From the NCBI RefSeq assembly GCF_016841685.1, contig NZ_JAENYR010000021.1:1-48736 (forward strand): 48,736 bases of DNA, given 5' to 3'. Shown in pieces: positions 1-48,736 of the stretch. Each line of letters begins with the position of its first letter. The stretch's first letter is position 1. The DNA is from Thiohalomonas denitrificans (lineage in GTDB: Bacteria; Pseudomonadota; Gammaproteobacteria; Thiohalomonadales; Thiohalomonadaceae). The position numbers and the translations under genes are program-made. The notes beneath the pieces were generated by a model. That model did no database searches, was not told the DNA's origin, and saw only the letters and a program-made list of their open reading frames with translations.

Positions 1-4
1 CTGG

Positions 5-50
5 TACTTGGCACTTCGAGATAGCTTCGTCGCTGAGGCTCCTCGCTATG
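5..50. repeat. Probable dispersed repeat fragment at the window start
   Basis: The stretch has the wording of short intergenic repeats seen in many proteobacterial genomes (a 'gataGCTTCGTCGCT...CTCCTCGCtATGACAA'-like pattern). The only open frame across it (8-259) has codon use and composition unlike the neighbouring genes, so I do not call it coding. Positions 51-265 hold no other feature I can support. Confidence 0.35.
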
Positions 51-280
51 ACAAGGGGGACGTTCGTCACTGGTTCGGGGCCGTGCAGCGGCGGGGGCGG
101 CTCGCAACGGATATCATGATAGTGCACCCTCTCGCCATTGCGGTGGACGTGCACCCCGGATCCCGCCGTTACCTTACCGACGAAAGCAAATGGCACTCCC
201 GTCTGAGTCAATACGCGATTATCCCATCCGTATATCGTCTACACTTCGCGTTACTGTGATCCACCATGGAAGGAGGAAGC

Positions 281-514
281 ATGCCAATCCAAAGAAGACG
301 ACGTCTGCATTCATTCTGGCCGCCCGGCTATCACATGGGACCATGGCACCATCCCATGCCGCACTACGGACCGCCACCCGGTTGGGGCGGCTGGGGCTGG
401 GGCCGGCCCACGCCTGAAGAAGAGAAGGAGTATCTGGATGACCACATCGAGATGCTGAAGGAGGAACTCGCCGCCGCCGAGGAGTACCGCAAGGAGCTGG
501 AAGGATCCGAATAG
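281..514 (+). CDS. Small aromatic/His/Gly-rich protein with C-terminal coiled coil
   Basis: This is a 77-residue protein of unknown function. The first 10 residues are basic (four consecutive Arg). Residues about 13-42 are rich in Trp, His, Pro and Gly, including PPPGWGGWGWG. The last 33 residues are strongly charged, Glu-rich and predicted helical (YLDDHIEMLKEELAAAEEYR), probably a short coiled coil. The overall plan of a Gly/aromatic head followed by a short acidic helix resembles DUF5320-type small proteins, but the usual GDGTGP start of that family is absent. ATG 281 is chosen over ATG 266 because an AGGAGGAAG ribosome-binding site lies just upstream of it. No signal peptide or membrane segment is visible. 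Confidence 0.6.
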   Translation: MPIQRRRRLHSFWPPGYHMGPWHHPMPHYGPPPGWGGWGWGRPTPEEEKEYLDDHIEMLKEELAAAEEYRKELEGSE

Positions 515-664
515 CGCTGCCGTAGCGTTCATTCCGGTACGGCCAGGGCCAGCAGCAGGACGGCGATGTCCCGTTATCAGCCAAGGCGACGCGGGCACAG
601 AGGGGTGCTCGGAGGGCACTATCTGATTCCGGGCTGCCACGCCCCCAACTGCCGGTCCGGGGCC

Positions 665-926
665 TAGGAGCCTGTCGGACTTAACACTGATCTACTCGGC
701 TCGGGCATCCTGCTTCGCTCTAACTCCTCCATTCATGGAGTCGTGCGGAAAAGCCGGATTCGGCCAGATTTTCCGATCCTTCTCGTTAAATAGACCCACT
801 CGGCTCGGGCATCCTGCTTCGCTCTACCGACTGCGTCCATGCAGTCGTATTCGCCTCGAAAGATCGAAAAATCTGTCTCAGACCGGCTTCCCCTCGCTAC
901 GATCAGTCAAGTCCGACAGGCTCCTA
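665..926. repeat. Family A dispersed inverted-repeat element, copy A1
   Basis: The ends are inverted copies of TAGGAGCCTGTCGGACTTRA followed by CTGATC, giving TIRs of about 26-28 bp. Inside, a 29-bp segment (ACTCGGCTCGGGCATCCTGC onward) occurs twice, at about 694-722 and 799-827. There is no credible ORF. Related copies lie at 32436-32601, 38556-38625 and 47729-47886. Confidence 0.85.
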
Positions 927-1109
927 GCGGCAGTGCGTACACTACCGTTCGGCGATGTTGGTCAAGGCGGCCGCACATAGGCTCAGACTATTCGGGGTTG
1001 AGCTGATAGAAAACCGGTGGATTCGCCTGGGCCCTTTAGGACGGACCCTCAATACTGGTTGCGGAAATTCTCGGCCATATTGCCCCTTTCCGGATTGCGT
1101 GCGGCCCCA

Positions 1110-1327
1110 TCACCTACCGATGTCCTCCTCAAACCGCTCCCTATACCGCGAATCGCTGGGTTCGGGGACAACGCGCCCTCGAAGCGGCTGCTCATCAAGG
1201 GCGCGGGTAGCGCTTAGGATCCGGTTTACGACGGCCTGGCGTAGAAAGCAGAGTCCTTGGCGATGTAGGCCGCGATCTCTTGTACGTCTTCGACCACCTC
1301 CGGGGACCACGTTACTTCGAAAGCCAT
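1110..1327 (-). pseudogene. Frameshifted ParE/RelE-family toxin
   Basis: From ATG 1327 the minus strand reads a ParE-like N-terminus (AFEVTWSPEVVEDVQEIAAY, then IAKDSAFYAR) and meets a stop about 34 codons in. The family sequence resumes in another frame as AVVNRILSATRALDEQPLRG and RVVPEPSDSRYRERF, then ends early at TGA 1110-1112. ParE proteins are normally 95-100 residues with a C-terminal RLIYR-type strand that is missing here. The start overlaps the 3' end of the upstream antitoxin frame by about 16 bp, as in intact operons of this type. With one frameshift and a lost C-terminus it should be inactive. Confidence 0.75.
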
Positions 1328-1501
1328 TTCCCGAATCGGGCTTCCGCCTGCTCCTGACTCAGTGTCCCTTCAGAGGCACAGCACGCTGCTCACCTGCTTG
1401 ACCTTCTCCAATGCGTACAGGTGGTACTGGATATCTTGGTAGCTGCTATCGTCGGGCAGGTTCTTCAGGAGCTGTTCGACCTCGTTTTTCGCTGTCTGCA
1501 T
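1312..1501 (-). pseudogene. Frameshifted addiction-module antitoxin, partner of ParE remnant
   Basis: ATG 1501 follows an AGGAAAGGAG ribosome-binding site. The frame reads QTAKNEVEQLLKNLPDDSSY, then QDIQYHLYALEKVKQ, typical of small antitoxins paired with RelE/ParE toxins. After EKVKQ the frame is lost and the expected continuation appears in two other frames: GEQRAV, then EGTLSQEQAEARFGKWLSK ending at TAA 1312-1314. Two small indels therefore break it. Together with 1110-1327 this is a decayed type II toxin-antitoxin operon. Confidence 0.75.
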
Positions 1502-1715
1502 GCTCCTTTCCTCACGTCGGCCTTCCGTAACCATATCAGTTCCCATACGGCGCCCGCGGAGGCCGAGAGCGTCGAGCCGTTTATTCGGCGGGTAGCAGGC
1601 ATCGATATCCAGGTGTCCGGGTTCATTGAACCACTTCACATCAGCTTCATGGATGTCGCGGTGGGTTGGCGCTAAGATAGGCGCCCTTCATTCATAACGA
1701 CACAAGATCAGCACC

Positions 1716-4700
1716 TTGAGAGTCGATCCAAAGACCATTACACGCGCCCTGCTAATCGAGGATTGCGGCCATGGTGCCTACGAGCGGGGCCGGGGCTATT
1801 TCCATCAGGGGCGCGCCAGGGTTGTCGAATTGCAGCCGTTCAGCGCCGGAGTGTCGCTGTTGACTACCAATCGCGGCAGTGGACGGCGAGTTTATGACCA
1901 GACCATCGAGATCCAGGCTACGTTCTATGGCACCTCTATCGAGGGCTTCTGCAGCTGCCCTGTCGGCTTTAACTGCAAGCATGTGGTGGCCGGCTGCCTC
2001 GCCTGGCAGGAACAGGCGAGCGCCGGGGCGGGCATGGTCCCCTCCGGTGGCTTCGAGTGGTGGCTCGCCCGCTTCACGGGGAGTAATACGGCCGAAGGCC
2101 ATGAACCGCCCGAGGCGCTACTGTACCTAATCAGCGGTGCGGCCCACGGCGGGGATGTCGAGGTGGATTTCGCCATCGCCCGGCGCAAACGCGACGGCGA
2201 CTGGGGCAAGGGGCGCAGGGTGAATCTCTCCACCCTGGCGACCCCGTACAGTCTTCCCCGCTACATGCAGCCTGGCGATGAAGAGATCATCTCGTTGCTG
2301 GCGGCGGGCAACCCTTATCAATGGGGCCGGACCGGCCTCAAGGGTGCCGCCGGCCATACGGCCTTGATGCTGATGCTCGACAGCGGCCGCGCCTTTTGGG
2401 GCGAACATCGCGCCGGGCCGTTGCAACCGGGCGCCGAGCGCGATGCGGATATCTCATGGGAGAGAATCGACGGCGGCTATCGACTACGGCTCGGCTCGAG
2501 CGGTTTGGGCCGCAATGTGCCTGTCAAGCCGCCCTTGTACCTCGATTCGGTACATCATGAGGTGGGTCCGATACGCCTGCCGACGGGAATCGATGCCGAA
2601 AACCTCGACCTCATCGACCAGGCCCCGCTGGTGGCGGAACGCGATGCCAAGGCCATCAGCCGGATGCTCGCGCTACGCCACCCCGAGTTGCCCACGCCCG
2701 CACCGGTGTCGGTGACGGAGTTGCACGCCTCCCCTACTCCCGTCCTGAAGCTGCACCTGAACGGCGAACAACCGCTCGATTCCCGTCTCGCGCTCTCTTT
2801 CCACTACGGCGAGAGCGATATCGACGGGGCCGACCCGGCGCCGGTGGTAGCGCGGGAACAGGGCGAAGGGCTGGTCCACATCCACCGTGATTTCCCGGCC
2901 GAGAACATCGCACGCGAACAGCTCCTCGGCGAGGGGATGGAACCGTTGGCGGAACGGCCCGCGCACTTTGGCCTTTCCCGCGAGGGGCGGGACCGGCAGG
3001 GGGCGCTCGCCGACTGGTTTGATTTCCTCGAGACCGGCGTGCCCCGGCTGCGAACACAGGGATGGCGGATTGAAGAGGCGGTGGAGTCGACCCTTAGCCT
3101 GAGCCGGGCCGGTGAGATTGAGGCGGAGGTCGAGGATTCGGACAACGACTGGTTCGGGCTGCGCTTCGACCTGGAAATCGACGGGAAAAAGGTGCCGCTG
3201 CTGCCGCTGGTCAGTCAGCTGATCGGCGATTACCGCCCCGGCGAACTCCCGGAGACGCTCTATCTCGACGCCGGTGCCGGGCGCTATATCGCCGTGGCGG
3301 GCAAGCAGATAGAGCCGGTGCTACAGACCATCATCGACCTGTTCGACAAGACGGAGGGCGGCGACTCCCTGCGCTTGCCGCGCGTTGACGCGCCGGCACT
3401 GCTGGACCTGGGCGAGACCCGCGTCAAGGGCGGCGAAAGCCTGAAGAAGATGGCACAACGCCTGCGCGACTTCGACGGCCTGCGCGAGGCGAAGGTGCCG
3501 ATGACCTTCAAGGGGACCCTGCGCGGCTATCAGCAGCAGGGAGTCAACTGGCTGCAGTTCCTGCGCGAATATGGCCTAGCCGGGATCCTGGCCGACGACA
3601 TGGGGCTGGGCAAGACGGTGCAGGCCCTTGCCCACCTGACCATCGAAAAGCGCGCCGGGCGGATGAAGCGGCCCAGCCTCATCGTTGCCCCGACCAGCCT
3701 GATGGGCAATTGGCGGCGCGAGGCGGCGCAATTCGCGCCCGGACTCAAGGTGCTGGTGCTGCACGGCCCCGACCGGCACGCCCGTTTCGATATGATCGAC
3801 GCGCACGACCTCGTGCTTACCACCTATCCACTGCTGCCCCGAGACCGCGAGGTGCTCCTGGAACGCGACTATCACTACCTGATCCTCGACGAGGCGCAGC
3901 AGATCAAGAATCCCCGTGCCCAGGCGGCGCAACTGGTGCGGGCCATCCAGGCCAACCACCGCCTTTGTCTCACCGGCACGCCGATGGAGAATCACCTGGG
4001 CGAGTTGTGGGCGCAGTTCGATTTCCTCCTGCCCGGCTTTCTCGACAGCCGCGAGGCGTTTACCCGCATCTACCGCACCCCGATCGAAAAGCAGGGCGAC
4101 GCCGAGAAGCTGCAGCGGCTCACCCGGCGCACCGCGCCATTCATGCTGCGCCGCACCAAGGAGGTGGTGGCCCGGGAGCTACCGCAAAAGAGCGAGTTGC
4201 TCCGCACCATTCCCATCGAGGGCCGACAGGCCACCCTCTACGAAAGCATCCGCCTGACCATGGAAAAGCGGGTCCGCGAGGCCATCGCCCACAAGGGGCT
4301 GGCGCGCAGCCACATCACGATCCTCGATGCCCTGCTCAAGCTGCGCCAGGTCTGCTGCGATCCCCGCCTGCTGCCAGCGGGCACCAAAGGCGGCAAGGGC
4401 GCCCACTCGGCCAAGCTGGCGATGCTGATGGAGCTGCTGCCGGAGCTGCTCGACGAGGGGCGGCGCATCCTGCTGTTCTCCCAGTTCACCACCATGCTCG
4501 GACTGATCGAGACGGAACTTGCCAAGCGCAAGATCGCCTACAGCAAACTGACGGGGCAGACCCGCAACCGCGATGAGGCCATCGAGACCTTTCGCGGCGG
4601 CGAGGTCAACCTGTTCCTCATCAGCCTCAAGGCGGGCGGCGTAGGTCTCAATCTCACCGAGGCCGATACCGTGATCCACTACGATCCCTGGTGGAACCCG

Positions 4701-4913
4701 GCGGTCGAATCCCAAGCCACCGATCGGGCCCACCGCATCGGCCAGGATAAACCGGTGTTCGTCTACAAGCTCCTCACGGAGGGGACGGTGGAGGAGAAGA
4801 TCCTCGCGTTACAGGAGCAAAAGCGCCGGCTCGCCGACAATATCTACGGCAAGGGGCGCAAGGAGGACGAACTGCCCATCGACGCCGATACCATTAAAAC
4901 CCTGCTGGCGTAA
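1716..4913 (+). CDS. SWIM zinc finger and Swi2/Snf2 family DEAD/DEAH-box ATPase
   Basis: This 1065-residue protein is a nucleic-acid-dependent translocase of the Swi2/Snf2 superfamily. A SWIM zinc finger is visible at residues 79-89 (CSCPVGFNCKH, the CxC...CxH pattern). A long middle region without a recognised motif follows. The helicase core occupies the last 450 residues: Walker A DDMGLGKT at about residue 630, DEAQ box (ILDEAQQIKN) at about 723, LTGTPMEN, and motif VI DRAHRIGQ near 1007. The start is TTG 1716, since no in-frame ATG lies near the SWIM domain and no strong ribosome-binding site is visible. It stands alone between repeats. Its biological role is not evident from context; DNA or chromatin-protein remodelling is inferred from the family. 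Confidence 0.92.
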   Translation: MRVDPKTITRALLIEDCGHGAYERGRGYFHQGRARVVELQPFSAGVSLLTTNRGSGRRVYDQTIEIQATFYGTSIEGFCSCPVGFNCKHVVAGCLAWQEQASAGAGMVPSGGFEWWLARFTGSNTAEGHEPPEALLYLISGAAHGGDVEVDFAIARRKRDGDWGKGRRVNLSTLATPYSLPRYMQPGDEEIISLLAAGNPYQWGRTGLKGAAGHTALMLMLDSGRAFWGEHRAGPLQPGAERDADISWERIDGGYRLRLGSSGLGRNVPVKPPLYLDSVHHEVGPIRLPTGIDAENLDLIDQAPLVAERDAKAISRMLALRHPELPTPAPVSVTELHASPTPVLKLHLNGEQPLDSRLALSFHYGESDIDGADPAPVVAREQGEGLVHIHRDFPAENIAREQLLGEGMEPLAERPAHFGLSREGRDRQGALADWFDFLETGVPRLRTQGWRIEEAVESTLSLSRAGEIEAEVEDSDNDWFGLRFDLEIDGKKVPLLPLVSQLIGDYRPGELPETLYLDAGAGRYIAVAGKQIEPVLQTIIDLFDKTEGGDSLRLPRVDAPALLDLGETRVKGGESLKKMAQRLRDFDGLREAKVPMTFKGTLRGYQQQGVNWLQFLREYGLAGILADDMGLGKTVQALAHLTIEKRAGRMKRPSLIVAPTSLMGNWRREAAQFAPGLKVLVLHGPDRHARFDMIDAHDLVLTTYPLLPRDREVLLERDYHYLILDEAQQIKNPRAQAAQLVRAIQANHRLCLTGTPMENHLGELWAQFDFLLPGFLDSREAFTRIYRTPIEKQGDAEKLQRLTRRTAPFMLRRTKEVVARELPQKSELLRTIPIEGRQATLYESIRLTMEKRVREAIAHKGLARSHITILDALLKLRQVCCDPRLLPAGTKGGKGAHSAKLAMLMELLPELLDEGRRILLFSQFTTMLGLIETELAKRKIAYSKLTGQTRNRDEAIETFRGGEVNLFLISLKAGGVGLNLTEADTVIHYDPWWNPAVESQATDRAHRIGQDKPVFVYKLLTEGTVEEKILALQEQKRRLADNIYGKGRKEDELPIDADTIKTLLA

Positions 4914-5149
4914 ACTCGGACACACCTTCGCACTGCCCAAATTATGCTTGTGTAGCATAGAACGGCGGATGCGTCGGTTGTACTCTTTGAACGCCCCCCC
5001 GGTTCTCCTCCCGCCATCGGCTCTCGCTCTCTCTGGCTTTGGCCATGGGGACCTCCTGGGCGGTCATGATCGTGATGGCGTTGTAGCAAGCTGCTACAGG
5101 GGGGGACCAGCGCTAGGACAGCCCCTCCAGGGTAAACGCATTCTCACAC

Positions 5150-5366
5150 TTTGCCGGCGAGCAAACCAAATCCTTGATAGCAGGTACGCTGTGAATACGA
5201 CCTGCAGGGATGTAGAAGTGAAGATGATGCAGGAGCAATCATCTTTCATCCGTGTACGCTCGACGGCAGCATCCCTCGACAAGTGTGCTCCTGCATTGTC
5301 TAACACCGCCATCCCTGGCGGCGTGCTGCCGACGACCTGCTATCAAGGACTGACACCGCTCGCTTC
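5150..5366. repeat. Family B hairpin repeat, copy B1
   Basis: An imperfect palindrome begins with GCCGGCGAGC...TCCTTGATAGCAGGTACGCT and ends with the inverted motif ACCTGCTATCAAGGA near 5334-5350. It contains inner arms such as GATGATGCAGGAGCAATCAT. Related copies lie at 15436-15560 and 28101-28186. The rest of the gap 4914-5650 holds no gene I can support. Confidence 0.75.
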
Positions 5367-5650
5367 AAAGTAGGCGGTTGCCCTGACAGCCCCTCGATAG
5401 GGAGCTCGCATCGGGTTTCGCCGAATGACCCTTGGGCCGACGGGGTGTCAACCTTCGGCATTGGAAATCAATGTCTCAGGGGAGGCCGGGCGTTTTTTTA
5501 TACAGCCCGCCAAGAGCTGATTTGATTGCTGTCTTCAACGGCTGCTCATCCAGAAGCCTATTTTCGGAATAGACCGCTTGCCTACTCGGTACGGTCACAA
5601 GATCGTAATCATTCTGACATTATCAATCACTAGGGTGGCAACATCATCGG

Positions 5651-6961
5651 TTGCCTGTTCACCCTATCGTAATGACTCAGAAAATCGACTCGCTGATTCT
5701 GTCAGTTCCCGCAGTTTCGCCGAATATATCCATCGAGGAAGTCGGCGAATATTTCCTGAAGGACGAATTCAAGGCCCTGCTTTCCATTCCGGTGGTCGAA
5801 GCGGGTAAACCGGTTGGTGTGGTCAGCCGTTACCAGATGATGAATATCTTTATCAAGCTATATGGCCGCGAACTGCACGGGCGCAAGCCTGTATCCCGGA
5901 TCATGAATGTCCATCCGGTAACGGTCTCTTCGGACCAGTCCATGGAAGAGGCAAGCCGCTATATCACGCGCAACATCGGCTTTCCCATCACCGAGGACTT
6001 TATCATTGTTGATGATGGCGGGGCTTATACGGGTGTCGGCGTGGTGCTCGATCTACTCAAGGCGATGGAGCACCAATTGGTTAAACACGGAAAGGAACTC
6101 TCCGTTGCCTACAACGAACTCAAGTCGTCACAGGCACAGCTCATCCAGTCGGAGAAGATGGCCTCGCTGGGACAGATGGTGGCCGGCGTCGCCCATGAGA
6201 TCAATACCCCCTTGGGCTACGTGCGCAACAATGTCGAGCTATTCCGGGAGAACCAGCGTCAGCTAAGTGGGTTGCTTGGTGCACATGGCCTATTGCTCGA
6301 TGCACTTCACGCAGAGGATCCGGACGACGAGCTGATCATGGAGCGGCTGGCGCAGATCAAAAAATGGCACCGGCTGGACGGACAGGAGACGGAGACGCTG
6401 TTCGATGACACCTTCTTTGGTATCGACCAGATAGCAGAGTTGGTTGCGAGCCTGAAGAACTTCAGTCGGGTAGATCAGGCTATGGCCGATAACATCAGCA
6501 TCAACGAGTGTCTCGATACCACGCTCAAGATTGCCCACAACACCCTCAAACAGAAGGTGACCGTTGTCCGTGATTACGGTTCGCTGCCGGCAATCCGCTG
6601 CATGCCGTCGAAACTCAATCAGGTGTTTCTCAATCTGGTGACCAATTCTGCCCAGGCCATCGATGAGAACGGCAAACTTCTGATCAAGACCTTCACCAAG
6701 GACAGCTTCCTATTTGTGGTAGTCGAAGACGACGGCAGAGGCATACCCGAAGACGTCCTGCCGCAGATCTTTGATCCCTTCTATACGACCAAACCGGTCG
6801 GTCAGGGTACCGGCCTTGGGTTGGCGATCAGCCATCAGATCGTCGAGGAGCACGGTGGTGCGATTCGCGTCTCCTCCAGGGTGGGCGTTGGTACGCGTTT
6901 TGTCATCCGGCTTCCGCTCGACGGGGCGCCGGCACAACACACACTCGTCGCCGGCGGGTGA
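5651..6961 (+). CDS. CBS-domain sensor histidine kinase
   Basis: This 436-residue soluble histidine kinase has no signal peptide or transmembrane segment. Residues about 15-140 look like a CBS domain pair (SVPAVSPNISIEEVGEYF; SRIMNVHPVTVSSDQSMEEA), which in known proteins binds adenine nucleotides. A linker helix leads to the dimerisation domain with the phospho-accepting His182 in VAHEINTPLGY. The HATPase domain carries an N box (LNQVFLNLVTNSAQA), DDGRGIP, and FDPFYTTKPVGQGTGLGL. The start is uncertain: TTG 5651 has a weak AGGGTGG upstream, and ATG 5672 is the alternative. It runs directly into a response-regulator gene, so the two probably form one signalling operon. A cytoplasmic energy signal is an inference from the CBS domains. 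Confidence 0.9.
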   Translation: MPVHPIVMTQKIDSLILSVPAVSPNISIEEVGEYFLKDEFKALLSIPVVEAGKPVGVVSRYQMMNIFIKLYGRELHGRKPVSRIMNVHPVTVSSDQSMEEASRYITRNIGFPITEDFIIVDDGGAYTGVGVVLDLLKAMEHQLVKHGKELSVAYNELKSSQAQLIQSEKMASLGQMVAGVAHEINTPLGYVRNNVELFRENQRQLSGLLGAHGLLLDALHAEDPDDELIMERLAQIKKWHRLDGQETETLFDDTFFGIDQIAELVASLKNFSRVDQAMADNISINECLDTTLKIAHNTLKQKVTVVRDYGSLPAIRCMPSKLNQVFLNLVTNSAQAIDENGKLLIKTFTKDSFLFVVVEDDGRGIPEDVLPQIFDPFYTTKPVGQGTGLGLAISHQIVEEHGGAIRVSSRVGVGTRFVIRLPLDGAPAQHTLVAGG

Positions 6962-6981
6962 AACAACCGGAGTGCCCCTTC

Positions 6982-7902
6982 ATGAGTGAAATCACCCTAC
7001 TACTCGTCGACGATGAGGAGCGGATCCTGCGCTCCCTCGCACCCTTGTTCCGCAACCAGTACCGGGTTCTCGCCACCACCGAACCGGAAGAGGCACTGAC
7101 CATCCTGAGGCGTGAAACCGTAGATGTTATCATCAGTGACCAGCGGATGCCGGCCATGCTTGGGGCAGAACTGCTCTACAAGACGCGTAGAATCTCGCCC
7201 CCGACCATGCGCATTCTGCTTACCGGTTATTCCGACCTTGGCGCCGCCATCGCGGCGGTCAACGAGGGCGAAATCTTTCGCTACGTTAGCAAGCCGTGGA
7301 ATGCCCAAGAGCTGCGGGATACGGTAGCGGAGGCCGCGGCTATCGCCCAGCAGGGCTTCTCCGGTCCGGCTTGCCTACCCACCGAGACGGAGCGCGACAG
7401 GGTGAAGGTCCTGGTGATCGAAGACGATACGAAGACAATGGATACCATCCGGGAGATCACCCGGGACGGTTGCGACGACGAGTGCGAGCTGTACTGTGTG
7501 GATAACCTCGAAGAGGCGACGGAGCTGCTCCGCTGCGAGGAGATCGGGCTTATCGTGACAGAGTTGCGCGTCGACGAAGAGGACACCATCAGCACCATCA
7601 AAGCACTGAAGCGCTATCAGCCCAACGTGGTCACGGTGGTCGTGACGAGCTACCGCGACAACATGGCCCTCATCGGGCTCATTAATGAAGGACAGATCTA
7701 CCGCTTTTTACCCAAGCCGGTGAGTCGCACGCTGCTCGCCCGCAGCCTGCAGTCGGCCCTGCATCATCACCGCCTGTTACGTATCGCTCCGACAATCCGC
7801 GATCGGTATACCGTCCTGCCTTCCCTCGAGGAAAGGCAGGACATGCTGCCCGCCCGTCTGCGTGGTCTCATCACCCGCATGCGTCGGTGTTCGTCGACAT
7901 AG
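6982..7902 (+). CDS. Tandem-receiver response regulator without output domain
   Basis: This 306-residue protein consists of two receiver domains and a short basic tail, with no DNA-binding, GGDEF, EAL or HD-GYP domain. Receiver 1 (residues about 5-120) is canonical: acidic pair D10/D11, phospho-acceptor D53 in IISDQRMP, T81 and K104 in SKPW. Receiver 2 (about 142-260) keeps the acidic cluster EDD, T222 and K245, but has Glu194 (IVTELRV) where the acceptor Asp should be. That makes it non-phosphorylatable and possibly phospho-mimetic. The start at ATG 6982 is preferred over GTG 6958 because of the CCGGAGTG sequence upstream. It lies 20 bp after the CBS kinase, its probable partner. It may act by protein-protein contacts or as a phosphate sink. 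Confidence 0.9.
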   Translation: MSEITLLLVDDEERILRSLAPLFRNQYRVLATTEPEEALTILRRETVDVIISDQRMPAMLGAELLYKTRRISPPTMRILLTGYSDLGAAIAAVNEGEIFRYVSKPWNAQELRDTVAEAAAIAQQGFSGPACLPTETERDRVKVLVIEDDTKTMDTIREITRDGCDDECELYCVDNLEEATELLRCEEIGLIVTELRVDEEDTISTIKALKRYQPNVVTVVVTSYRDNMALIGLINEGQIYRFLPKPVSRTLLARSLQSALHHHRLLRIAPTIRDRYTVLPSLEERQDMLPARLRGLITRMRRCSST

Positions 7903-8074
7903 TCGTTCCCGGTTCAGGCCATCCCGCGCTTTGGCGATCGATTGAGCCGAGGAGCTGTGATCTCCAGGTCTGTCCCCGTTTTCCCGCCAACGTAACCACA
8001 GCGTCAAACCTCTGTAACACAGGTTCTGCAGCATGCCTTTGGCTATCTTAAGTAAATCTTCAGAGGATTGACTC

Positions 8075-9853
8075 ATGAAAAAAAGGATCATCACGCTGGC
8101 TGTAACGGCCGCTCTCACCTCACTGGTCACCGCCTGTGTCGATGAGGGTGATGACGGTATTGATGGTGTCGACGGGCTCGATGGCACCACGAGTAACACC
8201 AATCCGCTCCGACGATTGGCCACTGCACCGTTAGGTGCCGAGTTCACGGGCATGTTCCTCAACGACGACGGCACCTTCTTCCTCAACGTGCAGCACCCAA
8301 GCATCTCCAACACCACCGCCGATGCCAACGGCTACGTCTACGACAAAGGAACCGTCGGCGCCATCGTCGGCAAGGATTTCCGAAGTCTGCCCGATGATAT
8401 CGCAGAACTGGATCTGCCGATTATCAATGCCGACAAGGAAGTGGTAATGACCGCCGTCGGCAGCTATCAGGTATTGGCACAGCAGGACGATGCCGCTGCC
8501 GGTATTGACCTGGGTAAAATCTTCGCCGCCGACAGCACCACCGAACTCGCCAGCAGCGACGATCCGGACTTCAACGGCGCCATTTCGACCGGAAACACCG
8601 GCGAGTACTTCCTCTACACCAACTGGGAGTACCGTCCCGGCGGCATGAGCCGAATCCAGCTCGGCGGACTCGACCCGAATAACGGTTACGGCTCTGTCAC
8701 CAGGGAAGGAATGCTCGACTTCTCCGGTGTCGAAGGCACGTGGGTCAACTGCTTCGGCACCGTTAGCCCGTGGGGCTCCATGCTCTCTGCCGAGGAGCTC
8801 TACTTCGACGACACCGCCGACTGGTTCGACGCCACCAACAGCAGCCCGCAGTCACTGGCCGCCTATCTCGGCTACCCCACAGACGGCAGCGGCCAGTGGC
8901 CCAATCCCTACCGCTACGGCTATAACGTCGAGGTGGGTGGCAACAACACCGCCACTGAGGCCGCTTTGGCCAATGTGGAGATCAACAAAAACGAGACCCT
9001 GGGCCGCTTCTCCCATGAAAACGCCGTGGTAATGCCCGATGAGAAGACCGTCTTCCTCAGCGACGACGGCACCGATGTCGTCCTCTTCAAGTTTGTCGCC
9101 GATAGCGCCGGGAACATGAGCGCCGGTACCCTCTACGCCGCCAAGGTCACCCAGGCTGCCGGCGTCAAGGATCCAGCAGAGGCGGCCTTCGCCGTCGAAT
9201 GGGTTGAACTGGCCCACGGTGACGAGGCCGACATCGAAAGCTGGATCGCCGAATACGACAGTGCCACCGTAGCCAGCCCGAACTACATCACCGACCAGCA
9301 GGCGAACGACTGGGCCGAGGCCAAACTGCACCAGGATCTCGACGGCAGCGGCAGCATCGCCACCAGCCCGTTCAGCGATGATCGCCCCGCCTTCCTCGAG
9401 AGCCGCAAGGCCGCCGCCGCCCTGGGTGCCACCGACGAGTTCCGCAAGATGGAAGGGGTCAATATCAACTACGGTCGGGCCTCCACCTGGTGGAACGCAG
9501 GCGCCACTGACGGTGCCCGGGCCTACATGTACCTGGCCATGTCCAGCTTCGACAACGGTATGAGCGACGAAGTGGGCGACATCCAGCTCGACGGTACCAA
9601 CAGCAAGTGCGGTCTGGTCTACCGCATGAAGCTGGAGAAGAACGCCGCGGGTGAGGTCGACGTCAAGACCATGGTTCCGGCCATCGTCGGTGGTCCCTAC
9701 TACGCTGACCGTGAGGTCAACGCGTGTAACGTCAACAACATCTCCAATCCGGACAATCTGGTGATCATGGATGATGGCCGCGTGCTTGTCGGTGAAGACA
9801 GCGGCAACCACGAGAACAACATGGTGTGGCTCTTCGACGACCCGGCCATTTGA
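8075..9853 (+). CDS. PhoX-like (DUF839) lipoprotein
   Basis: This 592-residue exported protein resembles the PhoX/DUF839 beta-propeller phosphatase family, which uses calcium and iron. The N-terminus is a lipoprotein signal peptide with lipobox LVTAC and Cys21 as the lipidated residue, rather than the twin-arginine signal usual for PhoX. A DDGIDGVDGLDG stretch follows, possibly a flexible or metal-binding linker. Family-like segments include NVQHP near residue 74 and, at the C-terminus, DDGRVLVGEDSGNHENNMVW. ATG 8075 has an AGAGGA ribosome-binding site. It is transcribed alone, with a possible terminator after it. Phosphatase activity is inferred from the family; a scaffold or other hydrolase is possible. 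Confidence 0.8.
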   Translation: MKKRIITLAVTAALTSLVTACVDEGDDGIDGVDGLDGTTSNTNPLRRLATAPLGAEFTGMFLNDDGTFFLNVQHPSISNTTADANGYVYDKGTVGAIVGKDFRSLPDDIAELDLPIINADKEVVMTAVGSYQVLAQQDDAAAGIDLGKIFAADSTTELASSDDPDFNGAISTGNTGEYFLYTNWEYRPGGMSRIQLGGLDPNNGYGSVTREGMLDFSGVEGTWVNCFGTVSPWGSMLSAEELYFDDTADWFDATNSSPQSLAAYLGYPTDGSGQWPNPYRYGYNVEVGGNNTATEAALANVEINKNETLGRFSHENAVVMPDEKTVFLSDDGTDVVLFKFVADSAGNMSAGTLYAAKVTQAAGVKDPAEAAFAVEWVELAHGDEADIESWIAEYDSATVASPNYITDQQANDWAEAKLHQDLDGSGSIATSPFSDDRPAFLESRKAAAALGATDEFRKMEGVNINYGRASTWWNAGATDGARAYMYLAMSSFDNGMSDEVGDIQLDGTNSKCGLVYRMKLEKNAAGEVDVKTMVPAIVGGPYYADREVNACNVNNISNPDNLVIMDDGRVLVGEDSGNHENNMVWLFDDPAI

Positions 9854-9883
9854 TGCGTTTTCATCGTCATCGATAGCCGGGGG

Positions 9884-9912
9884 GGGGCGGCCTGTGCCGC
9901 TCCCCTTATTCT
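9884..9912 (+). terminator. Possible Rho-independent terminator after the PhoX-like gene
   Basis: A GGGGGCGGC / GCCGCTCCCC stem-loop lies 30 bp after the stop and is followed by TTATTCTT. The T tract is imperfect. The remaining gap to 10409 holds no gene I can support. Confidence 0.45.
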
Positions 9913-10409
9913 TGTTGGGCCACGCATGGCGTGCAGCACCGATTGGTGCTATTCCCGTCACTGTAGAGGTGACTGGATGAACTTGCGGGTGCAAGTCCTC
10001 TAATGGCCCGGCAAGGGAACTGTCCGGCGATTAAGCGTCTTGCGATCTCTTCCTGTAATCACTGGTTGGCGAGCTCGGAATAGCTCTCGATACGCTTCCA
10101 GGCAGATTTTCTGCGGTACGGACAAGACGCAGGTATTTATCTTTGAACGCGGTCTCCCGGATGATACAGCCATCGGGCGCATGTAAAATTATTTATTATT
10201 TTGACTGGGGTCATGGCACCTGTTCCTTAATGGCAGTGCGGGTCTACAGGCTCTCGGACGAGGATGGCAATGGCTTGAAGTGTGACTTGAGTGGGTGCCC
10301 GAGTGATTCCATCCGAGGCCCCAGAAAAGAAGAAGATGAACTGAGCTCTCCTGTACGAAGAGGCCCAATCGGGAGGCTAAAAGGAAACAGAGGGATTAGA
10401 TTTACTCGT

Positions 10410-11393
10410 ATGGACACTTCAAAAGGACGAAATGAACGTGCGCTCGCTTTGATTGCCGAAGCCGTGTTGGCGCCGTCGAGCCACAATACCCAACCCTGGC
10501 TCTTCCGGATCTCGGAATCGGCCATTGACCTTTACGCCGATCGCTCCCGCGCACTGCCCATCAACGACCCGGATGATCGGGAGTTGACGATAAGCTGCGG
10601 GTGCGCCCTGATGAACCTCCGGGTGGCTGCTGCGGTTCGCGGCGAGGTGCTGCAGATTGAGCTGCTCCCCTCTCGCAATGTGCCCGATTGGCTGGCCCGC
10701 GCCTCCTTCTGCGACCAGCCGCGAGTGTTTGGTTCGGAAGCCGGACTTGCGGACTCCCTTGCGCGCCGCCGTACCTATCGAAAGCGTTTCGCAGCCAAAG
10801 CGGTAGACTCGACCACACGCGATCGCATGGTCAGTGCGGCGAAGGCCGAAGGCGCCTTGCTTCGGCCATTGCTGAGCGAATCGGTTCGAGGTCAGGCTGC
10901 GAGCCTCGTGGCCGCAGGCGATGCGATACAGTGGGGTGACCCCGATTGGCGACGCGAGCTGGCGGCATGGATGCGCCCGCGACATCGCGGTGACGGCTTG
11001 ACCGTTCCGGCCCTGGCGGCACCGGTGACTCGGTGGGTGGGTCGGCACCTGGCTATGGGGCGGTCCGTCGGTGCGAAGAATCGGAAGCGGATGGAGGCGG
11101 CGCCGCTGCCTGCCGTGTTGGGCACGGATGGCGACGGCCCGCGGGACTGGCTGCTGGCGGGTCAGGCACTCCAGCATGCCCTTCTGGTGGCCACTTGGCA
11201 CGGCCTGCAAGCCTCCTACTTCAACCAGCCGATAGAGGTTACGGATCTGCGACCCCGACTCGCCCAGCTGGTCGAAGGCGGTGGATTCCCGCAAATCCTG
11301 CTGGGCTTCGGTCGCCCCATCGAAACCGTACCCGCTTCTCCTCGGCGTCCGGTAGGTGAGGTGGTCGAATCCGTGGAGAGTGGGCAGTGCTGA
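10410..11393 (+). CDS. Acg-type nitroreductase-family FMN protein
   Basis: This 327-residue protein belongs to the flavin nitroreductase superfamily and is closest in layout to the Acg (Rv2032-like) branch. The N-terminal signature EAVLAPSSHNTQPWLFRI is the FMN-phosphate-binding start of the fold. The C-terminal half contains LLAGQALQHALLVATWHGLQ and a final GFPQILLGFGRP segment typical of the family. The reading frame is open upstream to 10143, but ATG 10410 gives the normal N-terminus and the upstream residues do not look like a domain. It overlaps the next gene by a few bases, indicating translational coupling. The substrate is unknown. Confidence 0.85.
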   Translation: MDTSKGRNERALALIAEAVLAPSSHNTQPWLFRISESAIDLYADRSRALPINDPDDRELTISCGCALMNLRVAAAVRGEVLQIELLPSRNVPDWLARASFCDQPRVFGSEAGLADSLARRRTYRKRFAAKAVDSTTRDRMVSAAKAEGALLRPLLSESVRGQAASLVAAGDAIQWGDPDWRRELAAWMRPRHRGDGLTVPALAAPVTRWVGRHLAMGRSVGAKNRKRMEAAPLPAVLGTDGDGPRDWLLAGQALQHALLVATWHGLQASYFNQPIEVTDLRPRLAQLVEGGGFPQILLGFGRPIETVPASPRRPVGEVVESVESGQC

Positions 11394-12262
11394 TTATGGC
11401 CGGTGGCATCGTTATGGCATTGGCCGCAATGTTCGCGGCATCGGCATTTGGCGCGCACCGCTGGACTCAGGAGACGCAAAGGCTGCGCGGGCGGATCGAG
11501 GCAAACCGTTCACCCGTCGAACCGCAGCGGATCGATTTTCGGGAACTCGATGGGTTGCCGATCCCGGTTCAGCGCTATTTTCGACGGGTGCTGAAAGAGG
11601 GAGGGCCGATGGTAAGCGGTGTGCGTGTGCGCCACCGCGGCACGTTCGACACGGGAACGACAGAGGCGCGGTGGAAGCCTTTCACATCCGAACAGTGCGT
11701 GGTCACCCGGCGACCGGGGTTCGACTGGGACGGGCGAATCGGCGTGATGCCGGGGCTTTCAGTTCGGGTGCACGATACCTATGTCGCCGGTGAAGGTGTG
11801 CTCCATGCGGCGCTGCTCGGCCTGTTTACGGTGGCTGACCTGCGGGGCTCTCACGAAGTGGCCGAGGGCGAGCTGATGCGCTTCTTTGCCGACGCCGTCT
11901 GGTATCCGACCGCGCTGCTGCCCAGTCAGGGAGTGCGGTGGGAGGCGGTTGATGCCCACTCGGCACGGGGTACGCTGGTTGACGGCGAGATCGTCCTTAC
12001 GATGCTGTTTCGTTTTGGCCAGGAGGGTTTAATAGAGAGTGTGAGCGCCGATGCGCGCAACCGTAGCGTGGGCGATCGGTTCGTTCCGACACCCTGGCTG
12101 GGACGCTTCCGAAATTATGCCCTGCGCAGCGATATGCGGATACCGCTCGAAGGCGAGGTGGCGTGGCTGCTGCCTGAAGGTGCGAAGCCCTATTGGCGCG
12201 GCCGGATTACCGAGATTCGTTATGAGTTTGCCGAAGGATTGCCCCCTTCCCGGGGGCATTGA
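11387..12262 (+). CDS. DUF6544-like membrane-anchored protein
   Basis: This protein of about 290 residues starts with a single hydrophobic segment (AGGIVMALAAMFAASAFGA). The rest is soluble, with alternating short strands and motifs LPIPVQRYFRRVL, EARWKPFTSEQ and a final YWRGRITEIRYEF. The pattern matches the uncharacterised DUF6544 family. The start may be GTG 11387, overlapping the nitroreductase stop, or ATG 11396. It is coupled to the nitroreductase gene and converges on fimV with only 28 bp between them. Its function is unknown; a role in handling a lipid or envelope ligand would be a guess. Confidence 0.7.
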   Translation: MLIMAGGIVMALAAMFAASAFGAHRWTQETQRLRGRIEANRSPVEPQRIDFRELDGLPIPVQRYFRRVLKEGGPMVSGVRVRHRGTFDTGTTEARWKPFTSEQCVVTRRPGFDWDGRIGVMPGLSVRVHDTYVAGEGVLHAALLGLFTVADLRGSHEVAEGELMRFFADAVWYPTALLPSQGVRWEAVDAHSARGTLVDGEIVLTMLFRFGQEGLIESVSADARNRSVGDRFVPTPWLGRFRNYALRSDMRIPLEGEVAWLLPEGAKPYWRGRITEIRYEFAEGLPPSRGH

Positions 12263-12290
12263 CCATGTTGCGTAGCAGAAACAGGCCTTC

Positions 12291-15281
12291 TTACGAAGCC
12301 ATTTGATCGAGTAGCTGCTGCGCCCTCTGTTTCTGCTCGGTATCACCCTCTTGCAGGACCTCGTCCAGCATTTCCCGGGCGCCTGAGGCATCGCCCATCT
12401 CCACATAGGCGGTCGCCAGGTCGAGTTTGGTACCGATTTCGTCAAGCCCACCACCGAACTCCTCGTCCAGGTCGAGATCGAAGTCGCCCGACCCCTCCTC
12501 CGGCCCGGATTCCGTCGCAGACCCGTTGGCCAACGCCGATGGTTCTTCATCCATACCAAAGCCGAAATCGAGAACCGCTTCGTCGCCTGAAGTTTCCGAG
12601 GCACCGACCGATGGGATCTCATTGGTTGTGAATTCCGGTTCGGCAGTATCGCCGTCATCATCCGAGAGCTTGAAATCCCCGAGGTCAAAGTCCATTACGG
12701 CACCTTCCTCGTGTTCGATCTCCTCCGGCTGGGCGGATGTCTCGCTCTGCTCCTCGGGGAGGTCGAAGTCATCAAGGCTGAACTCCAGCCCGTTGTCCTC
12801 AGAACCGGTTTCGGCTCCCGCTCCCTCACTGGCCGGTTTGGCGGCCCCGGGGTTGGCTGACTCGGTGTCGTCCAGCCCGAAGTCGAGTTCTTCGAATCCA
12901 TTGTCACGGGCTGGGGCGGCAGTCTCCTCAAAGCCCTGACGAGGGGAATCCTCTTCAGTGTCGAATCCGAAATCGAGATCACTAAAATCATCGTTCTCGG
13001 GCGTGTTCGGTTCAGCCGACTCCCCCTCCGTTTCGCCGTCCATTTCGAAACCGAGGTCATCCGCATCGGCGGAAACCGCTGCTTCGGACTCCGAACGGTC
13101 GGTGTCAACCCACTGTTTCGGCAACTCATCGTCCAGCTCGGAAAGGTCCACGCCCAAGTCGAGGTCCCAATCGGTGTCACCCGCTGAAGCGCCAGCCTTT
13201 TGATCACCGCTCCCGTGCTCATGGGAGTGCTCCATCTCCGCCGCCAGGGCATCCAGGTCCAGCCCGATATCGAGCACGTCGTCAACTCCCGTCACCGGTT
13301 CTTCTGACGGTTCGTCGGCGACTGCAGGGTTTTTCGGTGCTTCCGCGAACAGGTCGTGCTCCGGAGCCAACTCGTGGCCCATAGCGGCAATCTTGTCCCA
13401 AAGCGGACCGGTGCCCCCCAGAGCGGCATGAGCCGCACCGGCCTGGGCCAAAAAGGCCCTCTTGTTCCTGGTTTTGTCGTAAATCTCCATCAGCTTCACC
13501 AGCAGCTCGTGACGCTCCGGCTCCTGCTCGATAGCGTCCTTGAGCAACTCTTCCGCCTGCTGATGACGACCATAGGCCATATAGACGTCGGCTTCGGTAA
13601 TGGGATCCACTTCGGAATCCTCGACGGGCATACCACCCATGCCGTCATCGGCCAAGTCACTCAGTAGCGAAGTTTCCATGGAGGAGTCCCCTTCGCCGCC
13701 TTTCGGATTCAGCATGGAAGAGGTGCCGCCGGTAAGGATGCTCTCCTGGAAACTGCCACCGTTCATGCGCCGGCGAATGACAATGGCGAGCAGACCCAGC
13801 AAGACGATACCGAGGCCAAGACCGCCAATCGTATACGGATTGGACAGGAGTTTATCCATGACCCCGTACGGATTGGACAGGAGTTTATCCATGAACCCCG
13901 ACGGATTGGACAGGAGTTCATCCATAAGCCCGACCTGAACCGGCTCCGGCTCCGGCTCCGGCTCCGACACGGGTTTAAGCTTGGGCTTGGGCTTGGGCGT
14001 GGGTTGCGACTTGGCCGTTTCGCTGTTCGCCTGGACGCTCTGGACCGGGTTATCTGCTGCGTTATCGGCCACGGGCGTTTCGTTTTCCGCATCGACCGGT
14101 GCCGATTGCTGGTCTGCCGACCCTTTTTCAGAGAGCCCCTTTTCGGAGTTGTCTTCGACCAGTTGCCCCTGGATCTGACCCATCTCGTTGCTCTTGAGGC
14201 TCACCAGGCGCTGCATCGAGGCAAGCTGTCCCTCAAGCTCCTGCAGCCGCTCGCGAAGCTCGCCGTTTTCCTGGCGCTGCGTCTCCGCAGCCTCCAACGC
14301 CAGCATCAGCTCATTGCGGACCTCCCGGATATCGTCCTCGCCCGACTCCGATGTTCCCCCGGCCTCGGACGCCTTCCCTTCGGGCGCCAACAGCTTCAGC
14401 TTGGCCTTCTCCCGCGTGGCCACCGAAGAGACCGGCGCCGGCTCCGGTGAGCCGCCGGCGGCGCTCTGCTCGTTACGCGATGCCTTCATCCGTTCCCAAC
14501 TCCGGGACTGGCGAGCGACCTCCCTTATCGCATCGGCCTGGTTGAGCTCACGTGCCATCGCCGCATCGTCGAGGCGCAGAATAGCGCCTTTGCGCAGCTT
14601 GTTGATGTTGTCGTCGAGAAAGGCGTCCGGGTTGGCCCGGAACAGCGCGATCATCATCTGGTGGATGCTGGCATCACCATTTTTACGCAGGCGCCTGGCA
14701 ATCGACCAGAGGGTTTCATTGGCCTGTACAGGACCATGGACAATGGAGCCATCTCCACGTCCGGCGGGCGATGTGCGTGGCTCCCCCGAGGTGCGTTGCA
14801 CCGATGTACTTGGCTCCGTTGCGGTCCTGGAAGTCCTCGCCGGAGCAGCGGCGGGTGCTACTGTGTTCGGTGTCCGGCCTTTGGCTATTTCCGGTGGGTC
14901 AAGCAGAAGGGTATATTCGCGCAGCAGCTTGCCATAGCGCCACTCCACATCGACAAGAAAATCCAGGAACGGTTCACGAATCGCCTCTTTGGAAGTGACC
15001 CGGACATGAGGCTTGCCACTGGGGCCTTTTTCCACGACGAAATCGAGTAAGGCCAAGGTTCCGACTCGCTCGATGCCTATGCGCTCAAATGCGTCATAGG
15101 AGGCAAGCTCGACCTCAATGCTTGCCAGGTCGCCCTCTTCCACTGACAACAGATCGATCTTGGCATTGAGCTTTTCGTTGAGTGCGGAGTACAGGTGAAT
15201 GTCACCCAGCCCCAAGCCCCATACCGATAACGGTGTTGCCAGCAAAAGAGACACCAGCGTCCGAACCAGCTTGCGCACCAT
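12291..15281 (-). CDS. fimV: FimV-family pilus assembly / polar hub protein
   Basis: This inner-membrane protein of about 996 residues resembles FimV, which organises type IV pilus and cell-pole functions. It has an N-terminal signal peptide, the conserved GLGLGDIHLYSALNEKLNA segment, and a LysM-like peptidoglycan-binding region (VQANETLWSIARRLR). A coiled coil follows (RNELMLALEAAETQRQENGE). One transmembrane helix (GLGLGIVLLGLLAIVI) precedes a very acidic cytoplasmic region. The end is a TPR-type FimV C-terminal domain (LATAYVEMGDASGAREMLDE). A GGGAG ribosome-binding site precedes two adjacent ATGs, and 15281 has the better spacing. Three 11-residue tandem repeats sit just before the membrane helix. 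It is the last gene of the leu-asd-usg-fimV block, as in Pseudomonas. Confidence 0.92.
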   Translation of the reverse strand: MVRKLVRTLVSLLLATPLSVWGLGLGDIHLYSALNEKLNAKIDLLSVEEGDLASIEVELASYDAFERIGIERVGTLALLDFVVEKGPSGKPHVRVTSKEAIREPFLDFLVDVEWRYGKLLREYTLLLDPPEIAKGRTPNTVAPAAAPARTSRTATEPSTSVQRTSGEPRTSPAGRGDGSIVHGPVQANETLWSIARRLRKNGDASIHQMMIALFRANPDAFLDDNINKLRKGAILRLDDAAMARELNQADAIREVARQSRSWERMKASRNEQSAAGGSPEPAPVSSVATREKAKLKLLAPEGKASEAGGTSESGEDDIREVRNELMLALEAAETQRQENGELRERLQELEGQLASMQRLVSLKSNEMGQIQGQLVEDNSEKGLSEKGSADQQSAPVDAENETPVADNAADNPVQSVQANSETAKSQPTPKPKPKLKPVSEPEPEPEPVQVGLMDELLSNPSGFMDKLLSNPYGVMDKLLSNPYTIGGLGLGIVLLGLLAIVIRRRMNGGSFQESILTGGTSSMLNPKGGEGDSSMETSLLSDLADDGMGGMPVEDSEVDPITEADVYMAYGRHQQAEELLKDAIEQEPERHELLVKLMEIYDKTRNKRAFLAQAGAAHAALGGTGPLWDKIAAMGHELAPEHDLFAEAPKNPAVADEPSEEPVTGVDDVLDIGLDLDALAAEMEHSHEHGSGDQKAGASAGDTDWDLDLGVDLSELDDELPKQWVDTDRSESEAAVSADADDLGFEMDGETEGESAEPNTPENDDFSDLDFGFDTEEDSPRQGFEETAAPARDNGFEELDFGLDDTESANPGAAKPASEGAGAETGSEDNGLEFSLDDFDLPEEQSETSAQPEEIEHEEGAVMDFDLGDFKLSDDDGDTAEPEFTTNEIPSVGASETSGDEAVLDFGFGMDEEPSALANGSATESGPEEGSGDFDLDLDEEFGGGLDEIGTKLDLATAYVEMGDASGAREMLDEVLQEGDTEQKQRAQQLLDQMAS
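13836..13926 (-). repeat. Three 33-bp tandem repeats inside fimV
   Basis: The units start at 13836, 13869 and 13902. They encode three 11-residue repeats, MDELLSNPSGF, MDKLLSNPYGV and MDKLLSNPYTI, immediately before the transmembrane segment. The reading frame is preserved. Confidence 0.95.
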
Positions 15282-15435
15282 CATCACTCCCACAGTAGCT
15301 GCCAATAACCCGCGGCTGCACAAAATCCTTCAGGCTCACGGGCTTGAGGTCAAAACCTCGAAAATATCTTGAGTAATAGCGACTAACTATATACCAGTGT
15401 GCTGTAATGGATAAAGGGTCAAGATAACCACATAC

Positions 15436-15560
15436 TTTGAAACGAGTGATGCAAGTCCTTGCTGGCAGGTCGTCGGCAGCAAGGATGCTGCCGTCGAGCC
15501 TGCGGGAATGTATTCACGACGTACCTGATATCAAGGACTTGCATCGCTCGCCAAGCACCA
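15436..15560. repeat. Family B hairpin repeat, copy B2
   Basis: A nearly complete palindrome: GATGCAAGTCCTTGCTGGCA at the left is mirrored by the inverted TGATATCAAGGACTTGCATC at the right, with an inner GTCGTCGGCAGCAAGGATGC / GCTGCCGTCGA hairpin. It lies between usg and fimV. The rest of the gap (15561-15788) holds no gene I can support. Confidence 0.85.
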
Positions 15561-15788
15561 GGCTTGTGATATGCGTTCACCCTGGGTAGAAGGTACCTGT
15601 TCAGCGTGTCGACAAGCGATTACCTGCAAGGCCTACCTCTCAGCATCGGCACGGTTTTTTCGACAAAATGCAATGCCGCAGACGAAGGCTCCTCCCTGCG
15701 CCCCGGAAGAGAGCCCGCCAAGTGGTTCGAAACGGCGTTTAAAGAACAACCCTCAACTTAAATGCACCTTTTTAACCGTGACTGCACA

Positions 15789-16805
15789 CTAAAGAAACTC
15801 GCCAACCAGAACTTCCGCTATCTGCACGCTATTGACGGCTCCACCTCGGCGGATATTGTCAGCCACTATCCACAGGTCCAAACCGTGGGGATGGGAGGCA
15901 TCTTGCCGGATACGGCCCACATGCAATTCCTCACTTTCCGCGGCATCGGTGACAGGCGTCGGGTAACCTTCTTCACCGTCATCCGATACCTCGATGCCCG
16001 GTGTATCCCGATAGAGCTCACGGAGCCCATCACTGCTCAGCGGCTCACGCGTTTCCAGATGCACGGCCATCGCATGACCGAAGAAAAGTGGCAGCTGCAC
16101 CGCTGTCGGGTTAATGCCCAGATCCGGCGCCGCGAACACCCGGCGTAGCGCATCCATCAGCGCCCGCTCCTCGCGGTTGTAGTCACCCGGCTCGGGAGGA
16201 CCCACCTGGGGCAGGATATTGAAAGCGATCTGGCGGGAGAATATCCCGGTTTCCACCGGCTGCACATTGAGCAATTTCGCAGTCTGGGAAGCCAACTCGT
16301 TCACGCCGGCTTTCCCCTGGCCCGAAACGGCATGAAAACTCACGACATTTACCCGCGTCACCCCAACCTGTCGCTGGATCGGCGCCAGGGCAAGAGCCAG
16401 GATCACCGCCGCCGAGGAGGGAGATGCCAAAATGTGACGGGCTTCAAAATCCCCCACCGCCTCCGAGTTCACTTCGGGAACGATCACGGGCACATCGGGG
16501 TCACTGCCGTAGGCACCCGATGCGTCGATCACTATGCATCCGGCTTCCACCGCAGAGGGCGCAACTTCAACAGCCAACGCTTCATCGCAAGCCAGAAACA
16601 CGATACGGGAATCAGTGAAATCGAAGGTATCCGGGTCCTTGACAGGAACCCGTTTGCCGCGGAATTGCGCGTAGCTGCTTTCGGCTCCGCGTTCGAGAAG
16701 GAACAGCCGGCCCACGGGGAAATCCCGATCGGCCAGCGATTCGATAATGGCAGCTCCCACCAGAGTGGTGGCACCGACCACGGCCACATCAAAGGCCTTG
16801 CTCAT
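15789..16805 (-). CDS. usg: USG-1-like aspartate-semialdehyde dehydrogenase homologue lacking the catalytic Cys
   Basis: This 338-residue protein is a paralogue of aspartate-semialdehyde dehydrogenase. The N-terminal NADP-binding motif is present (VAVVGATTLVGAAIIE). The catalytic cysteine segment, which reads NPNC in active enzymes, is ASPSS here, with Ser131 in place of Cys. Dehydrogenase activity is therefore unlikely. Many gammaproteobacteria carry such a USG-1 gene between asd and fimV, and its role is unclear. It is separated from asd by a family E repeat. Confidence 0.9.
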   Translation of the reverse strand: MSKAFDVAVVGATTLVGAAIIESLADRDFPVGRLFLLERGAESSYAQFRGKRVPVKDPDTFDFTDSRIVFLACDEALAVEVAPSAVEAGCIVIDASGAYGSDPDVPVIVPEVNSEAVGDFEARHILASPSSAAVILALALAPIQRQVGVTRVNVVSFHAVSGQGKAGVNELASQTAKLLNVQPVETGIFSRQIAFNILPQVGPPEPGDYNREERALMDALRRVFAAPDLGINPTAVQLPLFFGHAMAVHLETREPLSSDGLRELYRDTPGIEVSDDGEEGYPTPVTDAAESEELHVGRIRQDASHPHGLDLWIVADNIRRGGAVNSVQIAEVLVGEFL

Positions 16806-16890
16806 AGGTATTGTAAATCTCTGTGTTGGTACTGAGATGGACCCTGTGACCTGCCGCTGTTCTGGCAGGCGCCAGGGGCCTTTGTTCTAA

Positions 16891-17028
16891 ATAGCTGTTC
16901 CGAAATCGTGTCCAACACGCTCCTTTGGTGCCATACCGAGATACATGTAGGAGCGGCGGAAGCCGCGATTCGGCGCTTCGCGACTTCCGTCGCTCCTACA
17001 TGCATGGACACCAATTTGGAACACGTAT
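16891..17028. repeat. Family E MITE-like element, copy E1
   Basis: A unit of about 140 bp with imperfect inverted ends (ATAGCTGTTCCGAAATCGTG and ATACGTGTTCCAAATTGGTG). Its centre is a hairpin of the TGTAGGAGCGRCGGAAG type. It abuts the asd stop codon. The inverted copy E2 is at 40565-40704. Confidence 0.88.
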
Positions 17029-18141
17029 TTAGCTCTCCAGGAGAATACGCAGCATGCGGCGCAGAGGCTCGGCCGCACCCCACAGGAGCTGGTCCCCGAC
17101 CGTAAAGGCAGCCAGGTACTCGGGTCCCATACGCAGCTTGCGAAGCCGTCCCACCGGTACATCCAGCGTCCCGGTCACGGCGGCCGGGCTCAGCTCGCGC
17201 ATGGTGGCTTTCTTTTCGTTGGGCACGACTTTCGCCCAATCGTTGGCCGAGGCCAGGATGCCCTCGATGTCGGCCAGCGGTACATCTTTCTTGAGCTTGA
17301 TGGTCAGCGCCTGACTGTGGGAGCGCATGGCACCGATACGGACGCAGATCCCATCGATGGGGATCGGATTTCCCGATCGGCCGAGGATCTTGTTGGTCTC
17401 CACCTCGGCCTTCCACTCCTCCTTGCTCTGACCACCCTCGGTCTCGCAATCCAGCCAAGCAATGAGGGATCCGGCCAGGGGGGCGCCCCACTGCTGCTGC
17501 GGGTATTCGGGACTGCGCATGAAATCGGAGACCCTGCGGTCGATCTCCAGGATGCCGCTGGCGGGGTCCTCCAGCAGGTCTTTGGAGACGTCGTAGAGGG
17601 CCCCCATCTGCTGAAGCAGTTCACGCATGTTCTGCGCACCGGCGCCCGAGGCCGCCTGATAGGTCATGGGGCTAATCCACTCGATCAGCTCCTCCTTGAA
17701 CAGCCCGCCCAGACCCATCATCATCAGGCTTACGGTGCAGTTGCCGCCTACGAAGGTCTTGGCACCATTGGCCAATCGGTCGGTGATTACATCGCGATTG
17801 ACCGGATCCAGGACGATGGTGGCAGCGTCATCCATACGCAGGGTGGAGGCAGCATCGATCCAGTAGCCCTTCCATCCCGCCTCGCGCAGCTTGCCGTATA
17901 CCGATTCGGTATAGCCGCCGCCCTGGCAGGAGATAATGGCCTCCATCTGCTTGAGCTCATCGATGTCTTTGGCGTCCTTGAGCGGCGGCACATCCTTGCC
18001 CACATCCGGACCCGGTTTCCCGGCTTGAGAGGTGGTGAAGAACACCGGGTCGATATCCGCGAAGTCGTTCTCCTCGCGCATACGCTGCATCAGCACGGAA
18101 CCCACCATGCCGCGCCAGCCGACAAAACCTACTCGCTTCAT
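17029..18141 (-). CDS. asd: Aspartate-semialdehyde dehydrogenase
   Basis: Asd reduces L-aspartyl phosphate to aspartate semialdehyde with NADPH, at the branch to lysine, methionine and threonine. The 370-residue length is that of the gammaproteobacterial enzyme. The NADP-binding start ([19 protein letters not shown]) and the active-site GGNCTVS with Cys135 are intact, as is [19 protein letters not shown] 18141 follows an AAGGAG ribosome-binding site. The stop TAA touches the end of repeat E1, so readthrough into usg would cross the repeat hairpin. A repeat-filled gap of 158 bp separates it from leuB upstream. Confidence 0.97.
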
Positions 18142-18155
18142 AACTTAATCTCCTT

Positions 18156-18292
18156 GGGTTAACCGCAAAGACGCAAAGAGCGCAAAGGCCTTTTGCCCCT
18201 AAGGCCCCGGGAACCGCAGACGATGCACTCGCCAGATGTTACCCCCTGTTCTTCTTTTTCTTGGCGCTCTTTGCGTCTTTGCGGTGAGTCTT
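18156..18292. repeat. Family C inverted unit between leuB and asd
   Basis: The ends are ACCGCAAAGACGCAAAGAGC and the inverted GCTCTTTGCGTCTTTGCGGT, about 130 bp apart, with no ORF inside. This is a gene-less unit with the same kind of ends as the unit at 19741-20184. Confidence 0.8.
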
Positions 18293-18299
18293 TTTCAGT

Positions 18300-19379
18300 T
18301 CAGCCGCGCAGGGCGGCTACGACGGCATCGCCCATTTCGGCGGTGCCCACTTTCTCGGAACCTTCTGTCCAGATATCCGCGGTCCGCTTGCCTTGATCCA
18401 GTATGGCATTGACGGCCTTTTCGATACGGTCGGCCATTTCCGGCTCGTCAAGCGTGTAACGGAGCATCATCGCCACGGAGAGGATGGTGGCGAGCGGATT
18501 GGCGATATTCCGGCCGGCGATATCCGGCGCCGAACCGTGGATCGGCTCGTACATACCCTTGCCGTTTTCATCCAGCGAGGCGGAGGGCAGCATGCCGATG
18601 GAGCCGGTCAGCATGGCGGCGGCATCCGAAAGGATGTCGCCGAACATGTTGGTGGTCACCATCACATCGAACTGCTTGGGTGCACGCACCAGCTGCATCG
18701 CGGCATTATCCACATACATGTGCGACAGTTCGATTTCCGGTTGGCCTTTCGCCTCCTCGATCATCACCTCGCGCCAGAGCTCGGTGCACTCCAGTACATT
18801 CGCCTTGTCCACCGAGCAGACCCGCTTGTCGCGCTTCATGGCGATATCGAAGGCCACCTTGCCGATGCGGCGAATCTCCGATTCGGAGTAGACCAGAGTA
18901 TTGAAACCCTGCCTTTCACCATTTTCCAGCGTACGCACTCCACGCGGCTGACCGAAGTAGATGCCGCCGGTGAGCTCACGGACGATCATGATATCCAGCC
19001 CCGAGACCACCTCGGGTTTCAGGGTCGATGCCGAAGCAAGTTGCGGATAGAGCAGCGCCGGACGCAGATTGGCAAACAGCCCCAGACCGGAGCGCAGCCC
19101 AAGTAGCCCCTTCTCAGGGCGCACTTCGATGGGCAGCGACTCCCATTTGTAACCGCCGACCGCCCCCAGCAGTACCGCGTCTGCGGATTTGGCAAGGTCC
19201 AGGGTCTCCTCCGGCAGCGGATGACCCTTGGCATCGTACGCCGCACCACCGACCAGCCCCTCTTCCATTTCCACATCGAGGCCGAAGTCGGCCCGAAGGA
19301 CATCGATCACCTTGACCGCCTCGGCGACGATCTCCTGACCGATCCCGTCACCGGGCAAAACCGCGATTTTTTTTGTCAT
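18300..19379 (-). CDS. leuB: 3-isopropylmalate dehydrogenase
   Basis: LeuB oxidises and decarboxylates 3-isopropylmalate to 2-oxoisocaproate with NAD in leucine synthesis. The 359-residue length is standard. Visible motifs are the N-terminal [20 protein letters not shown], the substrate segment [20 protein letters not shown], and the metal/NAD region [21 protein letters not shown] with [18 protein letters not shown] 19379 has only a weak AGAGAA upstream. It belongs with leuC and leuD, but 800 bp of repeats and a pseudogene separate it from leuD, so co-transcription is uncertain. Confidence 0.97.
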
Positions 19380-19380
19380 T

Positions 19381-19740
19381 GAATTTCTCTATCTGATCTT
19401 TTAACCGCAAAGGTCGCTAAGGAACGCGAAGACAAAAATCCAAATTCTGTTCAGAAGGTCGTCAACTCAAGAACACCTTCCTTCTCTATCTGATCTTTCA
19501 ACCGCAAAGGTCGCTAAGGAACGCGAAGGCAAAACCCTTTAAACCGCGAAGGAACCCTAAGAAAACAGCCGGCATGATAATTCACCTACCACACCAGAAA
19601 CCAAATCCTTCAACCCTTTGCGTCCCTTCGCGTCCCTTCGCGTCCTTTGCGGTTAATCCTCCTAATTCTATTCAGAAGGTCATTGACGCTGTTCAACGGC
19701 TCTCAACTCAAGAATACCTTCCTTTTCTATCTGATCCTTA
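19381..19740. repeat. Array of family C repeats with decayed GxxExxY remnants
   Basis: Forward ends (ACCGCAAAGGTCGCTAAGGA) occur at about 19404 and 19502, a degenerate one at about 19542, and an inverted run (CGTCCTTTGCGGT) ends near 19654. Between them lie two short segments, 19453-19480 and 19675-19722, that match the middle of the GxxExxY pseudogene (19893-19940). Both are preceded by its 3' end (AAATTCYGTTCA-like). They look like internally deleted copies of the adjacent unit. Confidence 0.75.
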
Positions 19741-20184
19741 ACCGCAAAGGTCGCTAAGGAACGCGAAGACAAAATTCTAAATTCCGTTCACCACTCGTCT
19801 TATCCCTTGCTTCATTCTAAGAACATTGAAATTCAGCAAATAGCCGAGCCTAAATCACCCAAGCCGCAAATATCCCAGAATCTGGGCTAAATGAAGGTCG
19901 TTGATGTGTTCAACAGCTTTCAATTCGAGAACAACTTCGCCTTCCACCAGCATATCCAGCCGGTATCCAGCATCAAGCATCACTCCATCATATGCGACAG
20001 GCTGAGATACTTGTCACTCTACTACTATTCCTCGCTTTCGAAGTTCATGCTCCAGGCAAACTTCATAGGTACTCTCAAGCAGCCCCGGGCCCAGCTTCGA
20101 ATGAACACTAATTGCACTATCGACTACTTCCCGTCCGATTTCTTCAATCATCATTCCTTAGCGTCCCTTCGCGTCCTTTGCGGT
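19741..20184 (-). mobile_element. Putative TIR-bounded unit carrying a GxxExxY gene
   Basis: This 444-bp unit is bounded by 28-bp inverted repeats at 19741-19768 and 20157-20184, which match at about 24 of 28 positions (consensus ACCGCAAAGGNCGCNAAG plus GNACGCNAAG). It contains a single reading frame, the GxxExxY pseudogene. The inner end of the right repeat supplies the ribosome-binding site of that gene (CTAAGGA, then ATG). Calling it mobile is inference from the inverted ends, the internally deleted copies beside it and the gene-less units elsewhere. Confidence 0.55.
19777..20154 (-). pseudogene. GxxExxY-family (PDDEXK_3) protein with two in-frame TGA codons
   Basis: The minus strand reads 126 codons in one frame from ATG 20154 (or 20151) to TAG 19777. 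The product would start MMIEEIGREVVDSAISVHSK and contain GPGLLESTY, which is the GxxExxY signature. It continues with DAGYRLDMLVEGEVVLELKA, giving the nuclease-like D...ExK pattern, then LGYLLNFNV and RRVVNGI. Two TGA codons interrupt it, after RGIVVE (19955-19957) and after LGYLRLG (19855-19857), with no frameshift. The family is a small PDDEXK-type nuclease-like protein of unknown biological role. It is probably a recent pseudogene; TGA recoding is unlikely but would leave the rest intact. It lies between leuD and leuB on the same strand. Confidence 0.85.
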
Positions 20185-20193
20185 AGGCTTTTT

Positions 20194-20829
20194 TCAGAAC
20201 AACCAGGGCGCTTCCTGGCGGCGGCGCTGTTCGTAGGCGCGGATTTCGTCCACATGCTGCAGGGTGAGGCCGATGTCATCGAGGCCCTCCAGCAGGCAGT
20301 GCTTGCGGGAGGCGTCAACCTCGAATTCGAAGACCTCACCCGAGGGCGTGGTGATCCTCTGGGCCGCCAGATCCACGGTCAATCGGTAGCCCTCCTTCGC
20401 CTCGGTCTCCCGGAACAGCGTATCCACCGTCGCTTCCGGCAGGACGATAGGCAATATGCCGTTCTTGAAGCAGTTGTTGAAGAAAATGTCGGCGAATGAA
20501 GGGGCGATAATCACCCGAAAGCCGTAATCCAGCAAGGCCCAGGGCGCATGCTCACGGGACGAACCGCAACCGAAGTTCTGGCGGGCCAGAAGAATGCTCG
20601 CCCCCTGATAGCGCGGCCGATTGAGCACGAACTCCGGGTTCAGGGGACGTTGCGAGTTGTCCATTCCCGGCTCGCCATGATCCAGATAGCGCCACTCATC
20701 GAACAGATTCGGCCCGAAGCCCGTGCGTTTGATCGATTTCAGAAACTGCTTGGGGATGATGGCGTCGGTATCCACATTGGCCCGATCCAGCGGCGCCACC
20801 AGGCCCGTCAACTGCTCGAATTTTTCCAT
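20194..20829 (-). CDS. leuD: 3-isopropylmalate dehydratase, small subunit
   Basis: LeuD pairs with LeuC to isomerise 2-isopropylmalate to 3-isopropylmalate. The 211 residues match the family. Conserved segments are the N-terminal [20 protein letters not shown], the [27 protein letters not shown] swivel-domain region, and [21 protein letters not shown]. The start ATG 20829 and its leader lie in the first copy of a 113-bp tandem duplication, so the leader sequence exists twice. leuC lies 278 bp upstream across repeats, and the TIR-bounded GxxExxY unit begins 9 bp after the stop. Confidence 0.97.
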
Positions 20830-20831
20830 GA

Positions 20832-21105
20832 TTAAAACCCTTTAAACCGCGAAGGACGCGAAGGAACGCCAAGAAAACAAAACCGGCCCCAAGCCTCCCC
20901 TAGGCGCCTTTTGCCAGCTCCATACTTCATCACGCCTTTCCATGGTTAAAACCCTTTTAACCGCGAAGGACGCGAAAGGAACGCTAAGAAAACACAACCG
21001 GACCCGGGCCTCCCCTAGGCGCCTTTTGCCGGCTCGATAATTCACCACGCCAAAAGCCAAGTACTTCAACCCTTTGCGTACCTTCGCGACCTTTGCGGTT
21101 AATGC
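20832..21105. repeat. Tandem duplication (about 113 bp) plus inverted family C end between leuC and leuD
   Basis: 20832-20944 and 20945-21058 are near-identical direct copies. Each starts TTAAAACCCTTT, contains ACCGCGAAGGACGCGAA and CCTCCCCTAGGCGCCTTTTG, and runs to a CACGCC motif. An inverted family C end (ACCTTTGCGGTTAAT) closes the array at about 21088-21103. There is no gene here. Confidence 0.85.
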
Positions 21106-21107
21106 TC

Positions 21108-22514
21108 TTATCCGAAATCCCGGATATCGACGAAATGGCCGGCGATGGCTGCGGCGGCGGCCATGGCAGGGCTGACCAGATGGGTCCGGCTGCCCCGGCC
21201 CTGGCGGCCCTCGAAGTTGCGGTTCGAGGTGGAGGCGCAGCGCTCGCCGGGTTCCAAACGGTCGGCGTTCATGGCCAGGCACATGGAGCAGCCCGGTTCA
21301 CGCCATTCGAAACCGGCGTCGAGGAAAATCCGGTCGAGTCCCTCCTCTTCGGCCTGTTTTTTCACCAGCCCCGAGCCCGGCACGACCAGCGCCAATTTGA
21401 CCGAATCGGCTTTCTTGCGCCCCTTGGCAACGGCTGCCGCCTCGCGCAGGTCTTCGATGCGGGAATTGGTGCAGGAACCGATGAAGGCCTTGTCGATGGC
21501 GATGTCGGTGATCGGGGTATTGGCCTCCAGGCCCATGTACTCCAGAGCCCGGCGCATGCCGCCCGCCTTCACCTCATCGGATTCCTCGCCGGGATCCGGA
21601 ATCTTGGCATCGATGCCGACAACCATTTCCGGGGAGGTACCCCAGGAGACCTGCGGTGCGATTTGCGTCACATCGATGTGCACCACGCGATCAAATTCGG
21701 CGTCATCATCGGATTTCAGGTCCTGCCATGCGGCGACGGCCCGTTCCCACTGCTCGCCCTGGGGGCTGTAGGGACGCCCCTTCACGTAGTCGATGGTCTT
21801 GTCGTCCACCGCCACCATGCCGGCCCGGGCACCCGCTTCGATGGCCATGTTGCAGATCGTCATGCGCCCCTCCACCGAGAGATCGCGGATCGCCTCGCCG
21901 CCGAACTCGATGGCGTAACCGGTACCGCCGGCAGTGCCGAGCTCGCCAATAATCGCCAGAACGATATCCTTGGCGGTGACTCCGGGCCCCACCTTGCCAT
22001 CCACCGAGACCAGCATATTCCGGGATTTCTTCTGCACCAGGCAGCCGGTGGCCAGCACATGCTCCACCTCTGAGGTGCCGATGCCGTGGGCGAGGGCGCC
22101 GAAGGCGCCGTGGGTCGAGGTATGGGAATCACCGCAGACCACAGTCATGCCGGGCAGGGTTGCCCCCTCTTCGGGGCCGATGACGTGCACGATGCCCTGA
22201 CGGACATCGCCCATCGGAAAGTAGGTGATACCGAATTCCGCCACGTTGGCGTCCAGGGTCTCCACCTGAGTACGGGCGATGGGGTCCTCGATGCCGCGGC
22301 TACGATCGGTGGTCGGCACGTTATGGTCCGGCGTCGCCAGAACCGTGTCGGTCCGCCACGGCTTGCGGCCGGCCAGCCGCAGGCCTTCAAAGGCCTGTGG
22401 CGAAGTCACTTCGTGGACGAGGTGGCGATCAATATAGATGAGCGATGTCCCCTCTTCGTCCGTACGAACGACGTGGGCATCCCAAAGTTTGTCGTAAAGT
22501 GTCTTTCCAGTCAT
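21108..22514 (-). CDS. leuC: 3-isopropylmalate dehydratase, large subunit
   Basis: LeuC is the [4Fe-4S] aconitase-like subunit of isopropylmalate isomerase in leucine synthesis. It has 468 residues, the standard length. Cluster-binding cysteines are visible in [12 protein letters not shown] and [11 protein letters not shown], and [20 protein letters not shown] is the usual substrate region. The start is set at ATG 22514 ([12 protein letters not shown]), which follows a GAGAAGG site; the open frame extends 21 codons further without family resemblance. It is transcribed divergently from a LysR-type gene, as in Pseudomonas, suggesting control by that regulator. Confidence 0.97.
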
Positions 22515-22705
22515 TGCGCCTTCTCGGGAGATTCGATGGCGTCCATCGCCACTGATGGTATGGTAAACCCGCTGCAATCAATTACTCAAATTCATATTTT
22601 TCATGTAGCCTATAACTTACAGGAATAGAACTCCGTTCCCGACGCACCCATCGTAATCGATGGATTTTCCTCTGTGTTCTTCGTGGTAATCGATAACTCC
22701 TTTTC
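22515..22705. promoter_or_regulatory. Divergent leuC / lysR control region
   Basis: This 191-bp gap lies between divergent starts. Its centre (about 22570-22625) is AT-rich, unlike the flanks, and should hold both promoters. A dyad GGCG-N5-CGCC lies at about 22529-22541 in the leuC leader. An H-family repeat fragment (CTCTGTGTTCTTCGTGG) lies at about 22673-22689 just before lysR. I cannot assign -35/-10 boxes with confidence. Confidence 0.5.
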
Positions 22706-23602
22706 GTGGACATTCCCAACCTTCAAGCGTTCCTCGCCGTCTCCGACGCTGAATCCTTTTCCCGTGCGGCAACCCGACTCCACCTCACTCAACCGGCGGT
22801 TAGCAAGCGTGTCGCCGCACTCGAGGAAGAGATGGGAGCGGCCCTGTTTGATCGGGTCGGTCACCATATTGTCCTCACCGAGGCAGGACGAGCACTCCTG
22901 CCTAATGCGCGCAAGGTCCTGGAGGCGGTCGAAAATGGACGTCGTGCGGTGCTCAAACTCTCGGGGACGGTGGCCGGACGGCTCAGCATCGGCACCAGCC
23001 ACCACATCGGTCTGCATCGTCTGCCTCCGGCACTGCGCCGTTTCCTTACCCGCTACCCGGGGGTCAAACTCGATCTCCGCTTCATGGATTCGGAGCAGGC
23101 CTGCCGGGCGGTGGAGACCGGGGAACTCGAGCTGGCGGTGGTCACGCTCCCACCGGCACCGGCGCCGGGGCTTCTGGCACGCACCATCTGGGATGACCCG
23201 CTGGCTATCGTCGCCAGCAGAGAACACCCGCTCACCACCGTGCCGACACCCACTCCGTCCGACCTGACGGTCCACCCGGCGGTACTCCCCGCTCGCGGGA
23301 CCTATACCCGCCAGACCGTGGAACGCGCACTCCTCCCGCTTGGCCTGGAACTCAATGTCGAACTCTCGACCAACTATCTGGAGACCATTCGCATGCTGGT
23401 CAGCGTCGGGCTGGGCTGGAGCGTATTACCCGCCACAATGATCGGTAGCGATTTGGCAACCATCGCCATCCCCGAACTGCAGCTGGAACGCCAACTGGGC
23501 CTGGTCTGCCACCGTGCCCGGACCCTCTCCAACGCCGCAAGCGCCTTCGCGGCGGAGTTGGATAAGGGAGATGAAACCGCAGAGATCGCAAAGGTTCGCT
23601 AG
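22706..23602 (+). CDS. LysR-type transcriptional regulator, probable regulator of leuC
   Basis: This 298-residue LysR-family activator has an N-terminal winged helix-turn-helix (FLAVSDAESFSRAATRLHLT, then QPAVSKRVAALEEEMGAALF) and a C-terminal effector-binding domain. The start is GTG 22706, which gives the usual LysR N-terminus; no good ribosome-binding site is visible. It is divergent from leuC, matching a Pseudomonas arrangement (a LysR gene beside leuC), so control of leucine genes is a reasonable inference. The last 17 codons and the TAG stop lie inside the first copy of a 157-bp tandem repeat, so the C-terminal tail (ELDKGDETAEIAKVR) may be repeat-derived. Confidence 0.93.
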   Translation: MDIPNLQAFLAVSDAESFSRAATRLHLTQPAVSKRVAALEEEMGAALFDRVGHHIVLTEAGRALLPNARKVLEAVENGRRAVLKLSGTVAGRLSIGTSHHIGLHRLPPALRRFLTRYPGVKLDLRFMDSEQACRAVETGELELAVVTLPPAPAPGLLARTIWDDPLAIVASREHPLTTVPTPTPSDLTVHPAVLPARGTYTRQTVERALLPLGLELNVELSTNYLETIRMLVSVGLGWSVLPATMIGSDLATIAIPELQLERQLGLVCHRARTLSNAASAFAAELDKGDETAEIAKVR

Positions 23603-23862
23603 GGCGGAATTGTCGGAAGCCGATTCCGCCTGATTGGCGTCGCGGTATGGCCGAAGATCGGGTCCTGATCTTCGCGATCCTTTGCGACCTTTGCGGTTAA
23701 TATTCGCAGCGGAGTCGGATAAAAGAGATGAATCCGCGAAGATCGCAAAGGTTCGCTAAGGCGGAATTGTCGGAAGCCGATTCCGCCTGATTGGCGTCGC
23801 GGTATGGCCGAAGATCGGGTCCTGAACTTCGCGATCCTTTGCGACCTTTGCGGTTAATATTT
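23549..23862. repeat. 157-bp tandem direct duplication at the lysR 3' end
   Basis: Copy 1 is 23549-23705 and copy 2 is 23706-23862. They are near identical across a GGCGGAATTGTCGGAAGCCG core. Each copy is itself bounded by inverted family C-like ends (CCGCRRAGATCGCAAAGG and CCTTTGCGACCTTTGCGG). Copy 1 overlaps the coding end of lysR, and copy 2 ends a few bases before the piuC stop. Confidence 0.95.
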
Positions 23863-23867
23863 CAAAT

Positions 23868-24542
23868 TCAAAGCTCGCTCCACATGCGCATCAGGTTGAT
23901 ATAGGAGTGGTCGACAGCGTCGCATTCGGGGGAGCCTGGCTCACGTTTGAGGAGACTCTCCCGCGCCCGGCTGAGGTTGTACAGCAGTTCGCGCTTCTCC
24001 GGGTCGCGCACCAGGCTCTGGATCCAGAGGACCGCCACGAGGCGCTCCCCCGCCGTCACCTCTTCCACCCGGTGCAGCGTACCGGAAGGATAGATGACCG
24101 CGTCGCCGGCATTCAGCTTGATGTGCTGTTCACCGAACGGAGTCCGGATCACCAATTCACCGCCCTGGTACTCCTCGGGACCACTCAGGGCGATGGTGCA
24201 GGAGACATCGGTGCGGTAACGGCCGTTGTCCGGCCCCATGATAGGGTCATCGATATGGTCGCCGTAGCGCATGCCCGGCGTGTAGCGGGCAATGATGGGC
24301 GTGGCGACCCGGTACGGCAGCGCACCGTTTCGAAAAGGCTCGCTGCGGTAGAGGCTGCCCACCAGGGCACGATTCAACGGGTCGCGAACCTCCGATCCCC
24401 GATCCAGTTCCAGGTTTTTCTTGACCTTCTCGGCGGCCTTTCCGGCGGTGAGTCTGCCATCCACGAAACGGGCCTTTGAGACGGCATTGGCTACCGTGGT
24501 CAGCTCTTCCGGCGAAAGTACGCCCGGGATCCTGAGCAGCAT
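23868..24542 (-). CDS. piuC: PKHD-type Fe(II)/2-oxoglutarate dioxygenase (PiuC/YbiX-like)
   Basis: This 224-residue protein is a PKHD-type hydroxylase of the PiuC/YbiX family. The iron-binding HxD is in RYGDHIDDPIM, and the distal His is in YPSGTLHRVEEVTAGER, which also holds the 2-oxoglutarate-binding Arg region. The N-terminal LLRIPGVLSPEELTTV and the C-terminal RVLYNLSRARESLL-like end (ELLYNLSRARESLL here) are family-typical. ATG 24542 follows AGAGGTG. The M1 repeat starts at 24556, directly behind the ribosome-binding site, so the promoter must lie in or beyond that element. No siderophore receptor gene, a frequent partner, is adjacent. The substrate is unknown. Confidence 0.92.
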   Translation of the reverse strand: MLLRIPGVLSPEELTTVANAVSKARFVDGRLTAGKAAEKVKKNLELDRGSEVRDPLNRALVGSLYRSEPFRNGALPYRVATPIIARYTPGMRYGDHIDDPIMGPDNGRYRTDVSCTIALSGPEEYQGGELVIRTPFGEQHIKLNAGDAVIYPSGTLHRVEEVTAGERLVAVLWIQSLVRDPEKRELLYNLSRARESLLKREPGSPECDAVDHSYINLMRMWSEL

Positions 24543-24555
24543 GTCATCACCTCTC

Positions 24556-24752
24556 TAGTGTACTGTTGCATGCTTGTCGGTGCTTTCAGCGAGCCGCTGG
24601 CCGGCCAGCGGCTCGCCCGAAGGGAGCCCCCCAAGAACGCCATGACGGCGTTGCAGCGCTTGACAAGGGAATAACCATTGCCTGCGCGCTGCGCCTTGTC
24701 CTGACGCTTTTGGGGGGCTCTGAAAGTATCGCCAAGCATGCAACAGTACACT
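24556..24752. mobile_element. Family M MITE-like element, copy M1
   Basis: A 197-bp element with perfect 20-bp TIRs (AGTGTACTGTTGCATGCTTG) that continue imperfectly to about 37 bp. Inside are nested palindromes: a GAGCCGCTGGCC / GGCCAGCGGCTC hairpin, AACGCCATGACGGCGTT, and GAGCCCCCC / GGGGGGCTC. It has no transposase and no credible ORF. Near-identical copy M2 is at 33137-33334. The TAG/TA at the ends would suit an IS630/Tc1-type transposase acting in trans, which is inference. Confidence 0.88.
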
Positions 24753-24850
24753 GGGTTTGCGCCTCCATCATAGCTGAACGGAATCATGTTCAGCCACGGA
24801 GGACAAAACAACTTGAACCACGCTGGACACGGAAATTTAAAAATAAACCT

Positions 24851-24990
24851 AACTACTCACCCGTCATTCCCTGTCACCCCCGCGCAGGCGGGGGGAGGCG
24901 GGAATCCAGAGAACAGAAGCATGACTCAAGATGGATCCCCGCCTACGCGGGGATGACCGATTTCCTGGGCCGTGCGCGATCACCCGGGCG
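24851..24990. repeat. Family D repeat, copy D1
   Basis: It contains GTCATTCCC...CCCCGCGCAGGCGGGG and GGATCCCCGCCTACGCGGGG hairpins and ends in GCGCGATCACCCGG. The reverse complement of the same unit closes the window at 48632-48736, and a fragment lies at 28186-28245. The surrounding gap 24753-25079 also holds H-type ACCACGG fragments and no gene. Confidence 0.9.
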
Positions 24991-25079
24991 AGCAGTTACC
25001 AATAAACACCCGTGGTTAACCACTTCGGGTCTCTGTGTCCCCGGTGGTTGCCTCCACGCATCAGCGTTATCCTGTTCTT

Positions 25080-25616
25080 ATGCGTCCACTCGATGATGCG
25101 CCGCAGGGCATTTTGGGTTGCTGGTTTGCAGAACCGCTAGAAAGGGGTGCTGCAGAGGAGCTATTGAGAGCAGCCGATGTCCGGCAGAGGCGACTCGCGC
25201 GGCAGAGGGCATCGTGCCGGGTTTGCCGACTGATGCGGATGGTGGCCAATTTCTGGTTAGAACACGATATAGAAGGGGAGTTCGAGCGGCTCGCGAAGAA
25301 GCCCGGCACAGGGGCCCACGAACGGATCCTGGCGCGCCAGATCTACGGCCAACTGCTGATGAGCCGGCGGCTCGCGGGCGCCCACGAACAGCTGCAAACG
25401 GCTTTCGCTGCGGCGAGCGATCTCTATGCACCGGGTGACTACTTCCTGACCATGCGCCGCAACGCCCTGCTCCGCCACCTGCCGCTATCCGGGCAGCCGC
25501 ATCCACCGCTCGGCCTGCAACAACTGCTCACCACCGCCGCCGTTGCCGCCCAGCTGCAGCGCAGCGCCCCTTCCTACCGAGCCGGTCCGTTCGACCGTAG
25601 CGATACCTTTGGATAA
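25080..25616 (+). CDS. Conserved-looking hypothetical protein
   Basis: I do not recognise this 178-residue protein. It opens with MRPLDDAPQGILGCWFAEPL and is mainly helical, rich in Ala, Leu and Arg. A CRVCRLMRMVANFW segment is followed by a helical repeat-like region (IYGQLLMSRRLAGAHEQLQT). There is no signal peptide or membrane segment. The frame is open upstream to GTG 25035; ATG 25080 is chosen because the upstream part runs into repeat sequence, but no ribosome-binding site is clear. Codon use looks like that of neighbouring genes. It sits alone between repeats and converges on the MFS gene. Confidence 0.55.
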   Translation: MRPLDDAPQGILGCWFAEPLERGAAEELLRAADVRQRRLARQRASCRVCRLMRMVANFWLEHDIEGEFERLAKKPGTGAHERILARQIYGQLLMSRRLAGAHEQLQTAFAAASDLYAPGDYFLTMRRNALLRHLPLSGQPHPPLGLQQLLTTAAVAAQLQRSAPSYRAGPFDRSDTFG

Positions 25617-25621
25617 CAGCG

Positions 25622-25731
25622 GGTCAACCACAGAGGAGACGGAGTTCTCCAGCGACGGGGAACCCAGGTCTTCTCAGGCCCCCGATTCTCACCTCAGTGC
25701 TCTCTGTGTTCTCTGTGGCCTGTCAGCCGTC
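25622..25731. repeat. Family H inverted unit (ACCACAGAG type)
   Basis: ACCACAGAGGAGACGGAGTT at the left is mirrored by CTCTGTGTTCTCTGTGGC at the right, about 75 bp apart, in the gap between two convergent genes. It could fold into a long hairpin and act as a transcription barrier. Confidence 0.75.
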
Positions 25732-25736
25732 CCGGA

Positions 25737-26885
25737 CTAACGCTCCCGAACCCAGGCCCAGGCGATCAGGGTTGCCAGGAGGCTGAGGCTGGCTGCGACA
25801 TAGTAGGTCGCTTCGGGGCTGATGCCCTCCCACGCCCAGCCGCTGTAAAGAGCGCCGATTGCACCCCCTGCACCGAAACTGAGACTGCTGTAGAGCGCCT
25901 GCCCGCGTCCCTGGTGGCGACCGGTAAAGAACTGGTGAAAGAGGGCAATGGCGACGGCATGAAAGATGGCGAAGCTGGCCGCATGAAGGATCTGGGCGAA
26001 CAGCATAATGGGCAAATTCTGAGGAATGAACCCGATGAGCACCCACCGGAGCGTGGTCAGCATCAGTGCGGCGATCAGCAGGGCTCGCAAACCGAAGCGG
26101 GGCGCGAGCCGGTGCATCAGCAGAAAGATCCCCACCTCAGCAGCCACCCCCAAGGCCCAGAGTTGCCCAATCAGGCCGCGACCGTAGCCGTGCTCCTCCA
26201 TGTAGATGGTAAAAAAGGTGTAATAGGGACCGTGGCTCGCCTGCATCAGGAAGCAGACCACAAGCAGCGCGATCACCTCCGGCCGACGCAAGACCTTCAG
26301 AATAGAACCTTCGCCACCATCCCCGGGGGCCGCTCCCCTTTCGGGGACACTGAGGGTCGACAGCCAGATACCGGCGAATAGCAGCAGCAGCACCGGGGGC
26401 AGAATATCCGGCTCCCAGATTTCCATGGCCGCCCCGAGGCCAGCGACCGTCGCGATGAAACCGACAGAGCCCCAGAGCCGGATGATGCTATAGCGATGGG
26501 TATCCCGCCCCAGATGACTGAGGGTGGTCGCCTCAAACTGCGGCAGGGCGGCGTTCCAGAAGAAGCTGAACAGCAACATTACCGCCGCGAGGCCCCAGAA
26601 GCCCCGAGCCAGGAATACGCCGAAAAAAGTCACCAGGGCCAACAGTGACCCGAGCCGGACGACGGCCATCGGTCGGCCCGTATGATCGGCAATCCAGCCC
26701 CACACGTTGGGCGAGATGATCTTGGTGGCCATCAGCACGGCCATCAGCTGACCGATCTCCACCGAGCCGTATCCCAGGTGCTTCAGGTAGAGCGCCCAGT
26801 ACGGCACCAGCACGCCGAGAGTGGCAAAATAGAAGAAGTAAAAACCGGACAAACGCCAGTAGGGAACGGGTAGGACAGGGCTCAT
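25737..26885 (-). CDS. MFS transporter (LacY/HcaT-like)
   Basis: This major-facilitator-superfamily transporter of 382 residues has about 12 hydrophobic segments, starting with LSGFYFFYFATLGVLVPYWA. The loop after helix 2 has the MFS-like ADHTGRP motif. It resembles the MFS_1-like group that includes the phenylpropionate and nucleoside/H+ symporters. The start is set at ATG 26885 (MSPVLPVPYWR), 28 bp after aroC; an ATG at 26969 would overlap aroC and adds no family-like residues. The aroC-MFS order is known in other gammaproteobacteria. The substrate is unknown. Confidence 0.88.
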   Translation of the reverse strand: MSPVLPVPYWRLSGFYFFYFATLGVLVPYWALYLKHLGYGSVEIGQLMAVLMATKIISPNVWGWIADHTGRPMAVVRLGSLLALVTFFGVFLARGFWGLAAVMLLFSFFWNAALPQFEATTLSHLGRDTHRYSIIRLWGSVGFIATVAGLGAAMEIWEPDILPPVLLLLFAGIWLSTLSVPERGAAPGDGGEGSILKVLRRPEVIALLVVCFLMQASHGPYYTFFTIYMEEHGYGRGLIGQLWALGVAAEVGIFLLMHRLAPRFGLRALLIAALMLTTLRWVLIGFIPQNLPIMLFAQILHAASFAIFHAVAIALFHQFFTGRHQGRGQALYSSLSFGAGGAIGALYSGWAWEGISPEATYYVAASLSLLATLIAWAWVRER

Positions 26886-26913
26886 GCCAAACCGCGGCCG
26901 GCGCGGGCCGGCC

Positions 26914-28017
26914 CTAAGGGAGCTCTGAAGCGGCAGGAACCACCGGCGTACCCGACCGAACATCGGCATTCTGGGCGCGATGTCGAAGCAGGTGATCCAT
27001 CAGCACGATAGCGGTCATCGCCTCAGCGATAGGGACGGCCCGGATACCTACGCAGGGATCGTGACGCCCCTTGGTGACCACCTCCACCGGCTTGCCGGCG
27101 CGGTCGATGCTGGCGCCGGGAACACGGATACTGGAGGTGGGTTTGAGGGCGATGGAAGCCACGATGTCCTGCCCGGTGGAGATACCGCCCAACACGCCTC
27201 CGGCATGATTACCGACGAAGCCGTCCGGTGTGATGGCGTCCCGGTGCTCGCTGCCCTTTTGCTCGACACTGGCGAAACCGGCACCGATCTCGACCCCCTT
27301 TACGGCATTGATGCTCATCAGGGCATGGGCGAGGTCTGCGTCCAGACGGTCGAAGACAGGCTCACCCAGGCCCACCGGAGTACCCTCGGCCACGACATTG
27401 ACCCGGGCCCCGACCGAATCCCCCGCCTTGCGAAGGGTATCCATATAGACCTCGATCTCGTCTACCCGCTCGGAGTCCGGGAAGAAAAAGGGGTTTTTCT
27501 CCACTTCGTCCCAGTCGTGCCGCTCGGCCCCGATAGGCCCGAGCTGGGCCAGGTAACCACGGATCTGTACACCCTTGGTAGCCAGATACTTCCTGGCGAT
27601 GGCACCGGCCGCGACCCGCATGGCGGTCTCGCGGGCCGACGAACGGCCACCGCCCCGATAATCGCGAACGCCGTATTTCTGCTGATAAGTGTAATCGGCA
27701 TGGCCCGGACGGAATGTATCTGCGATATCCGAATAGTCCCTGGAGCGCTGATCCTGGTTGTCGATCAGCAAGCCGATGGGGGTCCCGGTCGTGATGCCTT
27801 CGAACACACCAGAGAGGATCCGCACCTGATCGGGCTCGCGACGCTGGGTGGTATGCCGCGTCTTTCCCGGACGGCGCCGGTCCAGATCGTATTGAAGGTC
27901 TGCCTCGCTGAGTTCCAGCCCCGGAGGACAGCCGTCCACCACGCAGCCAATGGCAGGCCCATGGGACTCTCCAAAGCTCGTGACGGTAAACAGTTTGCCG
28001 ATGCTATTTCCTGACAT
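26914..28017 (-). CDS. aroC: Chorismate synthase
   Basis: AroC converts 5-enolpyruvylshikimate-3-phosphate to chorismate using reduced FMN, the last common step of aromatic amino acid synthesis. The 367 residues match the bacterial enzyme. Signatures present are the N-terminal [40 protein letters not shown], and the late [20 protein letters not shown]. The start codon is ATG 28017. The MFS gene follows 28 bp downstream on the same strand, so the two are probably co-transcribed. Confidence 0.97.
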
Positions 28018-28100
28018 GGCCGCTATTGTAGCGGTTTAATCGGGTGGCGTCCTCTGCCCATCCTTCCACAGCAGGCTAAACGGACACTCCCATTTTTGAT

Positions 28101-28186
28101 GCCGGCGAGCGAACCAAGTCCTTGATAGCAGGTACGCTGTCAATACGACCTACAGGGATGTAGGAAGTGATTATGCAGGAGCAATG
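28101..28186. repeat. Family B hairpin repeat, copy B3 (partial)
   Basis: It starts GCCGGCGAGC, continues AAGTCCTTGATAGCAGGTAC, and ends at ATGCAGGAGCAATG. It matches the first part of B1 and is truncated where the family D fragment begins. It lies in the divergent gap 28018-28342 between aroC and the pyruvyltransferase gene. Confidence 0.85.
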
Positions 28187-28245
28187 CCTACCCCCCCGCT
28201 TGCGCGGGGGTGGCAGGGAATGACGGAAGGGGTGAGTAGTTACGT
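28186..28245. repeat. Family D repeat fragment D2
   Basis: CCCCCCGCTTGCGCGGGGGTGG and GGGAATGACGG...GGTGAGTAGTTACG are the reverse complement of the left part of D1 (24851-24890). It is joined directly to B3, indicating insertion of one repeat into another or recombination between them. Confidence 0.8.
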
Positions 28246-28342
28246 CTCGCCACATCTTCTGTACTTCCGCCCCCGCGTTGCCCTGACTTCCGGGGCACCA
28301 CGTTCTGAACAGCTATCTTTGCGGTGAGCGCAGGGAGGCGAC

Positions 28343-29473
28343 ATGGCCAGGAATCAGTACAGGTACCGGATAGGGATCACCGGTTCCTATGGTGGGCTTA
28401 ATCTTGGAGACGAAGCCATCCTGCAAAGCATGGTCGCCCAACTGCGTGAATCCGTACGGGCCGAGATTACCGTCTTTTCCCGCGACGCGGAGGACACCCG
28501 CCGCCGCCACGCTGTGGATAATGCTGTTTCTACACGACGACTTCCCCGGGATGAGTTACGCAAGCTGGTGGAGGGCCTGGATCTGCTGGTGGTCGGCGGC
28601 GGCGGGCTCCTGTTCGATGCCGAAGCTCGGACCTTTTTACGTGAAGCGGCCTTGGCAGAGGAATTGAGCGTACCGGTCATGGTCTACGCCATAGGAGCGG
28701 GACCACTCCGGGATGTAGCGGTCCAAGCGGCCGTACGCGAGGTCCTCGATCGCGCGGAAGTCATTACCGTTCGGGAGGGTGCGGCACGCCAAGTGTTGGA
28801 GGAGATCGGCGTCCGTCATGAAATCCTGGTCACGGCGGACCCGGCGATGTTATTGAAGCCCGAGCCGCTGCCCAGGCAGACCCTGGTGACCGAAACCCTC
28901 GATCGGGACGGTCCCGTGGTGGGTATGTCGGTACGCGAGCCGGGGGCCGCTGCCCCCGACGTCAACCAGGATGTTTATCACCAGCTACTCGCCAACGCGG
29001 CCGACTATATCGTGGATCGTTTCGGTGCCCGGGTGGTGTTCATTCCCATGGAACGCGGCGTACTCGACATGCAACACAGCCATGCCGTGATATCGAAAAT
29101 GCTGTGCCCTCAAAAAGCCGCCGTACTCAAAGGGGAGTACACCTCCGGCCAATTGATGACCCTGATCGGCCGCTTCGATTTCGTCGTCGGCATGCGGCTT
29201 CATTTCCTTATTCTGGCGGCCCTCAACCGGGTGCCTTTCGTCGCCCTGCCCTACGCCTCCAAGGTGGGTGGTTTTCTGGAGCAGATAGGGGCGGAAATGC
29301 CTCCTATCGATAAGGTCAATGCCGGTCGCTTGCTCGCGCACATCGATCGCTCATGGGACCGGCGCCGCTCTCTGGCCAACCGCATCGACCGTACCGTTCC
29401 GACGCTGCAGGATCGCGCCCGCGAGTCTCACCGGATCCTGATGGAACTCCTGCGGCGTCATCACCCCGGATAG
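28343..29473 (+). CDS. Polysaccharide pyruvyl transferase family protein (CsaB-like)
   Basis: This 376-residue protein of the pyruvyl-transferase superfamily typically moves a pyruvyl group from phosphoenolpyruvate to a cell-surface sugar. The N-terminus has GSYGGLNLGDEAILQSM, the usual first motif. LLVVGGGGLLFD follows at about residue 85, and the C-terminal half carries VVGMRLHFLILAALN. ATG 28343 has a GGGAGG ribosome-binding site. The next gene, an FAD oxidoreductase, starts 10 bp downstream, so the two form an operon. No sugar-polymer genes are nearby, so the acceptor is unknown. A sulfur or one-carbon role cannot be excluded. Confidence 0.87.
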   Translation: MARNQYRYRIGITGSYGGLNLGDEAILQSMVAQLRESVRAEITVFSRDAEDTRRRHAVDNAVSTRRLPRDELRKLVEGLDLLVVGGGGLLFDAEARTFLREAALAEELSVPVMVYAIGAGPLRDVAVQAAVREVLDRAEVITVREGAARQVLEEIGVRHEILVTADPAMLLKPEPLPRQTLVTETLDRDGPVVGMSVREPGAAAPDVNQDVYHQLLANAADYIVDRFGARVVFIPMERGVLDMQHSHAVISKMLCPQKAAVLKGEYTSGQLMTLIGRFDFVVGMRLHFLILAALNRVPFVALPYASKVGGFLEQIGAEMPPIDKVNAGRLLAHIDRSWDRRRSLANRIDRTVPTLQDRARESHRILMELLRRHHPG

Positions 29474-29483
29474 GAGAGCTGCC

Positions 29484-30923
29484 ATGCCGGTACTACCCCG
29501 TCCCGAAGCAATGCACTCTGTACCCCTTCCGCCTCGCACCGCCCGAGTGGCAGGCAGCTGTGACGTACTGGTGGTCGGAGGCGGGCCGGCGGGAATCGGG
29601 GCGGCCCTGGGTGCGGCCGCCACCGGCGCCCACACCATTCTGGTCGAGCGCTACGGTTTTTTGGGGGGCAATGCGACGGCCGCACTGGTCATGCCCTTCA
29701 TGTCCTATTTCACCGAGCTCCACCGCCCCGAGCGATTGGGAAGCCATACGCTCCTGCCGACCGACCACGGTCCCGGCGAGCCCGTGCTGGCGGGTGTCCT
29801 CAGGCAATTCGTCAAGCGGCTCCTGGCATGTGGCGGAGCCGTTCTGCCTTCACAGGAGACCGGCTATACGGTGCCGTTCGATCCGGAGGTCCTGAAGCAG
29901 GTTGCCCTGGAGATGCTCGACGAGGCGGGGGTGCAGTTTCTGTTTCACGCCTTTGCCTCGGGCGTACTCGGGTATGAGCGGCCCGAAGGTGTGATTTTCG
30001 AAACCAAATCAGGACCGGTGGTCATCCGCGCGCGCACTGTCGTCGATTGCACCGGCGACGGTGATATCGCCTTCAATGCCGGTGCACCGTATGAGACGGG
30101 CCGCGATCCTGATGGGCTGGTCCAACCCATGACGCTGATGTTCCGCATGGCAGAATTTGAAAAAATCGCGTTCGAAAACTATGCGCGGCGGCATCCTCAT
30201 GAGTGGCGGGGCGTACACGGGCTTTGGAATCTGGTCCGTCGGGCCACCGAGGAGGGAGAACTGGACCTGCCCCGGGAAGATATCCTCTTCTTTGCCACCC
30301 CCCATCCACGGGAAGTCAGCGTCAACAGCACCCGCGTTACACGGGCAGTCCCGCTGTTTGGAACCGATGTCTGGGATTTGAGCTACGCGGAATGGGCAGC
30401 GCGACATCAGATGCGGCAGATTGCCGCTTTCTTCCGACGTTACGTCCCCGGCTTCGAGCATTCTTATCCCGTGCAAAGCGGTACGCAGGTGGGAGTACGT
30501 GAATCGCGACGCATCCTGGGAGACTACCGGCTTACCGGAGGTGACGTCCTTTCCGCACGGAAGTTCGATGATGTGGTGGCACGCAATGCCTATCCCATCG
30601 ACGTCCACAATCCGCGCGGCAGCGGCACCACCCTAAAGCGGATACCGCCCGGCGAAGCGTATGACATCCCCTTGCGCTGCCTGCTGCCCCGCGACGTGGA
30701 AAACCTCGTGGTGGCCGGCCGCTGTATCTCCGGCAGCCATGAGGCACACTCCTCCTATCGGGTAATGCCGGTCGCAATGTCCCTGGGTCAGGCCGGCGGG
30801 GTCTGCGCGGCACTCGCGGCACTGAGGGGAGTCACGCCGCGGGAGTTGGCGGTCGATGATGTGCAACGGGAATTGCTGCGCCAGGGCGCGGACTTGCGGG
30901 GTATCGTTCCCGAAAAGGCCTGA
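29484..30923 (+). CDS. FAD-dependent oxidoreductase (FAD_oxidored family)
   Basis: This 479-residue flavoprotein has an N-terminal Rossmann motif (CDVLVVGGGPAGIGAALGAA) followed by ERYGFLGGNATAALV. A second FAD-contact segment, TVVDCTGDGDIAFNAGA, lies in the middle. The C-terminal part includes LVVAGRCISGSHEAHSSYRV and PVAMSLGQAGGVCAALA, typical of the PF12831 group. There is no signal peptide. ATG 29484 has a GGAGAG site and lies 10 bp after the pyruvyltransferase gene. The pair suggests a shared pathway, but substrate and product are not evident. It converges on hemN. Confidence 0.88.
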   Translation: MPVLPRPEAMHSVPLPPRTARVAGSCDVLVVGGGPAGIGAALGAAATGAHTILVERYGFLGGNATAALVMPFMSYFTELHRPERLGSHTLLPTDHGPGEPVLAGVLRQFVKRLLACGGAVLPSQETGYTVPFDPEVLKQVALEMLDEAGVQFLFHAFASGVLGYERPEGVIFETKSGPVVIRARTVVDCTGDGDIAFNAGAPYETGRDPDGLVQPMTLMFRMAEFEKIAFENYARRHPHEWRGVHGLWNLVRRATEEGELDLPREDILFFATPHPREVSVNSTRVTRAVPLFGTDVWDLSYAEWAARHQMRQIAAFFRRYVPGFEHSYPVQSGTQVGVRESRRILGDYRLTGGDVLSARKFDDVVARNAYPIDVHNPRGSGTTLKRIPPGEAYDIPLRCLLPRDVENLVVAGRCISGSHEAHSSYRVMPVAMSLGQAGGVCAALAALRGVTPRELAVDDVQRELLRQGADLRGIVPEKA

Positions 30924-30935
30924 TCCAAAGGAGTT

Positions 30936-31003
30936 AGACCACAGAGCACACAGAGATGGTAATAGATCTTTTCTCGGTGTTCTCCGTGTCCTCTGTGGCT
31001 AAA
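30936..31003. repeat. Family H inverted unit between convergent genes
   Basis: ACCACAGAGCACACAGAGAT is mirrored by TCTCCGTGTCCTCTGTGGCT. The hairpin lies between the FAD oxidoreductase and hemN stops and may serve both strands as a terminator. Confidence 0.75.
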
Positions 31004-31009
31004 TATCCG

Positions 31010-32395
31010 TCAAATTACCTTCGAAAAGCTGCGGTTGGCCTTTTCGCGCAGGTAGCGATCGAACACCATGCAGATATTGCGGATGAGCAGTTTCCCGGCG
31101 GGTTTCACCTCGATGCGGTCGGGGTGCTGCTCCAGCAGACCATCTTTCTCCATCTCAGCGAGCTCATCCAGTTCGGCGGCGAAGTACTCATCGAAGGTGA
31201 TGCCGAAACTCTTTTCCACTTCCGCCTTGTGCAGCACGAAATGGCAGATGAGATTGGTGATGACGGAGCGGCGCAGCTTGTCATCTTCATTCAGTTCGTA
31301 GCCGCGAAACACCGCCAGTCGCCCGGCGTCGATGCGCTCGTAGTACTCCTCCATCCCCTTCAGGTTCTGGGAGTAGGTATCCCCCACCTGGCTGATCGAG
31401 GTGCTGCCAAGTCCCACCAGGTCACAATCGGCGTGGGTCGAGTAGCCCTGGAAGTTGCGGTAGAGCGTACGTTCGCGCTGGGCCACCGCCAGCTCGTCAT
31501 CCGGTTTGGCAAAGTGGTCCATGCCGATGTAGAGATAGCCGTTGCGGGTCAGCTTGTCGATGGTCAACTGGAGAATATCCAGCTTCTCCTGCGGAGAGGG
31601 CAGGTCCCCGGCTTCGATGCGCCGCTGCGGCTTGAACAGTTCCGGCAGGTGCGCGTAGTTGAATACCGCCAGGCGGTCGGGGGAGATCTCGAGGATCCTG
31701 TCGAGGGTGCGACCGAAGCTCTCGACACTCTGAAAGGGCAGCCCGTAGATCAGGTCGATGCTCATCGACTTGAAGCCTTCCCGCCGCGCGGCCTCGAGCA
31801 CCGACAGGGTCTGCTCTTCCGTCTGAATCCGGTTGACCGCCTTTTGTACCTGCAGGTCGAAGTCCTGGACCCCGAGGCTCATGCGGTTGAAGCCGATCTT
31901 CCGCAGCAAGGCTACGGTATCGGTCTGCACCTCCCGCGGGTCGATTTCGATGGAATACTCGCCGCTGTCATCGTCATGCAGATTGAAACATTCGCGGGTC
32001 TTGTCCATCAACGCCGTCATTTCTTCATGGCTGATGAAGGTGGGCGTGCCGCCGCCCCAGTGCAGCTGATTGACCGGCCGGGAGCCGTCCAGCAATTCGG
32101 CCTGCATCTCGATTTCGCGGTGCAGCCGCTCCAGATAGGGCGCGGCCCGTTTTCGATTCTTGGTAACCACCTTGTTGCAGCCGCAGTAGAAACAGACCGT
32201 GTCACAGAAGGGGATATGAAAGTACAGGGAGAGCGGACGACCGCTTTCGCTGCTCTTTTGCGCCCATTTGCGGTATTCGGCTTCACCGAAACCATCATGG
32301 AACTGAACCGCCGTCGGATAGGAGGTGTAGCGCGGCCCCGATTTGTCGTAACGCTTGATCAAATCGATGTCGAATTCGATGCTCTGGTTGGTCAT
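31010..32395 (-). CDS. hemN: Oxygen-independent coproporphyrinogen III oxidase
   Basis: HemN is a radical-SAM enzyme that decarboxylates coproporphyrinogen III to protoporphyrinogen IX without oxygen. The 461 residues match full-length HemN, not the shorter HemW. The iron-sulfur motif is in HIPFCDTVCFYCGCNK, preceded by RYTSYPTAVQFHDGF. HWGGGTPTF and the C-terminal HemN domain are present. ATG 32395 follows a strong GGAGGTCCG site; a longer frame to 32425 enters repeat sequence. Upstream there is only a truncated M repeat and an A element, so the promoter must lie inside or beyond them. Confidence 0.97.
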   Translation of the reverse strand: MTNQSIEFDIDLIKRYDKSGPRYTSYPTAVQFHDGFGEAEYRKWAQKSSESGRPLSLYFHIPFCDTVCFYCGCNKVVTKNRKRAAPYLERLHREIEMQAELLDGSRPVNQLHWGGGTPTFISHEEMTALMDKTRECFNLHDDDSGEYSIEIDPREVQTDTVALLRKIGFNRMSLGVQDFDLQVQKAVNRIQTEEQTLSVLEAARREGFKSMSIDLIYGLPFQSVESFGRTLDRILEISPDRLAVFNYAHLPELFKPQRRIEAGDLPSPQEKLDILQLTIDKLTRNGYLYIGMDHFAKPDDELAVAQRERTLYRNFQGYSTHADCDLVGLGSTSISQVGDTYSQNLKGMEEYYERIDAGRLAVFRGYELNEDDKLRRSVITNLICHFVLHKAEVEKSFGITFDEYFAAELDELAEMEKDGLLEQHPDRIEVKPAGKLLIRNICMVFDRYLREKANRSFSKVI

Positions 32396-32408
32396 CGGAC
32401 CTCCTTCT

Positions 32409-32430
32409 CTAGTGTGCTGTTGCACACTTG
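32409..32430. repeat. Truncated family M end (M3)
   Basis: TAGTGTGCTGTTGCACACTT matches the terminal repeat of M1 and M2 with a few changes. It lies just behind the hemN ribosome-binding site and is followed 5 bp later by element A2. Confidence 0.6.
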
Positions 32431-32435
32431 TGGGC

Positions 32436-32601
32436 TAGCAGCCTGTCGGGCTTAACGCTGATCTACTGCGGAAAAGCCGGATTTGGCCATATTTTCCGAT
32501 CTTTTTCGTTAAATAGGCCCACTATTCGCCTCAAAAGATCGAAAAATCTGTCTCAAACCGGCTTTTCCTCGCTACGATCGGTTAAGTCCGACAGGCTGCT
32601 A
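32436..32601. repeat. Family A element, copy A2
   Basis: A 166-bp unit with inverted ends TAGCAGCCTGTCGGRCTTAA. The inner part (GGAAAAGCCGGATTTGGCCA; GAAAGATCGAAAAATCTG-like) matches A1. Its right-hand TAG is the stop codon of the gene at 32599-32922. Confidence 0.9.
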
Positions 32602-32922
32602 GGCTTCGTCGACTGCGAGACCGTTGCGATGGGTGTGGTTGATCACCGCCAGCAGGTGAGAGAACGGCAACTGCGCCTTGTATTTGTTGGCGATCTCCAT
32701 GAAGGGCAGATCCCGATTCTCGAAGTGGTAACTGCCGTCCGCCATGGAGGCGCGCAATTCCTTCAATCCCTGCTCCAGCGGCTCTAGATAGCCGAGCTGA
32801 CCGCCGGCCTCCTCCATATCGAACTCGTAACAGGCGCGCAACTCGTCGATCTCGATAAGCGCCTGTTCAACAAGCCGGACGTACTCCTCGGCAGTCTTGG
32901 GCTTAACGCTGTACATGGACAT
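32599..32922 (-). CDS. Conserved small hypothetical protein upstream of hemN
   Basis: This 107-residue protein of unknown function begins MSMYSVKPKTAEEYVRLVEQ. It is acidic and mostly helical (ALIEIDELRACYEFDMEEAG; LEPLEQGLKELRASM) and ends NHTHRNGLAVDEA. There is no signal peptide or membrane segment. ATG 32922 is preferred, with AGAGAG upstream; the frame is open to 32991 but that part looks non-coding. The stop TAG is formed by the end of repeat A2, so the original C-terminus may have differed slightly. I recall similar unannotated proteins in Chromatiales, but cannot name the family. Confidence 0.7.
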   Translation of the reverse strand: MSMYSVKPKTAEEYVRLVEQALIEIDELRACYEFDMEEAGGQLGYLEPLEQGLKELRASMADGSYHFENRDLPFMEIANKYKAQLPFSHLLAVINHTHRNGLAVDEA

Positions 32923-33007
32923 TCTCTCTATTACTTGGACGGTCTGTCGCCGAAATGGTTGCGAGCCGGCATTATAGCCCGGAACACTCACTGCAAAAAC
33001 GCAAAGG

Positions 33008-33131
33008 CGAAAACGGACACAGCCAACTCACCACAGAGACGCAGAGTACGCGGAGAACGGATGGGTTCTCGTGAAAAGCAGGTCCAGGCTAAATCGATTG
33101 TCCTGGAACTCTGCGCCGCCTCTGCGGGTTG
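33008..33131. repeat. Family C/H repeat remnants
   Basis: CTGCAAAAACGCAAAGGCG is followed by CACCACAGAGACGCAGAGTA, and the inverted AACTCTGCGCCGCCTCTGCG lies at the right end. It sits between M2 and the small hypothetical gene. No gene is visible. Confidence 0.65.
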
Positions 33132-33136
33132 CCTGC

Positions 33137-33334
33137 TAGTATACTGTTGCATGCTTGGCGGTGCTTTCAGCGAGTCGCTGGCCGGCCAGCGGCTCGCCCG
33201 AAGGGAGCCCCCCAAAAACGCCATGACGGCGTTGCAGCGCTTGACAAGGGAATAACCATTGCCTGCGCGCTGCGCCTTGTCCTGACGTTTTTGGGGGGCT
33301 CTGAAAGTATCGCCAAGCATGCAACAGTACACTA
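33137..33334. mobile_element. Family M MITE-like element, copy M2
   Basis: A 198-bp near-identical copy of M1 in the same orientation, with ends TAGTATACTGTTGCATGCTT and AAGCATGCAACAGTACACTA. The right-end TAG, read on the minus strand, is the stop codon of prmB. The nested palindromes are conserved, differing from M1 at a few positions. Confidence 0.9.
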
Positions 33335-34273
33335 GAGCCGCCGACGAGTAGCAGCGTGCCGGGCAAACAAGGCCTGATGTTCAGTGACCTGTTCGGCGGA
33401 CAGCAGGAAGACGCCCTCCCCTCCACGCTCAAACTCGAGCCAGACGAACGGCACCTCGGGCAGCAGCTCTTCAAGCGCCGGTGCGCTGTTGCCCACCTCC
33501 ACCACCAGAATGCCCTCCTGCTCCAGGTGGTCGGGCGCCTCACTCAGCATGCGCAGCACCAGGTCGAGGCCATCGTGCCCGGCCTCGAGGGCAAGGGCCG
33601 GCTCGTAATGGTACTCATCCGGTAGCGCGGCCATATCCTCGGCATCCACATAGGGCGGGTTGCTGACGATGATGTCGTAGCGCTCGCCCCTGAATCCGTC
33701 AAACAGGTCCGAGCGTACAGGCCGCATCTGCTCCTCCAGCCCGTGCTTTTCGATATTGATACGGACCACCTCGAGGGCTTCCTCGGAGATGTCACCGGCA
33801 TCCACCGTCGCAGCCGGGAATGCCAGGGCACAGGCCGCAGCGATACAGCCACTGCCGGTGCAGAGATCCAGCACCCGCTCTACGCGCTCCGGATCGATCC
33901 AGGGTTCAAACCGCTCCTGGATCAGTTCCGCTATCGGCGAGCGGGGAATCAGGACCCGCTCATCGACATAGAACGGCAGGCCTGCAAACCACGCCTCGTT
34001 GGTGAGGTAGGGGGCCGGCAAGCGCGTCTGAACACGACGTGCGATCAGCTCTGCCACCGCGCTACGCTCCTCCGCCAGCAGCCGGGCGTCGAACCAGGCC
34101 TCTGGAATCTGCGGCGGCAGGTGGAGCGCAAACAGGGTCAGATAAGCCGCCTCATCAAAGGCATTATCGGTGCCGTGGCCGAAGAAAAGCCCCTCCCGAT
34201 TAAAGAGACTCGCCCCCCAACGGATCAGGTCCCGGGGCGTAAGCAGCGTTTCGACGACTTCATCAATGTTCAT
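33332..34273 (-). CDS. prmB: Ribosomal protein L3 N5-glutamine methyltransferase
   Basis: PrmB methylates a glutamine of ribosomal protein L3 using S-adenosylmethionine. The 313 residues and the NPPY motif ([15 protein letters not shown]) that contacts the target glutamine are typical. The SAM motif [20 protein letters not shown] is intact. The N-terminal helical domain starts [20 protein letters not shown]. The last codons, RRRRL, and the TAG stop run into the end of the M2 element. mogA lies upstream, 57 bp away on the same strand, with a small inverted repeat between. Confidence 0.95.
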
Positions 34274-34275
34274 GT

Positions 34276-34330
34276 ATGTTCCACTGAGGACATAGAGAAT
34301 ACCGACATCCCACCCCGTGTTCTCAGTGGT
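34276..34330. repeat. Small inverted repeat between mogA and prmB
   Basis: CCACTGAGGACATAGAGAAT is mirrored by GTGTTCTCAGTGG. It looks like a degenerate family H hairpin. Confidence 0.5.
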
Positions 34331-34879
34331 TTAACCGCTCTTTTTGGCGTGTTTGGGGCGAAACGCCTTGATCACCGACTCGTCGGTTTCCAGGTAGGGC
34401 CCCTCGATCAAATCAATGCAGTAGGGAACAGCGGGAAATACGCCATCGAGGCAGTCGGCGATAGCCGAAGGCTTGCCGGGCAGATTGATGATCAGCGAGC
34501 GACCGCGAATACCGGCAATCTGCCGGGAGAGAATGGCGGTGGGCACGATTTTGAGGGAGACCGCCCGCATCTGTTCGCCGAACCCGTCCAGTAGCTTGTC
34601 GCATACCGCCTCGGTGGCTTCAGGGGTGATATCCCGTGGCGCCGGACCGGTACCGCCGGTGGTGACCACCAGCCCGCATCCTTCGTCGTCAGACAGCTCG
34701 CGTAGCGCGGTCTCCACCTGCGCCTGCTCATCCGGAACCAGACGGGCAACGGCTTCCCATGGGCTGGTAAGTGCCCGCTCCAGCCATTCACGAATGGCGG
34801 GACCGCCCAGGTCCTCGTATTCACCCCGACTGGCCCGGTCCGAAACCGTGACGATACCGATGCGCGCCTTCTCGCCCAT
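34331..34879 (-). CDS. mogA: Molybdopterin adenylyltransferase
   Basis: MogA adenylylates molybdopterin before molybdate insertion. The 182-residue protein has the MoCF-binding fold: IGIVTVSDRASRGEYEDLGG at the start, the nucleotide-binding VVTTGGTGPAPRDITPEAT, and SLIINLPGKPSAIADCLDG. ATG 34879 is chosen because a GGGAG site lies at the right distance; GTG 34894 would overlap that site. Its close spacing to prmB suggests a shared transcript. No molybdoenzyme is in the window. Confidence 0.93.
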   Translation of the reverse strand: MGEKARIGIVTVSDRASRGEYEDLGGPAIREWLERALTSPWEAVARLVPDEQAQVETALRELSDDEGCGLVVTTGGTGPAPRDITPEATEAVCDKLLDGFGEQMRAVSLKIVPTAILSRQIAGIRGRSLIINLPGKPSAIADCLDGVFPAVPYCIDLIEGPYLETDESVIKAFRPKHAKKSG

Positions 34880-35017
34880 GAACTGCTCCCGCACAAGGAA
34901 AACCGACCGCCATTATAAAGATCCCGGGGGCAGGATACGAGGGTGGAATGAGAGGTGCCAAGGGCACAAGGAAAACGGCCGAAGCCTTGCTCTCGCGGGA
35001 GAAGGCAAGCAGCTCGC

Positions 35018-35755
35018 TCAAAAATCCAGTACCAGGGTTACGGCGATGATCGTATCGGTGTTCTCGGTGTCCTCGGGAACATCACTGCTATGACGGACCG
35101 TATAGGAGAGCTTGGTGGCCAGATTGCCGTTGATCTTGAGTTTCAGCGCCGAGATCGATTCCGTGAAGGTGTTTTCGTCACCGGATTCGACGAACAGCTC
35201 CTCGGTAAACCGGGCAGAGGGACTGATCTCCCACTCCAGATTGCCCGCACCGCGCAGAATCAACTCGTCATCGCGCTCATCACTCGCCTCAGGGAGCGAG
35301 TGGCGACCACCGACACCGGCCTCAAGGTCGAGTGACAGGCCCGGAGTCTCATAGACGCGACGGCCATAACCCACCGTCTCGGAAACCCGGTAGTCGTACC
35401 CACTGAACCGATCATCCTCGTACCGCAGAGTCCCGAACAGATAGCGGTTTTCATCGAAGCGGTAGTCGGTCTTGTGAGCGAGAAGGTAGCGCTCCGCCGT
35501 GGTCTCGTCCTCGTCGGAACTGCGCAGGGTTTCCAGTCGCGTGTCATGACGCCACGGGAAAGACTCGTTGTGGAGCACGACGCGGGCATTGAAACTCTCC
35601 GCTTCACTGTTGCCGGAGGTCGCCATGAAGCCCACTTCCGCTTCGCCGCTCCATCCCTCCTTCCGCCCCGTTTCGGTCTCCTGGGCCCGAGTCGTCTGTG
35701 CAGCTCCAAGGATCAGAATCACCCCTGTCCGCAGCAGGCAATCGGAAATGCGCAT
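35018..35755 (-). CDS. DUF481 outer-membrane beta-barrel protein (YdiY-like)
   Basis: This 245-residue exported protein has a signal peptide (LLRTGVILILGAAQTTRAQ, cleavage after Ala). The mature part consists of alternating amphipathic strands, beginning WSGEAEVGFMATSGNSEAES, the usual first DUF481 segment, and ending in Phe (VTLVLDF), the C-terminal signature of outer-membrane barrels. DUF481 proteins are sometimes called salt-induced outer-membrane proteins; the role is not established. It is transcribed alone. Confidence 0.88.
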   Translation of the reverse strand: MRISDCLLRTGVILILGAAQTTRAQETETGRKEGWSGEAEVGFMATSGNSEAESFNARVVLHNESFPWRHDTRLETLRSSDEDETTAERYLLAHKTDYRFDENRYLFGTLRYEDDRFSGYDYRVSETVGYGRRVYETPGLSLDLEAGVGGRHSLPEASDERDDELILRGAGNLEWEISPSARFTEELFVESGDENTFTESISALKLKINGNLATKLSYTVRHSSDVPEDTENTDTIIAVTLVLDF

Positions 35756-35837
35756 GACACCACCGGAATGGGAAAAACCGGAAGTCTAACAAAATCCACC
35801 TACTCTTCTAACGACCCGATCACGACCTGACCACCCT

Positions 35838-36971
35838 TTATGCAGTGAAGTCCTGCAAACGCACAGGCATCCGCCGCGCCCCCCGGTCACCCGGCGGACC
35901 ATCGAAGACACCGGCGCACCGGGTTCCGCACCGGCGGCAATGGCCGTCGTCGGTCAGCTTCCAGTCGGTAATCACGTACCAGTCCCGGCCGATGAGTCGC
36001 TCTCCACAGTGATGGCACCAGGTACTGCCGCCCACCTCGTCGTGGATATTGCCGGTGTAGGCGTAACGAACACCGTTGGCCAAAGCGATCCGGCGGGCAC
36101 GGCTGAGTGTCGCGGCCGGTGTGGGGGGTACATCGGGCATCTTCCAGTCCGGGTGAAATGCCGTGAAGTGCATCGGCACCTCTGCTCCCAATTCCTGCAC
36201 CACCCAACGGGTCATGGCGTCCAGCTCCTCCTCATCGTCATTGTGGCCGGGGATCAAGAGCGTAGTCAGCTCCAACCAGACGTCGGTCTCCTGACGCAGG
36301 TATACCAGCGTGTCCAGTACCGGCTGCAGGTGTGCGCCGGTAAGTTTGTAGTAAAACGCATCGTTGAATGCCTTCAGGTCGACGTTAGCCGCATCCATAT
36401 AGGAGTAGAACTCCCTGCGCGGCGCATCGGCCACATAACCCGCCGTCACTGCCACCGATTGGATGCCCCGCTCACGACAGGCGTATGCCACATCGATGGC
36501 GTACTCGTGAAAGATCACCGGATCGTTGTAGGTGAAGGCCACACTGCGGCAGCCGTTGGACTCCGCAGCCCGGGCAATCATCTCGGGCGAGGCGCGGTCC
36601 ATCAACGTGTCCATCTCCCGTGACTTGCTGATATCCCAATTCTGGCAATACTTGCAGGCCAGATTGCAGCCCGCCGTGCCGAACGAGAGGATCGGCGTTC
36701 CGGGCAGGAAATGGTTCAATGGCTTTTTCTCGACCGGGTCCACGCAAAAGCCACTGGAGCGGCCGTAGGTGGTCAGTACAATCTGTTTGTCGACGTTGGC
36801 GCGAACGAAACAGAGTCCCCGCTGCCCTTCACGCAGTTTGCAGTAGCGCGGGCAGAGGTCACACTGAACCCGTCCGTCCTCAAGGGCATGCCAATAGCGC
36901 GTCTCGGTCAGTTCGGTAACGTCGGACACAACCCTTTTCCTCTTTTCGGTCATCATGATTTTCTTTCTCAT
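35838..36971 (-). CDS. amrS: AmmeMemoRadiSam system radical SAM enzyme
   Basis: This radical-SAM protein of 377 residues is the third member of the AmmeMemoRadiSam set. The N-terminal cysteine cluster is CDLCPRYCKLREGQRGLC. The radical-SAM CxxxCxxC motif is in GCNLACKYCQNW. The C-terminal part has CHHCGERLIGRD and a CRRCGTRC pair, likely zinc or iron ligands. ATG 36971 has an AAGG upstream; later ATGs at 36956 and 36953 are possible and the frame is open to 37079. It is divergent from the MEMO1 and AMMECR1 homologues, 119 bp away. The biochemical reaction is not known. Confidence 0.92.
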   Translation of the reverse strand: MRKKIMMTEKRKRVVSDVTELTETRYWHALEDGRVQCDLCPRYCKLREGQRGLCFVRANVDKQIVLTTYGRSSGFCVDPVEKKPLNHFLPGTPILSFGTAGCNLACKYCQNWDISKSREMDTLMDRASPEMIARAAESNGCRSVAFTYNDPVIFHEYAIDVAYACRERGIQSVAVTAGYVADAPRREFYSYMDAANVDLKAFNDAFYYKLTGAHLQPVLDTLVYLRQETDVWLELTTLLIPGHNDDEEELDAMTRWVVQELGAEVPMHFTAFHPDWKMPDVPPTPAATLSRARRIALANGVRYAYTGNIHDEVGGSTWCHHCGERLIGRDWYVITDWKLTDDGHCRRCGTRCAGVFDGPPGDRGARRMPVRLQDFTA

Positions 36972-37090
36972 GAACCTTGAGACCACCGAAACGGTCGGAC
37001 ATTGCATCGAATACGGGTAATCGGTATCACCACGAAGCAATCCCCCGGATGATCTGATGTGGTGGAATAGCAGTCCCAAGAGGTTTATTC

Positions 37091-37891
37091 ATGACATCGA
37101 TTCGACCACCGGCCGTCGCCGGTCTCTTCTATCCCTCGGATTCCGCCGAACTGCAGGGCATGGTCCTGCAGCTGTTGCGTGCGGCACCCCAACCCGAATC
37201 TTCGGTCCCCAAGGCCATCATCGCGCCCCACGCCGGATACCTCTACAGCGGGGCGATCGCTGCTCGCGCCTATGCCTGTTTGGCGCCCGCCAGGGAGCGG
37301 ATTACGCGCGTGGTGCTGCTGGGTCCTTCTCACCGCGTCCCGCTGCTCGGGCTGGCCACCTCCGGTGCCGATTTCTTCCATACTCCGCTGGGCGATATCC
37401 CCCTGGACCGGGTCAACATCGATTCGGTGGAAAGACTGCCCCAGGTCAAACGGCTGGATGCCGCCCACCAGATGGAGCACAGTCTGGAGGTCCATCTGCC
37501 ATTTTTGCAGGAACTCCTCGGCTCTTTCAGGCTGGTGCCCCTGGTGGTTGGCGATGCCACCCCCGAGGAGACCGCCGAGGTGATCGAGCATCTTTGGGGT
37601 GGTGACGAGACCGCCCTTGTCATCAGCTCCGATCTGTCACACTTTCACGACTATGCCACTGCGCAGCGGCTGGATTGTTCCACCCGCGATGCCATTGAGC
37701 AGCTGAATTGTTCGGCGATTGGCCATGAGGACGCCTGCGGCCGCAATCCCATCCGCGGACTGCTGGTGGCTGCCAAACGACGGGGACTCATCGTGGAAAC
37801 CCTGGACCTGCGCAACTCAGCCGATGCCGCAGGCCCGTGTGACAGTGTGGTCGGTTACGGTGCCTGGAGCTTTACCGATGTTGAATCCTGA
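37091..37891 (+). CDS. amrB: AmmeMemoRadiSam system protein B (MEMO1 family)
   Basis: This 266-residue MEMO1-family protein resembles class III extradiol dioxygenases. The N-terminus RPPAVAGLFYPSD is the family signature. APHAGYLYSGAIAARAYA and LLGPSHRVPLLGLA carry the metal-binding His residues. HQMEHSLEVHLPFLQELL, SSDLSHFHDY and GHEDACGRNPI follow in the expected order. ATG 37091 follows an AAGAGG site. It overlaps the next gene by 14 bp, indicating coupled translation. The function in bacteria is unknown. Confidence 0.95.
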   Translation: MTSIRPPAVAGLFYPSDSAELQGMVLQLLRAAPQPESSVPKAIIAPHAGYLYSGAIAARAYACLAPARERITRVVLLGPSHRVPLLGLATSGADFFHTPLGDIPLDRVNIDSVERLPQVKRLDAAHQMEHSLEVHLPFLQELLGSFRLVPLVVGDATPEETAEVIEHLWGGDETALVISSDLSHFHDYATAQRLDCSTRDAIEQLNCSAIGHEDACGRNPIRGLLVAAKRRGLIVETLDLRNSADAAGPCDSVVGYGAWSFTDVES

Positions 37892-38459
37892 TCAGCGTGA
37901 AGTATTACTGACGGTGGCGGAAGACTCGATTCGGCAGGGATGGAGCGACTCCGATGCTTTGCCCGTAGATGCAGATATCTTCGAACAAAGCCTGCGCGAG
38001 CCGGGTGCCTGTTTCGTGACACTGCACCAGCGAGGTGAATTGCAAGGCTGCATCGGTTCCCTGGAGCCGCACCGCCCCCTCGTGGAAGATGTCGCGGAAA
38101 ATGCCTTCGCCGCCGCTTTTCGCGACCCGCGCTTTCTGCCCCTCAGCCGCGAGCAATGGGACGAGCTCGATCTGGAGATATCCGTGCTCGGTCCGGCCGA
38201 ACCGGTGACCTTTTGGTCGGAGGCGGATCTGCTGGCGCAACTGCGACCGGGAATCGATGGACTGGTACTGGAGGAGCACCACCATCGCTCCACCTTTCTG
38301 CCGATTGTGTGGGAGGTACTCCCCGATCCCTCACACCTCCTTCGACAATTGAAGCTGAAGGCCGGCCTCACGTCCGAATACTGGTCCGATACGATCCGCA
38401 TCCACCGCTACGGTACCGAAGCCTTCGGAAGAAAAGTCAGTGGGCCTGCCCGTAAATAG
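37878..38459 (+). CDS. amrA: AmmeMemoRadiSam system protein A (AMMECR1 family)
   Basis: This 193-residue AMMECR1-domain protein contains the conserved EPGACFVTLHQRGELQGCIG (LRGCIG-like) core, followed by AAFRDPRFLPLSREQWDELD, LEISVL, and STFLPIVWEVLPDPSHLLRQ. ATG 37878 gives the usual start and overlaps the MEMO1 homologue; the frame is open further upstream but only as a shadow of that gene. The pair is transcribed away from the radical-SAM gene. The domain's biochemical role is not established. Confidence 0.95.
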   Translation: MLNPDQREVLLTVAEDSIRQGWSDSDALPVDADIFEQSLREPGACFVTLHQRGELQGCIGSLEPHRPLVEDVAENAFAAAFRDPRFLPLSREQWDELDLEISVLGPAEPVTFWSEADLLAQLRPGIDGLVLEEHHHRSTFLPIVWEVLPDPSHLLRQLKLKAGLTSEYWSDTIRIHRYGTEAFGRKVSGPARK

Positions 38460-38473
38460 CAATAGATCCAAAA

Positions 38474-38543
38474 GTAGGTTGGCGCTGAGGAACGAAGCCC
38501 AACAAGGTCAGCGTTGGGGTTCGCATAACTCACCCCAACCTAC
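38474..38543. repeat. Palindromic repeat (GTAGGTTGGG type)
   Basis: AGGTTGGCGCTGAGGAACGA and the inverted CACCCCAACCTAC flank AAGCCCAACAAGGTCAGCGT. This short repeat type is common in gammaproteobacterial intergenic DNA. It lies between convergent amrA and orn. Confidence 0.6.
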
Positions 38544-38555
38544 AAAAACGATGTT

Positions 38556-38625
38556 CTCGGACAAGCTCCCAGGAGCCAAAGCCGAGTGGGTCTATTTAAC
38601 GAGAAAGTTCGGATACAGGCTCCTA
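38556..38625. repeat. Family A element, short copy A3
   Basis: About 70 bp with imperfect inverted ends (CTCGGACAAGCTCCCAGGAG; TTCGGATACAGGCTCCTA). The core CCGAGTGGGTCTATTTAACG matches A1. Its terminal TAG, read on the minus strand, is the orn stop codon. Confidence 0.8.
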
Positions 38626-39168
38626 GACCTTGAGAAAGTGCTTGCGATAGTACCGGAGTTCGTTGATCGACTCCCGAATGTCGTCGAGGGCCTGATGCGA
38701 GCCGTTTTTCTTCAACCCGGCAGCAACCTGCGGGGCCCAGCGCCGAGCCAGTTCCTTGAGGGTGCTGACGTCCAGATTGCGGTAGTGGAAATACGCCTCC
38801 AGCTTCGGCATCAACCGAGCCAGGAAGCGTCGGTCCTGACAGATACTGTTGCCGCAAATCGGCGAGGCACCCGACGGCACATACTTCTCGATAAACTCCA
38901 GTGTCACCGCCTCGGCATCGAGTTCGGAGAGAGTGCTGGCGCGCACACGCTCCAAAAGGCCCGAATCACCGTGGGTACGGGTATTCCACTCATCCATTCC
39001 CGCCAGCACGGCCTCGCTCTGATGGATGGCCAGGACCGGCCCCTCTTCCAGCACGTTGAGATGAGCATCGGTAATGATGGTGGCGATCTCGATGATCCGG
39101 TCTCCCTGGGGATCCAGGCCGGTCATTTCCAGATCGATCCAGATAAGATTGTCAGGATTTCGTGCCAT
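38623..39168 (-). CDS. orn: Oligoribonuclease
   Basis: Orn degrades the shortest RNA oligonucleotides, including pGpG, to mononucleotides. The 181 residues match. DEDDh exonuclease motifs are visible: [12 protein letters not shown] at the start, [13 protein letters not shown] in the middle, and [18 protein letters not shown] with the catalytic His and Asp at the end. ATG 39168. The stop TAG is formed by the end of repeat A3. It is divergent from the M48 protease; an orn-rsgA neighbourhood is common in gammaproteobacteria. Confidence 0.97.
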
Positions 39169-39254
39169 ATGCCTCTACGCCGTCGGCTGCTTGCGAACTA
39201 TTCTATCAGAGGCTAACCTTCCTTCGCCCTTCCCGCTGAAGTTCAAGGATCTCC

Positions 39255-40526
39255 ATGGAAATTTTCACTCAGGTTTTCCTGGCTGCGCTGTTTCTGGCCA
39301 CGGGCATTCAGCTCTACCTGGATTACCGGCAGATACGGCACGTGCGCATGCACCGCGATACGGTGCCGGAGGCCTTCGCAGAGCGGATCACCCCGGAGGC
39401 ACACCACAAGGCCGCCGATTATACGACGGCTCGCACGCGGCTCTCCGCGATTGAGACCCTGTACGGAGCCGGCCTGCTACTGTTCTGGACCCTGGGGGGC
39501 GGGCTATCCTGGCTGAACGGCGTGTGGCAACAGTGGGAGTTGGGTCCATTGGTGACCGGAACCGGCTTTCTCCTCAGCCTCTTCCTGCTTTTCTCACTGC
39601 TGGACCTGCCGTTCGCCCTCTATCGCACCTTCGGGGTCGAAAAGCGCTTCGGCTTCAATCGCAGTACACCGGGACTGTTTCTCTCCGATCGACTCAAGCA
39701 GTCCCTGATTGCCCTGGCGCTGGGTCTTCCTCTGGTGGCGCTGGTATTGTGGCTGATGGATGCGGGCCACAACCCGGTGGCCGCCGATTACGGTAACAAG
39801 GGGTGGTGGTTCTATGTCTGGGCGGTGTGGATGGGCTTCAATCTGCTGATGCTCTGGGCGTTTCCCAGCATTATCGCCCCGCTGTTCAACAAGTTCACGC
39901 CGCTTGAGGATCGCGAACTGGTGCAGCGCATCGAGTCCTTGCTTGAGCGTTGCGGGTTCGAATCCAAAGGTGTGTTCGTCATGGACGGTTCGCGCCGCTC
40001 AAGCCACGGCAACGCCTATTTCAGCGGCGTCGGCAACAGCAAGCGCATCGTCTTCTTCGATACGCTGCTGGAGACACTGAACGGCGAGGAGATCGAGGCC
40101 GTACTGGCCCACGAACTGGGACATTTCCGCCGCCGACATGTCGCCAAACGGCTGGGTACGGTTGCCCTGCTCAGTCTGGGCGGACTCGCGGCTCTGGGCT
40201 ACCTGATGGGCCAAACCTGGTTCTATTCGGGCCTGGGGCTCACTGAACCTTCCGTACACGGGGCGCTGGCCCTGTTTTTGCTCGTGGCACCGGTTTTCAC
40301 CTTCTTCCTGCAGCCGCTGATGGCTGCGGTGATGCGGCGCCACGAATTCGAGGCGGATGATTTTGCCTCCCGACAGGCCGATGCCCACGACCTGGTACGG
40401 GCCCTGGTCAAACTCTACCGGGACAACGCCAGCACGCTGACCCCGGATCCCTGGCACTCCGCCTATCACGACTCCCACCCGCCGGCATCGGTACGGGTCG
40501 CTCACCTGTCGGGAAAAACCGGCTGA
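39255..40526 (+). CDS. M48-family membrane metalloprotease (Ste24-like)
   Basis: This 423-residue integral membrane zinc protease belongs to the CAAX prenyl protease 1/Ste24 branch. The zinc motif HELGH starts at His286 (VLAHELGHFRRRH), and the third ligand is in RRHEFEADDFASRQADAHDL. Several hydrophobic segments precede it, the first at the N-terminus (FTQVFLAALFLATGIQLYL). The NAYFSGVGNSKRIVFFDTLL segment is typical. ATG 39255. It begins a rightward group with the cytochrome, phhB and rsgA genes, although a repeat separates it from the cytochrome. A quality-control role is inferred from the family. Confidence 0.93.
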   Translation: MEIFTQVFLAALFLATGIQLYLDYRQIRHVRMHRDTVPEAFAERITPEAHHKAADYTTARTRLSAIETLYGAGLLLFWTLGGGLSWLNGVWQQWELGPLVTGTGFLLSLFLLFSLLDLPFALYRTFGVEKRFGFNRSTPGLFLSDRLKQSLIALALGLPLVALVLWLMDAGHNPVAADYGNKGWWFYVWAVWMGFNLLMLWAFPSIIAPLFNKFTPLEDRELVQRIESLLERCGFESKGVFVMDGSRRSSHGNAYFSGVGNSKRIVFFDTLLETLNGEEIEAVLAHELGHFRRRHVAKRLGTVALLSLGGLAALGYLMGQTWFYSGLGLTEPSVHGALALFLLVAPVFTFFLQPLMAAVMRRHEFEADDFASRQADAHDLVRALVKLYRDNASTLTPDPWHSAYHDSHPPASVRVAHLSGKTG

Positions 40527-40564
40527 GCCGCTGCGAACAGGGATCATCACTACCGGAACACTCG

Positions 40565-40704
40565 ATACGTGTTCCAAATAGGTGTCCATGGATGTAGGAG
40601 CGACGGAAGTCGCGATATGCCGAATCGCGGCTTCCGCCGCTCCTATAGGTATTTCGGAATGGTACCAAAGGAGCGTGTTGGACACGATTTCGGAACAGCT
40701 ATTC
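40565..40704. repeat. Family E MITE-like element, copy E2
   Basis: The reverse complement of E1, with ends ATACGTGTTCCAAATAGGTG and ATAGCTGTTCCGAAATCGTG and a TGTAGGAGCGACGGAAG hairpin centre. It lies about 40 bp after the protease stop. An H-type fragment (TCTCCGTGTACTCTGTGG) follows at about 40795-40812. Confidence 0.88.
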
Positions 40705-40837
40705 AGGGCCGCAGCGCGAAAACACCGCCATGGGGCGACACGGTGCAGCCAATAAGGCGTTTTATTGTGCCCGTGCCCCAGTGGGAACGCTGTTCTCCGT
40801 GTACTCTGTGGTTTACCAATCATCAAGGAGGTTCGAT

Positions 40838-41137
40838 ATGAAACTGAGCATTTTGGCGTTGCCGTTGTCTGTTGTAGTACTTACCGGCACTGCGAGTGCG
40901 GAACCGGCCGGAGGCGAAGAACTCCACCAGCAGCACTGCGTGGAGTGTCACCAGCGTATGGCCGGCGGCGACGGTTCAGCCCTCTATACACGCGACGACC
41001 GCCGGGTGAACAGCCTGGAGGGGCTGCACACCCAGGTGAATCGCTGCAAGGACAACCTGCAGATCGCACTTTTCGACGACGATGTGGCGGCAATCGCCCG
41101 CTATCTTAACAAGAGTTATTATCGTTTCGAGGAGTAA
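40838..41137 (+). CDS. Small periplasmic cytochrome c
   Basis: This 99-residue exported c-type cytochrome has a signal peptide (LPLSVVVLTGTASA, cleavage before EPAGG). Haem binding is at CVECH. The only mature-chain Met is right after the haem motif (HQRMAGG). No Met lies in the C-terminal half, where the axial ligand of class I cytochromes normally sits. A third Cys occurs in VNRCKDNLQ. ATG 40838 follows a strong AAGGAGG site. It is 4 bp before phhB and in the same strand order as rsgA. An electron-transfer role is inferred; the partner is unknown. Confidence 0.9.
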   Translation: MKLSILALPLSVVVLTGTASAEPAGGEELHQQHCVECHQRMAGGDGSALYTRDDRRVNSLEGLHTQVNRCKDNLQIALFDDDVAAIARYLNKSYYRFEE

Positions 41138-41141
41138 CGCC

Positions 41142-41459
41142 ATGCTGGAGAATGAGCACTGCTCTGCCGATCCTACTCGTCTGAAAAGGGAAGAAGTCGA
41201 TACTCTGCTGGGCGAAGTACCGGGCTGGACAGTGAGTGATGACGGGAGGACCCTGGTCCGTGAATTCGCGTTCGGCAATTTTTACGAAACGATGGGCTTC
41301 GCCAACGCCGTGGCCTGGGAGGCCAATCGGGAGGACCATCATCCCGACCTGGAACTCTCCTACAAGCGTGGCAAGGTTCACTTCACTACCCACTCGGCCG
41401 ACGGATTGAGTCGTAACGACTTTATCCTCGCCGCCCGGGTCAACGCACTGACAGGATGA
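41142..41459 (+). CDS. phhB: 4a-hydroxytetrahydrobiopterin (pterin-4a-carbinolamine) dehydratase
   Basis: PhhB dehydrates 4a-hydroxytetrahydropterin, recycling the cofactor of aromatic amino acid hydroxylases. The 105 residues match. The catalytic region REDHHPDLELSYKRGKVHFT and TTHSADGLSRNDFILAARVN are intact. ATG 41142 follows a GAGGAG site that overlaps the end of the cytochrome gene, indicating coupling. No phenylalanine hydroxylase is in the window. Confidence 0.95.
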   Translation: MLENEHCSADPTRLKREEVDTLLGEVPGWTVSDDGRTLVREFAFGNFYETMGFANAVAWEANREDHHPDLELSYKRGKVHFTTHSADGLSRNDFILAARVNALTG

Positions 41460-41472
41460 TACCGACCCGCCC

Positions 41473-42492
41473 ATGGGCAAGCAGAAACTGAACCGGCGTC
41501 AAGCGTGGCGCATCAACAAGATCCAGAATGAGCGTCTGGAACGTGCAAAGCGCCGTGAGGGCCAAATCGAGACAGAGGCCGGGCCTCTGGGCCAGGAACA
41601 GCATGGCCGTATCATCGCCAACTACGGCGCCAGCGTCGATGTGGAGGCCTCAACCGGCGAGGTTCGCCGCTGCCACCTCCGCCGAAATCTGGCCATGCCG
41701 GTGGTGGGTGACCGCGTCGTCTGGCAATCGTCCGATAATAATACCGGGGTGGTCGTGGCAGTCGAGGAACGCGACACCCTCCTCGCCCGCCCCGATTTCT
41801 CGGGCGAGATGAAGGCTCTGGCCGCAAATATTGATCAAATCCTGGTGGTGGCCGCACCGGAACCGCCCTTCAGCACCGATTCCCTCGACCAGTTTCTGGT
41901 CGCTGCGGAAAAAAGCGGCATTACGCCGGTGGTGGTCTTCAACAAGGTCGACCTGCTGGACCCGGAGGGTCGGGCACGGGTGGAGGCGCAGCTCTCGATC
42001 TATCGGGATATCGGTTACCGGATCATCTTCGCCACTACCCGAGCCGACCACGGTCTGGATGATTTGTTGACCGCGCTGAAAGACAGAACCAGTATCTTCG
42101 CCGGTCAGTCGGGGGTCGGAAAATCATCACTGGCCAAGGCCCTGTTACCCGACGAGGCGATTACGGTCGGCGACCTGGCGGAAGTGACCGGCCTCGGTCG
42201 GCACACGACCAGCTCCGCCCGCCTCTACCACCTGCCTTCCGGCGGCGACGTCATCGATTCACCGGGGGTACGGGAATTCCGGCTCTGGACGATGAGCGAA
42301 CCGGAGTTGGCGGAAGGCTTCCTCGAGTTTCGTCCCTTTCTCGGCGGCTGTCGCTTTCGGGATTGCCGACACAACAGCGAGCCGGGCTGTGCCATTACGG
42401 CCGCGGTGAAAGCCGGCAAAATCACGCCCCAGCGGCTCACCAGTTTTCGGCGAATCGCAGCCAACGTGGCGGACAAGGCCCCTTCGTATTGA
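41473..42492 (+). CDS. rsgA: Small ribosomal subunit biogenesis GTPase RsgA
   Basis: RsgA is a circularly permuted GTPase that helps 30S subunit maturation. The 339 residues show an N-terminal OB domain after a basic, helical leader (QKLNRRQAWRINKIQNERLE), then VVFNKVDLLD (G4), GQSGVGKSSLAKALLP (G1) and DSPGVREF (G3), in the permuted order. The C-terminal zinc site is CRFRDCRHNSEPGC. ATG 41473, 13 bp after phhB. It ends a rightward gene group and converges on recR. Confidence 0.97.
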   Translation: MGKQKLNRRQAWRINKIQNERLERAKRREGQIETEAGPLGQEQHGRIIANYGASVDVEASTGEVRRCHLRRNLAMPVVGDRVVWQSSDNNTGVVVAVEERDTLLARPDFSGEMKALAANIDQILVVAAPEPPFSTDSLDQFLVAAEKSGITPVVVFNKVDLLDPEGRARVEAQLSIYRDIGYRIIFATTRADHGLDDLLTALKDRTSIFAGQSGVGKSSLAKALLPDEAITVGDLAEVTGLGRHTTSSARLYHLPSGGDVIDSPGVREFRLWTMSEPELAEGFLEFRPFLGGCRFRDCRHNSEPGCAITAAVKAGKITPQRLTSFRRIAANVADKAPSY

Positions 42493-42524
42493 TCTCGGGG
42501 GGGGGCGGCTGGCTGCCGGTTAAC

Positions 42525-42695
42525 CACGGAGAATACAGAAAGAAGATTTTAACCACGGGGTGCACGGGGAACACGGGGAAACTGCTTGATGACCACTGAG
42601 TACACAGAGAAGAACGATGAACTGGCTGGTATTCTCAGCGCTGCCGTGGTGGTTAATTTTTAATCCCCGAGTGCCCCGTACACCCCGTGGTTGAG
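42525..42695. repeat. Nested inverted repeat between rsgA and recR (ACCACGG type)
   Basis: TTAACCACGGGGTGCACGGG is mirrored by CCCCGTACACCCCGTGGTTG. It encloses a second ACCACTGAGTACACAGAGAA / ATTCTCAGCGCTG...GTGGTGGTTA pair. The gap 42493-42789 holds no gene. Confidence 0.75.
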
Positions 42696-42789
42696 CTTTT
42701 CTCGACGGTTAGCACAAGGTAAGAAAGACAACATTGCTCTCGATGTCTCCGTGCCCTGTAGTCAAAAATCCCGTCTGTTCAGCTTTGCT

Positions 42790-43389
42790 CTACTCGATGG
42801 CCTGACGCCCCAGGAAGGCGTGGGAGAGGGTCGTGCCGTCGACGAACTCCAACTCGCCGCCGAGGGGGATGCCATGGGCAAGCCGGGTGGCCCGGATGCC
42901 GCGTTCGCGGGAAAGTTCGCCGATATAGTGGGCAGTGGCCTCGCCTTCCACGGTAGGATTGGTGGCGAGAATAATCTCGCGGATATCTGCCCCATCGAAG
43001 CGCTCGATGAGCTTGTCCAGGCCGATATCCTCGGGACCGATCCCATCCAAAGGGGAAAGATGCCCCATCAGCACGAAGTAGAGCCCACGGTAATCGATGG
43101 AACCCTCCAGCGCCTGGACATCGGCCGGTGACTCCACCACGCACAGCAGCGAGTGGTCGCGGCGCTCGTCACTGCAGATATCGCACACCTCCGACTCGGT
43201 AAAGGTCCGGCAGCGCGCGCAGTGTCCAACCTGCTCGGCCGCCGTAACCAGCGCCTCGGCCAAACGCCGGGCGCCGTCACGATCCCGTTCGAGCAGGTGA
43301 TAGGCCATGCGCTGTGCCGATTTCGGGCCAACACCGGGCAGACAGCGCAGCGACTCAATCAGCTGCGCAATGAGAGGGCTTGCACTCAT
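42790..43389 (-). CDS. recR: Recombination protein RecR
   Basis: RecR works with RecO (and RecF) to load RecA on gapped DNA. The 199-residue protein has the N-terminal helix-hairpin-helix ([20 protein letters not shown]), the [16 protein letters not shown] zinc finger, and a Toprim domain ([17 protein letters not shown]). The end, [11 protein letters not shown], is normal. ATG 43389, 2 bp after ybaB, so translation is probably coupled within dnaX-ybaB-recR. Confidence 0.97.
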
Positions 43390-43391
43390 CC

Positions 43392-43712
43392 TCAGAACGG
43401 GAACTTCATCCCGCCGGGTAGATTCATGCCCTCGGTTACGCCGGACATTTTCTCCTGGGACTGCTGCTCCAGCTGCCGAACCGCGTCATTGACCGCAGCC
43501 GCCAGCAGATCTTCCAGCATCTCCTTGTCATCCATCACGCTATCGTCGATGGAAACCCGCTTCAGGTCGTGCCGGCCGGTCATGATGACACTGACCATAT
43601 CGCCCCCGGCCTTGCCGGTGACCTCCATATTGGCCAGTTCTTCCTGAACCTTCTGCATGTCGGCCTGCATCTTCTGGGCCTGCTTCATCATGTTGCCGAA
43701 TCCGCCTTTCAT
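43392..43712 (-). CDS. ybaB: YbaB/EbfC-family nucleoid-associated protein
   Basis: YbaB/EbfC is a small dimeric DNA-binding protein encoded between dnaX and recR in most bacteria. The 106 residues match: [20 protein letters not shown], helical and Met/Gln-rich, then a core strand region ([10 protein letters not shown]), and a helix ([15 protein letters not shown]). A GGAGG-like site (AGAGGTTGAG) precedes ATG 43712. Confidence 0.97.
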
Positions 43713-43807
43713 CTCAACCTCTTTTCTGTTGCGCGCCTTGCCCGGCGCCGATTATCTAAAATAGTTTATCAGGCACGGCCCGTGGCGCCCGACTCTTAAA
43801 AATCGAT

Positions 43808-43930
43808 TGACCGCAAAGACCTAAAGATGCGGCTTGAAGTACCGGCAGGTAAGATGCTCCGTTCCATAAGTCGCGCAAACGTAGCACTGATCATTGGTGT
43901 TCTTGGCGCTCTTTGCGTCTTTGCGGTTAA
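43808..43930. repeat. Family C inverted unit between dnaX and ybaB
   Basis: GACCGCAAAGACCTAAAGAT at the left and the inverted GCTCTTTGCGTCTTTGCGGT at the right bound about 120 bp without a gene, inside the dnaX-ybaB gap. It would interrupt an otherwise tight operon. Confidence 0.75.
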
Positions 43931-43935
43931 ACAGC

Positions 43936-43973
43936 CCTTACCCGACCGGGCGGACCTTACCCGACCGGGCGGA
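43936..43973. repeat. Perfect 19-bp tandem duplication over the dnaX stop
   Basis: CCTTACCCGACCGGGCGGA occurs at 43936-43954 and again at 43955-43973. The second copy contains the dnaX TAA stop (43957-43959). Confidence 0.95.
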
Positions 43974-45639
43974 TGCTGCCCGAATCCACCTCTCCATCGA
44001 ACCGCTCCAAAAGGGCGTTGAGCCGTGGGTCATCCCGGATCGCCTGTTCCGCCTCGCTCTGCGATGCCGCGGTGCGTTGCTCATTGAGCTGATGGGGGGT
44101 CGCCTCAGGTGCGGAGCCGACGGTAACCGAAAGCTGCACCGGCCGTCGCAGATGACTCTCCAGCGCTTTCTTGAGCGCCTGCTCCCATTTAGGATTGTGG
44201 CTCAGGTGTTCGACGCCCCGATCGAGCACCAGTTCAAAATGGTCCCCATTGCGCCGGGCCAGTGCGCAGTGCAGGGCAAACTGCTGCGACATTCCCGCCA
44301 GCGGCAGGGCCGCCACCAGGCCGTCCCAATCCTCTTCGTCCGTCGGCGGTGCATTCGCTGTACGCTCGGCTGGAGGCTCTGCAATGGATGCCGGTGCTTG
44401 ATCAGTGGACACCGTCCCCGCTGTCGATTCGCGCCGGGACGGTTCGACCCCGCGTGCCGGCGGTGAGGCGGAAACCTGCGGTACGCTGCCAGCAGGGGGG
44501 GCAGCACGACGGGATGGGTCGACGGCAGCATGCCGGCCACTGGGCGGCATGGTTTCGGCAGGACGAAAGGCCAGCATGCGCAGCAGCACCATCTCGAAAC
44601 CGCTACGGGCATCGGGGGCCAGAGGCAGGTCCCGACGACCGACAATGCCGATTTGATAGTAGAGCTGAACATCATCCGGCGAAAGGCGCTCCGCCAGAGC
44701 CCGAACCGTCTCGGCGTCCCCTCCGGAATCATCCACTGCAGCAGGGACGATCTGGGCCAGCGCGATGCGCTGCAGCAGACTGTTCAACTCATTCAGGACG
44801 CCGCCGAAATCCGGCGCCCGTTCGGCCAACAGGTTGCTGGCGGCAATCACCTGCTCGGCATCGCCACCGGCCAGGGCCTCTATCAACCCGGCGACCTGAT
44901 GGCGATCCACCGTGCCGAGCATATCGCGGACTTCGGCGGCATCGAGTCGACCGGCGCCGTAAGCGATGGCCTGGTCGAGCAGGCTCAAGGCATCCCGCAT
45001 ACTGCCGTCGGCGGCGCGCGCGATTTCCACCAGGGCTGTCGGATCCGCTTCTACGCCCTCCTTTTCCAGAATCGCAATCAGGTGATCGCGGATCGGCTCC
45101 AGCGGCAGCCGCTTGAGATTGAACTGCAGACAGCGGGAGAGGATGGTTACCGGCAAACGCTGCGGATCGGTGGTCGCCAGCAGGAATTTTACGTGCGGCG
45201 GCGGCTCCTCGAGCGTCTTCAGCAGGGCATTGAAGCTGTGGTTCGAGAGCATGTGCACCTCGTCCACGAGATAGACCTTATAACGCCCCCGACTCGGCGC
45301 GTACTGGACGTTTTCCAGAAGCTCGCGGGTATCCTCGACCCTGGTTCGCGAGGCGGCGTCCACCTCTACCAGGTCAACGAAACGCCCTTCGTCGATCTCC
45401 CGACAGGCGCTGCACTCGCCGCAGGGTCGGGAACTCACCCCCTGCTCGCAATTCAGGGACTTTGCCAGGATCCGCGCGACGCTGGTCTTGCCTACACCAC
45501 GGGTCCCGGTAAAGAGAAAGGCGTGGTGCAGGCGATCATTATCCAGCGCATTGATCAGGACGCGCAGCACATGCTCCTGCCCCACCATTTCCGGGAACGA
45601 ACGGGGACGCCATTTCCGGGCCAGCACCTGATAGCTCAT
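43957..45639 (-). CDS. dnaX: DNA polymerase III subunit tau/gamma
   Basis: DnaX is the clamp-loader ATPase and holoenzyme organiser. The product has 560 residues. The start MSYQVLARKWRPRSFPEMVG at ATG 45639 is conserved; the frame is open 28 codons further upstream without similarity. Walker A is in GTRGVGKTSVARILA, a zinc module is in CGECSACREI, and LVDEVHMLSNHSFNALLKTL follows. The C-terminal third is Pro/Ala-rich then ends in a tau-type domain. I see no A-AAA-AAG slippery site, so no evidence for programmed frameshifting to gamma. It leads dnaX-ybaB-recR, with the SRP RNA gene upstream. Confidence 0.95.
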   Translation of the reverse strand: MSYQVLARKWRPRSFPEMVGQEHVLRVLINALDNDRLHHAFLFTGTRGVGKTSVARILAKSLNCEQGVSSRPCGECSACREIDEGRFVDLVEVDAASRTRVEDTRELLENVQYAPSRGRYKVYLVDEVHMLSNHSFNALLKTLEEPPPHVKFLLATTDPQRLPVTILSRCLQFNLKRLPLEPIRDHLIAILEKEGVEADPTALVEIARAADGSMRDALSLLDQAIAYGAGRLDAAEVRDMLGTVDRHQVAGLIEALAGGDAEQVIAASNLLAERAPDFGGVLNELNSLLQRIALAQIVPAAVDDSGGDAETVRALAERLSPDDVQLYYQIGIVGRRDLPLAPDARSGFEMVLLRMLAFRPAETMPPSGRHAAVDPSRRAAPPAGSVPQVSASPPARGVEPSRRESTAGTVSTDQAPASIAEPPAERTANAPPTDEEDWDGLVAALPLAGMSQQFALHCALARRNGDHFELVLDRGVEHLSHNPKWEQALKKALESHLRRPVQLSVTVGSAPEATPHQLNEQRTAASQSEAEQAIRDDPRLNALLERFDGEVDSGSIRPVG

Positions 45640-45717
45640 GGATATGAAACCGGGTGGAAATAAGGGAAGATACTTTACCGGAGAACCCGGTTCGACGCAC
45701 GGCTGCCGAAATGACGA

Positions 45718-45760
45718 ATGCACCGCAGAGGCGCAGAGGCGCAGAGTACGCAGAGAACTT
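45718..45760. repeat. Family H fragment (ACCGCAGAGGCGCAGAG type)
   Basis: CACCGCAGAGGCGCAGAGGC is followed by GCAGAGTACGCAGAGAACTT. It lies between ffs and dnaX. Confidence 0.6.
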
Positions 45761-45817
45761 GATTCTCAGGAAAGGCCCATCGCGGCGCCAGCGAGCTCAT
45801 CCATGAAGTTCATGAAG

Positions 45818-45932
45818 GGTGGCGGCCCGCACCAGCCACACCCCGGCGCCCGAGTCCACCGCTACGGCTGCTCCCTTCCAGGCCTGACCGGGTTCACGGT
45901 TTATCGTCGCGGGGGGACCGATGCAGGCCACC
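45818..45932 (-). ncRNA. ffs: Small bacterial signal recognition particle RNA (4.5S)
   Basis: The minus strand shows the 4.5S-type hairpin. The ends GGTGGC and GCCACC pair. The conserved domain IV is read as GGTCAGGCCTGGAAGGGAGC, then AGCCGTAGCGGTGG: the GGTCAGG...GGAAG..AGCAGCC signature that binds Ffh. The length of about 115 nt fits the Alu-less gammaproteobacterial form. It precedes dnaX on the same strand, a frequent arrangement. Confidence 0.93.
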
Positions 45933-45943
45933 ATTGACTCTCA

Positions 45944-45949
45944 ATCATA
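45944..45949 (-). promoter_or_regulatory. Extended -10 promoter box of ffs
   Basis: On the minus strand, TGG-TATGAT lies so that transcription would begin around 45932-45937, the 5' end of the SRP RNA. The TG one base before the hexamer makes it an extended -10. The -35 region is poor. Confidence 0.55.
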
Positions 45950-46426
45950 CCACAACCGGGGCACCCACCGGTTGGAACGGTTCAACCGCTGCTGCGCCGA
46001 AGTGGGGCATTATACAGACAGCAGGGGGGTACAGAAAGACGCGCCCGGAAAACAGCAGAGGCAATGGGGACTCGGCCCCCAGTATCCGGTCCGGTTGTTC
46101 GAAGGCCACAGCCGCTTGAAGGCACTCAAGCTTATTCATCCTGAATTCCTCGTTTCGCCTTCTTTAAAACCCGAGCAGGTCATTCCATCCCAGGGGAAAC
46201 CTGATCGAGTGTGACTCAAAGGTTCGCCATCGCCCTTTTGCATCACGGCTCTTTGCCTGCTTGAGCCCTGCACCGCCTACTACCTCTTGCGGGCGTTTCG
46301 TCCTCCGCTTTCGAAAGCCATGCAGCAAACCTGGCCTGGAACCGGGGATCGCCTGTTCGATGCCACCCTGGGCTCGAAGATTGTAGAGCACGGTGGAGAA
46401 AACCTTTCCCGTCCTTTTGGAATAAA

Positions 46427-46454
46427 AATCCGGCCCCGTAACCGGGGCCGGATT
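46427..46454 (-). terminator. Rho-independent terminator of the di-haem peroxidase gene
   Basis: A perfect 12-bp stem (AATCCGGCCCCG / CGGGGCCGGATT) with a TAAC loop is followed on the minus strand by TTTATT. It lies about 30 bp after the stop of the gene at 46485-47480. The gap from 45950 to this point holds no gene I can support. Confidence 0.88.
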
Positions 46455-46484
46455 CTTTCGGTCGATCCCGCCAAACGGTACCGG

Positions 46485-47480
46485 TTATGAGCCGAAAGGC
46501 TGGGGAGCGGGAGTCTTGTCAGTCGAAGGCTGCAGGATAGGCATCGGGAATGACGGCTGCTCACCTGTCAGCGTCTTCAGGAAGGCCACGATTTGGGCAT
46601 TCTCCTCGTCCGAGAAATTTTTACCGAGCTGCAACCGACCCATCACGTCGACCGCCTCCTTCAAGGTCGCCGCCTCACCATCGTGAAAGTACGGGTAGGT
46701 CAGTTCGACATTACGCAGGGTCGGCACCTTGAACTTGAAGCGGTCCGCATCCTTGCCGGTGACGGCGCTGCGGCCCTCGACCGGACTCGTGGTTTCGTAG
46801 GGCTCAATCACCCCCATCTTCTGGAAGGAGTTGCCGCCTACCGCAGGACCACTGTGACACGCAACGCAACCGCTATCCTTGAACAGTTTATAGCCGGCCT
46901 TCTCCTTGGCCGTGATGGCAGCCTTGTCACCCAACAGCCACTGGTCGAAGCGGGAACCCGGAGTGACCAGGGTTTTCTCGAACTCAGCGATGGCCTGGGT
47001 CACTTGGTCAATGTCGATTTCATCGGTATCAAACACCCGCTTGAACTCGGTCACGTAGCCGGGAATGGAACGCAGGATGTCGATGGCCAGAGTGTGGGTT
47101 GAGGCCATCTCGCCGGGGTTGGCGATTGGGCCGGCGGCCTGTTCCTTGAGGTCCTTGGCGCGACCGTCCCAGAACTGTGCCAGGTTCATGCTTGAGTTGA
47201 GCACTGTAGGAGAGTTGATGGGACCTTGCTGCCACTTGTGACCGATGGAGGTCTTCAGATTATCGGTACCGCCCATGCTCAGATTGTGGCAGGAGTTGCA
47301 GGAAATAAATCCCGATTTGGACAGGCGCGGATCGAAATAAAGCTTTTTGCCCAGTTCGACCTGTGCCCGATCGACATTCTGAACCGGCAGGATCGGTTCA
47401 ATGGGTTCTTTTGCCGTGGCTTGGCCGGTCGCAACGATGGTCAGAGCCATTATCGCTCCCGTATAACGTACTAATCTCAT
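46485..47480 (-). CDS. ccpA: Periplasmic di-haem cytochrome c peroxidase (MauG/CcpA family)
   Basis: This 331-residue exported peroxidase reduces hydrogen peroxide with electrons from small c-type cytochromes. A signal peptide (TGAIMALTIVATGQATAKE) is present. The two haem sites are CNSCH and CVACH. LGKKLYFDPRLSKSGFISCN, PTVLNSSMNLAQFWDGRA and VPTLRNVELTYPYFHDGEAA are family segments. ATG 47480 has an AGGGGT upstream. It is followed by a strong terminator and is probably monocistronic. Confidence 0.95.
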   Translation of the reverse strand: MRLVRYTGAIMALTIVATGQATAKEPIEPILPVQNVDRAQVELGKKLYFDPRLSKSGFISCNSCHNLSMGGTDNLKTSIGHKWQQGPINSPTVLNSSMNLAQFWDGRAKDLKEQAAGPIANPGEMASTHTLAIDILRSIPGYVTEFKRVFDTDEIDIDQVTQAIAEFEKTLVTPGSRFDQWLLGDKAAITAKEKAGYKLFKDSGCVACHSGPAVGGNSFQKMGVIEPYETTSPVEGRSAVTGKDADRFKFKVPTLRNVELTYPYFHDGEAATLKEAVDVMGRLQLGKNFSDEENAQIVAFLKTLTGEQPSFPMPILQPSTDKTPAPQPFGS

Positions 47481-47728
47481 TGAATACCCCTAGCTGCTTA
47501 CTTTTTCAGGTTTTTTTTCCGGTCCGATTGGGCCGGATCGCAGAAGTTTTTAACGAGACTAAGACTGAATCCAGTATTCCCACATGTCAAGCATGGGAAT
47601 GTGACCGACGTCCAACTTTTGGCAGGCGAGCAGAACGGCTGCCACTGTCGTGGGGGCGCTTGGCAGAGTGGCGGTTTCGGGCGATCTGTCAGGGGATACT
47701 GGTGGGGCGGAACCCGCTTTTCTCGTCT

Positions 47729-47886
47729 TGAACCTGCCCGAGAAAAGTGCACGAGCCCTACCGCACAATCCGGCCCCTCAAAGGCCGGGGAGGATGCGAT
47801 CCATGGCGGCATGCTTCGCTCTGACTCCTCCATCCAGGGAGTCGTGCGGCCAAGCCTGATTGGCCAGATTTCTCGGGCAGGCTCCC
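47729..47886. repeat. Family A element, copy A4
   Basis: The inverted ends CCTGCCCGAGAAA and TTTCTCGGGCAGG bound about 158 bp. The right half (GCTTCGCTCTGACTCCTCCA; GGAGTCGTGCGGCCAAGCC) matches A1. It lies in the gap 47481-47901 between the peroxidase and the DUF3501 gene; the left part of the gap shows no gene. Confidence 0.8.
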
Positions 47887-47901
47887 GGGAACCTCACCGG
47901 A

Positions 47902-48486
47902 TCAATCGAGATCGGCCGCCAACGCGTTCCGCACCGGTGCAGCGATCGAGTCGAGGCGGTAGCTGTATTCGGGATGCTCGATACCCATCGCTACTGTGCT
48001 TCCCTCTTTCACTCCCGCTACCATCTCCGGGGCCAGTTCGAAGCGCATGAAGTGAACCGATGAGGTCTTCTCTTCATTGGTACGTTCCAGGTCTTCGTTG
48101 GCGATCGGATATATCCGCTCGAAACCATCAACTTGAACGTAGGTCTGCTTCTCGATGCCCCGGAGGGCTGCGAGATTCCGCCGGCGCTCCTTCTCGTTCG
48201 GATATTCGAGCATGAAGGTCGCTTTCCAGTTGCTGCCGTCCGGAATGAGTGGATTGTAGGTGGCCAGCTCCTCCTCGATCGCCTCGGGCTCGAAGATGCG
48301 CTCCACCCGCAGCATCTCCTGAATCTGGTACTGCATGGTAAACCGGTCCTCGAAATAGAGGGTGGCGTTGGGGCCGATGGCAACCTGCCGGTGCTTCTTG
48401 TGCTCCAACACCCTGGCGCGAAACTCCGGACGCATCTCTGCGTAACGTTCCAGGCTGTACAGGTCTTCGCGTGTCAGTTTTTCCAT
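47902..48486 (-). CDS. DUF3501 family protein
   Basis: This 194-residue cytosolic protein matches the DUF3501 family. It begins MEKLTREDLYSLERYAEMRP and contains EHKKHRQVAIGPNATLYFED, then RFTMQYQIQEMLRVERIFE and PDGSNWKATFMLEYPNEKER. ATG 48486 follows a good GGAGGCAG site; the open frame to 48507 includes that site and is rejected. In other genomes this family often lies next to rubrerythrin and GlpC-like Fe-S oxidoreductase genes, but here its upstream neighbour is outside the window. The function is unknown. Confidence 0.9.
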   Translation of the reverse strand: MEKLTREDLYSLERYAEMRPEFRARVLEHKKHRQVAIGPNATLYFEDRFTMQYQIQEMLRVERIFEPEAIEEELATYNPLIPDGSNWKATFMLEYPNEKERRRNLAALRGIEKQTYVQVDGFERIYPIANEDLERTNEEKTSSVHFMRFELAPEMVAGVKEGSTVAMGIEHPEYSYRLDSIAAPVRNALAADLD

Positions 48487-48631
48487 TACTGCCTCCAGGA
48501 AATACATTTTTGGGCACAGAGAGGTTTCTTTCCATTTTTGCCCCCGGGGAACCTGCAGCCAAGTGCAGGCATTTGCCTGCGCCCGGCTGCGTCCGGTTCA
48601 ACCGGCTGTTTTATTCCTCCGGGGTAACTGT

Positions 48632-48736
48632 CCGGGTGATCGCGCATGCCCCAGGAAATCCGTCATCCCCGCGTAGGCGGAGATCCATTTTGAGCCATGC
48701 TTCTGTCCTCTGGATTCCCGCCTACGCGGGAATGAC
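48632..48736. repeat. Family D repeat, copy D3 (cut by window end)
   Basis: The reverse complement of D1: CCGGGTGATCGCGCATG, then CCAGGAAATCCGTCATCCCC, an inner GGAGATCCATTTTGAGCCAT, and a final ATTCCCGCCTACGCGGGAAT palindrome. The window ends inside or at the edge of the unit. The gap 48487-48631 shows no gene. Confidence 0.88.

Follow-up and report, generated by a model that had tools for sequence, protein, structure and literature searches.

We find that the gene at 6982..7902 (+) of the window, the whole stretch of 48,736 nucleotides analysed from a Thiohalomonas denitrificans contig, most plausibly belongs to a two-gene system, a reading to which we give a probability of roughly one half. 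It would pair a CBS histidine kinase with a regulator made of a receiver and a pseudo-receiver, in which Asp53 of receiver 1 is phosphorylated and receiver 2 serves as a dimer or partner surface. The residue that drew attention to the gene, Glu194 at the acceptor position of receiver 2, appears from comparison with its relatives to be neither a loss confined to this strain nor a mimic shared by the whole family, since Asp and Glu are mixed among the orthologues and Glu is reconstructed as the likelier older state around the window; it is a swap that recurs in the family. A Glu at the acceptor site is often taken for a built-in phosphomimic. The family described here provides a natural test: its lineages differ in having Asp or Glu at this site, while the neighbouring receiver, apparently live, does not change and the kinase core is conserved.

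The regulator's reading frame starts with the ATG at 6982 and encodes 306 amino acids, arranged as receiver 1, linker, pseudo-receiver and C-terminal tail according to the translation, the Pfam scan and an AlphaFold2 model. Response_reg (PF00072) was matched in two stretches. The first, at residues 7-115, marks receiver 1 (residues about 5-124; 6994..7353, +), whose acceptor Asp53 is encoded by GAC (7138-7140, +). The second marks receiver 2 (residues about 141-262; 7402..7767, +), assigned as a pseudo-receiver from this match, a match to PF21194 and the pocket statistics given below. PF21194 (TadZ) matches the whole protein at 29.9 bits, the cut-off being 27.4, with its best stretch at residues 140-198. 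TadZ has an ATPase domain after its receiver, and despite this match the Pfam scan found no ATPase domain in the regulator. The PF21194 type is counted among pseudo-receivers in the excerpted text of PMC12632262. Glu194 has the codon GAG (7561..7563, +) and is placed opposite Asp53 by an hhalign profile alignment of the two receivers (probability, 99.8; E, 3.8e-29), and receiver 2 of the window also has the acidic pair E147-D148, T222 and K245; the first-pass annotation had thus located the Glu, D53, T222, K245 and the acidic pocket correctly. In the window, receiver 2 is an Asp-less receiver, matching the receiver profile and missing the acceptor Asp; 57 of 109 relatives have Asp there and by that residue fall outside the definition.

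No recognised output domain, catalytic or DNA-binding, was found by the Pfam scan of the protein, and none of the 25 NCBIfam matches listed for each of the two proteins passed the curated cut-off. The earlier statement that the regulator has no output domain therefore holds for recognised domains, while a conserved tail follows receiver 2 (residues 263-306; 7768..7899, +). Its conserved part spans residues about 270-305, with P270 in 101/109 and R301 in 83/109 relatives, and the AlphaFold2 model predicts a helix at 291-305 (block pLDDT of 65-77 for residues 281-306). Signalling by partner binding, as had been proposed, would be in keeping with the lack of any recognised catalytic or DNA-binding domain.

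Upstream of the regulator lies its likely cognate histidine kinase (5651..6961, +), with two CBS domains (Pfam CBS in two stretches, HisKA and HATPase_c). Its ORF starts with TTG, has an ATG at 5672 and ends 20 bases before the regulator's ATG. A histidine kinase homologue is present in the fetched stretch of 104/108 loci and in 7/7 further loci from a phylum-wide draw, and the CBS part was detected by BLAST in 69 of the 108, which agrees with the CBS kinase as the partner first suggested. Four loci (L019, L096, L139, and L150) have no kinase homologue in the fetched stretch, and in L064 the homologue sits on the other strand. Pfam shows the CBS part replaced by other sensors in some cases, namely, DAHL in L121 and L118 and dCache-HAMP in L055.

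Clustering of ORFs around the 108 loci gave a kinase cluster of 82 loci and a regulator cluster of 76 loci. Beyond these two, no nearby gene common to several genera was found around the 108 loci, in a search reaching more than 3.5 kb upstream in 71 loci and downstream in 65, so that wider neighbours may escape it. Candidates for a third conserved gene were rejected: clusters of 21 and 17 loci are opposite-strand ORFs of the kinase and regulator, and four smaller clusters (11, 10, 6, and 5 loci) are confined to Pseudomonas, Ectopseudomonas and two unclassified gamma-proteobacterial MAGs. In the window, a PhoX-type phosphatase gene lies directly downstream on the same strand (8075-9853; PF05787, E 8.4e-36), and an SNF2-type helicase gene lies upstream of the kinase (1716-4913; PF00176, E 1.3e-69). 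Two loci show additional receiver genes. In Candidatus Achromatium palustre (L056, about 3958-6892), one CBS histidine kinase is followed by three tandem-receiver genes, and L139 (G136:C2) has two adjoining receiver genes, the first with Gly at the receiver 2 acceptor.

Across the alignment of 109 distinct proteins (117 less 8 duplicates), receiver 1 looks like a live receiver, as the first-pass annotation had assumed: its active-site residues D10, D11, D53, T81, and K104 are invariant (109/109), with Pro at D+4 in 108/109, Gly at D+8 in 109/109 and Gly at T+1 in 108/109. In receiver 2, the first acidic residue is acidic in 107/109, Thr/Ser is present in 108/109 and Lys in 103/109, and the second acidic position carries an acid in just 62/109; Pro at D+4 is found in 3/109, Gly at D+8 in 0/109 and Ala at T+1 in 11/109. 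Excerpts of PMC4395418 and PMC12632262 describe Asp-less receivers in general as mostly keeping the first acidic residue and Lys and mostly losing the second acidic residue. The best-conserved stretch of receiver 2, and its lowest-entropy segment, comprises the end of alpha4 and beta5 (residues 233-246, LINEGQIYRFLPKP; 7678..7719, +), with L233, N235, and P246 in 109/109 and Q238 and R241 in 105/109. Receivers and pseudo-receivers commonly dimerise or bind partners through alpha4-beta5 (PMC12632262, in part). The receiver 2 profile scores a median of 72 bits against the family's own receiver 1 (n = 109) and a median of 51 bits against 36 other receivers matched; its being nearer on median to its own receiver 1 is consistent with an origin of receiver 2 by duplication inside the same group, despite one outside receiver at 81 bits, the highest of those 36.

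The AlphaFold2 model, built from 52 sequences, has a mean pLDDT of 90.9 and a pTM of 0.87. In a Foldseek search with this model, the ten best chains are all PleD (best E, 1.6e-14), the Caulobacter protein of architecture REC-PsR-GGDEF, which shares with the regulator a live receiver followed by a pseudo-receiver and is the best two-domain match. VIA-align aligned PleD 9g86_A over residues 3-270 (Z, 20.6; 259 aligned; rmsd, 7.0), and at this rmsd the modelled resemblance would extend to domain order and not to packing. Single receivers outscore PleD in VIA-align Z, with 3hv2 at 23.2 and HupR at 21.8, both matching receiver 1; of the solved structures, the HupR receiver and its D55E mutant (2vuh) are some of receiver 1's closest relatives, the best by sequence. 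HupR is, however, a DNA-binding regulator, and the Glu of D55E is engineered and lies in HupR's only receiver. Unlike PleD, with which it shares 17-20% identity, the regulator has no GGDEF domain in the Pfam scan, stops 44 residues past receiver 2 and ends in the conserved tail instead. Because the GGDEF domain is absent, the regulator is not a PleD, and by analogy it may work like PleD's front half. In PleD, phosphorylation is turned into a change of dimer or partner contacts, according to the excerpts of PMC12632262.

The mechanism we favour is as follows. A signal sensed by the CBS histidine kinase would lead to phosphorylation of Asp53 in receiver 1, with phosphotransfer from the kinase presumed. 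Receiver 2 would be a degenerate copy of this kind of receiver; phosphorylation would mainly take place elsewhere, and the fold, the Thr-Lys pair and the near-invariant alpha4-beta5 face would be retained. Phosphorylation of Asp53 would change the packing of receiver 2 against receiver 1, an allosteric step assumed from PleD, and receiver 2 would relay the change as a surface for dimerisation or for a putative partner. The acid at position 194 would be kept for the sake of the pocket, perhaps pairing with Lys245 in a contact that either Asp or Glu could make. In the open-licence literature searched on CBS histidine kinases, tandem receivers and kinase fusions, we recognised no paper on a kinase-REC-pseudo-receiver system.

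The distribution of residues at position 194 rests on several searches. Among 56 related genomes, full-length relatives within the window's family share 59, 56, and 49% identity with the regulator, with a few more beyond. The gene is patchy, being found in 4/20 genomes of the order at E 1e-35, the window's own included, and not in the single other genome of the genus at the same threshold. The first eight sequences were already mixed, with Asp in the three closest orthologues, among them the two nearest (59 and 56% identity), and Glu in the window and four more distant relatives. A survey of the class matched the regulator in 23/369 genomes at E 1e-50, and the named loci, 80 in number, were taken from the top of at least 558 confirmed candidates, ranked by likeness to the window. 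Judged by record title, 79 of the named relatives comprise 51 from gamma-proteobacteria, 21 from beta-proteobacteria, 5 unassigned, 1 from alpha-proteobacteria and 1 from Sphingobacteriia, the last two of which may be mislabelled assemblies. In the 109 distinct proteins, position 194 is Asp in 57, Glu in 49, Gly in 2 and Ser in 1, a ratio of Asp to Glu that is not a fair sample since the named loci were picked by likeness to the window; it is acidic in 106/109. A phylum-wide draw, in which 12/398 genomes matched at E 1e-60, added seven loci with Asp in 5, Val in 1, Asn in 1 and Glu in 0.

A Glu in place of the acceptor Asp is a substitution of a known kind. About 4% of receivers have no acceptor Asp, and Glu is the commonest replacement at 26% of the Asp-less (PMC4395418, in part), and in the Rim15 receiver most entries from Ascomycota have Glu as the acceptor residue, and those from Basidiomycota and Mucoromycota have Asp (PMC8510515, in part). 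The regulator family shares with Asp-less receivers the receiver fold without Asp and the replacement by Glu, but differs from them in the alternation of Asp and Glu at one site. Rim15 of fungi is split in a like manner within its own family and also has a protein kinase part; it is, however, eukaryotic.

That Glu194 is a true phosphomimic, locking receiver 2 on while receiver 1 merely gates it, we regard as unlikely, even though Glu can partly activate many response regulators and the idea is termed an "attractive hypothesis" for Asp-less receivers in the excerpts of PMC12632262 and PMC4395418. The same excerpts of PMC12632262 report that residue replacement disproved it in some proteins, and the Bdellovibrio RomR D55E variant shows localisation and gliding like the wild type (PMC6428892, in part). 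In the present family, the window keeps T222 and K245, as a mimic would want, but Thr/Ser (57/57 Asp members, 49/49 Glu members) and Lys (54/57 and 47/49) are equally kept in both groups. The second metal ligand is likewise acidic in 32/57 Asp members and 29/49 Glu members (Fisher p, 0.84). By raw counts over the 109 relatives, no coupling of Glu194 to other pocket residues is seen except at K-3, which is aromatic in 54/57 Asp members versus 38/49 Glu members (p, 0.019, with kinship ignored). It could be a sign that Asp and Glu members do not function alike; the kinship-aware comparison rests on 3 supported contrasts and is weak for K-3 or any pocket residue. Overall, Asp members and Glu members seem to show the same degree of decay in the receiver 2 pocket.

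The history of the site was read on two quick trees with long branches and weak deep nodes, one from IQ-TREE built without column 194 and the other from FastTree. On the IQ-TREE quick tree, column 194 needs a minimum of 13 changes, or 10 when only Asp and Glu are considered, and on the FastTree tree the minimum of Asp/Glu changes is 12. Column 194 is less changeable than most of receiver 2 (13 changes versus a median of 28), with 24/121 columns changing as little or less. When Asp and Glu are pooled, it needs 3 changes only, compared with 48 for the second metal ligand column, or 20 when that column is scored as acidic/non-acidic, which suggests that a carboxylate is kept at 194 and not which one. 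Glu is stable inside some clades, in 8/8 rows with Nevskia and Solimonas and 8/8 rows with Moraxellaceae, a point for the phosphomimic; family-wide it is exchanged with Asp, kinship-corrected contrasts are few (3 on strongly supported branches, 10 on all branches), and the nearest orthologues have Asp. The designed mimic put forward by the first-pass annotation thus finds no backing in the Asp/Glu pattern, and a mimic role within the Glu lineages is possible. Orthologue swaps at position 194 could reveal if the residue matters.

A role for receiver 2 as a phosphate sink or slow second acceptor, active in the Asp members and switched off in Glu lineages so that the two differ in function, is also rather unlikely. 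All five receiver 2 active-site residues including Asp are kept in 31/109 relatives, of which Pseudomonas chengduensis (L123) is an example, and these could be phosphorylatable on receiver 2; Asp clades can also be long-lived (Pseudomonas clade, 20/20 rows; Gallionella clade, 10/10 rows). However, the second metal ligand is non-acidic in 25/57 Asp members, including the two nearest orthologues, and T+1 is Ala or Gly in only 9/57 (Glu members, 2/49; p, 0.06). A further 29/109 relatives are complete in the receiver 2 pocket but for Glu, the window among them; with 4/5 active-site positions kept, it is one of the better-preserved copies. The two nearest orthologues align E-G at the metal pair, one of them with an extra adjoining residue, and the pocket around their Asp would appear poorer than that around the window's Glu, unless that residue shifts the one alignment.

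Small-ligand binding by receiver 2, on the model of the ShkA pseudo-receiver, which binds c-di-GMP on alpha4-beta5-alpha5 (PMC12632262, in part), seems to us quite improbable. Alpha4-beta5 is the most conserved surface of receiver 2 and ShkA appears among the Foldseek matches at rank 15, but the corresponding stretch is highly conserved in receiver 1 too, and its conservation may be inherited.

The first-pass annotation had held that orthologues with Asp would suggest a strain-specific loss, and such orthologues exist. Under a two-state model with midpoint root, run on both trees with free or equal rates, the node joining the window and its two nearest Asp orthologues has P(Glu) of 0.92, 0.76, 0.91, and 0.78, and its parent 0.97-1.00; because Glu is favoured at this node, the window's Glu is probably older than the Asp of those two. 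Strain-specific decay of an ordinary receiver in one genome, suggested by the Asp of the three closest orthologues, is very improbable against this reconstruction and the 49 relatives that share Glu.

Some relatives of the regulator are joined to a Ser/Thr kinase. In seven beta-proteobacterial loci (L097, L098, L106, L107, L113, L114, and L121), found by a kinase motif pattern (HRDxKPSN) in the upstream frame, the kinase precedes the two receivers, and Pfam confirmed Pkinase plus two receivers in 3/3 of the fusions scanned. All seven have Asp at the receiver 2 acceptor. Fused members occur near a histidine kinase, that of L121, the only one tested, carrying DAHL. A basic-hydrophobic motif of the tail is found in 72/102 stand-alone members versus 0/7 fused ones (p, 0.0003), a comparison that ignores kinship and counts little, the fused rows being close kin. 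The fusions give a measurable output to a module otherwise without one. It is conceivable, though distinctly unlikely, that Ser/Thr kinases use the REC-pseudo-receiver pair as a portable phospho-switch, with the stand-alone tail docking on a partner kinase in trans and lineages toggling Asp and Glu in receiver 2 to set the resting state. Elsewhere in the window's own genome, two kinase domains score above the cut-off.
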